Assembly (NCBI GenBank): GCA_934045905.1
Contig: OW203771.1
Coordinates: 3,348,001 to 3,412,000 of the forward strand
Source: Leuctra nigra
Lineage: Eukaryota > Arthropoda > Insecta > Plecoptera > Leuctridae
Direction of reading: 5' to 3'
DNA: 64,000 nucleotides
A model generated the notes under the pieces. That model was given only the letters and a program-made list of their open reading frames with translations, was not told where the DNA came from and ran no database searches. Of this stretch, positions 1-64,000 are shown piece after piece. Every line of letters begins with the position of its first letter. Within the stretch, counting starts at the first letter, position 1. Position numbers and translations under genes: made by a program.

Positions 1-1733
1 CAAATTATACTTAAAATGCGTACATAATTAACTTACATTGTAACATAGACAATACAATTTATATATTCAAGGTAGCAGTGTTCTCGGCCGCCATTCCTGA
101 AACCGGAAGTGACGTCATATATCTAAAACGCCTGTACCGATTGCAACTGAACTAGCTCCTGCGTATTCATTCTGCTATTTATTTGAAAAATCAATTGTGA
201 AAAATGAATAAATAAATTAATGGTACCGGAAATGGCGGCAGGAACCACTAAATGAAACCGGAAGTGACGTCATATATTACAAACGGCATGACCGATTTTA
301 CGGAAATATAGGGATTAGGAATTCAGATGGTCGTTCATGAAGGTATCAACTAGATAAAACTAGATTGTTTTCTTATTACCTATACCGGAATTCGGCCGCT
401 ATTTCAAAACCGGAAGTGACGTCATGTATCGAAAACGGCTGGATCGATTATAACGAAACTTAAGCTATTCTTCTTGGATAATCATTTTCATCTTATACCA
501 AATGCAACTTTTCATAGTAACCAAATCGGTTGAGGCGTATTTTTTTAAAGAAATTAGTCCCTGCTCGGACATGTGCTACAAGCTGTATGTATAAACTAAC
601 AAAAGAAGTGATATCCCAGAAAAAACACTCCGTGTAAAAATACCAGCCAAGTCTCTTTAACTATAAAAAAAAATAGAAGAAATCTAAAAATTCAGCACTG
701 AAAAGGAGTGATATCAAAAAAGGAGCCAAGTCAACGAATTTTCCAAATTTTAATCGTACCATTGAAATAAAAATATCAACCCCCGAGAAATACTTAAAAA
801 AAAGGACTTGGCGCATCGTTTTTTTAAAGACATTTTTCTATTCTTAAGCTTATGCCACTCACATACTACGTAGTTCAGAAATGCCTAGAAAAATTGGGAC
901 AAAACTTTCAAATTAAATATTGAACATTCTGTAAAATATTTTAAATTTAAATATAAGTACGCAAAGAAACATAGCATTGTCTTACAAGCAATAAATACAG
1001 AACAGTTGTGTTTGTGATTGGTAGGTACCTATAGTTTTGTGGGTACATCAACATACCTACTACAGCATTATACTTTGAACCTTCTCGCCGTGTAATTAAT
1101 TGCTATTAATTAACATTTTATACCAAAAAAATTCATAAATTACATAACGTATTACTTTAGATAAAAATCTAGTCAGTAATTATTTGAGCAGCATGGCTCA
1201 GTGCACTAGTCACTTATACAAATCTCATTGACGGCCTTCTTGTAATGAGCGCTTTCGCTATTTCCCTCAGTCACGATATTGAGAAGTATGATTGATTAAT
1301 ATGACCCTAGAAATAGTGGCAATAACGAATAGACTAGGCCGCTTCCGTTTATTCGTTATTCGTTTATCCGTTTATTTCCTCTGAATATTGACAAAATACC
1401 AAAACTGCCAGTAGGTAAGAGTACTAGTTATATTAAAACGTAGTATGATTCGTCGATAATGAATGTGATATACTCAGGAAAATATACTTGTAGAGTTCTT
1501 CCTATACTTTTAAAGTGTCTTTAAAAAAACGATGCGCCAAGTCCTTTTTTTTAAGTATTTCTCGGGGGTTGATATTTTTATTTCAATGGTACGATTAAAA
1601 TTTGGAAAATTCGTTGACTTGGCTCCTTTTTTGATATCACTCCTTTTCAGTGCTGAATTTTTAGATTTCTTCTATTTTTTTTTATAGTTAAAGAGACTTG
1701 GCTGGTATTTTTACACGGAGTGTTTTTTCTGGG
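1..1733 (-). mobile_element. Unclassified palindrome-headed element, copy 1 (cut by window edge)
   Basis: Read on the minus strand it starts after TA at 1734-1735 with CCCAGAAAAAACACTCCGTG. It has a head made of two inverted arms of about 215 bp (1518-1733 and 612-830) around a 690-bp centre. After the head comes a body with three diverged copies, about 155 bp apart, of a motif containing CCGGAAGTGACGTCAT (101-118, 256-273, 408-425). The same order of head, body and repeated motif is found at 50700-52506 and 61637-63447. The body end lies beyond position 1. No transposase frame is visible. Confidence 0.7.
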
Positions 1734-2132
1734 TAACAGTTACTGGGAGGTCTGTATATGACGCCAATAGCAATCTTTTTTCGTTTTAAATGCAGAGAAA
1801 CCCAAAATTCTTCAATTTTATTATTATTGTTAAGTTTTTCAAGGAGTTGTTGATCATTTGAAGTGTGGTCTGTATATGTAACAGACGACTACGTAATCAT
1901 GCGATGACGGTAAATTTAGAATAACTTTTTAGGCATTCAAAACTCATCTTATTATACGAAAATAAACAAATACAGTGCGAGTTCCTTTAAAAATGTTGCG
2001 AGCTTTTTAAAAGAACACAAACCAATTTTTTTTTCATACGGTAAATTTAGTGTTGATTATTATTAAAAATAGACCTTACATAAAGTTTCAAAAACAGGTG
2101 TACTACATTGATTGTTATACGTCAAAACACTT

Positions 2133-2400
2133 CTGCAGTGCGATTGTATAACTTCTTAGCCGAGATAATGGATCGTTATCGATACCAATTGATGAAAGTA
2201 ATTTAGCCTATCAGAAGGTAAAGCAATTCAAAGTGCTTAAAGTCGACTTCCTGAGATAAAATAATGTGATTATATTTCATATTCTCGTAGCTTTTGCACA
2301 ATTCAAATGATTAACAATGATATCAATAGTTTACTTTCATCGATTGGTATAGATAACGATCCATTATCTCGGCTAAGAAAGTTATACAATCGCCCTGCTG
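2133..2400. mobile_element. Foldback miniature element
   Basis: Inverted arms of about 70 bp contain GCGATTGTATAAC and CCGAGATAATGGATCGTTAT, separated by about 130 bp. The left arm begins near 2133 and the right arm ends at 2400, about 65 bp from the donor of the TMEM72-like exon. No coding content and no clear target duplication were seen. Confidence 0.7.
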
Positions 2401-2466
2401 TACCTCATAGTGTGCTACAAAATGTTCTAAAGCGTGGGAAAAGCACTGGATATATCAGATAGCTAC

Positions 2467-2603
2467 CTGCTGCCGTACACAGCCAGAGCCTGTGAGGCCT
2501 GACGAACAAGATGATGGAGAAGGCAGCGTAGAGGATGGTCTTCTTCCAATCATCCAGCCACAGCACCACGTCCCAATACCGATACACTGGACTGTAGTCA
2601 CTC
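2467..2603 (-). CDS. TMEM72: TMEM72-like gene, internal exon (intact terminal copy of an amplified exon)
   Basis: The acceptor TTGCAG ends at 2604 and has CTCTAAC, a good branch point, about 20 bp upstream. The first base completes the Arg codon from exon 9397-9468. The frame then reads SDYSP, YRYWDVVLWLDDWKKTILY, AAFSIIL and FVRPHRLWLCTAA, ending one base into a Gly codon at a plausible CAG|GTAGCT donor. The W..L..W-K start, a membrane helix, a Pro-containing turn with Trp and a following AG(S) match the third and fourth membrane segments of TMEM72 as I recall them. This is the only copy of the exon that is complete: about 20 upstream copies lack 10 bp and run out of frame. The donor is a choice; without it the frame stays open to a stop at about 2405. 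Downstream exons were not recognised in the remaining 2.4 kb and may lie outside the window. Confidence 0.7.
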
Positions 2604-5600
2604 CTGCAACATCAGTGCTTGCGTTAGAGCTCTGCATGCTGTGATATGTCAATGCCATGCCTGTGAGCAAGATGATGGAGAAGGCAGCGTAGAGGATGGT
2701 CTTCTTCCAATCATCCAGCCACAGCACCACGTCCCAATACCGATACACTGGACTGTAGTCACTCCTGCAACATCAGTGCTTGCGTTAGAGATCTGCATGC
2801 TGTGATATGTCAATGCCATGCCTGTGAGCAAGATGATAGAGAAGGCAGCGTAGAGGATGGTCTTCTTCCAATCATCCAGCCACAGCACCACGTCCCAATA
2901 CCGATACACTGGACTGTAGTCACTCCTGCAACATCAGTGCTTGCGTTAGAGATCTGCATGCTGTGATATGTCAATGCCATGCCTGTGAGCAAGATGATGG
3001 AGAAGGCAGCGTAGAGGATGGTCTTCTTCCAATCATCCAGCCACAGCACCACGTCCCAATACCGATACACTGGACTGTAGTCACTCCTGCAACATCAGTG
3101 CTTGCGTTAGAGATCTGCATGCTGTGATATGTCAATGCCATGCCTGTGAGCAAGATGATAGAGAAGGCAGCGTAGAGGATGGTCTTCTTCCAATCATCCA
3201 GCCACAGCACCACGTCCCAATACCGATACACTGGACTGTAGTCACTCCTGCAACATCAGTGCTTGCGTTAGAGATCTGCATGCTGTGATATGTCAATGCC
3301 ATGCCTGTGAGCAAGATGATGGAGAAGGCAGCGTAGAGGATGGTCTTCTTCCAATCATCCAGCCACAGCACCACGTCCCAATACCGATACACTGGACTGT
3401 AGTCACTCCTGCAACATCAGTGCTTGCGTTAGAGATCTGCATGTTGTGATATGTCAATGCCATGCCTGTGAGCAAGATGATGGAGAAGGCAGCGTAGAGG
3501 ATGGTCTTCTTCCAATCATCCAGCCACAGCACCACGTCCCAATACCGATACACTGGACTGTAGTCACTCCTGCAACATCAGTGCTTGCGTTAGAGCTCTG
3601 CATGCTGTGATATGTCAATGCCATGCCTGTGAGCAAGATGATAGAGAAGGCAGCGTAGAGGATGGTCTTCTTCCAATCATCCAGCCACAGCACCACGTCC
3701 CAATACCGATACACTGGACTGTAGTCACTCCTGCAACATCAGTGCTTGCGTTAGAGATCTGCATGTTGTGATATGTCAATGCCATGCCTGTGAGCAAGAT
3801 GATGGAGAAGGCAGCGTAGAGGATGGTCTTCTTCCAGTCATCCAGCCACAGCACCACGTCCCAATACCGATACACTGGACTGTTGTCACTCCTGCAACAT
3901 CAGTGCTTGCGTTAGAGATCTGCATGCTGTGATATGTCAATGCCATGCCTGTGAGCAAGATGATAGAGAAGGCAGCGTAGAGGATGGTCTTCTTCCAATC
4001 ATCCAGCCACAGCACCACGTCCCAATACCGATACACTGGACTGTAGTCACTCCTGCAACATCAGTGCTTGCGTTAGAGATCTGCATGTTGTGATATGTCA
4101 ATGCCATGCCTGTGAGCAAGATGATGGAGAAGGCAGCGTAGAGGATGGTCTTCTTCCAGTCATCCAGCCACAGCACCACGTCCCAATACCGATACACTGG
4201 ACTGTTGTCACTCCTGCAACATCAGTGCTTGCGTTAGAGATCTGCATGCTGTGATATGTCAATGCCATGCCTGTGAGCAAGATGATGGAGAAGGCAGCGT
4301 AGAGGATGGTCTTCTTCCAATCATCCAGCCACAGCACCACGTCCCAATACCGATACACTGGACTGTAGTCACTCCTGCAACATCAGTGCTTGCGTTAGAG
4401 ATCTGCATGCTGTGATATGTCAATGCCATGCCTGTGAGCAAGATGATAGAGAAGGCAGCGTAGAGGATGGTCTTCTTCCAATCATCCAGCCACAGCACCA
4501 CGTCCCAATACCGATACACTGGACTGTAGTCACTCCTGCAACATCAGTGCTTGCGTTAGAGATCTGCATGCTGTGATATGTCAATGCCATGCCTGTGAGC
4601 AAGATGATGGAGAAGGCAGCGTAGAGGATGGTCTTCTTCCAATCATCCAGCCACAGCACCACGTCCCAATACCGATACACTGGACTGTAGTCACTCCTGC
4701 AACATCAGTGCTTGCGTTAGAGATCTGCATGTTGTGATATGTCAATGCCATGCCTGTGAGCAAGATGATGGAGAAGGCAGCGTAGAGGATGGTCTTCTTC
4801 CAATCATCCAGCCACAGCACCACGTCCCAATACCGATACACTGGACTGTAGTCACTCCTGCAACATCAGTGCTTGCGTTAGAGCTCTGCATGCTGTGATA
4901 TGTCAATGCCATGCCTGTGAGCAAGATGATAGAGAAGGCAGCGTAGAGGATGGTCTTCTTCCAATCATCCAGCCACAGCACCACGTCCCAATACCGATAC
5001 ACTGGACTGTAGTCACTCCTGCAACATCAGTGCTTGCGTTAGAGATCTGCATGTTGTGATATGTCAATGCCATGCCTGTGAGCAAGATGATGGAGAAGGC
5101 AGCGTAGAGGATGGTCTTCTTCCAGTCATCCAGCCAAGGCACCACGTCCCAATACCGATACACTGGACTGTTGTCACTCCTGCAACATCAGTGCTTGCGT
5201 TAGAGATCTGCATGCTGTGATATGTCAATGCCATGCCTGTGAGCAAGATGATAGAGAAGGCAGCGTAGAGGATGGTCTTCTTCCAATCATCCAGCCACAG
5301 CACCACGTCCCAATACCGATACACTGGACTGTAGTCACTCCTGCAACATCAGTGCTTGCGTTAGAGATCTGCATGTTGTGATATGTCAATGCCATGCCTG
5401 TGAGCAAGATGATGGAGAAGGCAGCGTAGAGGATGGTCTTCTTCCAGTCATCCAGCCACAGCACCACGTCCCAATACCGATACACTGGACTGTTGTCACT
5501 CCTGCAACATCAGTGCTTGCGTTAGAGATCTGCATGCTGTGATATGTCAATGCCATGCCTGTGAGCAAGATGATGGAGAAGGCAGCGTAGAGGATGGTCT

Positions 5601-5878
5601 TCTTCCAATCATCCAGCCACAGCACCACGTCCCAATACCGATACACTGGACTGTAGTCACTCCTGCAACATCAGTGCTTGCGTTAGAGATCTGCATGCTG
5701 TGATATGTCAATGCCATGCCTGTGAGCAAGATGATGGAGAAGGCAGCGTAGAGGATGGTCTTCTTCCAATCATCCAGCCACAGCACCACGTCCCAATACC
5801 GATACACTGGACTGTAGTCACTCCTGCAACATCAGTGCTTGCGTTAGAGATCTGCATGCTGTGGTATGTCAATGCCAT
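2489..5878 (-). repeat. 161-bp tandem array of partial exon plus 3' splice site (about 20 decoy copies)
   Basis: About 21 head-to-tail units of exactly 161 bp are present, the lowest-coordinate one being the intact exon. On the minus strand each unit holds about 56 bp of intron end (with CTCTAAC and TTGCAG) and about 105 bp of exon. Relative to the intact exon each unit lacks ten bases (TTCGTCAGGC) before a shared CTCACAGG, then jumps back into intron. Because 161 is not a multiple of three, splicing into any decoy shifts frame and soon meets a stop. Diagnostic substitutions show that an 8-unit block (about 3232-4519) is repeated as 4520-5807. The upper edge is interrupted by a hAT insertion at 5879. 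The repeated short open frames starting at GTG are not separate genes. Confidence 0.9.
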
Positions 5879-6446
5879 CATGGGCGTCCACAGGGGGGCG
5901 CTTGCCCCTTCCGGGATGTCAGGAAAACATAATTTTTTGGTGGTGATTTAAGGCCGGGTAGGACCAACTTTGGATTAGCTAACTATCGATAGTTAGTGAG
6001 CAGTTAACCAATGAATCCAGTTGGCGCGAATTCCACAGCCAATGGGATTCACTAACTTCCACTAACTATCGATAGTTAACTTAATCCAATTTTGGTCCTA
6101 CCCGGCCTAAGTGTAGTATCATTTTGAAAACAAAAAAAATAAAAATAAATAATTTCAAAGTGTCAAAAAGCCAAAAAGTGCCCTGCGGGGTAAGGCATTT
6201 TCATGCCCTCTACCATACAAAAGTGTACAATTTAAAAAATATTGATTATTTCAATAATAAAAATAGTAGTTTCATAACGTCTCAAAATTGATTTCAAGGT
6301 GTCCAAAAACCAAAAAGATCCTTGCGGGTCAGGGTAGGGGGGAGGGCGTCCCCACACCACCCTTACACCGCGAAAAATTGTTTTCACATGCTTGCCCCCC
6401 CCCCCCCCCCCCCCCTCCGCCGGGCAGAAATCCTGGGCCGCCCATG
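5879..6446. mobile_element. hAT-type non-autonomous element inserted at the edge of the 161-bp array
   Basis: Terminal inverted repeats CATGGGCGTCCACAGG and CATGGGCGGCCCAGG are flanked by an 8-bp target duplication with one mismatch (AATGCCAT at 5871-5878, AATGTCAT at 6447-6454). The left duplication is part of the last 161-bp unit. An 8-bp duplication and CA-starting ends fit the hAT superfamily. The inside is non-coding, with a C-homopolymer near 6390-6413, and holds a nested palindromic element (5950-6110). Confidence 0.8.
5950..6110. mobile_element. Nested palindromic miniature element
   Basis: Inverted arms of roughly 50 bp start AGGCCGGGTAGGACCAA and include AACTATCGATAGTTA, separated by about 55 bp. 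It lies wholly within the hAT element 5879-6446, so it inserted later or was carried by it. Confidence 0.65.
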
Positions 6447-6454
6447 AATGTCAT

Positions 6455-7858
6455 TTGTCATTATTGCAAGCTACAGAAAAATCTGAAAACATAACATGAA
6501 TGCGAGGTTGTGATATGCAATATCATACAAATATCAATTCACATAGTTCAAAGGAAAACGGGAAAAACAACATAGTATAATTTATAACATCCTCGTTCAA
6601 CAAATACAGATATAGAATACTAATAGCCGGCGGAATTAGTCTCCATGTTTTGAAACGAAAGAATAATTTTTCTTGTGCTTAACAATAGAGTATGGAGGAT
6701 GAATAAAAACATTATATAAATAATACGTATCGAACTCGAAAATGATTTTTGTAGATAGCAGGATTTGCATCTTTACGAGTGAGTAAATCTCGATCTTGAT
6801 GTTGTTTGCTCATTAAAACTATAGAGAGTAGTTTTTTATTAAATCAATATCGCAGTACACTATTTTCGTTTATTTTAAGTCTTGAGACCTGTGGTATTCT
6901 TTTCTTTCATGTGTACCTAACATGTATTTTTTTTAAATAAAATTTCATGCAGATCATATACAAATTGTATTAGAAATTAAGGAGTCAGATACAGTGCTGT
7001 ATTCGAGTTGAGATACAAATAAAGTTGGAAAACAAAGGTGAAGACTTATACCATGGAACCAATACCAACTTACGAGATCTGGTAGAACGTTGTGACAATT
7101 GAATCAACTAACAAATGGAGAAAAACATTGAACAAACTTTGTAACAAACAACTTCTTTTGTAACCGCAAGGTATAAGAAAATAGTGGTTCGCTTCATGAA
7201 ACTTGCATAACAGAAAGAAAATGTTAATCAATTCTGACAGAATATTGCGACAATTGAACCATGATTGAACCAACGGTGGAAAACATTGCATACAATTCTT
7301 CGCCACAAACAATCTTTGATAGAAATGTATAACAGCAGTTTCATAACAAAGCTACCTTTCAACAGAATTGAAACGGTAAAAACATAAAACAGGACAACTT
7401 CATTCTCACATCCAGAAGAAATGATTGCAGGGAAAACTCAGGAAAAGGGACAACACGTAGCATAATTGAGCCCTTTTCGTCGCGGCGTAATGCCCCGACA
7501 CAAACCCATTCATTTTTATTAGTTTTCATGAAATGAAAAGACGGTAGGAAAAACTTGGCGCGTCTTTTACGACTTTTCTCTCTCTCTGGAAATATTCCGC
7601 CAGTGAGTTTTTATCTTTGTGAATATTAGAGGCCGTGCCGGGAGTTGTTTCCGCTCTTTGATGTTTGGTCTCAGGAAGCGGAGTGATCATTTACACATTT
7701 TAACTACATTATTTTAGTCTCGTAAAAATGAAATTTGTCTCTAATAATACTCAGCCTTTAGGGTATTCCGACCTTTTACTCACAGTTGGAAAGGTTGAAT
7801 ACATAATTTTCTAACAAGACTGTGTACATTTTCTTCAAGAGAATTTTTGCCTCAGCAA
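6455..7858. other. Intronic DNA with nothing recognised
   Basis: AT-rich sequence lies between the hAT element and the 57-bp repeat. A weakly duplicated segment (GACAATTGAAYCA...GAAAAACATTG at about 7094 and 7250) is the only structure noted. Confidence 0.5.
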
Positions 7859-8030
7859 AAATACGAGTAACTAAAAACTAAAATTATAAATTGGACTTTG
7901 TTTTACCTCCTAAGTGAATACGAGTAACTAAAAACTAAAATTATAAATTGGACTTTGTTTTACCTCCTAAGTGAATACGAGTAACTAAAAACTAAAATTA
8001 TAAATTGGACTTTGTTTTACCTCCTAAGTG
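7859..8030. repeat. 57-bp tandem repeat, three units
   Basis: Three essentially identical head-to-tail units begin ATACGAGTAACTAAAAACTA and end TTTACCTCCTAAGTG. They lie in the intron between TMEM72-like exons; no splice-site copy is evident. Confidence 0.9.
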
Positions 8031-8468
8031 GGATCATATGAAACTAGTGAACAATAAAATAAGTGAAATATATAATTTTCGAATGGTTCAGAATTAGATT
8101 CAGACAAGTTTTGATGGAACAAAATAAGTTCTGCTCGTGCGCAGTGTCACTTTGACGATAATATTGACGGGTAAATTTTCACGGCTAAAGTTTTTCAGTG
8201 AAACTGACACTTTATTGACCTGTCAAAATTCTAAAAAGAAAGGTGATATGAGAAAACAAGACGTTGTCAACTATTAATTATTCAGCTTCGTAATGTTTCA
8301 GAACACATCATTATAAGTTAAAATAAACAGTGCGGTATAAGTTCTAATTGTATTTATTAATTTTATTAATAATTTTTATTTTTTAATTAATTTAAATTAT
8401 TAATTGTATTCGTTTTCCGTTCTTAAGCTTGGCTTTTCATAAATAACCATTAAATTGTATATTGTACA

Positions 8469-8714
8469 TTTCACAGACTTTATTATTTTATTGAATCTCT
8501 CAATATTTCGCCTGCCTTCTACAGGCTTCTTCAGGAGTTTGACATAAAAGTTATTTTTAACATAAAATAAAGTTATAATAAACATAAAGTTTGACATAGT
8601 TATTTTTAAAAAAAATTATTTAAAGTTAATAACTTTTATGTCAAACTCCTGAAGAAGCCTGTAGAAGGCAGGCGAAATATTGAGAGATTCAATAAAAAAT
8701 ACACTTTGTGAAAC
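8469..8714. mobile_element. Foldback miniature element
   Basis: Two arms of about 80 bp contain GCCTGCCTTCTACAGGC and CTTCTTCAGGAGTTTGACAT in opposite orientation, round an AT-rich centre. The outer ends read TTTCACA...TATT on both sides. No coding capacity. Confidence 0.7.
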
Positions 8715-8898
8715 GTTTCAAACACAATTTAATGTTAATTTAAGATGTTTTCACTTCAAATACTTCATTTCCATCGTCCATCTCACGTTTAATGAAAAAC
8801 ATTCACGTAATGAAAGTGTCAAAAACGTACTTCGACTGCATTACCATCAAAACATTAAGCTCCAACCGTATCGTTAGTAGCGCCACATGTTCCAACAC

Positions 8899-9354
8899 CC
8901 CCCCCCCCCCCCGACGGCTGTCACCTTATCGCGGTGGTGGGGTTTGTGTTGACCAATGATCCATTGCAGCTACGCCGGCGAGCATATGCTCATGTGTAAG
9001 GGTTACCCATGCCGGACAGATAAGTGGTGAGGCCCAGACAAAGAGCAGCCAGGGTCGGCCAAACCATGCCCTCCCTTGAATTTGCGGTCCCCTCGGGCCG
9101 GCCTCCCCCCTCGAGATGGTGATCCCCGTGAAATCGGGTTCAGCCGGCCCGAATCCTCACACCCCCCGGTCCGTCCCCATTCCGGCCTGGCCTTCCCACC
9201 AGTGCTGGACTCCCCCGGATCGGGCCCGTTAGGTCGACCCCCTCCCCTTGCCCTCCAATTATGTTCAACAAAGTTAAATGTAACAATTAATGTGCGCAAT
9301 ATAACCTCGTCGTTGACGCGCCATTAAACCAAACTAATCTAATCTAATCTAATC
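8899..9354 (+). mobile_element. Non-LTR retroposon tail with 11-bp target duplication
   Basis: A GC-rich insert in AT-rich DNA is flanked by TGTTCCAACAC at 8888-8898 and again at 9355-9365. It begins with a C run and ends in a CTAAT-type tandem tail, as many LINE- or SINE-type retroposons do. Clade (R1, LOA or I-like) cannot be fixed without a reverse transcriptase. A 5'-truncated sister is at 60241-60444. The open frames on both strands (about 9003-9327) reflect high GC and are not supported as genes. Confidence 0.8.
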
Positions 9355-9396
9355 TGTTCCAACACTAGTACATAGACCCAAGAGAGTAACACAAAC

Positions 9397-9468
9397 CTTA
9401 AACAGACGTGTAGGAATAGCGTCACCAGCCATGTCAGTTCCAGCAGAAACACGACGACAGACGTCACA
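9397..9468 (-). CDS. TMEM72: TMEM72-like gene, internal exon encoding a membrane helix
   Basis: This 72-bp exon lies between a CTGTTACAG acceptor and an AAG|GTTTGT donor. Its first base completes the isoleucine codon left open by exon 16634-16694. The frame then reads VTSVVVFLLELTWLVTLFL followed by HVCL, and stops two bases into an Arg codon. This is a hydrophobic helix with a buried Glu, an aromatic residue three positions on and a Cys near the end, the pattern I recall for the second membrane segment of TMEM72. The other two frames have no membrane-like content. The intron upstream is about 7.2 kb and its 3' end is a 28-unit 78-bp minisatellite that repeats this acceptor. A retroposed element (8899-9354) lies in the next intron, with its target duplication ending about 30 bp from this exon's donor. 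The donor is weaker than that of the previous exon. Confidence 0.7.
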
Positions 9469-11646
9469 CTGTAACAGATACAAGACACATCAGTACGTCT
9501 CTCTTGCTCTCTAGTTCATAACATAGGTCTGTCCTTGTCTATCACACTGTAACAGATACAAGACACATCAGTACGTCTCTCTTGCTCTCTAGTCCTAGAC
9601 ATAGGTCTGTCCTTGTCTATCACACTGAAACAGATACAAGACACATCAGTACGTCTCTCTTGCTCTCTAGTCCTAGACATAGGTCTGTCCTTGTCTATCA
9701 CACTGTAACAGATACAAGACACATCAGTACGTCTCTCTTGCTCTCTAGTCCTAGACATAGGTCTGTCCTTGTCTATCACACTGTAACAGACACAAGACAC
9801 ATCAGTACGTCTCTCTTGCTCTCTAGTCCTAGACATAGGTCTGTCCTTGTCTATCACACTGTAACAGATACAAGACACATCAGTACGTCTCTCTTGCTCT
9901 CTAGTCCTAGACATAGGTCTGTCCTTGTCTATCACACTGTAACAGATACAAGACACATCAGTACGTCTCTCTTGCTCTCTAGTCCTAGACATAGGTCTGT
10001 CCTTGTCTATCACACTGTAACAGACACAAGACACATCAGTACGTCTCTCTTGCTCTCTAGTCCTAGACATAGGTCTGTCCTTGTCTATCACACTGTAACA
10101 GATACAAGACACATCAGTACGTCTCTCTTGCTCTCTAGTCCTAGACATAGGTCTGTCCTTGTCTATCACACTGTAACAGATACAAGACACATCAGTACGT
10201 CTCTCTTGCTCTCTAGTCCTAGACATAGGTCTGTCCTTGTCTATCACACTGTAACAGAGACAAGACAAGTCAGTACGTCTCTCTTGCTCTCTAGTCCTAG
10301 ACATAGGTCTGTCCTTGTCTATCACACTGTAACAGATACAAGACACGTCAGTACGTCTCTCTTGCTCTCTAGTTCATAACATAGGTCTGTCCTTGTCTAT
10401 CACACTGTAACAGATACAAGACACATCAGTACGTCTCTCTTGCTCTCTAGTCCTAGACATAGGTATGTCCTTGTCTATCACACTGTAACAGAGACAAGAC
10501 ACATCAGTACGTCTCTCTTGCTCTCTAGTCCTAGACATAGGTCTGTCCTTGTCTATCACACTGTAACAGATACAAGACACATCAGTAGGTCTCTCTCGCC
10601 CTCTAGTCCTAGACATAGGTCTGTCCTTGTCTATCACACTGTAACAGATACAAGACACATCAGTACGTTTCTCTTGCTCTCTAGTCCTAGACATAGGTCT
10701 GTCCTTGTCTATCACACTGTAACAGATACAAGACACGTCAGTACGTCTCTCTTGCTCTCTAGTCCTAGACATAGGTCTGTCCTTGTCTATCACACTGTAA
10801 CAGATACAAGACACGTCAGTACGTCTCTCTTGCTCTCTAGTCCTAGACATAGGTCTGTCCTTGTCTATCACACTGTAACAGATACAAGACACATCAGTAC
10901 GTCTCTCTTGCTCTCTAGTCCTAGACATAGGTCTGTCCTTGTCTATCACACTGTAACAGATACAAGACACATCAGTACGTCTCTCTTGCTCTCTAGTCCT
11001 AGACATAGGTATGTCCTTGTCTGTCACACTGTAACAGATACAAGACACGTCAGTACGTCTCTCTTGCTCTCTAGTCCTAGACATAGGTCTGTCCTTGTCT
11101 ATCACACTGTAACAGAGACAAGACACATCAGTACGTCTCTCTTGCTCTCTAGTCCTAGACATAGGTCTGTCCTTGTCTATCACACTGTAACAGATACAAG
11201 ACACATCAGTACGTCTCTCTTGCTCTCTAGTCCTAGACATAGGTCTGTCCTTGTCTGTCACACTGTAACAGAGACAAGACACATCAGTACGTCTCTCTTG
11301 CTCTCTAGTCCTAGACATAGGTCTGTCCTTGTCTATCACACTGTAACAGATACAAGACACACTAGTACGTCTCTCTTGCTCTCTAGTCCTAGACATGGGT
11401 CTGTCCTTGTCTATCACACTGTAACAGATACAAGACACATCAGTACGTCTCTCTTGCTCTCTAGTCCTAGACATGGGTCTGTCCTTGTCTATCACACTGT
11501 AACAGATACAAGACACACTAGTACGTCTCTCTTGCTCTCTAGTCCTAGACATAGGTCTGTCCTTGTCTATCACACTGTAACAGATACAAGACACATCAGT
11601 ACGTCTCTCTTGCTCTCTAGTCCTAGACATGGGTCTGTCCTTGTCC
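9464..11646 (-). repeat. 78-bp minisatellite (about 28 units) copying a 3' splice site
   Basis: The unit is 78 bp, about 2.18 kb in total, with over 90% identity between units. On the minus strand each unit contains ATCTGTTACAG followed by TGTGA, which is the acceptor and first five exon bases of exon 9397-9468; after that the unit diverges from the exon. The genuine exon lies directly at the array's downstream edge. Variant spacing suggests internal block duplications: a TTCATAAC variant occurs twice 858 bp (11 units) apart, and a C-for-T variant recurs at 3-unit spacing. As 78 is divisible by three and the unit lacks stops in some frames, long open frames appear on both strands; they show no composition of a real protein and are treated as artefacts. 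Confidence 0.92.
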
Positions 11647-11759
11647 AAGCATCTGTTCACACCACACCATGCTCGACCATCTGTCAGACTCGCAACATCG
11701 TAGCTTTCAATCAGCAAGATCGATTATTGACTCTTATGGCACTTTCACTGCTCGTGTTT

Positions 11760-12381
11760 GCTTGTGTTTTTGTACGCAATGCCCAGTTAACACCGTTCAA
11801 CCAATTGATCTGAAATATTTTGCACACACTAATGTGATGCTTCTGTAGTTTTAGAAAGAAATCCTGAGATTTATTGAAAATTAAAAAATGGAACCGTTTG
11901 ACAGATAGTACAAATTTAAATTTTGCATGGTGATTGGAAACAACATTTTAGATGAAATATGATTTTTACTGAATCCCTCAGTTAGGTGAATGTTAATAAA
12001 TACCAACTGCAATGTGAAAAGATTTTCCTCGAGTGGGAGTCGAACCCACGAGGAAGGTCGTGGGTTCGAGTCCCACTCGAGGAAAATCTTTTCACATTGC
12101 AGTTGGTATTTATTAACATTTTAGATGTGTATCATTTTTCTGACAAATTGGTTAAGAAAATCATGAGTATTTGGCATTTTACTGATATCTTATATTTGTT
12201 TTGCACTATTTGTCAGCTTTATGCAAAGAAATTTAAAAAATATCACTCAATCTTTGACGCATTTGATAACCTATTTTGTTCTATACATCATCTAGAGCAG
12301 CAACTTTAATAAACATACGAAAAAAATCGCATGTCATACGAAGGCTCGCTCATCAACGCTTTAGAAAGAGCGTTTTCCTAG
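11760..12381 (+). mobile_element. Helitron-like element, 3' end at 12381
   Basis: The body resembles other dispersed copies (CAACCAATTGATCTGAAAT near 11800). It ends with GCTCGCTCATCAACGC, a short stem-loop (AACGCT...AGCGTT) and TTCCTAG followed by T. A hairpin just before a CTAG end, with T next, is the Helitron 3' signature. The 5' limit is approximate, and the hairpin 11989-12120 is nested inside. No helicase is encoded. Confidence 0.6.
11989..12120. repeat. 63-bp-arm near-perfect hairpin containing a tRNA-like B box
   Basis: Left arm 11989-12051 and right arm 12058-12120 are inverted copies with one mismatch in 63 bp and a 6-base spacer. The centre of the right arm reads GTGGGTTCGAGTCCCAC, a complete TψC stem-loop that matches a Pol III B box. 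The arms extend past it into sequence unlike a tRNA. It may be a snap-back copy of a tRNA 3' half or a SINE piece. No A box or anticodon arm is present, so it is not a tRNA gene. Confidence 0.8.
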
Positions 12382-12591
12382 TTCAACGCGGGTAACTGCC
12401 GTCACCAGGCGCTTCCTATCTGTTTTTGCTTTTGCCTACCTTCACATGCACTTCTATAAAGTGATACCTTGCATAATGATATAGTAAATTTCATCAACTT
12501 TGTATTTGTATTTATAGATTTTATTTAGCTTACTAAGCCAGTAACATTACAGATACACTTGTTACCAACAGCACATATATTACACTTAGAA

Positions 12592-13077
12592 TACATCATC
12601 AACTGATTGTCGCTTTATCCACACAATACAATGAGCTTTAAATGAACATACATGTTTTTCATTTCTAATGTCTACAGGTAACCTGTCATAAATTTTGCTT
12701 CCAGTGTTAAAAATTGATGCATACCATTTCTTACTATAACAGTGTTTCTTAAACCACATTCCACTGCTGGCTGCTCTAGTACTAATATTATAAATTGTTT
12801 TAACATTATCTAATTTATCTAAGATGTATTGTGGCATAAGGCCAATACTCTTCAGTAACGCTATGAAAATCGCGAGATTGTGGTGCATTCTCCAGTCAAC
12901 GTTAGTGCCACAATTTCCTCTGCTTTTCTTGGTTCTTTCATTAATTCGGCTTGCTTTGTACATGTCAAACCGCTTTGTATTTGAATGAAAGAAAAATACA
13001 ATCATAGAAACACCACTACATGGTAAGGGTTCAATATACTTGCTTTTTCGATATTCATAATCGCTTGACACATACAT
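12592..13077 (-). pseudogene. Degenerate non-LTR reverse transcriptase C-terminus
   Basis: A 163-residue open frame ends with a Y-D-R-L-P-V-D-I-R-N motif followed by F-K-A-H and an aromatic, basic tail. In many LINE-type ORF2 proteins a W/Y-N-x-L-P-x-x-I/V-R-N motif followed by a short FK...L helix marks the extreme C-terminus. No catalytic YADD box or fingers are present, and the adjoining frame upstream does not continue it. It is best read as a 5'-truncated, decayed insertion, possibly nested in the intron of the TMEM72-like gene. The family call rests on this tail motif only. Confidence 0.45.
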
Positions 13078-13534
13078 TCATTTTCTTTATTTCCCTCTAA
13101 AATTGCTCCGAACCACCGATGCTGACAAGTCGCATGTGTGAAATCAGGTACTAATTTAATGCTTGAAAATATGATTTCGGGAAAAAAATACACGTTTTTT
13201 GAACTGGATCAATTCCCCAATAGCCCTGGCTTGACACGTAGAGACTTCAACCCTTTTACCCATTTTGAAAACGTTCCTTTGCGGGCATCGTTTTGATAAC
13301 GATGATGGTTTCGATTCGTGACCATTATTATAAAGCCGACGACCAGACGATATTGTGAAGTTTGTGAAAGCTTCTCAAATTGACTAGGCAGGGGTTTAAA
13401 TGTTATAGGAGTTGGCGAATTTTGCTGACTAGAGCAAAATAGTTGGCAGAGAATCGACAATTTATGATTAACGACACAGCTAATTCAATGTTCGGGAAAA
13501 TTGAGACAGTGACTTCTTGTAAAAATCCGCAAGA

Positions 13535-13746
13535 TAATATCTGCACCTCAGAGGTAGAAGGCCCGATGTATATTTTCTCGGTTCTCTCTTCAATTGCAAT
13601 ATGACAGATGACAATGAATACATTTTGAAGTATTCTCTTACACAACGACTCTGTCACCATTACAAATTGGATCAGTGACTGTTTTTTGAGCTCTACGCAA
13701 GAATAATTGAAATTTATATTGGTCCTGTTTTACCTCTGAGGTATCA
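13535..13746. repeat. Dispersed repeat bounded by CCTCAGAGGTAGAAGG
   Basis: A CCTCAGAGG-type palindrome near 13546 reappears inverted near 13733, and related copies occur at about 16320-16390 and 41398-41470. The spacing and ends suggest a decayed miniature element. Confidence 0.4.
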
Positions 13747-13792
13747 GTACAGCATACCTCAAAACTTTCACAAAATACGGACAATATCCAAA

Positions 13793-14061
13793 GCTAATTA
13801 TTTACTCCACGGTATCAAACTTTAGGAGGTAATTTTATACCCATTTTTTGGGAATCCTATTAATGATATTTAGAAAATATTTGAAATACAACTTTTTTCC
13901 TTTAAATACCCCTACACGCAACCCGCAATACAGCCATGTGTTGTGGGTGTCATCAGGTAAACGGCACCTCCACCAAGTTAAATATTTCTTAAATTTTCTC
14001 AATAGGATACCCAGAAAAAGTGTATCAAAACTTCCTTCAAAAGTTGCATATTAGTGGTGTA
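13793..14061. mobile_element. Decayed member of the TACTCCAC foldback family
   Basis: Inverted arms (AATTATTTACTCCAC... and ...TTGCATATTAGTGGTGT) match the inner arms of 36979-37366, 49790-50127 and 56502-56880, but the outer CCTGGGGACC ends are missing. A Helitron-like 3' end begins immediately after it. Confidence 0.6.
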
Positions 14062-14063
14062 AA

Positions 14064-15422
14064 CTAGGAAAACGCTCAGTGTAACGCGTTGATGAGCGAG
14101 CACGGGTACGTGCAAATTCTGGAACCGGAAATGCGTACACAACGCACAGAAAACATATACAACCATATTGAATTGATTATGATCAGTGCTCGAAGTAGGA
14201 ATTAAATAGTGGCGGTATGGTAACATAAGAATACCACGTGAGGGGGGGGGGGGGGTGGGGGGTACGATATTAGATGAGGGTCCAGATTCCAGAATTACAC
14301 TGACAACCATTGTCATGTCATTAGTTAGATTAGTCTTTTACCTTGATGAAACAACTAAATTAAATAATGCATTTTACTTTATCTTGTAGTGGATGTTCAT
14401 AGTTCATAGTTATGCTTGAAATATGCAGTCAAAAGATAACCATGAAATACGAGTAAATTAGAATATAAAATTACGTTAATGTCCAAGAATATCTGATTTT
14501 AAGTATTCCGTTTTTCTGAGAAGTAACAATATGAAATCAAATGTGTAAAGAAGAACCGGTATACCATACCGTCCCATACCGGCCCACTTCGAGCACTGAT
14601 TATGATATCAACTTAAAAGTAGGTATATGCTTTTCATCGAAACTTTAAAATAGCATCTAAGCACCTGGTTCATAAAGCAAATCAGAATCAATTCAATTGG
14701 CACTGGAAAACATTCATTTCGATACTTCATTACTGACAGATATTAAAAATGTCAATAAGTTCAAACGTTCTTAACTGATTGAGATGAAATTTTGTAAAAT
14801 AAGAGACAATATTGGTCTTAATGATCATGCAAAATATGAGTTTGATCAGAATTATCGAAGACCGTTTTCATTTTTCAGCCTATCAGGAGATATTTATTTA
14901 ATTTTTAACCAATGAATGGATTTCAAAAAAAAATATGGTGTGCAAACAGAGAAGGTTGGTTTTACATGTGTGCAAAATTTCAGCTCGATCAAAGAAAAAC
15001 TCTGAGCTGTATAGCCAAAATATGATTTTGATCAGATTTATCGAAGACCAGTTTCATTTTTCAACCTACCATCAGGAGATGTTTATTTAAATTTTAGCCA
15101 ATTGATAAATTTCAAAAAAATTTGGGGTCTGCAAACAGAAAAGTTTGTCTCTACATGTGTGCAAAATTTCAGCTCGATCGAGGAAAAACTCTAGACATGT
15201 ACAGCCAAAATATGAGTTTGATCAGATTTGTCGAAGACCATTTTCACTTTTCAACCTATCAGGAGATGTTTATTTAAATTTTAACCAATCAGTAGATTTC
15301 AAAAAAATTAGGGTCTGCAACGCCCAGAGAATGTCCAAACACGTGTGCAAAATTTCAGCTCGATCGAAGAAAAACTCTGACCTGTATATCGTCAGTAACA
15401 GAAAAAAACAAAAACAAAAAAA

Positions 15423-15457
<35 letters not shown>

Positions 15458-15512
15458 AGAGGTCCGTGCCAAATAAGCCAAAAGGAGACGCTCGCTTCGC
15501 TCGCTCAATCAT
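14064..15512 (-). mobile_element. Helitron-like element on the minus strand, 3' end at 14064
   Basis: Read on the minus strand it ends AACGCGTTACACTGAGCG then TTTTCCTAG followed by T: stem AACGC/GCGTT and a CTAG end. It opens near 15512 with GAGCGAGCGAAGCGAGCG and includes an A/T run (15405-15456). It matches 44213-45548 on the plus strand over its outer parts. Internally a segment of about 170 bp containing CAAAATTTCAGCTCGATC is present three times in diverged form (about 14980, 15160, 15350). A G run and a small CACC-type insertion lie at 14233-14260. No protein is encoded. Confidence 0.65.
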
Positions 15513-15529
15513 GAGCCTGGGTTAATTTA

Positions 15530-16633
15530 TATCCGCTTTTTGTAAAAATTGCAGCCGTCAGTTTCTACAGCTGTAAGAGTTGCCCAAGTATGATGAACAT
15601 GTCTTTGAGAAGAGATATACACGTACATCTTATCTTCCTTTGCTCCTGTGTGTTGGATCTAGACGAGTGAGACTGGCTCTCAGGTGCCGACTATGATTAA
15701 CACGGGATAAACGCGTTATCTCCCGTTGCTTTGTCATGCTAACTAGACTCCGTTCCCTGAAGCTCACACCAGACGCGGCCAATCACATTACACAGATGAC
15801 ATTAGCTGACGAGCGAAGTTTTATAATCAAGTGAAATCCGTTCCTCTCTTACAGTGAGCTCTTAATTGGAGTGAGATGTGAAGCTAGTGTATAAAATCAA
15901 ACAAGACGTGATTAATATTCAATATCTATTCTCTAACATTTAAAATTCTCCGCAAAGCCATATGTAAGCGATGCAAATTCTAATTGAAACCAAACATAAT
16001 TAACAAATTTCTTTTGGAAGAAATTCGTGAAAAACGATCAATTGATGAAGTAATTCAATCCTTGATTAAATAAAATAAGTAAGGACTTTTTTTAAAGGCG
16101 CGTTGTTTATTTAACGATAGAAATTGCATAATAGGTGACAAACTTATTCCATTTAAGTCCATGATCGTACTTACTTCTCAGCAGATAATATTAAGTTTTT
16201 AATTTTCAATTGATCTAGAAAATACATGCACCTGATGCATCAAAACGGCTACATTTGAAAGGATTTATTTCGATGCATTCTAGAATATTTTTGCAAAATA
16301 TCTTCTCTATCGTAATCTCTGTACCTCAGAGGTAGAAGGGTGGAAGTCAATTTCAATGATTATTGAGATTACCTACTCAGAGGTTAAAACCCATAATTTC
16401 TCCCTTTTACCAATCAAACCAATATTTTAATGGTGACATGAGTCATGTGTACAAGAAAGTCTCCACATAACTGTATTTCTTGACATCAGTCAAAATGGCA
16501 ATTGAGAGCGTGATCATCCAAAAAGTGTGCAAAAGTACTTCCGCCCTTCTGCCTCTGAGATGCTCTGAGGTGCCTGAAGACGCATGTTTGGGAACGCAGC
16601 ATCTCACTGCACGTGCTCTGACGTCATACTCAC
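15530..16633. other. Intronic DNA of the TMEM72-like gene, no exon recognised
   Basis: A CCTCAGAGGTAGAAGG repeat piece lies at about 16320-16390. Phase compatibility between the flanking exons requires no further exon here. Confidence 0.5.
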
Positions 16634-16694
16634 ATGATGGCGACGCCCGTGGTGAAATGATGGAACGTGAAGTCCACGCCGACTCCGCACAGCA
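16634..16694 (-). CDS. TMEM72: TMEM72-like gene, internal exon (first recognised exon)
   Basis: This 61-bp exon has a strong 3' splice site: a CT-rich tract (TTCTCTCTCTCTCT) and GTTGCAG end at 16695, with a branch-point-like TGACTGAC further upstream. The 5' splice site is a consensus GTGAGT starting at 16633. With one base supplied by the previous exon it reads VLCGVGVDFTFHHFTTGVA and ends two bases into the next codon (phase 2). The piece VLxGVG followed by an aromatic-rich stretch resembles the end of the first membrane segment and the first loop of vertebrate TMEM72, a four-pass membrane protein of unclear function (recalled, not searched). The two-base overhang fits exon 9397-9468 exactly. 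The start-codon exon should lie at higher coordinates; I did not find it. Homology is inferred from short peptides, but splice signals and phase support it independently. Confidence 0.72.
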
Positions 16695-16933
16695 CTGCAA
16701 CAGAGAGAGAGAGAAGATGGTCAGTCACGTGGGAGAGAGGGAGATGGAGATAGTCTCACTCTTGCTGAGGAGGAATCATTCAGAGGCGTTGAAGTTTTAG
16801 GAGGATATTTCAAAACATTGCAAGGTTTTGAAATTGATATTTGTGTAGGCTCAAGAAATGTTGTGCAACAAACAGCATAAACTAGGATAAAACTAAATGT
16901 CTTATTATGATCTAAATAATGAAATATTATGAT

Positions 16934-17494
16934 CTTTTATTACATAAACACAAATGGTCAATAAGTATGAAAATGGTCGAAAAATAGAGTATGAAAATGG
17001 TCGAAAAATAGATAGATGAGATGTGTTACAAAATCATGAAAATATGTGAATTTTACAATGGTGGCAGAAGTGGGACATTACTAATTATATTAGGAAGTTG
17101 ACATTCATTGAACTTTCAAAGCTGAATTACTTCCAAAACTTATGTCACACATTTTATAAACATTTGTTTATTTTAATTTGAGTTACATCACGATGTAACT
17201 AAAATTAAAATAAACAAAAGACATTTAGTCTTAAGAAAAAAATAAAGTTACATCGTGAAGTAACTCAAATTAAAATAAACAAATGTTTATAAAATGTGTG
17301 ACATAAGTTTTAGAAGTAATTCGGCTTTGAAAGTCAATGAATGTCAGCTTCCTAATATAATTAACAATGTCCCACTTCTGTCACCATTGTAAAATTCACA
17401 TATTTTCATGATATTATTTTAACAAATCTCTTCTGTCTATATTTCGACAATATTTTTAAACTTATTGACCATTTGTGTTTATGTAATAAAATAT
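16934..17494. mobile_element. Long foldback element (arms about 250 bp)
   Basis: The left arm (16934-17220) and right arm (17246-17494) are inverted copies. Shared pieces include ATAAACACAAATGGTCAATA and GTTACATCGTGA. The left arm carries an extra 24-bp direct duplication (AGTATGAAAATGGTCG at about 16966 and 16989). It is non-coding and lies upstream of the first recognised TMEM72-like exon. Confidence 0.8.
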
Positions 17495-17499
17495 GAGTA

Positions 17500-19689
17500 G
17501 TACAGAATAAAGTTTTTTTTGCAGTTCTTTACCACCGTATTTACATTTGATAATATATAGTGCAGTAGTATATAAACCATTGATAGAGTATATTAAGCAA
17601 TATCCCTGACCTAAAGGAAGTCAGACGATAAAGAAGAATGCGATATTCTTGCATTAAAACAGACTTCATCCGAACAAAACGGTATTCAGGAGCATAAAGG
17701 CGCAGTCATAATCATAAAGTCCCCCGTTAAAAAGACAAGGGAAAAGAAGGGGGCGCATCCACGTGGAAAACCAGCGCGACTCCATAAGTCCCCAACTTAA
17801 ACGTCGTTCCCATTACGTTCCCCGCACACATCGGGGACGCGCCGGGATCGGGAGTGGGAAGGTAAAATTGCTGTTAAACTTCCACGCAACTCGATGGGCT
17901 CGAACTGGGATTTCTATCGTTCCCACAAGAAAAAAACGGGAATGGTATAGAAAATCGTACACGCAATTTAGACCACAGTAAATTACAGTCTGTAATAGGA
18001 AAAGAAAGAACTGGTTTTGGTGGGGGAAAAAACCGAGGTACTAAGAAAGATAATAAATTTTACATTTGGAGTGGTCCGTCGAATACGATTTCCGTGGGTC
18101 TTAAATTGGGAAGGGATGCAAAAAGGGTTTAGAAAGGGTTTGCGAACGGCAGTTTCTGTAAGACCGTATTACACTATCATGTAAGTACACTGTAATGATT
18201 GTTTTTAATCGAAATGCAAGGAAATAAAACACTGTTTTATAATACGTGTGTGTATTATCACCTTTCAGATTATCCATCAGTAAGGTGGAGTGCTATTAGT
18301 AATTTTTATCCAGTGAAACAAGAAATTGTTCTTCCTACAAATAATATGAAACGAATAGATTAGAACTGAATATTCGTGGAGAACTGGTCTGATTTGTTAT
18401 TTGCTGTAATCTACAACCTCTGGAGTGAAAACGAACCCCAATTATTTGCAGATGATCAAGGTGCAATTATTGATAGATAATTCTTGCCAACTATTTCAAC
18501 ATAAAACGTTCTAAAACGTTCAAGTTCTTGAACGATTTCGCTAAAAGTTGGGTAAAATATGATAAATATGCTGTTTTTAATGGCCGTGCAAAATTTCATC
18601 AAAATTACTATTTTTTATCAGAATTTAATTTGTGCTGCTCGTTAGACTTCGGATAAAAACCGACGAAACTTTACATGCAAATCCAGTTCGAAGCTAATGA
18701 AAAAGCTGACCTAATTATAAAACAAAGCGAAGTTAAGAAATAGTTTGACGTTTAAGAGACTCTAAACTAGCTGGATATCTACCTCATAAAAAGTATATAC
18801 TGCATAATTGGATTTTTTGTATTTATTTGTTTTAGTGGTAAATTTTTTTATATAAATAAAATTTTTGTGTATAATTAGATTTTAATTTTTATTTACTTTT
18901 TAGCCATAACAAACAACTACCTATGGCAAGTATTTATATTTATACAAATGTGCCCCCTTCATCCGCCATTACCTAGAGTGCAGTCATGCTGCTTGTTTAC
19001 TCGAATACGCTCATGAATCTTTCCTGAAATAAAAGTCTGTATTTTCGTCACTTGGCTGCGCGACTGCAACTATATTCGAACTATAAAATGTTTTTGTTTC
19101 TGTGAATCACAAGATCGAGACCGACTTCATTATGTAATCACCAAGTGTAAGTCGGTCTTCATGGGTCGAAACCACAGCAAAGTTGAATGGGTCTTGATAT
19201 TTACTGCCTGATTATACAGAAGTCGGTAGGCGGCCATTGTTATACGCCACAGCAGTAGTGGGATATAGCAGTGATTATTAATAATAGTTATTACAATCAC
19301 CAGAAGACGCAATGGTCACTTTGCATAATCAAGTCGTGTTTGTATTCGAGAGTCTTGACTTCTTGTTGGAAGTCTTGTTGGAAAGAAGGTTCAATGTTTG
19401 CAGACATTCGATCTTCGTTCTTCTCTTGTTGATTTGACAAATAAATAATCTTTATGAAAGGATACGTGGAGCGAGGGCTAGTAATAATGAAACCAAACAT
19501 AAAACTAGCGTATAATAATCCCCTTAGAGTATATTACAAATTCTTGGGAAAATTCTACATTCTTTTGAAAACAAACTCTACTCTTCTCTATATTCTGCTT
19601 GACGCATCATTTTCAAGTAATTATAAGAATATTAATAGGTATAGGTAGAAATATTTAATTTCTGACCTATATCTACTTCCAAGCTATTT
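17500..19689. other. No gene recognised
   Basis: AT-rich DNA with a more GC-rich stretch at 17740-17980 (GTTCCC/GGGAAC-rich) whose 72-codon plus-strand frame has no recognisable features. The missing first exon of the TMEM72-like gene could be here or further up. Confidence 0.4.
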
Positions 19690-19868
19690 ATACACGATAC
19701 GCTACATTTTTTTTCATTTTTAAATAAGGTGTTTGACTTTGTAAATTTTTTAATTTCACTACTTTTCAATGAATAGTTTTTAGATTTCCTCTGTTTTTTC
19801 TCCTTTGTTTTTTTAGTTAAATAGACTTGACTGTTTTTTTCAGATACACGGAGTGTTTTTTCAAAGGG
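19690..19868. mobile_element. Solo arm of the palindrome-headed element
   Basis: A diverged single arm ends ACACGGAGTGTTTTTTC, with GACTTG and TTTTAGATTT spaced as in the heads at 1518-1733 and 50940-51095. No inverted partner is nearby, so it is probably a relic or an excision remnant. Confidence 0.55.
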
Positions 19869-20582
19869 GCCATTAGGTATATTAAAATAATTAAATCAAT
19901 AGGTACATTGCTGTTATTCTTTCAAAACAGAGACAAGAAAATGATTAAATAAAATACTAAAACACTCCAATTTCAAGTGTGAAATAAAACCAACCCCTAT
20001 TGTCAAATCTACAATACGAAACCGTATCGAACCCCAACGTCCACGAATATTGAATGATATTAAATGTTTTCAACGGGGACATTTGGCAACAATGGCTCTG
20101 CTAAAAGCGTTCAACAAACACCCTCAGGGCTTTGTGTGTCAGATGTGCGACTAACAAAAAGAGAAAACCTTTTTTATAAAACTTTCCTTCGACTTGGCTT
20201 GAGTCCGAGTAAGCTCGGGAAAGCGGTGCGGTATGAGAAAAGGGAAAGTTGCTACGGAGAAAGCGGTTGCTGAAGAAAGAGAGGAGATTTCCCGTCTTCT
20301 TCCTGGGGATTAAACGCTCCCACGGGAGTTTGCTCATGCATGGTGAACATTCCCACTGTTCCCACATTCCCGGACATGGGAGAGATGGGATCGGGGGAAC
20401 TAAACGCGGGCAATCCCAATCTTAGCCGCTCAATGGCAGGGAATTCGAGGATATTATTGCGGGCTGCTTGGGAAAGCCGGCATAGTTGACGGAATTGTTG
20501 TAGAATTCAAAATGTCTTTAGTTAAACGAATTTGGACGCGCCGCATTCAACGCATTTGCTTTCACCTCTATGTTTTTGTACT

Positions 20583-21492
20583 GCGAGCGCAGCAAGGGTC
20601 ATTGTCATTGCGCCTATGACACTTTCACTGTTTCTTATTTTCTTTTCTTCATTGCCTTCAGGTCAAACCGATATGAATCAATCAATCTGAATGTTTGCAC
20701 ACATACTTATGTAATCCATATGGTCTCGTGATAAGCTTTTGAAAAGGATTCTGTGATTTCTTTTGAAATTATGAACTGGAATCGTTTGTTCGATCAAGTT
20801 CAAATTTTGCAGGTTCATCAGGACCCATGTTTTAGGTGTTTTTTGCCACTTTTCAGACCAATCTCTCGTCAACTTAAAAAGTTATTGACATTTTACGGAC
20901 ATTTTATGCGTGTTTGGAAATATTTTTCAATTTTCTTGAAGGAAAAACCAGATATAATTACACATTTGTAATAGGGAAGTCTCGTGAAGATTAGAATTCA
21001 GAATAATATTTATTTTATGAAAGTTGAGATGTTGCTGAACACAGATGTGGTATTATTTTTGTTTTTGGACGAATAGTTCTCCTGTAATTAATTTACAAAG
21101 TTTGATAGATCTCCTCTCATTTAAAAACAGGAAAATTGGCAATGACATCACAGTTTGCTATATTGCCATGGCAACAAGGGAATCCCCATGTCAACACAAT
21201 GTTCAAGACTTGGAAATGACATCACAGTTCTGATTCTTGTTAAAGGCCGTTTTTACCGCCAAAAATCATATGATATTTGAACTCGATTTTTATTAATGAA
21301 AATTTAAGATTTCACAGGTAATAAGTGTATTTGTCATTATTATTTGTGTTTATTTATAGAAATTTACTAGAATAAAATTTCATGAGACTTCCCTATTATG
21401 ACACATTCGTTTCGGCTCTTTCCAAGGTCTGTAGAACACAAACTTGCTAACGCATATAAATTCAGAGTCACTTATCACCGCGTTACACTAGT
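20583..21492 (+). mobile_element. Helitron-like copy interrupted by a TA-flanked miniature element
   Basis: It has family features: GAGCG-type start, GTTTGCACACATACTTATGTAATC, GACATTTTACGGACATTTTATGCG and CGTTTCGGCTCT. It ends CACCGCGTTACACTAG. The part from CGTTTCGG to GGTCTGTAG is the reverse complement of 57340-57400. It is split at 20970 by the element 20971-21396. Confidence 0.5.
20971..21396. mobile_element. TA-flanked miniature element (Tc1/mariner-like)
   Basis: Inverted ends ATAGGGAAGTCTCGTGAA and ATAGGGAAGTCTCATGAA are flanked by TA on both sides (20969-20970, 21397-21398). The related uninterrupted sequence near 57400 joins the two flanks, giving an empty-site comparison. The centre contains two CAATGACATCACAGTT-like stretches and no protein. 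Confidence 0.75.
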
Positions 21493-21496
21493 TGTA

Positions 21497-23060
21497 TTTA
21501 TGACATGAATCTACGAGAGCTTGTCAAGGAGCCTGTGTTTGTGAAATCTGAACCGTGTTTTGTGTTGTTTTAATAATGTCATTAGGAAAAGTACTTGTCT
21601 TTACATTTCAAGTGTTTATAAGAAGACGGCTGTGTCGTTTCGCATTAATTAGTGCTAATGAGAATGATTAGGAGATGATAAAGAAGAAGATGATGAGACA
21701 GGAGAGGCGGTGATGTTTTGTCAGGGATCACTTCTCCGAGTCTCGACTGATGGAAACTTCGATAAAACATCAGTCAAGGGTCTCTCCAATACGTTCTTTA
21801 CTTTGTTATAACCAAATACGATAAAATATTTTAGCTTTGAAATACAGGAAATACATAGTGTTTTGTTAAAAAGTTTTATCCATGTAACGAAAGTATTTGC
21901 TGCCAGCGAAGTATGATGGAAATCGAATTATTTTAAATTCACAATATCAAGATTATGACTTCAAAATATGAAACAAACACACTACATAGTGAAAAGTCAT
22001 TTAAAAGAATACTACGACTTTTAAAGATTCCGGACTGTCTTTCTTTTTTTTTAACAAAACCTCGTATTCGATCACGTTTTTGAGATGTGAAATACAGGAA
22101 AATCATAGAATAGAAGGGACTGATCAATACAAATTGATATTGGACATGTCATAATTAATAAAACAGTTTAAACATTCTCTTCCTCACAACCTTTAGAATA
22201 TTTTCCAAATAAGTGGACAACATTTCAAAGTGTAATTAGTTTATTGATTGAAACGTATCGATTTATTTATATTCAGCGAGACCAGAGATGGAGTATTATC
22301 AGTACCGATCCAGTATTCAAAATTAACTGAAATGAACAGATGTAGAGTGGTTTCAAATATTTCACAAGGGAGATGTTTGAAAATACTTAAGTTGGAATTG
22401 TAGTAAAATAATTCTGAAATATTTAAGAGAGGAGAGGTTGATAAATCTTTTCAATTAAAACTTGTAACTTCGATCGTCAGTTTAGAGTAAGCTTTTAAAA
22501 TTCGTCAATTACCAAGTTTGTCGTCTCGAAGAACTTTTTACTCAAAACATTTAATAGAAGCTCGAGCCTCTTGTCCCGACTTGTTTTCATTTGAGTTTGT
22601 TTACTCAACTGCTGTCATTTCAAAAGAAGCCGAAATACACCATTTACCTTTTACATACCTAATGGCCGCTCCGAAATAAAATGAAAGAAAATATAACTTT
22701 TTACATTAGGTCTGTTCGCATATCTCTACTTTTCACCACTGTTTGCTACCCCAAATTTGGTAATTACTTTTGACGTCTGATATACTAAAAAGACAATCAA
22801 TTCCTTCTGAATGACTAATGTTGTTCTTGTTCAACTACAATCACAAATAAAAGACGCTGTAATTTAAATAGATTTAGATCTTCACAACAAATTGACTATA
22901 ATTATTTTTGTTCAAATCCCGCAAAATGCACTGAATTCAAGTGGCCCAGATCGTATAATGGAATCTCGAGGTTATTTACATTGCAGTTGTATTTAATGCT
23001 CTGAAATAGGAAAAGTATTAGTACATATTTTAGATTTAAAAGTTCATCTTGAAAGTTTGT
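21497..23060. other. No gene or repeat recognised
   Basis: AT-rich, apparently single-copy within the window. Confidence 0.4.
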
Positions 23061-23076
23061 ATAAAATTAAATTAAA

Positions 23077-23265
23077 TCAAATGGGTTGCCCCAAATATAC
23101 CCTTAAAGGGGCCTGAAATCTGAATTTAAGTTCCTGGCAACCTCTTCCAGCTTCAACTTCATCTTCATATCGAATCACTTGGTACGTGTTGACAAAATCC
23201 TCGGGAAGTGAATAAAACTGAGCGTCTTCTTCATTAATAACCTGGCGTCGATGTCGTGACGTCAT
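23077..23265 (-). CDS. Unrecognised possible exon or small open frame
   Basis: A 62-codon frame, rich in Glu, Asp, Gln and Tyr, runs from an ATG to a TGA. It reads like real protein (for example EDAQFYSLPEDFVNTYQVIR) rather than repeat translation, and the DNA is less AT-rich than its surroundings. An in-frame CAG before VINEED could be an acceptor, in which case this would be a 3'-terminal exon. It shows no motif I recognise, no membrane segment and no signal peptide. It is on the same strand as the TMEM72-like gene and upstream of it, but nothing links them. It may be chance. Confidence 0.3.
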   Translation of the reverse strand: MTSRHRRQVINEEDAQFYSLPEDFVNTYQVIRYEDEVEAGRGCQELKFRFQAPLRVYLGQPI

Positions 23266-24273
23266 AGGCCAGTCGCTTCTGATTCAAATAGACCTCGGGT
23301 GTTTAACTTACAAGCACTTTCAGCCCTGGAGATGTGAAATGTTTACATTTTATTTGCATCAAGACGAAGATGTGTAACGATGGGGAAGAGACGTGAAATA
23401 ATTATAATTAAAAGCGTTGATAAACGAACCTTCGTATTGCATGAGAACAATTTTCTATTGTACAATTGAATTTGTTGAATAAAAATTGTCTAAAACAACC
23501 AAAATGTTGGTACCAATGACCATGCAAACTTTTAAGTTGATCGGCCAAATATTCAAATATTTTGAAAAAGTCTGCAATCCATGAAATTGTATATTTTATG
23601 ACCAGTTCTTCATTACTCTTCTAATCCACTATTAAAGTTTAAACGGTCATTCAAGGAATCTCATTGGTTGTTTTTCTAATTAACAACAGTCCTAATATAG
23701 TCCTAATTTACATGTTTAAAATTGAGCAGAGTATCGAGAAACTAACTCTAAATGTGTAATATTTTGAGTGTTTCAAATAAGGTTCTAAAATTTCCGAACC
23801 AAAAATCTTGAGGAAAAAAAGTTTTTTCGGGTGTTTTCCGTAAAAACGGGATTTTTGGGTCAAATTTATTTAAGTACATATTTCGCATATTTTTGGTTTG
23901 TTACACATGACCAATTATATTTTTCGGTACTGCGCAAAAGAAAGTTTATCCCCCAAATTTTCCCGCTCTTTCCCGCTCACCCGCTCTTTGCAAAGCAGTG
24001 GGATTGTCCTCCTCTTACAGGTTCTTTCTTCCACTTACAGAATCTGCAGCCATATTCATGTTATCATTTATAAATTTAAAACATGATGTCATTCATATTA
24101 ATCAATATTTTATTTCGAGAATCTCAATGAATAAAATCATTAACAATGTAATTGAGCATTCATTGCCTTATTGCATGTATATTACATTCTATTTTCTCCA
24201 CTCCTCGAAGTCATATATGCCAAAATATTGTAAAAATCCTCCAAAATACAATTTGAATATAAAAAGCTATTAA

Positions 24274-25029
24274 GGTGGCTGGATCGATCGATTTTTTGAA
24301 GTATTAGAGAGCTTTCACTAATTTAGTAAGTGTAAAAAATCACGTTTATAAATTCTTTTAGCACATAATTTACTTGTATAATATACTGGGTAGTTGAAAT
24401 AGACAACATTTAAATGGTATTTATACGTTATCTTATTATTTAGAGCAGTATTACTGCCCCAAGGAAGTTAGTTTTGATTTGGATATTGAAGAATTATCTA
24501 AAATTTTAACAATACGGTACAATATGGCAACATCGTACTTTGAAAATTTTGATTTGTGTGGAGTCATGATGGCTGAGCTTGCTGAGCTTACACCTAGAGT
24601 TTACTTTCATGAAAAGTCAAGGTATCTTTAGTAGGCATTTAGTGCCTTCTAACTACCTTGAGCACTCCCATGTTGCCAAAAGTATTTTGACTTGAATCGC
24701 AATTTGAATTGAATCGCCTATAACTTTTTATTTAGCACACGATGATATTGGTTTATATTTTTTTAATGAAAGTAAATAGAACAAAGATTATTTCTTATAT
24801 AGGTTTTTTGAAAATCTATCGAGCCAATTAATTAGAATCTTCATTTGTAGCAAATTTTTGAAACCTGCCATAAGATAACATGGGGAAAATACTGCTTTCT
24901 TATTCGCCTATCTCGAAAACTAGACACGGGAAGTATTTTATTTTTTGAAGTGTTGTTTAGGGGATACCCATGAGTGAGTACAGCAAAATTAAACACTATC
25001 TGAAAAAATGGTCGATCGACCCAGCCACC
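24274..25029. mobile_element. TTAA-flanked miniature element, 756 bp
   Basis: Inverted ends GGTGGCTGGATCGATCGA and GGTGGCTGGGTCGATCGA are flanked by TTAA at 24270-24273 and 25030-25033. TTAA duplications fit piggyBac-type elements. It encodes nothing convincing. The GGTG...CACC ends and TTAA target are shared with 46761-47292. Confidence 0.75.
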
Positions 25030-25240
25030 TTAACAAACAATATAATAATAATTTTCAATTTTTCCCCACAATTTTTTTTCTCACCTCCATGAAAGCAACA
25101 AAAAAAGTTTTTCCGCTCTTAAAATCCCTATTTTCAAACACTAATGCTTTAGAGCATGAGCCTTCTAGCCAAGTCGGATCTCCTCTACGCAATGCTACGC
25201 GCTGTGATTAAATTATCCCCATGAGAAGTGACGGACAAAG

Positions 25241-25283
25241 CACAGCACGGCACGGCACGGCACGGCACGGCACGGCACGGCAG
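25241..25283. repeat. GGCAC pentanucleotide microsatellite
   Basis: About eight tandem CACGG units. Confidence 0.9.
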
Positions 25284-25524
25284 GTCTACTTTCATCGCGT
25301 ATTGAAAGCCTTGATGAGCTCGCACAAGTCTCAAAGACTCTCTCTAAGACCCACTTGGATGTTGCGAAGCAAAGATAATCCACTTCATCCCACGGAAAGC
25401 TGACAACATACGAGATCTAGTTAAGAAGGAAGGCGATTTCTGCAGAAGAAGAACAGAAGAGATCTTATGTTCAGGAGAAACACTCGGCGTTAAATACCAG
25501 CCGAGTCGATATAAACTACCTATG

Positions 25525-25951
25525 CAGGCGCGTAGGAAGGTGGTGATGGGGGGGGGGGATATCCCCCCACTCGAGCAGGGTGACCCCCCATTCACCATAC
25601 AAAATTAAGTTAAGTGTCCAAAAATCATTTAAAAATCGTTTAAATTCCAAAAAAATGCCATGCGGGTAAAAATAGGGAGTTACCTATTTATTGTAATTGG
25701 ATCCCCGAATCGATTTTAAAATGTTTATATTCGAAAAAAATACCTTTCGGGGCAACAATCGGAGTTTTTTTTGTTTGTTTCAGTTTGCGCATTGTAAAGC
25801 CCCAAAACACTTTTAACTGGTTTAAATTCCAAAAAATTCCTTGCGGGGCTAAAACTGGGCGCTACGCCCCCCAGACCCCTCTTCCGGATGTCGCAATCCC
25901 CCCCCCCCCCCCCCCCCCCCCCGAATGATAAAAGTAGTTCCTACGCGCCTG
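25525..25951. mobile_element. hAT-type non-autonomous element, 427 bp
   Basis: Perfect 14-bp inverted ends CAGGCGCGTAGGAA are flanked by an 8-bp duplication TACCTATG (25517-25524, 25952-25959). The interior carries G and C homopolymers and GCGCTACGCCCCCCAGACCC-like stretches also seen in other hAT copies here. Non-coding. Confidence 0.88.
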
Positions 25952-26934
25952 TACCTATGAATATCGAATAAGTGTCAAGGTAAGCGAGCCTTCGTATTGC
26001 ATGCGAATTAATATTTGGGTGAAAGTTGCTGCTCTATGATGTGTCAGACAATGTTTTTGAAATGGTTTTGAATGGATACAATTATTTCAAAACATGCATA
26101 AAATTACTTCTTGACACATTTGTCTGAAAATGTATAAAAGCTCTTAAAATGAGACTTCCTATTTCAACCAATCACAGGATCTCGTTAAAAAAATAGACCT
26201 GTAAATTGTCTTTATGACAGTTTGTGTGCAAAATGTTCTATCGATTGTTGAACGGTTTGCCCAAGGCATTGACTACTAAAAAAAGAGAAAGTGGGCATAA
26301 AGTAAGAGTCTATTAATCTGTCTGATATCCTCATAACATAGTTTTATGTTCACTTATACACTTTTTATTCTTATAGTTCCTTATAGTTTCCGGACAACTT
26401 AGTCGGTTGTAAAGTTCATGAATGATGGCATAAGAAAAAGCTCTAATGGAAACGTTCTCCTTCTCTACAACCGGTCTTTGCTATTAATCCAGATCTCCAA
26501 ATATATCGTACAATTTCTTTGAATCCCAGCTCCATGTTTCTCAATTCCGTTGTAAAATACATCACAGTAATGCAATCATTCTCATCTCTTGCACTCTAGC
26601 AGCGACAAAATGGAAGAGCTTTCTATAGGCATTCTGGGAGCCGTGTGTATTTTATGTATCCGGTTTCCGTTGGCTTTACGATGTCATCGAAATGCTATCT
26701 CCAGTGATAAAATGTCGCAGAGAAAGGACGCTGGAATACAAGAAGCTCGGAACTGGGAGAGGAATTCAGGGAAAGAATCTGGGTTTGAAGTCGTCCACTT
26801 TTAATTAGTTTAGTAGATTGGATATGTTATGGCAAAGCGATTTGAGAATCTCTTTGTAATGAGTACTTTCCTCTAACACCCGATCGTAATAGAAAGAGGT
26901 TGCATCAACAAGGCCGTGGACGAAATGATCTGAG

Positions 26935-27063
26935 GTGCCCTATTCTAGATCGTTTTCCCAATTCCATTCTGATGGAAACCGGTCACGGCCATAAGGTTTA
27001 ACATTGTATGGAATCGAATTCCATCAGAATTGGGAATTTAAAAGTTGTAGAATAGGGGGCCCC
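26935..27063. mobile_element. Short foldback element with CCCTATTCT ends
   Basis: Inverted arms of about 43 bp (GGTGCCCTATTCTAGA; TCCATCAGAATTGGGAAT) surround a 45-bp loop. A relative with the same ends is at 57693-57790. Confidence 0.65.
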
Positions 27064-27069
27064 TGATGG

Positions 27070-28380
27070 GCGGAATCCAATACTTAAAAACTTGCGTCCA
27101 TAAATCTAGAAAATATTTGAACATGATGGAAAATAAAAATGTATTTAATATAATAATATGTAAATTAAAACAAATACATTTTCTAGTTTTAAAATTAAAA
27201 TTTGCTAGGTAAATAAGTTTGTTGAATGTTTGATTGTTGAATAAAAATGCTGTTGCATTGTTTTACTGGATGGGGTGCGAAGTGCAAAGATATGCGGCTG
27301 AACCGTGGATTCTGCCAACTGATGGTTTCTTTATAACCATTCACTTGTATCTACAGTTCCAGTTTAACACCTTATGATGGTAGTTTTGGTTTCATATAGT
27401 TATAGTTAGAGGAGACTGTTTATAAGTTCAAGTTAGCTATCAAGCTGTACTAGTAGGTGTTAAAATATTTACGCCTGGTTTTACAATATCCTTCGCTGCT
27501 AATTGCCTGTCCCATGGTAACTATAACTACTACTTTATCTCACAGATAACTTTATCAGGATAATTGAAAACAAAAGTTATAGCTGTTTGAATCGATAGAA
27601 AATTATTCATTTTATATTGGAATGTAGGTCAATTTGAAGTCTGCCATTTCAATTATTCCAATAAGTTCTTTGCCCGGAGTTCAAACTCATTAAATGTAAT
27701 GGAAAAGAATATCTTGACATCGGCTTATAAGTCATTAGGTTTTGAAAATTTTAATTAAACCTATTGATTTAATATACGGAAAATTCAATAAGGAAATCCT
27801 TACTCCTTATCCTCAGTAATATCTTTAATTAATTTTCAAACTTTTCTTTATTCTGTCTGTGACCTTGGGCTACATAGACATTTTCAGATATCGAAATTTA
27901 ATTTGACTTGTTCTTGTAGCGTGCTCTTTTTTTGGCTTTAGATGTTTTCAAACTTTTACTCAACAAACTTTTAAATTATTTCAACAATATGCTTGAATCG
28001 AATTTCAATTAATGTGGCAGAGTTTTATATTTATTCGTCAAAGAAGAATAAAAATATTCTACTAAATCGAGTGGAAAAACATTATAGAAGAAGTTATCTT
28101 ATTTTCATTGAATGAAATCAGAAATCGCTGGTACGAAAGAATTTAAGTATCACAGATGGTTTGAGGCTTCATAGAAAGAACTTTCAAAGAATCAGATCAT
28201 CTCACCAAACCCAGACCAGATAAGACCAGCTTACACAGATTTCATTCAATATTCCTCTATGCATTCTCTAAAACTTACACTTGGTGAGTTTCTGTTAGAC
28301 TAGACACTATAGACAGAACAAACATTTTCAGATAGGTAAGTTGGTGTGAATAAATTCTATAAACCATGGCTATACAGATA
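27070..28380. other. No gene or repeat recognised
   Basis: AT-rich, no coding-like frame longer than about 50 codons. Confidence 0.4.
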
Positions 28381-28383
28381 ATG

Positions 28384-28595
28384 ACTATTTTTTGTTGATT
28401 GCTTAATGGGCTTTTACTAATTTTACTTATGTAAAAGACTTTTGTGGCCAAAATGTTAATTAATTGATCAAATTATAATCAAAATCTTGATCAAAATCTT
28501 TTGTAGCCAAAATGGTGAATTAGTTGATCAAATTAATCAAAATCTTTTACACGAGTAAAATGATAAAAAAGCATAAAGCAATCAACAAAAAATAT
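28384..28595. mobile_element. Foldback element with internal direct repeat
   Basis: Inverted arms carry ATTTTTTGTTGATTGCTT and TTTTACTTATGTAAAAG. The centre repeats TTTTGTGGCCAAAATG and TTTTGTAGCCAAAATG about 60 bp apart. No coding content. Confidence 0.6.
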
Positions 28596-29078
28596 TCTTT
28601 ATGGTAATCTTCTTGCATATGAAGAAGTCAGCTGAGGTTTGACATACAACGGTCTTCTTTCCTTTTCTAATTATGAATTTTATTTTATTATCGTGAAATA
28701 CAAATTTGCTCGTCTTACTCAATGCCCGAGCTGTTTATTTTCCAAGCTTCTTTGAATGTTGATCGTTAATTTTTAAATTAGAGCTCGAAATTGTCATAAA
28801 TAAACCCTACTTCTAAAAGGGCTGAAAGTTTTAGTGTAATGTTTGGCTTCAACTTTACTACTCAATGCCGCAACCGAACAAACTGTCAAGTTAAACATTG
28901 GGTTTCCGCAGTGAGTTAATGTCTGGAATGAATGTTGATCCAACGTCAACATGTTCATGATCTGATTCAGACCTTTCTCGAGCTTTCGGGAATTCCCAAC
29001 GCCGCTTGTGATTGCGTGAGATTGACTTTCAAGCACTTAGAAGGCGGTGAAAGAGACTTGGAACTTGCTGGAGTTGCA

Positions 29079-29480
29079 CGAGCGAAGCGAGCGTTATGAC
29101 ACATTACACTGTGAAGATAGACACAGATTTTCATGCAATTTTCTACGGAAATTTAAAATATTTTACGATCAACCAATCAACTAATCGATCTGAAATTGTG
29201 CACATACACTAATCATAAAAGCGTCCAAGTACGAGTTGAAAATACTTTGATTGGTTGATATTTAAAAATTAACCCTTTGTCCGATCGAGTTCAAATTGTG
29301 TTCAGCCATTGAAGTAAGCATTTTATGAGATGTGACTAATTTTCAGACAAATTGGTGGAGAACATCAAGGCTCCATTGATTGATATTCTGAGCTCATTTT
29401 GAAATTTAGTTAAATTTGATTTAACGAAAAAGTATTGTGCACCGCACAGCTTTATCACTCCATCACTCATCGTGTTTTGG
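29079..29480 (+). mobile_element. Helitron-like family fragment, 5' portion
   Basis: It begins ACGAGCGAAGCGAGCG, as do 44213 onward and the minus-strand 15512 end. It continues with CAACTAATCGATCTGAAATT and CACATACACTAATC, typical of the family. The hairpin/CTAG end was not found, so it is truncated or decayed. Confidence 0.4.
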
Positions 29481-30364
29481 TGTTACGATCCATGGTGTTA
29501 CTATTTTACTATTTTAATATTTTGTCAATTCGAACAAAATAATTTAAAAAACACAAAACATCAATTTTTTTAGTAGTAAGAACTTTATTAGCAAGTTTGT
29601 GCTATTTAAACATAGGTAAACATATAGGTAATGCAATCATTAAATCTAATAATAATTATCCGTCCCCTTTGTCCCAGAAAGTTGATCTTTCACCTGGTTT
29701 GGGGGACAGTTGGTTACCTCTAACAAATTTTGAACAATATCGCCTAAAAATCTTTTCATTATCTAAAAATCTATCTAAAAATCTTACTCAAATGTAAGCA
29801 TGATGTTTTTAAATGATAAAAAATACACCAAATATAGAGTTTCGCTCGCAAAAATTTCACAATATTTGAAATTCACTTATTCACGTAAAAATACAACAAC
29901 AAATGCTGCACTACCGTCAATAATGCCTTCTTGATCGTGGGTCTCTCGCACAGATCCACTAGTGTAACCCGCACTTGGAATGCGACTAATGGATAATGGA
30001 GGAGAAAAAGAAACGAGAAAACTTCGACCAAGTTCCGGAACGTTTAATTTCATTTATAAAGTTGGTAGTCGCGATCACTTGGGACCTTGGTTTTGATTTG
30101 TTTGTTTGCCAGCATTGTCTGTCGCTTGGCGAGACTTAAGTCTGCTCACTAACTTCTTATTCTTGAGAACTACGTCTTCTTAATGTCACATTACTTCTTT
30201 ATAGAGCATTAGAAGCAGATGCAATGTACTTGGGTTGAGAGAGCCAAATCTTGATGGCGGGAAATATATGAATGATTTGAATATTTAGAGATTGTATCAC
30301 GAATTTTAATGTCCGAAGAGAATTAGCTAGCATTAATAATGAAAACATATTTAAGACTGCCAAT

Positions 30365-32304
30365 CAGTGGCGTGCCGACCTATCTAAATTTGGTGCTCGA
30401 GCACAGTCATTTTTTGGGGGTGGGTGGTCCCCGCCAGGGGACCTACCCACCTTGCGACACATTTTATAATGTAACAGTGATACATTCTCCACTAATACAA
30501 CTTAATGTATTCCCACAAACATGGTGATGAGGGTGTATACGTCGTATTGCTGCACAGCAAACAGTAACATTGTAAATATCAATAATGGAAAGGGAACAAA
30601 AGATTTTTTATCAATAAATGTATGCATGTATACATGATTAGTGCTTATGCAATTGATACATTTTAGGGGTTGAGTAGGTCTAGGTGGGTGGATGGTTGCA
30701 AAAACTGCAGGTTGATGGTTCGGTGGGTGGATGGATGATAAAATATTTATGAAATAATATTGAATTGACCCATTTACAGTACTTATTGAAAGGATTTGAT
30801 GAATCATAAAAACAGCATAACGGTTAGAGAATCATCTTCTGTAGGTATTTTCTTTCATGCTCCTGCATGCTGGATCGAAAATAGTATTTATTATCAGAAA
30901 AGAAGCATAGAAAATTTAAATATCGCTGTGATACAGTTTGTCTGTGTATAATTTATGATGGATGTAAATTAACGAACATGAATCCATTGAATCCATTGAA
31001 TTAATTGCACCAAAATCATTTTAAACCCGTCCTTGGGTAGCCTCAAGGGCGTATTCAGGGGTGGGCCGAGGGGGCCATGCCCCCCCCCCCCCCCCGAAAT
31101 CAGGATTTCATCTAAGAAAATAAGCACATTTAAAATAATATGTGGAAAAAAACTTAAAGATAGATCATGTCAAAAACGTTCCAAATTGTTTAGAATTGAG
31201 TTTAAATTCACACACATTTCTTTAACCTCTTAGTCTAATTTTTTGATATTTTGTAATTTATAATTTCCCAAAATAGCTATACATTGCGATTCAAAATTGC
31301 ACCAAAATGAATGACCTTGATCCAAAATTTTCTCGGGGGCTGCGCCCCCGAACCCCCTGTTTTCCACTGTCATTTTTCAAAATATTAGTAATGTCGGCCC
31401 CCCCACCCTCCCGAAATTTCATCCTGGATACGCCCTTGGGTAGCCTAATACAAAAAATAATCATTCACAATTATTGTACCTACCTGAAAAACCATTTTAA
31501 ACGTGTGCTAATGTACAGTTGAAAACCAAAAAATAGCTGCGCCGCATTTTTTTGTTTTAATGACTTTTTTGTTTTCTATCAAAAATACAGTATACCTTGT
31601 AAAATTATTTAAAACCCGTTTTAATGTAGCCAAAACCAAAAAGTTTCACTGCGCGGCTATTTTATTTATAATTTTATTACTTACCTGCGCGGCTTTTTTA
31701 TGTGTGATTTTTATACATTAATGAATTTTCTGTTTTCTTTCAAAATCGTCGTACCTGTAAAATCATTTAAAACTCGTTCTAATGTAGTCAAAATCCCAAA
31801 ATTTCGCTGAGCGGCATTTTTAGTTTGATTTTATTTCGAATATAAATTATACTGACTGTTCTGTTTTCCTTCAAAAATATCGTACCTGCCTGTAAACTTA
31901 TTGTAAACCCGTCTATAATCAAAAGAGAAAAAATCGATGCGCGGCATTTGTGCGGGTGCAAACCGTTTAATAATTAAATTAATTACTTCCCAGAGCTAAA
32001 ACTAAAATAATTCACTTCACTTTATTTGTTTCTCTGTAGTTTTAAGAGGTGCTTCATCAAACATTAACAATGATACATTATTTTCAAGTCTAAAATGCAC
32101 CAAAAACCTTCAAAGTTGGTATTGAAATTGATTTTTTTCCGAGGCTATGCTCGCACCCCGGACCTGCATGTACCTACTGGGGGGTCCTCTCCCCAGACCC
32201 CATTGCGATCGCTGCCAATTTTATGTTCTTGACCATTGGGGGTGGGTGGGTATACCCATCAATGAATAAGCACCGGTCCTCAAGATAGGTTCGGCACGCC
32301 ACTG
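30365..32304. mobile_element. hAT-type element, 1940 bp, containing a younger hAT
   Basis: Ends CAGTGGCGTGCCGACCTAT and CAGTGGCGTGCCGAACCTAT are flanked by an 8-bp duplication CTGCCAAT (30357-30364, 32305-32312). The interior is non-coding for transposase. It has a repeated module of about 120 bp with GCGCGGC and CAAAAATACAGTATACCTG-like pieces (about 31530-31930), and a nested hAT at 31044-31438. A helper must supply transposase. Confidence 0.87.
31044..31438. mobile_element. hAT-type element, 395 bp, nested
   Basis: Ends CAAGGGCGTATTCAGG and CAAGGGCGTATCCAGG are flanked by an 8-bp duplication GGTAGCCT (31036-31043, 31439-31446). It is inserted within 30365-32304. It has a C homopolymer near its left end and short frames without homology. 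Confidence 0.87.
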
Positions 32305-32456
32305 CTGCCAATCTCAGGTTAATTCAAAATTCGAGTTAGTAAAAGCCAATGTGATGACGGAAATAATCCTACTTATGACGGCCGAGGATTGGGCTTACCC
32401 TAACACGATTTTAATATCTTTTTATCAATATCATTACCAGTGTAATTCTTTATTAA

Positions 32457-33000
32457 CTAGGAAGAAATACAGTGTAACGCGTTGATGAGCGAGTACAGAT
32501 ACGTGCAACATCTCAAGCCAAACACGATACGATTATCTTTTGCAACTTTCCAGTGTCTTTACACTTTGGTTCTGGAAAAACTGAGTAACAGATCCATCGT
32601 GACTTGGGTACTTTTCTAAAAAATCTATTTTGACAACTCTTTCTGAAATAGCAACAAGTCTGTAAATACGTTACCGATAGGGTTGAAATGGGTGAAATAA
32701 GAGTTAATGTAGATCTTGATCACCATGCCAAATTTAAACTTAATCGGATCATTTTGATATTCAACCAATCGGAATTATTTTTAAATTTTAACCAATTGGA
32801 GGATTTAGCTGAAACTTCGATGGATTTAATAAAATATTGGTTACAATGACCCTTCAAAATTTCAAATTGATCAAACCTATACCAATCGGAAGATATGTTT
32901 TTGTAAAAATTTTAACCAATTAACCGATTTCAACATTACACTTATCTACAACAATTACATTTGTGACAGATATTGTTACAAATCGGATAAAAAAAGTCTC
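32457..33000 (-). mobile_element. Helitron-like element, minus strand, decayed 3' end
   Basis: A CTAG at 32457-32460 is followed on the plus strand by CAGTGTAACGCGTTGATGAG. The hairpin's other half is mutated (GAAGAAATA in place of GAAAACGCT). The body shows family phrases such as CAACCAATCGG and AAATTTTAACCAAT. The far boundary is uncertain. Confidence 0.5.
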
Positions 33001-33709
33001 CAAGGACAAACTCACTCCCAGTCGTATTATGAAGAAATTTTAATAAATTATTACTCCATCGTCCAAAAATGCATGCTTTCAATATCGAACATTTTCATTG
33101 AGCATTTAGAGTACATTATCAAGGCACGTTTCCAGTCAAATATTTGAAAGCGAAGATCATAAAAAGTACGCGCAACACCTGTTACCTACATGATGAAAAT
33201 GTCAAGTGCACCTGTCGTTCGCGTTTGAGGATAAGCTGAAAATAAGTCGAGAATGCCTCTGAAATAGAGCTAAAGTACACTCTCTTGGGGACATCGATTG
33301 AAATTAAAATTGTTAAATTTGGCACCACTCATTTAGTATTAAAAATGTATCATGCTGGAGTTAAAATTTAAAAAACGTATTTTCAAAACGCATAGGAATG
33401 GTTCAAATCTACTTGTATAAATATGAAGATTTGGAGTGCGCTTTGGACAAAACTATCTTGGAAAGGAGAAACGAAATTATTTGCGTTTTCATTGTTTAAG
33501 AAACAATTTAGTGCTTATCGCAATAGTTGTCAACTGTTTCAAGTTTTATACAATGCAAACTTAAAACGGTTTCAAAATGCGAATCTCAAGAATTGGCCTC
33601 CAGAAAATTCCTGCATCCACTTTTTGTGTCTGAGATTTCAATTCGCAGTTTCAATCAGTTGAGAATTAAAAGTTAAGAATTAGTTCCCTACTAAGGCCAC
33701 GATCGCCTC

Positions 33710-33816
33710 CTTCCCATCGCCATCGCCATCGCCATCGCCATCGCCATCGCCATCGTCATCGTCATCGTCATCGTCATCGCCATCGCCATCGTCATCGTCA
33801 TCGCCATCGCCATCGC

Positions 33817-33898
<82 letters not shown>

Positions 33899-33907
33899 AT
33901 CATCATC
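33710..33907. repeat. CATCGY hexa/trinucleotide microsatellite
   Basis: About 33 units of CATCGC or CATCGT form alternating blocks, ending in a short ATC run. The minus-strand frame gives Asp/Gly runs, expected from the repeat alone. Confidence 0.95.
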
Positions 33908-34060
33908 CTCATCATCATTCATGAAGACTTGTAAACAACATTATCACATGAATAACGGATGGAAAGATGTCAGAGAAAGTTCTCAGCACTTTTCATTTCC
34001 ACGCCGAGTTGTTTCAAGGAAGCCGTGAAATAATTCATCAGCGTCCGTACGAGATCGGAA

Positions 34061-34213
34061 TCGTCCGGGGAGTGAAACATGACAGGAAACATGACGGAAT
34101 GACATAACATGCCGCTGTTGGAACACATATGACGGGAAATCGTCCGGGGAGTGAAACATGACAGGAAACATGACGGAATGACATAACTTGCCGCTGTTGG
34201 AACACATATGACG
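34061..34213. repeat. 79-bp tandem duplication
   Basis: Two copies of a unit starting TCGTCCGGGGAGTGAAACAT lie 79 bp apart and differ at one or two bases (CATAACATG, CATAACTTG). Confidence 0.9.
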
Positions 34214-34620
34214 GCGGACTCCTGGGAAATGTCGCTTGTTTGTTTGTGTTCCACGCGTCCGGATGGTGTTTCATCCATGTGTCGATATGCAATAAGGGTC
34301 AAGTTGCTATGTTAGGGTATTAGAAAGTCGACCTTAGAGAGGATGACGATAAGGGTGAAGAATCTTTCTGGACAGATTGAATGGAAGTTCAAGTATTCAT
34401 TGACAACGTAACTGGTATTGGCAGGATAAATACCAGAACATGCTGGGCTCGATTTGTGGAATTTTTTAAATATTTTGCTTCGTTAATTAGTAATAATTAG
34501 TTGAATTTTGGTGATTTTTTTTATATTTTCTTGTCTCAATGGGTGCCGTATGATTTTTTTTAATGTGCCAAGTGATAACCCTAAGTTTGACTTTTATCTA
34601 ATCATGATTAAAATTTGAGA

Positions 34621-34815
34621 TCAATAGACCACATTTTAAATTATCTAGATAGCTCTGCTTTTCAAAAAATTCCATATGCAGTACCGTGATCCTCATATCT
34701 ATTAGTGTTTTTCAACAATAGTTCATAACATGAATAGATATTAGGATCACGGTACTGCAAATGAAATTTTTTGAAAAGCAGAGCTAACTAGATATTTTAA
34801 AATGTGGTCTATTGG
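34621..34815. mobile_element. Foldback element, arms about 85 bp
   Basis: Inverted arms begin CAATAGACCACATTTTAAA and include GCTCTGCTTTTCAAAAAATT and GCAGTACCGTGATCCT, round a loop of about 30 bp. Confidence 0.75.
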
Positions 34816-35000
34816 TTCACTGGCTTGGTCTCCAATCGTATCGGAAATTTCATAGTTTTGCGCGGTTTTGTTGAATAACCGGCGCCTAATCAACAATGCA
34901 TGAATCCAAAATGAAAAAGTGCTACTAATATACAATCAGACTGATCATGTGAACGTCCTTTCAAAGTTCCACCCACTTTTGAAACAATTTGTCTCTCTCA

Positions 35001-35233
35001 ATGGGGTTGTTCACTGGCATTTGCTCTCACTCGCAGCGCTAGCGGCATTGGAGGTGTCTCTCTCTGATTGGTTGTCTCTGAATCCAAGATATCTAAATCA
35101 AACTCCCGCTCTGATTTAAAAATGTTCCATTCCACTCTGCATTTTGATTGGCTCTCTCTCGGCATTTCGATTGGCTCTTATTACGTTTAGGGCAGCAACG
35201 CCATCTACAATAGTTTTGCGTGAACAACCCCAT
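35001..35233. mobile_element. Miniature element with ATGGGGTTGTTCAC ends
   Basis: Inverted ends ATGGGGTTGTTCACTGGC and ATGGGGTTGTTCACGC lie at the two limits. The related sequence near 46780-46800 lacks the insert and joins the two flanks (CTCTCTCAATTTTCTAAAAC on the complementary strand), confirming an insertion. Internally it repeats GATTGG (CCAAT) three times. Confidence 0.7.
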
Positions 35234-35329
35234 TGTCTAAAACGGCCGAGCGCGTGCACCACCTTGAGTTGCTATGGCAACATGATCTCATGTCGGAATC
35301 CAATACGCTCGCTTGATGTTCAAGCCAAC

Positions 35330-35957
35330 GTGTAGAGAACAGCTTACTTCATACTACTAAATTTAAGGTGACGGCAGCAGGGCTTCAAACGTGAAATCTG
35401 CTGCAATATTAAACTCAGACCAGGTCTATAGAATGAAATGTCAAGGTCAAGTCAAGGTCTATGGATCGTACAGGACGGATACTAGCTCAGCGTTTTGATA
35501 GAAGTACAAACTAGATTTGTTTTGAATCTTACCTCGGTAGGTACAAACCCATGGTCAAACAAGGATTCACTTTTAAATCAACTCCTTCAATAATAAATAA
35601 AACGTCCTTAATGAAATTCCCCGTTCTCGAGTGTTTTCATTCTCTTATTAAATGAATTAACTGCCCAATAACCTAAGATAACATGCATCTGACATTTAGA
35701 TCAAAGATTTAATTTAACTTGACTATAAATTAATGAAGAGAGATGATGTACTGGATCAAGTGATAAAACAGTTCCGGTAACTGCCAAATCGTACACTGGC
35801 GCTAGTATCAGTTCTGTATTCTCGTCCGGGGGTACATTCCATAGCATTTCCTTCTGCGAGTTCCGCCCGTAATTCGTATTCAAGTGTTTCCATGGTAAAG
35901 CAGTCATCTGCCGTCACCTTAAATTTAGTAGTGTGAAGTAAGCTGTTCTCTACACGG
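35330..35957. mobile_element. Element with about 48-bp inverted ends, possibly Mutator-like
   Basis: Ends share CGTGTAGAGAACAGCTTACT and TAAATTTAAGGTGACGGCAG in inverted orientation. TGTTCAAGC occurs just outside both ends (about 35318-35326 and 35958-35966), a candidate 9-bp duplication as in Mutator-type elements, though a few bases separate it from the ends. A minus-strand open frame (35701-35907, 68 codons) inside might be a captured gene piece; I recognise no family. Confidence 0.6.
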
Positions 35958-36172
35958 TGTTCAAGCTTTACGGTTCCTGGAAATCACTCGCCTCGATCAG
36001 AGCTATTGCGAACAGTTTCCACAGTTGTAAAGAATCTGTTGGGTGAAACCGACGCCTTGTCCGTGGCCGCTGCGACGCGAATACGCAACGACGCCTGGGC
36101 AAGTGGCCAGCACGCTGTCAGGGGGGGGGGGGGGCGTCGGTACAGTCAGCCGCACGCGTAATGCAGCTTAAC

Positions 36173-36816
36173 TTCGATATTGCAGTGTTGCATGTTGCAG
36201 TGTTGCATGTTGCAGTGTTGCAGTGTTGCAGTGTTGCAGTGTTGCAGTGTTGCATGTTGCAGTGTTGCATGTTGCAGTGTTGTATGTTGCATGTTGCAGT
36301 GTTGCATGTTGCAGTGTTGCATGTTGCAGTGTTGCATGTTGCAGTGTTGCATGTTGCATGTTGCAGTGTTGCATGTTGCAGTGTTGCATGTTGCAGTGTT
36401 GCATGTTGCAGTGTTGCATGTTGCAGTGTTGCATGTTGCAGTGTTGCATGTTGCAGTGTTGCATGTTGCAGTGTTGCATGTTGCAGTGTTGCATGTTGCA
36501 GTGTTGAATGTTGCAGTGTTGCATGTTGCAGTGTTGCATGTTGCAGTGTTGTATGTTGCAGTGTTGTATGTTGCAGTGTTGTATGTTGCAGTGTTGCATG
36601 TTGCAGTGTTGCAGAGTTGCAGTGTTGCAGTGTTGCATGTTGCAGTGTTGCAGTGTTGCAGTGTTGCAGGGTTGCAGTGTTGCAGTGTTGCATGTTGCGG
36701 TGTTGCAGTGTTGCAGTGTTGCATGTTGCAGTGTTGCATGTTGCAGTGTTGCATGTTGCAGTGTTGTATGTTGCAGTGTTGCAGTGTTGCATGTTGCAGT
36801 GTTGCATGTTGCAGGG
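36173..36816. repeat. TGTTGCAG / TGTTGCATGTTGCAG composite array
   Basis: About 640 bp of 8-bp (TGTTGCAG) and 15-bp (TGTTGCATGTTGCAG) units alternate in blocks. G homopolymers lie just outside both ends (36121-36134 and 36829-36839). Six frames are open because the repeat rarely makes a stop; the resulting Cys/Val/Leu or Gln/His/Asn peptides are artefacts. Confidence 0.95.
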
Positions 36817-36978
36817 GGCCCAGGGCTGGGGGAGGGGGGCAGCAAAAGTATCGGTAATCGATCTTAATGAAAATAATAGAAATTTGAGGAAAATAGATGA
36901 TTAAATCGATCAAAATTTGTTAAACATTTGGGTAATCGACCCAAATTTGTTTGGGTAATCTATTTGGGTCGATTTAAG

Positions 36979-37366
36979 AGTCCTGGGGACCGCTATGGAA
37001 ACTGACGGATTGTGTCGAATTTTCCCAAAATACCTAAGTCTCCCCAAGACTAATTATTTACACCACTGTAATGAAACTTTGGGAGGTAGTTTTGATAGCC
37101 TTTTTCTCGTATACTATTAAGAAATTTTAAGAAATACTTGAAACAAAAAAAAACTAAAATTTCATATTTTTTCATGAAATGTGTGTAAAATAAAACTTTT
37201 CTTTAAATATTTCTTAAATTTTTTCAATAGCATTACGAGAAAATGGGTATCAAAACTACCACCCAAAGTTGCATAACAGTGGAGTAAATAAAGAGCCTTG
37301 GGGAGACTTCGGTATTTTGGGAAAATTTGACACAATCCGTCAGTTTCCATAGCGGTCCCCAGGACT
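36979..37366. mobile_element. Foldback element with AGTCCTGGGGACCGC ends
   Basis: Inverted ends AGTCCTGGGGACCGCTATGG, extended inward to arms of about 150 bp, contain GACGGATTGTGTC and TTACACCACTG/CAGTGGAGTAAAT. The family has full members at 49790-50127 and 56502-56880 and a decayed one at 13793-14061. No coding capacity. Confidence 0.85.
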
Positions 37367-37615
37367 CTCTACTTTCTTAATTTATTTTCATTATTTTCGC
37401 GTTAAAATGCACTATTTCTTGTAAAATTCAATCATTTTCAGGGCCAGCGCGGCCCGGACCCGCGTGTTCCTATGGGGCCATACCACAGACCAAACCGGAC
37501 CAGAGGTTAGAATACTTTATCATACTATTACCGACCTAATACTACAAACATCAACGGCTCATAAAAACAATATTTTGTGGCTCGCTTATCAACGCGTTAC
37601 ACAGAACAGAGTCGT

Positions 37616-37850
37616 AGTTATTGGTAGTGAACCTTCCCATCATTTGCCTCGCCGTGGAAAACCACGCAAGAACCTGAGAGCAAAGACAAGCAGGGGATCG
37701 AGCCCTGGACCTCCAGACTGCACCAGAGCTTTTCCGCCTGAGACAACTTCGGGACCTCCGGACTGCACCAGAGCTTTTCCGCCTGAGACAACTTCGGGAC
37801 CTCCGGACTGCACCAGAGCTTTTCCGCCTGAGACAACTTACTCTATGAGA
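37616..37850 (-). mobile_element. tRNA-derived SINE with triplicated 45-bp promoter head
   Basis: On the minus strand it opens with TTGTCTCAGGCGG (A-box-like) and CTCTGGTGCAGTC. Three 45-bp units of this head stand in tandem (about 37709-37843), and only the last runs into CCAGGGCTCGATCCCCTG, a B-box-like arm. The body then has GTGGTTTTCCACGGCGAGG and CAAATGATGGGAAGGTTCAC, a phrase I associate with arthropod SINE bodies. The open frame on the plus strand (Pro-Pro-Asp-Cys-Thr-Arg repeats) is a by-product of the 45-bp repeat. Confidence 0.65.
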
Positions 37851-38216
37851 TTGAGGTTGCTTTCAGGAGCTATATTGAAGTTTTCCAGTCGGTTTAGCGG
37901 AAGTCTGAAGAAGTTTGGAAAACACTGCGACGTCTGGAGTTTTATTGTCCTCGTTTCGTATTGTGTTATTTCTGGATGTCTGAGACATTGACGGTTTATT
38001 GAGTGGAGTCAGCCATGCATACAGATTGACTCACTTGCTGGTAGTGTTTGTGTCTTTTGTTAGATGCTTGTCGAAGAACATTATTATAAGATTCAGTTGA
38101 TTTTAAGTCACTTTTATAAGGCGTTGCAGGACTTTAAGTCTTTCTGACGCCTAACAGCTTTACTCCTTTGACGATGCACCATAATAAAAATAATATTAAA
38201 CTATAATGTAGTAATA

Positions 38217-38217
38217 T

Positions 38218-38249
<32 letters not shown>

Positions 38250-38250
38250 T
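38217..38250. repeat. TAA microsatellite
   Basis: About ten tandem TAA units. Confidence 0.95.
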
Positions 38251-39087
38251 TAATAATATCGTTTTATTTCCATAACAAATACAATAAGACATTGAAATAC
38301 AATGAATACAATTATTGCATAGGTTATTAGACTCTAGTAAAGAGTGTTTGGAAAATACTGGAAAATACAAAGTTAGGTACTACATATAAATTACAATTAA
38401 AAAAAAAAATGTGCACATGAAAGCATAATTGTCAACTAAAAAGTGTGGGGAAGAAAAAGAAATCCAAATCTGTAAAAAGATACCCACAATGTAGATAAAT
38501 GTCTTCAATATTGACTACTTACCAGCACATAACAAATCATTTTCTCTTGATTGCATGGTGGCCAAAATACAAACGGTGTTCGAAATAAAATGATTGGCTG
38601 AAAAGATTTGATGGCATCATCCGATGAAGTCTATGCTAACTCGTCAGTAAGGTAAGCTCTGATTTCATTGATAATCACGGATAGGTTATCAAGGAACCTG
38701 ACCACTAGACAATCCGTTAAGATCAAATACCGCTTTTAATTTGGCCAAGTATACATTGAAACTTGCAATACGTAATTGAGCGAGGGTCCCCTTTCAAATT
38801 CATGGCTGAAATCTCAGATTCATTTTTTTTTCTCATAATAGTCGTATCGGGTCAATATTTAAACACAATATGCATTCACCTACTTCGTTTCCATATTGAT
38901 TTCTGGCATAGTTCCCTGGTTTAATCGGATAATGGATTTAACTACACAGCTTGTTAATTGAAAATATGTTTTGGTGACTATTAATTAAATCAAAACAACG
39001 AAAGCCTCTTTACAATGTTCATGAAAATATGGAAGATCCGTGTTTATGTAATTTCAAGAGCTCTGATGATCAAAAATGAAATTCATT

Positions 39088-39130
39088 TCAAGCTCGCTTA
39101 TCAACGCGTTCACTAAGCGTTTTCCGGTAG
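39088..39130 (+). mobile_element. Helitron-like 3' end, mutated
   Basis: AGCTCGCTTATCAACGCG is followed by TTCACTAAGCGTTTTCCGGTAG. The stem survives, but the CCTAG end is changed to CCGGTAG. The body to its left is not clearly delimited. A similar truncated piece is at 37579-37606. Confidence 0.45.
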
Positions 39131-39289
39131 TTAAATTGAAAATTATACGTTGCTTTCTTTTATAGAAAACTTCCGGTGGAATCTTCCTCGTCTAACGATT
39201 TTGTTTATAGAATGTATAGGGATATATAATCCCTATATTTTAAATTACCTTGGTTCCGATCCGATTAAATTATCGGCTTAACATCGGTT

Positions 39290-39990
39290 GTTAGTTGTTA
39301 CCATAGCAACAACCAATCACAATACAGGTTCACATGATCAATCTGATTGTATGTTAGTAGCACTTTTTAATGTTTGCTTTGTGCCTTGTTAATTAGGCGC
39401 CGGTTATTCAACAAAACAGCTCAAAACTAAGAAATTTCCGATACGATTGGAAACCATACCCGTGAACCAATTGATCTCAAATTTTAATCATGATTAGATA
39501 AAAGACAACCTTGGGTTATCACTTGGTACACTCGGCCAAACATAAATTGATCGTCGATCAAATTTGATTGACTGATACATGTTTGATTGCACCATCCGAA
39601 GTCAGTCCAAGCGATCTCCTTGTCCCACTCTAGTAGGTGACCCCACATTTCAACGATAATAACAAGATTTGATTGGTTATGGGACATGACCAGCAGTCAT
39701 TCAAATTTGATCAACGATCAATTTTTGTTTGGCCGAGTGTACATTTTCGAAATTCAATTTTATACGGCACCCATGGAGAGACAAGAAAATAGCTAATTTT
39801 TCACCAAAAATCCACTAATTATTACTATTAAAAAATTATTATTATTAAAAATGTACCAAGTGATAACCGTAAGTTTGTTAAGTTTCTAATCATGATTCAA
39901 ATTTCAAATCATTTCGTCAACCCATTTTGTCTCCAATCGTATCCAAAAAAGTGTCTACAAAAAGTAGCAAAATCGCTTGCGCTTGCAGAA
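39290..39990 (+). mobile_element. Relative of the 46761-47292 element, partial
   Basis: It shares TTCACATGATCAATCTGATT, TTAGGCGCCGGTTATTCAAC, ATTTTAATCATGATTAG and AAATCGCTTGCGCTTG with 46761-47292. It is interrupted by the TA-flanked element 39529-39739. The GGTG terminal is missing on the left. Confidence 0.6.
39529..39739. mobile_element. TA-flanked miniature element, 211 bp
   Basis: Inverted ends CACTCGGCCAAACATAAATT and CACTCGGCCAAACAAAAATT are flanked by TA. The uninterrupted relative near 47035-47060 joins the two flanks (ACTTGGCACATTTTTAAAA). Family members are at 58544-58749 and, split by a later insertion, at 50596-50699 plus 52507-52540. Confidence 0.78.
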
Positions 39991-39999
39991 CCATAAGAA

Positions 40000-42170
40000 A
40001 TTCAATAACACAAAAATGTTAGGATCAGTCGATTCACATTCTAAAATGTAAACTTGACTTGATTTTGGAGGTCGAATAGGTCCTCTTATTTGGAATGTAC
40101 CTGTCAAAAGTCGATACATTTCCTCTCCTTGCTTCAATTGTTGATTCGACTCTACAGCAATTGCTTTGTGTTGAAATGAAATACGCTGATTTAATCACTC
40201 CGATATCTAATTCAATTCCAACCGTCGACACGTTGGCAATTAGCGAAATGGCGCCAGTGAATTACAGCGTTGCCATATCCATTTACTGCCAGCTCTACAG
40301 CGTTGTGTTTTTATACGTGGATGATAAACATGGCATCGTGGCTTGTTTTTGCTCCATCTGATGGGATTTGTATATGAGTTATCTACCGATGGCAATTCGT
40401 ACTGTGTAATTATTGACAATGTAACATGACTTTGTTGATAACTTGGACAAGAAATCTGTTGGTTTTTTGTTCGCTTTCACATTGATTTCAAGTAGAAACA
40501 CCGAACAATATGGCATTTTTTTAAATAACCATTTACAAAACTTTTTTCAATATTATACTATCGTAAAAACTTATACCTATACGAACTTATATAATGTCCA
40601 GTAGCTAGAATAAACAGAACTCTAACACAGGAGGTATAGGAAAAAATTTCGAATGTAGTTTCTGACTTTAAAAATAGGAACGTACCTACGACTTCAAGAT
40701 AAAAGTAATTTTGATTAAATTTCAAAATAATAAGCCGAACTATTATACAGTTTTATTTGGCTGCCGATGCCATAAGATAGCAAAGGGGAAGCAACTCAAT
40801 TTATCTGAGTAAATAGACACGAGAGGTATTCACTTTTTCGAGATCGTTCATCAATATTCATCAATGACAATCATTATTATTAAGTTCTCATGAACATTGC
40901 CCCTCTCTTCACTTTCATGCTTTCATGCGATGTTTCTAAGAGTTTGTTATTCGAGCAAATAACAAGAAAATATCTGTTATGGCTGCACCTGAAGCCATAA
41001 TAATATGTTTTTATTGCCTCTGTTTGTGCACCTTCTATTATTTCAAAGTTAATTTGAAATCCGAAGTTGAAAACAAATGTTTACTCAATATCAACCGTAT
41101 TTTACATGAATGTGATTTTGAATCTTTCATGAAGGTTTGGAAGCTCATGCATTGTTTTCCTTAAGAAATCGAGCAAATAGTGACGTATAATGTGATAGCT
41201 GCAGGCTGTTTTTACTTCTGCGCCCATAAATATATTGATATTTCAATATCAATATTTATTTACAATATTATTATTAATAAATTTTAACAACGGGTGCGTA
41301 TATTTTTTATTTATCATATTCAAAATTATTGGTTGTATAATGAAATCTGTTTCTTTCTAAATCACAACCTTATAGATCTGCCTGAAATAATAATTTCTGT
41401 GCCTCAGAATTAGAAGGCTCTAAATCAATTTTTATGATTCTTGAGGTGAACTAATAAACCTGTAATTCTTTTATCCAACCAAATTGTTTTGCAACACAAG
41501 TATTTTTGTCAAAGAATACTTGCCTATAACGGAGTTTTCTTACTTCTTAATTAAATTTACAATTGATAGAGCTTGATTACATAATTATTCCAAAAGTGTG
41601 TAACGCAGAATCGAGTAATTGACATTGGCTGACATCTGAGGTACAGAATTATTACCATTGATATAAAATGTATTTACAACCTGTATTAAATGCTGTTAGA
41701 CCATGGTTAGACAATGTTCGCAAAAAGATCCCAATAAACGACAAACTTGCTAAAGCAAACAAAAAGTAATTGGCCACTCACTTTAAATATAAACAATTAA
41801 ATTTAAAAGCTTTTCTCAACTTTCAACGTCGATTATCCAGCGAATAAAAACTGAGCGTTAAAAACTTAAAACTTAATCTGAGAAACTTTGTCAAATGAAC
41901 GTATGTCGGCCACAGCATCACTTATAAAACTAAGAACATCTCTCCGTCTTTATAACCGCAACCATTTTCTTTTCGCGTCGGGAAAACTAAAAACTTGCTT
42001 TCAAAGCTCGACACTTCATGAAACTCTCAAAGTTCTCGCCTTATCCAACTTCTCTGGGCTTAGCGTCGGCTCGGCGTCGCGACGCCTGATGCTCGGCCTG
42101 TGATTGGTCGACGCCTGTCATGTGACAGTGATGTACTGCGGGCTGCATCGTCGGGCATACATTACATGTC
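40000..42170. other. No gene recognised
   Basis: A plus-strand frame at 40095-40361 (88 codons) overlaps a minus-strand one and shows no family features. A CCTCAGAATTAGAAGG repeat piece is at about 41400. The less AT-rich stretch at 41890-42110 has no supported exon. Confidence 0.4.
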
Positions 42171-42171
42171 A

Positions 42172-42203
<32 letters not shown>
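42172..42203. repeat. Poly-G run of about 31 bp
   Basis: Pure G homopolymer. The length in the assembly may be unreliable. Confidence 0.95.
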
Positions 42204-42205
<2 letters not shown>

Positions 42206-43401
42206 GATGTTTCGGTCACAACTTCGGCTCGAGAAGTTCAAATCAGACGCAGGAATTAGTTTTCAGAAGTAATATCATTGGGATATATAGTTATGTAAAA
42301 TATTTGATTGAAATTATTTTGTCAAGAGTTGCAATGCCTATATTGAAATCATCTTCTGGATAACTATTTCTCTTGAGGTTTTAGGAGCATAATGTCTTAA
42401 GAGTCGATTGCACTCGTAGGTTAACATTGGAGATAATATTTCCTAAATATCGCATTCGTACAATTCAATTTCCGATAAATCTGAAAAATAATTATCATAG
42501 CTAATTTGTAAGTTGCCTTTAAACACCATCTTATTAAATCTATATTTTATTACCCAAACTCTTTGAAATTCTGAAATGTCCCTATTTTTTCAGATTCATA
42601 AGTTTGTTCATAATATTTCATAATTATTATATTTCTAACGTCTCAACAATTAGCTATGCAAATTAGTTTTCATTTCATAACCTGAATGGTTCAAAAGATA
42701 TAACGATATGTAGGAAATATTATCTCCATTAGGACCGATTTCATGTCTCCCTGTGTTATCTAATGGGGTAAAAGTTTAACTTCAATTTCATACATTTATC
42801 ACACGGTAAAGGGAATTAATATTTGTTGTTAGATGTGTGGCATAGCTTATTTTATCGACGAAACCAAGGAACCTAAGCCTGATCCGAATCACCCTGCACA
42901 CACTAAGTGGTTTATTTGTTGTCAAACTATAATAACAAGTTATTTGAATTATGTTTCTTCTTCAGTTCACGTTCCATCTCCTCATTCTGCTGACGCTCTG
43001 ATATACAACGGCAAAGCATTCTCAAAGCCCGAGATAAGAAACCCTTGAAGGGAAAAAGATATTTCATCCCAGGATTACTCTGCGTGCTCGGGAAACAGTG
43101 TTGCGCGCTTAAAGTCGAGTTCCAAAGAAATTCATCACAAAGTTGGCTGAGGAGATGTAGTTTTTAATGCGCTATAATGTATCTCGGGAGAGTGGGGGAT
43201 GGAGGGGGGAGGGTTTAATATCACGGCTGTAAAACTATGCTAATCTTTATCCGGGTTCTTTATAGAAATCCTCGAGCAGTTGAGTCTAGTGGATAGTGTC
43301 GATAGTCTAGTACAGTTTAAAAAAAAAGGAAGAATGTAATATGCTAAGATTTCTATAAATCTGTAATTCCATGAAAACTATTCATTTAGGTACAAGGTAA
43401 C

Positions 43402-43556
43402 ATATTATGCCCGGTATTACCAAATTATGCCTGATTAACTATTAATATTGGATTAATTTGACGGCCAATAAGATATTTCATATTGATTGAAACAGTTAAA
43501 TTGAATCCAAAAGTTTGTTAATCAGACATTTTAACTTTGGTAATACCAGGCATTAC
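43402..43556. mobile_element. Short foldback element
   Basis: Inverted arms ATGCCCGGTATTACCAAA and ATGCCTGGTATTACCAAA, each followed by TCTGATTAAC-like sequence, surround a centre of about 75 bp. Confidence 0.7.
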
Positions 43557-43639
43557 AAATGTAATGTCATTTTAAATTGTTGAAAATGTCTAAAATCAAT
43601 TTTGAAATCCATAAATAACGCCCGCTGAAAGGATAGTTT

Positions 43640-43860
43640 AGTGGTGTTTAACGTCCAGTGGAACGTAACCAGTGGAACGTACTGTTCCACTGGTTAAAAG
43701 CGACTGATTAATGAGTAAGATAATGACAGGGAGCTGATGTTGGAGAAGAGGTAAGGATGGTGGGGGGAAGGAGGCGGTCGCGGTCAATTAGTAGAGGACC
43801 TTCTCAGAATCTACCCCACCACTCAGAGAGGCCAATCTCAGGCAAAATACTTCCTAACTG
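43640..43860 (-). mobile_element. SINE-like fragment with CGCCTCCTTCC body motif
   Basis: On the minus strand it contains GACCGCGACCGCCTCCTTCC, shared with 52660-52830. Nearby, CCAGTGGAACGT is repeated twice and then inverted (43653-43698). No intact tRNA-like head is seen. Confidence 0.45.
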
Positions 43861-44099
43861 GAAGAAAACACTTATTGTTTAAATTCAAGTTTTAACATTT
43901 CTAGAGTGAAATATGTAGCTGATAAAACTAGATTTAGTTTTCAAATATCGGAGTCGTGAATTGGAGTCGTGTAAAGAGTAAAAATTATCGATTATTTAAT
44001 TCGAAACGGAGCATAAATTTACTCTTCATGTACCTGAAGCAATAGCTGTCAAAACACAACATTTATCTCACACATCTATAGCAGAGTTAAAAAGTTAGA

Positions 44100-44212
44100 A
44101 GAGTTTTTGTCACCGTCAATTTTTCTCCCCCTTAAAAAGTCTTTGGCAGAAACATTCTCGAACCCGGGACCTCTGGAGTTGAAGTCCAGCGCGCTTCTGC
44201 CTGAGCCAACTT
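44100..44212 (-). mobile_element. tRNA-derived SINE head with TCA anticodon-like loop
   Basis: Minus strand: GTTGGCTCAGGCAGAAGCGC (A-box region), an anticodon-arm-like stem CTGGA-CTTCAAC-TCCAG, then GGTCCCGGGTTCGAG (B box). The acceptor stem is absent and the B-arm 3' strand is not paired, so it is a SINE promoter, not a tRNA gene. It sits directly against the start of the Helitron-like element 44213-45548. Confidence 0.6.
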
Positions 44213-45548
44213 GATTATTGAGCGAGCGAAGCGAGCGTCTCCTTTTGGCTCTTTTGGCACGGACCTCTGTTTTTTTTTTTTTTTTTTTTGTGTGTTTTTT
44301 TTTTCTGTTACTGACGATATACAGGTTAGAGTTTTTCTTCGATCGAGCTGAAATTTTGCACACATGTACGTAACATTCCTGATTGTTGCAGACCCTAATT
44401 TTTTTGAAATCCATTGATTGGTTCAAATTTAAAAAAAATTAACTTTCGATTGGTTGTTTTGATCAAATTGAAATTTTGACAAGTCATTACCCCCAACATT
44501 GTACCCAATCAAACAAAGTTTCAGCCAAATCCTCCCATTGGTTAAAATTTAAAACCATCTTTCCTGTGTTTTTAGAAATTTAAACTATAACCGATTGAAC
44601 GATCAACTTATAACTTCGCATGATGGTTGGGACCAACATTATCTGCATTTTTGACAATTTTCATACTAATCTGTGTTTAAATCCAAACGTTATTGACATT
44701 TTACGGACTATTTGCGTGTTGGCTGTCAAATTCACGGCGACTTCGACTATTCAGTTCAAGGCAAGGTAGTTAGAGCAGAAACTTTCAAACGCAAATGAAA
44801 CTGATAATGACCGTTCAACAGTCGATCTGATATTGTGTAGACACACTTATATCATATGAGTGGTCTCAGGTATATTTTTTGAAGGAGATCCTGTGATTTT
44901 TGAAAATTAACACGGAACAGTTCAATCATAAAGGTTCAATCGATCAACTTAAAGCTTTGCATGGTTATTTGGACCAATATTTTAGGAATGTAAAATGAGA
45001 TTTCTATACAAATCTGTGGCGAAATTTTAGAATTATTGGATTTTAATGACATTTTCGATAGACAGAATTTCGGTTCGAGGTGTTGCGCGTATCCGTGCTC
45101 GCTCATCAACGCGTTACTCAGATTCATTGGTTAAAATTTAAATAAATATCTCCTTATAGGCTGAAAAATGAAAACGGTCTTCGATAATTCTGATCAAACT
45201 CATATTTTGCATGATCATTAAGACATATTGTCTCTTATTTTACAAAATTTCATCCCAATCAGTTAAGAACGTATGAAGTTATTTACATTTTTAATATCTG
45301 TCAGTAATGAAGTATCGAAATGAATGTTTTCCAGTGCCAATTGAAAATTGATTCTGATTTGCTTTATGAACCAGGTGCTTAGATGCTATTTTAAAGTTTC
45401 GATGAAAAGCATACACTTTTAAGTTGATATCATAATCAATTCAATATGGATGTATATGTTTTCTGTGCGTTGTGTACGCATTTCCGGTTCGAGAATTTGC
45501 ACGTACCCGTGCTCGCTCAACAACGCGTTACACTGAGCGTTTTCCTAG
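44213..45548 (+). mobile_element. Helitron-like element, best-preserved 3' end (CTAG at 45545-45548)
   Basis: It starts with GAGCGAGCGAAGCGAGCG and includes a T run (44267-44310). It ends AACGCGTTACACTGAGCG then TTTTCCTAG followed by T: stem AACGC/GCGTT, CTAG terminus, T flank. It corresponds to 14064-15512 on the other strand. An internal relic of another 3' end (GCTCGCTCATCAACGCG at 45098-45114) suggests one copy inserted in or recombined with another. There is no Rep/helicase frame, so it is non-autonomous. Confidence 0.68.
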
Positions 45549-46760
45549 TTACAGTATCTCTGATGGCGTATATAATTATGTTTACAAGTGTAAAGTATCA
45601 TAATCGGTAAATTTAATGGACGCTGATTCATAATCGTGTTTCATGTTGACAGTTGGTGTTAAAATCTCACTACATGGTGGCAGTTGTTGGACTGGCACAT
45701 GTATTTTATATTTTGGTCACTATGAGTGTACTAAAAGGTATGTTATTTTAAAACTTCATCGCTGTACAAAATAAAAACAAAATGAACAACTTTACAAAGT
45801 TGGATGAAATCACCCAAAGGAAAAACTGTTAAAAAGAGATGTAGAATGCCATAATGTTCCGTCTCCCTAGTGGAATATTATGTTTTATGACGTCATAATC
45901 CGGGATACATAATTTGATTGTAATGGATTTTATGATCCTCGTAAATATTGCATAAAGTTTATATGATGTTCTAAGCCCTCACTACAAATGGTGGCATGAG
46001 TGGGACATTTACATAGTGTTTCTTAAACACGGAGGTAATAAAGTGTCCAAATATTAAAACGAATTGTTCATAAAATATTAATAAATCGAATATAATACAT
46101 AATATCAATGTTTTAGTATATTGAAGAGACTATATCCAGTGCTAGCATGGATTCTGTTTCATTAGATTGTTATTTTGGTGACAACACCATTTTCCTTTCG
46201 TTAAGATTATTCAACCTTTCTTATTCTTTATGAAAATATAGGTGCCTTTCATGCCGTCCAATCCAATCCATACATTATAAGGGAATTTAGTACAAAACCT
46301 AGCACTAGAAAATACACACAGCAATAGTCAGCCAAGTCCATTTGAATAGAAAAATAAATAAAAATGGAGCAAAAGTGAGTGATCTATTAATAATCTTTAT
46401 GCATTGTTACGATATGATATTCTAACTTGACTTTATAATACTTCATAACCATAAATTAAAGCATTTACTGAAAATCTCTCAAATCGTACACAATTTCGTG
46501 TCAGGAACAACGACAAAGAAACAAAAGAACAGTGACATTTTATCACAAACATGATAACAAATTGCAGACAAAACCTTACAGAGGAAACAAACTTGATTAA
46601 TTCCCAAGTCTTATTATCCCTGTTCTTTTACCACAGTATTTTATGTTCACCTGTGATGAATGCTGCTTTTTATTTCAATGTGTGACGACTATTGACAAGC
46701 GCTCTTTTTTCGGGATTTGATACTCTGTTGATAATGGCAAAGCACGCCGTCTCGTCTTAA

Positions 46761-47292
46761 GGTGATACAAGCGCTCGGCCGTTTTAGAAAATTGAGAGAG
46801 AAAAATTGTTTAAAAAGTGGGCGTAACTTTTATAGGATGTTCACATGATCAGTCTGATTGTATATTAGTAGCACTTTTTAATTTTTAATTGGTGCCTTGT
46901 TAATTAGGCGCCGGTTATTCAACAAAACCGCGCAAAACGTTGAAATTTCCGATACGATTGGAGACCAAACTCGTTAACCAATTGATCTCAAATTTTAATC
47001 ATGATTAGTAGATAAAGGACAAACTTATAGGGTTATAACTTGGCACATTTTTAAAATTTTATTTTATGCGGCACCCAGCGAGACAAGAAAATATACCATT
47101 TTTCATCAAAAGTCCACTTATTATTACTAATTAACGAAACAAAAAAATAAAAATGTACCAAGGGATAACACTAAGTTTGTGTTTTATTAATCAAGATTAA
47201 AATTTCAAATCATTTCGTCAACTCATTTTGTCTCCAATCGTATCCAAAACAATGTCTACAAATGCAGCAAAATCGCTCGCGCTTGTGGCACC
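46761..47292 (+). mobile_element. TTAA-flanked miniature element, 532 bp
   Basis: Ends GGTGATACAAGCGCTCG and GGTGCCACAAGCGCGAG are inverted and flanked by TTAA (46757-46760, 47293-47296). It includes GGCGCCGGTTATTCAAC. Diverged relatives lie at 34460-35280 and 39290-39990. TTAA targets fit piggyBac-type mobilisation. Confidence 0.72.
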
Positions 47293-48359
47293 TTAACGTA
47301 ACTTATCAAGGTCTATGTTTCCGCTGCAATACTTAGATAAGATTGTCTTACATTTCACCAGATTGCATGTAAACCTGACGCAGTACAACAATATACCTCT
47401 ATACGGTCGTATTTTACATAATACATGATCCGATCGTAAACAGAATACATAATATGTCTGTTTGAAGCCAGAATATGGTACAAAAGTGCGGCCTACATCG
47501 GCTATAAAAGTCGACGAAACATTCAGCGCTGCCGTTGAAGCAGAATTCCAACATAGAGCGGAAGTCTATGGTTTAAAACAAAATGCATTTTGTCTTATGT
47601 TGATTGGTATAGGGCTAGGCCTATGAAATGTCCAAAAAGGCAGGCAAATAGTACCTTATTTTTTATTAAAAATGGACCATAAAATCCCTGAAAAGGACAA
47701 TTATTCGTTGTATTTTTTTATGAGTTGAATTTAGAGTAAGATGTTTAAATGAACTTAAATTATTGTATGAATGTGTCAATGTGTCAAGTATCGTAGTTGG
47801 TCATCCAAGTGGAGGATGGACATTTTGTGAAGACAACAATGTTGTAGGACTTGAAACAAATATGTGATATTTTTTTCCCCACTAATTTAATAAAAAGGAC
47901 AGACCTTAAAATAGCAAGAAAAGGACTTATTCATAAAAAAAAATTAGAAAAAGGTATTTACAGGCAAAAAATAAAAAAATGGTTTTTGAAACCAGGAACA
48001 CATAAAACATAATATGGATGTGTAATTTTTAGACGTGTCTGAACAAAAATTTAAAAAAGGATATGTCTTAAACATCCTAGCCCTATTGATAGGTTACGTA
48101 CCTATTTATTTGTTATGTTTAATCATTTATTTATATACGAAGCTCATACAGGTCACTGGTGCTCACTTTTGTTCGATTCCCATTAAAAAGAATGCACTGA
48201 ATTATTGTTTAATTTAAAATAAATAATAGCAAGAAATAATAAAACAATGCGACATGTTAAAGAGACGAACAGAGGGTGGGGGGGTCCTTCTTTATTCAAA
48301 ACATGATATATTATTCACAAGTTAACGACGTATTCCTAACTCCTGCATTGTCTCGCCTG

Positions 48360-48640
48360 ACTCTCTAACACACGACGTCTCTCTCAGACCAACACGTCTC
48401 AGCAGATCTCCATCTCTCTCCCTCTCATCACCTCTATAATGACATCACCCGCGTCATCATCAATCACCCGACGCCAGGCGCCGCGGCGCCAGATCGATGC
48501 GTCACAAGTGCATGGGAACTTTTCACGGCGCCAGAGTGAGAGCTTTGGGAGCTTTAGCCACGGAGAATGACGCGCCAAACTACGCGCATGTGCAGTGGCT
48601 GATACTCGACGCGTTGGTAAATGAGTCTGTGTGACAGTGT
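48360..48640. other. CpG-rich, pyrimidine-rich patch
   Basis: It stands out from the AT-rich background, with CTCTCTC-type tracts, GGCGCC palindromes (about 48476-48486) and GCGCATG. It might be a promoter or 5' exon region, but no open frame, initiator or splice site could be tied to it. Confidence 0.3.
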
Positions 48641-48732
48641 TAGTTCTCCATATCGCTCTACAAACCTTGATTGATCAAGCTGCGATTTATATTCTCGATT
48701 TTTTTTGTAAACTATCGCTGCCCAAGGGGCTG

Positions 48733-49095
48733 TTCATAAAGTATGTCACACCTCAGGGGAGGGGGCTGCTACACTGTGACAATCTGTGACGGAGGGGTGG
48801 GGGGAGGGGGGATGACCGTGATGTCACACTTTATGTATCAATTCTGTGTTAATTTTTACGTTTCACCATAAAGAAATATCACATATATTATTCTCAGCTG
48901 AGATTTGAATTTTCCCTCTCTTTAGGATTTGACCATTCTTCAGGAATTTATCGTAAAATTTTCTCATTCTTTCAATATATTTTTGCAATAAATCAAGAAC
49001 TAGTGAATATATGCATTTTTGTGTTTTTTGTAAGGACTAGGGGGGAGGGAGGTCTGCAGGTGTGACATACTTTTTTGTGGGGGGGGGGGCATTCT
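48733..49095. mobile_element. G-rich DNA-transposon remnant
   Basis: AAAGTATGTCACACCT near the left recurs inverted near 49058-49073, with G-rich runs just inside each. The left starts GGGGCTGTTCATAAAG, a phrase I associate with inverted ends of insect DNA elements. Right boundary and target duplication are unclear. Confidence 0.45.
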
Positions 49096-49789
49096 GTGAC
49101 ATCTAAAAAATATATATCATTGGATTGGAATTACATGCTCTATTCATTTTTGTTTTACAAAAATATCCTCAAGTTTAATTTATGTCTAAAAACGTGGTAA
49201 CATGTTGTAACATTGAGAAAAATAATGTATAATATTCCATTTGGGTTGACTGAGTGTCTGAGAGCTATCGAAATACACCAAAGCAATATTCGATTTGTCT
49301 CAAAACTATGGTATTTTGCAGATGTCACCTCGACCAACGATATGCTATAATGTCAATAACATGGCAGAATGTTGTTAGAATATGATAAAATGTTATTGGT
49401 CTTCTTGCCCTTGCAAAGTTTCAACTTATTCCTAAAGCTCCAACACACCATAGATCATGAACGTCGATCTCATTTGACAAGCCAGGCTGGACGCAAGTTT
49501 GATTATGTGGGGTTTTAATTGAAGGCTGGAGACGTTAAAACACGGTCATAAATCCTTCAAGCTTCGTGTCAAGATCACGTGACTTGTCAAGCATGATTGA
49601 CATGCAAGATTGATGCTGTGTGGCAGACGCAATATGTTTACGCTTCAACCAGTTTGGAGGATTTGAAATTGCAATTTCAACTACAATTAAAGCATTTTCT
49701 GTAGGAACTGCACTGCAAACCAGAGTAGTATACACTTAGCACAACTAAAAATAATCGCTCACTCAATAAATCAGATTGACTTATGAGTC

Positions 49790-50127
49790 CTGGGGTCCGT
49801 CTCCTCAAGGCTAATTATTCACTCCACTGTTATGCAACTTTGGGAGGTATAGTTTTGATACTCATTTTCTCGTAATACTACTGAAAAAGTTTAAGAAATA
49901 TTTAAAGAAAAAAAAGTTTTATTCTTCACATATTTCATGAAAAATACGAAAAAATACTTTTTTGTTTCAAGTATTTCTTAAAATTTCTTAATAGTATAGC
50001 GAGAAAATGGGTATCAAAACTACCTCTCAAAGTTGCATAACAGTGGAGTAAATAATGAGCCTTGGGGAGACTTAGGTATTTTGGGAAAATTTGACACAAT
50101 CCGTCAGTTTCCATAGCGGTCCCCAGG
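49790..50127. mobile_element. Foldback element, AGTCCTGGGG family, second copy
   Basis: The left end AGTCCTGGGGTCCGTC has lost about 40 bp of the arm (it jumps to CTCCTCAAGG). The right end GGTCCCCAGG is intact and is followed by a further palindrome (50130-50248). Confidence 0.75.
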
Positions 50128-50129
50128 GT

Positions 50130-50248
50130 ACCTATTCTATATATCTTTTGATCTCGTCGCGGCCGCCTTTGTTTCGGCGTAATGCTATCTTAATGGCAGT
50201 GAAACGAAGGCGGTTACGACGAGATCAAAAAGAGATATAGAATAGGTC
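50130..50248. mobile_element. Small palindrome inserted at the end of another element
   Basis: Arms of about 47 bp (CCTATTCTATATATCTTTTG; GATCTCGTCG; CCGCCTTTGTTTC) are inverted. CCCCAGG occurs on both sides, so the insertion duplicated the end of the 49790-50127 element. Confidence 0.7.
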
Positions 50249-50274
50249 CCCAGGAATGTTAGATCGCAACATCA

Positions 50275-50592
50275 GGAGGCCAAGTCTTGAAACTTACGCT
50301 TTCAGGACGCAAACGCTTTCGGACGTCATAAAGTCCCATTTACTGTAAGAATGACGACCTTGAAATCTACCTTTAACTGTTTAGCTTAATTTTGAATAAG
50401 GTTTTATGACTGTATAATATCTGTAATAATTATTATAATGTTAATAAATTGTTTCCAATAGATTGCTGGATGACAATCAAATAAGTGGCTTGACTTAATA
50501 TTTCAATGTCGATCACTCTTACAGTAAATGGGACTTTATGACGTCCGAAAGCGTTTGCGTCCTGAAAGCGTAAGTTTCAAGACTTGGCCTCC
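50275..50592. mobile_element. Inverted-repeat element with GGAGGCCAAG ends
   Basis: Arms of about 75 bp are essentially identical, starting GGAGGCCAAGTCTTGAAAC and containing GGACGTCATAAAGTCCCATT. The centre is about 170 bp and non-coding. Such perfect arms imply a recent origin. Confidence 0.8.
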
Positions 50593-50699
50593 AGGAGTGA
50601 GTCCAAGCGATCTCCTTGTCTCTCTCTAGTAGGTGACCTCTCATTCAATGATAATAACAAGCATTGATTGTTACAAAACATGACCAGCAGTCATTTATA

Positions 50700-52506
50700 C
50701 CCATAAAAAACACTCCGTGTAAAAATACCAGCCAAGTCTCTTCAACTTAAAAAAAATAATGAAATCTAAAAATTCTGCACTGAAAAGTAGTGATATCAAA
50801 AAATTAGCCAAGTCAAAACTTTATTTGAAAATCAAAAAATACTTGGCGCATCGTGTACATAAATAGCTTGGAAGTATAAGCCAATTATAAATTATACATG
50901 AAATATACATATACATAGTATAACTATAATGCCCTAAAAAAACGATGCGCCAAGTATTTTTTGATTTTCAAATAAAGTTTTGACTTGGCTAATTTTTTGA
51001 TATCACTACTTTTCAGTGCAGAATTTTTAGATTTCATTATTTTTTTTAAGTTGAAGAGACTTGGCTGGTATTTTTACACGGAGTGTTTTTTATGGGGATA
51101 TCACTACTTTTTTTAGTTTATTCTTACAACTTACGTGTGACACATATCACATGAACAATTACTAAATCCTTTAAAAAAAATTACCCTTTACAATTTGGTT
51201 ATTCTCATGAAAAAAACAAAGGTTTCATTCCAATCGGTCAACCCAGTTCCGAGATATGGCAACACGTCGGTTTTCAAAATGGCCGCTGAACTTTCTGCAC
51301 TGCCACATAGAATTTATAACTATAAATGATGTGTATCATTTTTAGCTTTCTGAATATGTATTTATTGTATAGGAGGGGATTATAATGATTTATAAATTTG
51401 AATGACGTCATTTCCGGCCTTATAAATAGGAAAATTCTAGTTTGACTGTTCCTATTCCATAGAGATGTCCTTCCGAATCGTTTGGCACTAGTTTCATACC
51501 GATCTGTCAACCAGTTTTCGAGATATTACGTCGTTTCTTCCGATTTCAAAATGGCTGCTGAAATCACTGACCTCTTGAATTATAATTTAAACATGATTTC
51601 ATTTTATTATAAGCAGTCTCAAATAGTATATTTATTGCATCAAAATGTAAATTTGTGCGATTTTTAAAATGTGTGACGTCATTTCCGGTTTCAGTATGGG
51701 AAACTGCAAATATTATTGATGATAATACATAAAGTTGACCGTCTAAATTGCTTAGCGTTGGTTTCGTTTAAATCTATTAAGACGTTATTAAGATATGATG
51801 TCATTTCTGGTTTCAAAATGGCGGCTTCCGGTTGGTTTTATATCAAGTCAAATAATATCACAAAAGAACATACGTTACATAAATATCAAAATAATTGGAT
51901 CAAATTTGTTGCCGAAATGCCAATCGATGAATTAAATTTCATGACGTCATTACCGGTTTCGTTAACATAAATTTTAGTCTGTTGCTATTGATTATCCATA
52001 TAGATGACCGTCCGAATCGTTTGGCGCTATTTTCGTTCCAATCGGTCTAGCCGTTGTTGAGATATGACGTCACTTCCGGTTTCAAAATGGCGGCACAAAA
52101 AATTCATGGGGTGAAGGTTAAATCAGACGCCAAAAGTGCACACGTGGTAAAAATGTGAGATCAATCGGTTCAGCCGTTTTGGCTGTGGCCATGTTACCGG
52201 ATTTGAATTCCAGGAGACTACTACTACTGAGATTATTATTATGAAAACCGCCCTAAAACACTGTTTTCACGGCCCTCTAGCGTGCAAAGGGCGTAACCTA
52301 TTGTTCCCAAATTTGGTATATGTTGTAGGGTGGGCCATAGCTCGAAATTAAGATATATCGCAACAATGTGAGATTTCCCAATTTTAAGATCCAGTAGGCC
52401 GAAAATGCCACTTTGATGCTTACAGTAAAAGTGGGTTTGCTCCAGCCTTTATTTGAGAGTGTGCGCGCCGTACGACTTGGCTGGCGTGGAGCGACCGCTC
52501 CACTAG
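50700..52506 (+). mobile_element. Unclassified palindrome-headed element, copy 2 (about 1.8 kb)
   Basis: It begins CCCATAAAAAACACTCCG after TA. The head is two inverted arms of about 180 bp (50700-50870 and 50940-51095). The body contains at least six diverged, roughly 130-140-bp units built round TGACGTCAT-TCCGGTTTCAAAATGGC (near 51270, 51410, 51540, 51675, 51800, 51945, 52070). An ATT/TTA microsatellite follows near 52225. The 3' end is an 8-bp-stem hairpin (GTGGAGCG/CGCTCCAC) running into CTAG. It is inserted in a miniature element whose two halves lie at about 50596-50699 and 52507-52540. Short frames share a LALVSF...RYDV..GFKMAA pattern but are broken by stops. The hairpin plus CTAG end recalls Helitron-type elements; class is not settled. 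Confidence 0.75.
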
Positions 52507-52659
52507 ATTTGATCACCGATAATTTTCTATTTTGCTAAGTGTTCATTTTTCAAAACTTTCAGCATGATTGGAGCAACGGTGCCACATGCGAAAATCTAAC
52601 ATCCTAAAAATATTCATAACAGACCGAAGTTACAATAACTAACTTGAATTAGGTAGGGA

Positions 52660-52830
52660 TGAATGATTATGATGATGAATAGGTGGGAAGGAGGCGGCGT
52701 GGCCTATTAGTGTGAAACTTTCCCTGCTTTTGCGTTACGACTGAGGGAACCGCGATAATTACCAGATAGGAAGTTACAGCCCGGGAATGAACCCGAGCCT
52801 CCGGAGTGAGAGTTAAAGCCGAACCAGAAC
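52660..52830 (-). mobile_element. tRNA-derived SINE
   Basis: Minus strand: GGCTTTAACTCTCACTCCGG, then AGGCTCGGGTTCATTCCCGG (B-box arm with a paired stem). A body with TATCTGGTAATTATCGCGG and GGCCACGCCGCCTCCTTCCC follows. The last phrase is shared with 43640-43860. Confidence 0.55.
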
Positions 52831-52839
52831 GTGAAATTA

Positions 52840-54850
52840 TAAACTATGTGGTGATATATTCCAAGTTACATTGAAGCGAAACGATGCCATTATGAAATTA
52901 AATTCAAAGGAAATGCGGAGGTTTGGACTGGATTATTGCGGTTCAAAACGTGTCCATATAATTTTGAAAACATTAGCTCATTTTTCATTATAAGTATTGC
53001 AGACATTATAATTTCATCATCGTGTATTTTGTGCGAAACTTTAGGGAAAACTGGATGGTAAGATATGATGTTTGAAAAATAACACTTAAAATCGGGGCAC
53101 CGAAAACCAATTACCCGAAAACCATATTCATAAAACTTAGTCATTTTTATATTGTTTCTTATTTTCATTCAATTCATTTCACCTCCTTATTTTTAATAAA
53201 ACATTACTAAAGCTGTACAAGGAGCAACTTCTTGTTCAACTTCTGTGCCACATTTCTTGATAGAAATTAGAACATGTTCTAAATGATATTAAAGTTGAGC
53301 TCAAGTTCTGTGACAAGAAGTTGCATAGTGTAAATACAAAATTGTATAAAAAATAGGAATGTGACACAGAAGTTTTTCAAGAAATTGTACCGTGTAAATC
53401 TGGCTTAATATGCACAAATAAAATGCACTATTGATACCCTCCAAAAACGTCACAATTCAGGGATTCTTTGAAAGTATAAAATATTATGAATAATCGCAGA
53501 ATTATACTTTGAAATAGTAAAAAAAATTACGTATAATACTATTAAGAACGTTGAAACAAGAGAGCTACTCGATCTACACGAAAATCAACGCGCAAAGAAC
53601 AAGTAGTTGAAAGTTCTGAAAAGTTCTGTGATAAATCCTGCTTGTGATCCTTGAAGACGCTGCTAGTCTGCTAGAAGATGATGGACGACTACTGTCTTGA
53701 TCGCCCAAGCGTCTTTCATATCGAGACAATCTCAACTGATCGATACGTGTCCATGTCGGTCAGAGTAACAGATTACAGCTGGTGTATCGGAGAGTAAACA
53801 TTGCCGCTCGCGGGAGAAGCTGAAAGAGATTGTGAGTTTCGATAACAAAACAATTTATCTACCGAACTGATTCTTTTGTAAGTGAGCGTGGACGTGGATG
53901 GTTTTTAATTGATTTTTGTCTATCAATGATTTTTTACAAATGTAATTATTAGGCATAGGCGCAAAGTTGAAAGTAAATTTGAATCAAAAACATCAAAAAA
54001 CATTTCGAGTCTCGAAAATCACAATTCTGTCTCATATTTGCAACTGATACATCTTGTTCACATGTTTTAAAGTGTGTAACGTTCAATTGGGAAAATGGAT
54101 TTCAGACCTTCTGCCTCTAGGATACTGTATTGTTTATGAAATAAGTCTATGAACGCGTATTAAGAATTGTTAAATCAATGTCTTCCCAAATTAGAATGTT
54201 CTTTTATATTTTTCTCATTATTCTACAAATGTTTCGAAAAGTTCACGCAACCAAAACGATGCAAGACGTACTTATAACAGGTATAAATTAGGTATTTAAT
54301 ATATAATTAAGATATTTGTATCAACAGAATGAGCTCTTGTGACATGGGTGAGAGAATAATCCAGAACCTTGTATGGAAATTAAAGTTCTCCAAGTCTAAA
54401 ACATCATGAAATTAAATTATATGTATACGTATAGTGATGTGTTAATGTTTAATTAATTAAGTAGCAAAAAATACATACAAACGTCAGCAGGCTTGAGAGT
54501 ATACGAGAAATAAACAAGGGTTTAATTTGTTTAAACATATTTTTTTTAAACACAGCTAAAATGTAAATATTATCATGTCCTATATTGGTTGAGTTTAATA
54601 TTGGATTATACACTTTAAAAGATATTTGGAAATATTATATACGAAGTTTCCGGAAATTGCCACGTGTATGAGAAAAACTGTTTTCTCCAGTGCAAAACTT
54701 GGAAAACTGTTTTCAAAGAAAATCTACCGTAGTACTTACCTACAAAACAAAATAACAAACAACTCCTTATAACACTCTTTATTCACTTTTATAACAAAAG
54801 TGAATACGAAAATATACAAAGATTTCGATATTTCCCTAAACACCATTGAC
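52840..54850. other. No gene recognised
   Basis: Includes diverged internal repeats of an ACTTCTGTG-type motif near 53225-53400, possibly an old miniature element. Nothing codes convincingly. Confidence 0.35.
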
Positions 54851-54883
54851 CTCAATATTTAAAGTCACTGCCCCCCCCCCCCT

Positions 54884-54985
54884 CTCCCCCCGTGGTCCAT
54901 TGCTTAGCGCATCGGGGTTTTACACCATAGGCCATGGGTTCAAGACTCGCCCGGGTCATAATAATTATTGAGTATGAATCATAGG
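54884..54985 (+). mobile_element. tRNA-derived SINE head
   Basis: GTGGTCCATTGCTTAGCGCA (A-box region), a ACACCATAGGCC mid-part and ATGGGTTCAAGACTCGCCC (degenerate B box) are followed by ATAATAATTATTGAGT. C runs precede it. The D- and T-arms are partly paired, but there is no acceptor stem, so it is not a functional tRNA. Confidence 0.6.
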
Positions 54986-54989
54986 TACA

Positions 54990-56490
54990 TGTACATATCT
55001 CTTACATTCAGTTTACTTAATTTAAATTTCAACATAATAAGTTATCAATAAATCTTTTAATTTTTGTGTTAGCGAGGATTTAAACTAATTCCGAATTTTT
55101 CAAATTCTTGAGATATTTTATCCGTGTCTACATTGTATTGGAAAAACTTATAATTAACTATAGATATTTTACTAGCGCAAATAATACAAATATTCCACTC
55201 AATGTAATATACCAGATATTCCGCTTACCCGGATATCCGTAGCGGTTTCCGAATTATATCTGATGGACGGAATCCAGTAGACTCATGGGCACTTGTCGAT
55301 ATATCTAGAATTATTTCGAGCATGAGGCCGTTAGGAAAAAATGCAAGGAAAAATGTTCAACAGAGTACATTTTATCGGCTCAATATTTCAATTGCATACC
55401 AAAAGATAAATTCTCCCATCGAATTTTTTACTCAGTTTAACACATTTTTTTAATATCCAGGAATTTAATCATCGAATTCGCCCACATCCACACAAAGTGT
55501 CTAAAACATTACCGCAGGCGTGACCCGTGTTTGAAATAAAACCCTCATAAAGAGAACCCGTCACGTAATTAAAAATACAAACTGCCTCGTGGACATTTGC
55601 AGTACGCAGATCGACGTTCAACTTATAATTCATATTCACGCTGCGAACTGGCCACTTGATATCAGTATTTATAACACGTCTATGTACAATCATGGCCCAC
55701 TCATGTCTCTGGAGCACTTTACAGAAGTACCGAAATTATTCTTTTACATTTTTATCACTCGGGGCGACGGTGGGATTTTTTATGGCTCGAGCTTTCTTTT
55801 TTTCGGCTTTGAAGTTTGGCATTCGAATTCAAGAATGATATCCACGCAGGCCTTCGCAAGTAGAAACCAATTCCGATTCTATTTATAGACGATGTTTTTT
55901 TTCAGATCAAAGATTTTGTTTTGAAACTATTTGAATTTGGTCGCTACGCTAAAGAAAAGAGAAAGGATTGGTTGTATGAGAAATATATGCCAATTCACAA
56001 AGTGTCTAAAAACATTCACAATTTAATTTGTTGTCCAACAACGACAATGTAATAAAGTATATTTTCGACATTCTGGAGTTATGTCAATCAATTCAGTTTT
56101 ACTATCAGTTAATAGAAGATATTTTGACTATGTGGCTTTTGAACATATTGACAGCAGTTCTGATGTCACACGAAACTATGATGAATCATGGCTGTGCAGC
56201 CAAAAAATATTCAGCAAATGTTAAAATAAGTACTGATATCATAACAAACAATTTCACTCAAGTTGAACGAACTCAATTCTTTATACAGTTCTCGGTTTTC
56301 CTCAGTCGAGAGGTAAATGATGGGAAGGTTCCCTATTAAAAAAAATTGTCTTCTTCATCCTTACCAATTCGTCAAAATCAACTCCAAATAAACTTCGTCC
56401 ATTCGCGGATATAATCAAGATAATCAGTCGTAATCAAAATCAAAAATGTTCCAAAACCTCAACGAACTTCTCAATAACCACCACGCTGCA
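54990..56490. other. No gene recognised; one coding-like frame
   Basis: A minus-strand frame at 55469-55717 (82 codons) has protein-like composition (NMNYKLNVDLRTANVHEAV) but no family recognised and no splice context that I can defend. Confidence 0.3.
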
Positions 56491-56501
56491 GCCGATCATG
56501 T

Positions 56502-56880
56502 CTGGGGACCGCTATGGAAACTGACGGATTGTGTCAAATTTTCCCAAAATACCTCAGTCTCCCCAAGGTTCATTATTTACTCCACTGTTATGCAACTTTG
56601 GGAGGTAGTTTTGATACCCATTTGCTCGTAATGCTATTGAGAAATTTTAAGAAATATTAAAAAAAATAAAAATCACATACCTATTTCATGAAAAAACAGG
56701 GAAATAAAAACTTTTTTGTTTCAAGTGTTTATGAAAATTTCCCCATAGTATTCCGAGATAATGTGTATCAAAACTACCTCCCAAAGTTGCAAAACAGTGG
56801 AGTAAATAATGAGCCTTGGGGAGACTGAGGTATTTTGGGAAAATTTGACACAATCCGTCAGTTTCCATAGCGGTCCCCAG
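56502..56880. mobile_element. Foldback element, AGTCCTGGGG family, third copy
   Basis: Both arms are near complete, from CTGGGGACCGCTATGG to CCATAGCGGTCCCCAG, with arm identity well above 85%. It is the most symmetrical copy in the window. Confidence 0.85.
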
Positions 56881-57268
56881 GACTGTTAAACAGAATGTTT
56901 TAAGTAATTAAGTTTCCTAAAGAATCGACAGGTTGTAAAACCCGATACTCTTTTCTTCTCAAATTGAAAGAATGTTATTTATGCGAAACAATTTGCCCTC
57001 GTCTAGGTCTCTTATTGGCCCCCAGATAATTGCCAGGATCCCATCCGTCTTCTAACCAATCAGAGTCGAGGACATACATCTTACGACCAATCAGCGTGAG
57101 CCGTCGTTTATCTTTCAATGCTACGTGGAACGGTTTTACGACGGGAGGAAAACATTCGAAAGTGTTTGAAAATGTTCGGTGAGACGCAAGAAACCGTCAG
57201 AAGCGAATCAGATCTTTTCATAGAAGTGAAATGTGGTACTCCTTGGCATTTGTTTCTTTGTCAATAAA

Positions 57269-57640
57269 CTAGGAAAACGCTCTGTGTAATGCGTTGATAA
57301 GCGAGCCTTCGTATTAAATGCGAATTGATATTAGTTTGCAAGTTTCTGCTCTACAGACCTTGGTAAGAGCCGAAACGAAACGGTGTCAAAGAAGAATGAT
57401 AAAATATCTAACTTTTCCTTCAAGAAACTTGACAAATATTTCCAAACACGTATAAAATGTCCGTAAAAAAATACCAATAACTTTTGAAGTAAAGGTCGTA
57501 TGAAAATTAATAGAAACACCTAAAATGTTAGTCCTGATGACCGTGCAAAATTTCATGTTGATAAGTGAAACGGTTCAAGTTAAAATGTCAAAAATCCTGA
57601 TCCTGTTCAAAAACTACGAGAGCGCTTTATAGATTATAGA
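57269..57640 (-). mobile_element. Helitron-like element, minus strand, 3' end at 57269
   Basis: Minus strand ends CGCATTACACAGAGCG then TTTTCCTAG followed by T. Its body (CTACAGACCTTGG, CGTTTCGGCTCT on the complement, GTCCTGATGACC) parallels 20583-21492 and 25966-26300. The far end is approximate. Confidence 0.58.
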
Positions 57641-57692
57641 TACATTTGAATGTTTTCAAAATTACAGATCGATCGGTTGATCGGTGTGATCT

Positions 57693-57790
57693 GGGGCCCT
57701 ATTCTCTAACTTTAAAGTTTCCGATTCTGCTGGACTCCGATTCGCGATCAGAATTGGGAATTTCCAAGTTTATAGAATAAGGTTCCAGGG
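57693..57790. mobile_element. Short foldback element with CCCTATTCT ends, second copy
   Basis: It starts GGGGCCCTATTCTC and ends TAGAATAAGGTTCC, with internal GATCAGAATTGGGAATTT shared with 26935-27063. Confidence 0.55.
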
Positions 57791-58543
57791 TAGCGAAATA
57801 AAACCTAACAAACAAACAAAAAAGAGCATTTTAACTCTTCCACGCTCTATTAATTACGCTATTGTAAAGTCAATAGTCGACGTTCGAACCCCGGCTGCTG
57901 TAAATTAAACTTCTGCACGATATTGAAGGAACGTGAGCAGATTACAATAACATACAAGCTTTGTTTTATTTCAATCACATTCATCAATTTAAAATCGATT
58001 ATTTAGAGTTTTTAGTGGAAATTCAATTAGAATTTGCTTTCAATTAGTTGAGCTCGAGTTTTCAATAGAGAGCTTTCAGAGCTTTCACACACTGAATGAG
58101 CTTTTAAATTACATTAGAAACATTTTTATTTCGCTTCGTTCGTTTGATTCTTCATCGCCTCCCCCCCCCCCCCCCCCTCACACCCTCCCACAATCCAGAC
58201 CCCACTCTGTTTGTCAGTTGGAGAGAAATACACGAAACAATTGGAGGATTTAGCATCAGTAATCAGGGCAAGGATTTACTCTCGGACAAAGAAGAGTGCA
58301 AGATTTGTTGAAGGTGACTTTGGGACACCGAACGCATTTTACAACTGTTGACAGTTTAAAAGGTGGCCAAAATATGGTCAAAACGACCATTGTTCCAAAA
58401 GATTAGAAAATACGGTTCTCAGGAACTGACGTCGTTTAGTTTTTTCATATTAATTCAAAAATAATAATACACAACGAAACATATTTTAGAACTCATTAAA
58501 ATATTAGTCAAATTTGATTTCTCAATAAAATGCAAGTTATTTC

Positions 58544-58749
58544 CACTCTTGGCACAACAAAAATTGAGCCATGAACAAATTTGAATGACTGCTGGTCATG
58601 TTCCATAACAATCAAACCTTGATATTATCATTGAAATGAGAGGTCACCTACTAGAGTGAGACAATGAGATCGCTTACTGACTTCTGATGGTGCGATCTTA
58701 CATTTGTCAATCAGATTTGTTGAGCGATCAGTTTTAGTTGTGCCAAGTG
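58544..58749. mobile_element. TA-flanked miniature element, second copy (inverted)
   Basis: It shares GACTGCTGGTCATGTTCC, AGAGGTCACCTACTAGAGTG and GATCGC with 39529-39739 in opposite orientation, with CACTxTTGGCACAAC-type ends and TA at 58750-58751. Confidence 0.7.
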
Positions 58750-58759
58750 TACCTAACTC

Positions 58760-60235
58760 TCCCATATCGTATTCTGATAAAAGCGCATCACAAACCGATT
58801 TCTTAAAAATTTGCCACCTCCAAAAATCGTTCTTAACGACTAAAGTCCACAGATAAAGTTGTCAAGAATGAAACAGTTCAGAAATGCACGGACTAAACAG
58901 GAAAGTGGCAACTCCTCGGTGAAACTTTCATCATAACCCGTAACTTTCCTAATCGAAGTCCCACGTGACTGCCCCAGCACTCTAAACCATCGTCTAGATC
59001 ATCGTTGTCAGTACTTATCTCATCACGGTCGTCTGGAGTTGAAAGCTCAGATCAATAATTCATTGAGACGAAAAACAAAAGCCCCGTTGATGCGAAAACA
59101 ACAATCCAAGAGCTTGGAGAGTCGAACTTTAAGAGCCGTGAAGCGAGAGCTTTTTAGTCCTGTGTGTTTTTTTTTTGGTTTTACTGGAGTGATATATTGA
59201 CGTGCAGCGGAACAGGAAATATAAAATGACTCGAGAACAGCGGATTCGAGTGGCTGTTGCGGCAAGGATGCAGAACAGCGTTGCGGAATCTCAGATTTAG
59301 TCCAGTTGTTTGTTAAAGCGAATACCTCTTGCAGCTCATTCCATTCAAACAACATCCATGTTCATTAAACGAAATGCCAACATTGTATTGCCTATGAGAA
59401 AAAATATATTGGCAATTTTTAATAATTTCTGTCTATGAGACTATATTCTGTCTTAGGTCTTCTCTACCTGAGATATAATCTTAGATCATTATATTTTATT
59501 ATCTGTTTGTACAGCACATACACATTGCAAAATTGAAAAAAAAAACAGAATACCATAGAACAAGACAATGTAATTGTTTAAGATTATACATTGAAAAGAT
59601 AAAATTAAGAAATTATCCTACCCCAGTGAAAATAATAACGATGAAGAGAGTAGGTATGTTCTGTATACGCAAAAGTCTAGTTCGAACGATAAGGGCGAAG
59701 AGTTCCTTCCTAGAATTCCAGATCTATCTCGTTAAAAGTTATGACAATTATTAACTCTTATTGTAAGTCTACAAGCACAGAAAAAATTAGAGACAAAAAT
59801 AAATGCAATATGAATCAGAATAGCTATGGAGATAAACTAACGGTTTCACAAGAAAAGATTAGTGATTTGGCACAAAAGACAGATCAATTCTGCATCTCTT
59901 GTAACCATTTCATGGTTTGCGTGATATTCTTCCCTAGATAACTTTCACTTCAAAATGAATTTGATGTGTGTTTTTAAAACCCACACTGGGTGATATTGCG
60001 TGAGCTAGATCAGAGCAGATGCTGAGTAGAGAGAGAGACGCTTTCAAATATAACGTAGGAATGAGATTGAATCGTTGATTATGTAGCTGCTCGCTATTCA
60101 TATTGGATGCTGTGAAGAATGCTTTGTAGAAGGAATGCCAAGAAAACAAACAATAGCGCGTTTTCTCGGATGAAATTCTTAGGATTGATGACTGTTACAA
60201 GAAAAACAAAAGCGTGTATGAATAAATCTCTCTTT
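58760..60235. other. No gene recognised
   Basis: AT-rich, with short frames at 59047-59355 (minus) and 59533-59941 (plus) that lack recognisable motifs. Confidence 0.4.
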
Positions 60236-60240
60236 TGCTT

Positions 60241-60444
60241 CCCCCCGGTCCGTCCCCATTCCGGCCTGGCCTCCCCACCAGTGTTGGACTCCCCCGGATC
60301 GGGCCCGTTAGGACGACCCCTCCCCATGTCCACCACTTATATCAACAAAGTTAAATGCAAAAATGCAAAAATTAATGTGCGCAATATAACCTCGTCGTTG
60401 ACGCGCCGTTAAGCCACAATAATCTAATCAATCTAATCTATCGA
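60241..60444 (+). mobile_element. 5'-truncated sister of the 8899-9354 retroposon
   Basis: It matches the last roughly 200 bp of 8899-9354 (GGTCCGTCCCCATTCCGGCC onward, CCTCGTCGTTGACGCGCC near the end) and finishes in CTAAT-type repeats. A 10-bp near-match, TCTTTTGCTT before and TCTTTTGTTT after, is a plausible target duplication. Loss of the 5' end is typical of target-primed reverse transcription. Confidence 0.75.
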
Positions 60445-60454
60445 TCTTTTGTTT

Positions 60455-61630
60455 TAAAATGTTTTAGCAATAAGAGTGTGGACGGCTGAACAGTGAGAGT
60501 GACATTGATGAGTTTTTCATAGATTTTTATCAATATCTTTTACCAATGCAATGTTAATGAAATAAAGCAACGTTCAATGACTGTTCAATGAAAATGATTT
60601 CATACTTTGGTATGGGTTTATAGTTTCATCATGTCCTACAGACGTTTACTGCCATATTTGTTCAAATTTTCAGGCACTAAACGTAAGTATGGGACGAAAT
60701 AAAACTAATAACGCATTCGAAACTATAAAATTATTTTCATTGAACAGTTCTGAATACTCGTACGTTAAGATATTGATTAAAATCGATGAAGAAACTCTTC
60801 AAGGTCACTCTCTCTCTTAGTGGAAAATATTATTAGGTAATTGTCGTGACAGTACTACAATTATGTAGATGAATTTTAAATATGTAAACATGATCTCAGA
60901 ATCTAAAGAGATCTCTCAGAGCACTTTCCTTCGAGATTGTCGAAAACATTCCGCGCTGCCTTTACATTTAGCAGTGGGCCATCATCCCAGAACGAATGTC
61001 AATTTCCAGAACGTTGCTGTCGAGATTATTGAAAGAACACTTTTAAAAGGTTCGACCTCAAACTGTGAAAACTCGAAGTGCTTCACATTGCTCGCGTCAT
61101 AAAGCTGTGATGTTTGTGCCAAATCTGCGGGTGGCTCGACGGCGAGGGGGGTCTTACATTTTACATTTCCCTCATAGAAAATGTTTGTTTTTAATTAGCA
61201 TTTGTAATGTTCAAAATTAAAAGTATACAAACATTTTCGTCTGCTCTGAAACGATTTCTACTTTACAAAACTGTTGATCTTGCATTTATTTTACGGCACT
61301 GTGTGATTTGGGTAAATTTTGGGTCTAAAAGTTATTTTTCATTTACGTTATTCATAAAGTTTTACATTTTTATTAGATTTTATTACAAAATAGAACAGTA
61401 GTGAAATAAAACTTGTGCCTATGCCAGATTCAGGTACCAAGTTCAGTGATGCTCTGGGCAACAGTATAATTGGGCGAAATGATTTCACGAATTAAGTGCA
61501 GCAATCAGTGTATTCACAAGATTTTGTTTTTGTGAAGTTGGTTATCATAAAAATAACACAAAATGGAAACGGTGCCCACAACTTTATCGTCATAGGTACC
61601 TAAGAATGATACCAACAATTTCCAAGTACT
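60455..61630. other. No gene or repeat recognised
   Basis: A 77-codon plus-strand frame at 60869-61102 has no recognisable features. Confidence 0.4.
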
Positions 61631-61636
61631 ACATTA

Positions 61637-63447
61637 CCCCATTAAAAAACACTCCGTGTAAAAATACCAGCCAAGTCTCTTCAACTTAAAAAAAAAATAA
61701 TGAAATCTAAAAATTCTGCACTGAAAAGTAGTGATATCAAAAAAGTAGCCAAGTCAAAACTTTATTTGAAAATCAAAAAATACTTGGCGCATCGTGTATA
61801 TTAATAGCTTGGAAGTATAGGCCAGATTTAAAATATACATCAAATATACATATACATAGTATACCTATAATGCCATAAAAAAAACGATGCGCCAAGTATT
61901 TTTTGATTTTCAAATAAAGTTTTGACTTGGCTAATTTTTTGATATCACTACTTTTCAGTGCAGAATTTTTAGATTTCATTATTTTTTTTTTAAGTTGAAG
62001 AGACTTGGCTGGTATTTTTACACGGAGTGTTTTTTAATGGGGATATCACTACTTTTTTTAGTTTATTCTTACAACTTACGTGTGACACATCACATGAACA
62101 ATTACTAAATCCTTTAAAAAAAAATTACCCTTTACAATTTGGTTATTCTCATGAAAAAAACAAAGGTTTCATTCCAATCGGTCAACCCAGTTCCGAGATA
62201 TGGCAACACGTCGGTTTTCAAAATGGCCGCTGAACTTTCTGCACTGCCACATAGAATTTATAACTATAAATGATGTGTATCATTTTTAGCTTTCTGAATA
62301 TGTATTTATTGTATAGGAGGGGATTCTAATGATTTATAAATTTGAATGACGTCATTTCCGGCCTCATAAATAGGAAAATTCTAGTTTGACTGTTCCTATT
62401 CCATAGAGATGGCCTTACGAATCGTTTGGCACTAGTTTCATACCGATCTGTCAACCAGTTTTCGAGATATTACGTTTCTTCCGATTTCAAAATGGCTGCT
62501 GAAATCACTGACCTCTTGAATTATAATTTAAACATGATTACATTTTATTATAAGCAGTCTCAAATAGTATATTTATTGCATCAAAATGTAAATTTGTGCG
62601 ATTTTTAAAATGTGTGACGTCATTTCCGGTTTCAGTATGGGAAACTGCAAATATTATTGATGATAATACATAAAGTTGACCGTCTAAATTGTTTAGCGTT
62701 GGTTTCGTTTAAATCTATTAAGACGTTATTAAGATATGATGTCATTTCTGGTTTCAAAATGGCGGCTTCCGGTTGGTTTTATATCAAGTCAAATAAAATC
62801 ACAAAAGAACATACGTTACATAAATATCAAAATAATTGGATCAAATTTGTTGCCGAAATGCCAATCGATGAATTAAATTTCATGACGTCATTTCCGGTTT
62901 CGTTAACATAAATTTTAGTCTGTTGCTATTGATAATCCATATAGATGACCGTCCGAATCGTTTGGCGCTATTTTCGTTCCAATCGGTCCAGCCGTTGTTG
63001 AGATATGACGTCACTTCCGGTTTCAAAATGGCGGCACAAAAAATTCATGGGGTGAAGGTTAAATCAGACGCCAAAAGTGCACACGTGGTAAAAATGTGAG
63101 ATCAATCGGTTCAGCCGTTTAGGCTGTGGCCTGTTTACCGGATTTGAATTCCAGGAGGATACTAAGATTATTATTATTATTATGAAAACCGCCCTAAAAC
63201 ACTGTTTTCACCGCCATCTAGCAAGCAAAGGGCATAACCTATTGTTCCCAAATTTGGTAAATGTTGTAGGGTGGGCCATAGCTCGAAATTAAGATATATC
63301 GCAACAATGTGAGATTTCCCAATTTTAAGATCCAGTAGGCCGAAAATGCCACTTTGATGCTTACAGTAAAAGTGGGTTTGCTCCAGCCTTTATATGAGAG
63401 TGTGCGCGCCGTACGACTTGGCTGGCGTGGAGCGACCGCTCCACTAG
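61637..63447 (+). mobile_element. Unclassified palindrome-headed element, copy 3 (about 1.8 kb)
   Basis: It is nearly identical to 50700-52506 along its whole length: same inverted-arm head (61637-61800 and 61880-62037), same TGACGTCA/CCGG tandem body, same ATT microsatellite, same terminal hairpin and CTAG end. The flanks are unrelated (TA before the start, ATAT after the end), so this is transposition rather than segmental duplication. Small indels, such as a lost CGT near 62475, separate the two. The high identity implies recent activity of a helper elsewhere in the genome. Confidence 0.78.
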
Positions 63448-63719
63448 ATATCATATTTTGAACTTAACAAGATAAAATAAATATTTCTATTACTTGATCT
63501 AAATGTAGGTACAAAGAGTATATGAGTCGATGAACCTGTGAAAGACCGGTAGAGAAGCTATGCCTTCTAAAGTGTGTCCGTGGCGGTCTGTGATATCATA
63601 GCCGTGATCCCCCCCTCCCCCCACGTGGTTCACCCCGCCCCATCGATCCAGTATCATCCTCTGTAACCACAGCTCCCGACTCCCACAGAGCAATTATACA
63701 TCTCATTGCCAGCCGGCAC

Positions 63720-64000
63720 GCATGTTTATACATGTCCGAGCACGCATCGTAACATGTTCAAACATGTATTGCACGCACCGTAACATGTCAAAACATGTCC
63801 GAGTGCGCACCATAACATGTTCAAACATGTATTGCACGCACCGTAACATGTCAAAACATGTCCGAGCACGCCGCGTAACATGTTCAAACATGTATTGCAC
63901 GCATAACATGTTTATGTACAAGGACGCACTGTAACATGTCAAAACATGTCCGAGCACGCATAGCATGCTCAAACATGTATTGCACGCACCGTAACATGTT
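63720..64000. repeat. 62-bp satellite with ACATGT palindromes, running off the window
   Basis: Units of 62 bp combine AACATGTTCAAACATGTATT, GCACGCACCGTAACATGT and CAAAACATGTCCGAG. At least four copies are visible, with one shortened unit near 63900-63920. Each unit carries several ACATGT/AACATGTT palindromes. Both strands are open here only because of the repeat. Confidence 0.9.

Follow-up and report, generated by a model that had tools for sequence, protein, structure and literature searches.

Mirage-type minisatellites with decoy splice acceptors before two consecutive TMEM72 exons of Leuctra nigra

Tandem repeats lying across an intron-exon boundary, with splice signals in many of their units, have been described in amphioxus as "mirage" minisatellites, with examples in Adh3, in the globin genes BflGb6 and BflGb9, in TnC, and in PGBD5 (PMC3087553, PMC3902484). 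According to passages of these reports, the BflGb6 unit combines the 3' end of an intron with the 5' part of an exon, is 150-160 bp long, and occurs as 3 and 6 units in two haplotypes, while RT-PCR data for the Adh3 and globin mirages are said to suggest regular splicing (PMC3087553, PMC3902484). Passages on PGBD5 place repeats at a 5' and at a 3' splice site of this one gene (PMC3902484). Internal tandem repeats are also described in human genes within segmental duplications, where they are attributed to minisatellite expansion and where repeats at exon-intron boundaries may cause novel introns; their units average 30 bp and are repeated 4 times, and the passages concerned do not mention arrays of acceptors preceding one intact exon (PMC2812944).

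Here, we report a large insect case of the mirage repeat type, consisting of two arrays (A and B) in the gene TMEM72 of Leuctra nigra. In both, the units span an intron-exon boundary and bear splice signals, and one authentic boundary stands at the array end. We interpret them, with a probability of roughly 0.7, as two neutral minisatellites of this type that are tolerated through exon definition. Array A is built in the same way as BflGb6, as far as passages on the latter describe it, and has a very similar unit length. The TMEM72 arrays differ from the amphioxus mirages in belonging to an insect, not a cephalochordate, and in their extent, as the decoys number 20 and 27 and precede two acceptors in succession, compared with the BflGb6 unit numbers given in those passages. 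Parts of the amphioxus literature also report length polymorphism and somatic instability, whereas the TMEM72 arrays are known here from one sequence. Among the matches listed by a literature search using few terms and covering little subscription literature, minisatellites under the mirage name were found only in amphioxus, with no insect case. The TMEM72 arrays bring mirage-type minisatellites to an insect, at copy numbers above the globin example.

Two further systems multiply splice sites or exons. A minisatellite in human IFI6 (6-16) reportedly gives rise to multiple splice donor sites, to judge by the title of a 1995 paper by Turri et al. Both it and the TMEM72 arrays multiply a splice site, but the sites in IFI6 are donors that, by that title, are available to the transcript, and those in TMEM72 are acceptors. 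In tandem exon clusters of the Dscam1 type, every copy has an acceptor and a donor and encodes a variant. These share tandem exon copies with the TMEM72 arrays, whose decoys, however, lack a donor and are nearly identical.

The TMEM72 exons and their acceptor arrays

The analysed window is a 64,000-nt stretch of contig OW203771.1 (assembly GCA_934045905.1, positions 3,348,001 to 3,412,000). The features below carry the analysis; a slash in a motif marks the splice junction.

2467..2603, minus strand: TMEM72 exon of 137 nt, intact, with first base 2603 and donor GT from 2466 (CAG/GTAGCT); from acceptor/donor scan, reading frame, and Pfam
2604..5878, minus strand: array A, 20 decoy units of 161 bp with CTAAC and TTGCAG; from TRF, acceptor positions, and unit alignment
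4214..5501, minus strand: eight-unit block of 1288 bp (array A units 3-10) that recurs at 2926-4213 as units 11-18, the two copies differing at 2 bases overall
5824-5878, minus strand: intron copy ahead of the first array A decoy, within array A
9397..9468, minus strand: previous TMEM72 exon of 72 nt, with donor GT from 9396; from acceptor/donor scan and reading frame
9469..11645, minus strand: array B, 27 decoy acceptors in 78-bp units, abutting the real acceptor of exon 9397-9468; from TRF, acceptor positions, and unit alignment
16634..16694, minus strand: next upstream TMEM72 exon of 61 nt, with donor GT from 16633; from TRF, donor scan, and reading frame

The array A repeat extends by TRF from 2507 to 5878 (period 161, 20.9 copies, 98% matches, and 0 indels). 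On the minus strand, 21 TTGCAG/GAGTGAC acceptors are spaced exactly 161 bp apart, the first 20 being decoys (5823 to 2764) and the last, at 2603, the real acceptor. Of each unit, 106 bp come from the exon, as stretches of 97 bp and 9 bp on either side of a 10-bp gap, and the remaining 55 bp come from the intron end. The 10 exon bases at this gap are missing from all 20 decoys and present in the real exon. Every decoy retains the acceptor AG (20/20) and has, within 40 bases of its acceptor, a branch-point-like CTAAC (20/20) with the branch A at -21. The original prediction for this locus is thus borne out to within one base: about 20 copies amplified directly upstream of the real exon, 161-bp units (no multiple of three) with a branch point, a 3' splice site, and some 105 bp of exon, 10 exon bases lost from every copy except the last, and a donor at 9396, which indeed ends the previous exon.

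Absent from that prediction was a second acceptor array of like design, which precedes the previous exon, 9397-9468. The array B repeat spans 9464-11645 by TRF, and its 78-bp units are each composed of 73 bp of intron end and 5 bp of exon. It holds 28 CAG/TGTGA acceptors at exact 78-bp steps, 27 of them decoys and the last one real. The AG is present in 27/27 decoys, accompanied by a branch-point-like motif that reads TACTGAT in 20 decoys, TACTGAC in 5, and TACTAGT in 2. No tandem array was detected by TRF at the acceptor of the next upstream exon (16694).

Finding two such arrays within one gene suggests either a prone locus or selection. In a random-placement test that was devised after the arrays had been seen, took the window as uniform, and used only the three known exons, arrays of these two lengths both ended inside an exon and covered its acceptor in about 2 per 100,000 trials. 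With seven arrays hand-picked from the TRF list, at least two touched any exon boundary in about 0.14% of random placements.

Splice signals and the predicted outcome of decoy use

All 20 array A decoys are identical to the real acceptor over -23..+3, and the right acceptor therefore could not be selected by any model restricted to these positions. As had been predicted, some 20 near-perfect acceptors would have to be passed over for protein to be made. Over -40..+3, identity in array A is reduced to 2/20 decoys because of one variable base; in array B, 14/27 decoys are identical to the real acceptor over -23..+3 and 12/27 over -40..+3. Given this drop over the longer interval, a more distant signal that marks the real acceptor may exist. 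Array A is a natural test of acceptor choice when local sequence is uninformative, as it offers 21 acceptors identical over 26 bases with one of them beside a donor, and the TMEM72 arrays could serve to weigh exon definition against first-come-first-served splicing.

Donor-like sites were scored with a human-type matrix at a threshold of 3 bits. Across array A, the sole site of at least 3 bits is the real donor at 2466 (6.0 bits), and none lies in any decoy unit by this matrix. A Dscam-type cluster of mutually exclusive exons, in which each copy has its own donor, was consequently rejected for array A. Array B contains two weak donor-like CTA/GTGTGT sites (4.3 bits each, at 11518 and 11362), and the real exon 9397-9468 has an internal donor-like site of 5.2 bits in addition to its true donor of 5.6 bits.

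In light of these signals, how might the real exons be spliced? By local sequence the decoys are complete acceptors, and the real exon would still win if the spliceosome pairs an acceptor with a donor across the exon, since the last copy is the only one with a donor 137 or 72 nt away. We infer from this that splicing is correct, that exon definition is its reason, and that the arrays are neutral; they would be tolerated because the founding duplications omitted the donor. Some leakage is plausible: in place of 137 and 72 nt, use of the nearest decoy would give exons of 298 nt (array A) or 150 nt (array B), which are ordinary sizes, so that exon definition alone may leak.

The outcome of such leakage can be read on paper. 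The expectation of early stops from decoy use holds for 19/20 array A decoys, for all of which the stop falls at one and the same codon of the second unit, but not for the nearest one, which has no stop inside its exon and leaves the frame open but shifted. In array B, an early stop follows from 27/27 decoys because the unit adjoining the exon and unit 16 carry stops. A coding role for array B was considered, as the 78-bp units are in the reading frame of the exon and open in 25/27 cases; it was dropped because all 27 decoys nevertheless end early, and the plus strand of array B is open as well, so that openness is no evidence of coding. Rare decoy use would mostly give early-stop mRNA, and the arrays would therefore represent a small, variable cost and not a device.

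The alternative that survives best, raised in general terms by the original prediction as regulation of expression, is that the arrays are a working damper of expression, with early acceptors catching a share of growing transcripts and array length setting the amount of productive mRNA. The decoys are transcribed ahead of the real acceptor, and it is consistent with such a damper that those of array A match this acceptor over -23..+3, that nearly all decoys of both arrays lead to early stops, and that one gene has two arrays. However, splice signals are kept no better than other unit positions: variable columns number 5/106 in the exon-derived and 2/55 in the intron-derived part of the array A unit, and 6/26 in the acceptor and 11/52 in the other part of the array B unit (Fisher p = 1.0 for each array). 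In neither array do these tests give a sign that decoys are favoured or disfavoured by selection, at a power that is low given the few variable columns (7 in A and 17 in B). Moreover, passages on the amphioxus mirages report that splicing is not disturbed (PMC3087553, PMC3902484), two array A units folded together have no unusual RNA structure, and the arrays are more simply explained as minisatellites. We therefore consider a damper unlikely. Its extended form, in which two serial arrays act as a length-variable damper, each added copy raises commitment to a dead end, and TMEM72 output varies between individuals, seems more doubtful still. The same fold led us to drop the idea that decoys are hidden by pre-mRNA structure, as two array A units are no more stable than shuffled sequence (z -0.40, with 37/100 shuffles equally good).

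Origin and growth of the arrays

Under the neutral minisatellite explanation, tandem duplication would have occurred twice and independently, each time copying an intron end and the start of the next TMEM72 exon and leaving out the donor. All array A decoys have a single common junction and the same single 10-bp gap, so that they go back to one founder duplication, which had this gap and came before amplification. Array B probably arose independently of array A, since its unit length and breakpoints differ. Acceptor-only duplications can thus found mirage-type minisatellites. The units would then have multiplied by unequal exchange or slippage, reaching 20 and 27 extra copies and becoming homogenised in the process, and we favour unequal exchange as the route of expansion. 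Mean pairwise identity between units is 98.7% in array A (20 units) and 96.9% in array B (27 units).

Within array A, units 3-10 and 11-18 are the same 8-unit block, with two adjacent bases differing. This is the mark of either an unequal block exchange or an assembly error, and the latter is the basis for a second alternative, namely that part of the array length is an artefact of assembly, with, for example, the block having been counted twice. The near-identity of the two blocks is what would be expected of such an error. However, the units beyond the block bear their own variant combinations, and array B shows the same architecture with another unit length. We regard an artefact as improbable, and it would alter the copy number and not the existence of the feature.

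The TMEM72 gene and other features of the window

The three exons are open, their phases fit, and their splice sites match. Joined together, they match the Pfam family TMEM72 (PF16054) at 88.1 bits (E 7.3e-25; curated cut-off 29) over profile positions 24-115 of 135. An initial homologue search with this fragment returned cricket and cockroach proteins (2/3 candidates), and a profile search yielded 53 proteins from 945 candidates. The best matches are a metagenome protein (71%) and a protein of the termite Zootermopsis (65%); Gryllus, at 69% over 74 residues, is lower by bit score. These matches point to an insect source, most likely close to the cockroaches, termites, or orthopterans. Using tblastn with homologue N-termini and C-termini, no convincing match to the first or the last exon was found in the window. 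A literature search on TMEM72 and insects gave nothing relevant.

Conservation was assessed against 34 of the 53 homologues, kept by a length of 165-240 and a short motif, with a column called conserved when its uniformity among the other proteins was 90% or more. The fragment keeps 20/20 such columns, as do 22/34 homologues, which likewise have no departures. The test was rerun at changed thresholds and after dropping remote proteins; once two mollusc proteins are removed, the fragment departs at 2/23 columns (C53Y and S86C), and 8/32 homologues depart at two or more. These departures are within the usual range of the homologues, so the fragment is neither unusually conserved nor decayed. The original prediction had also raised a decayed gene. 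Such decay, with the arrays growing for want of selection against them, is very improbable despite the large repeats at 2 of the 3 acceptors seen, the failure to find either terminal exon in the window, and the departures at C53Y and S86C, as the three exons are open with matching phases and donors, the departures are of a normal number, and the real exon 2467-2603 is intact beside 20 copies without its 10 bases.

In the rest of the window, no tRNA genes were found by ARAGORN, the minus-strand ORFs 12586-13077 and 14000-14337 match no Pfam family, a homologue search with the former gave 5 candidates of which none reached 1e-10, and a phage collection, uninformative for the arrays, gave no match. 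Several other repeats were observed. Downstream of exon 2467-2603 is a perfect 222-nt inverted repeat (615-836 and 1512-1733) around 675 nt, a foldback or MITE-like element. The intron that contains array A also has three perfect 57-bp copies (7860-8030), the unit of which reads AGGAGGTAAAAC on the minus strand and is donor-like by eye. At 11989-12120 there is a near-perfect 63-nt inverted repeat with GGTTCGAGTCC, tRNA T-arm-like by eye, at which ARAGORN calls no tRNA, and at 16932-17494 there are nested inverted repeats of 89, 82, and 58 nt. Lastly, a 15-bp unit, TTGCAGTGTTGCATG, is repeated about 42 times at 36180-36813 and is open in several frames.
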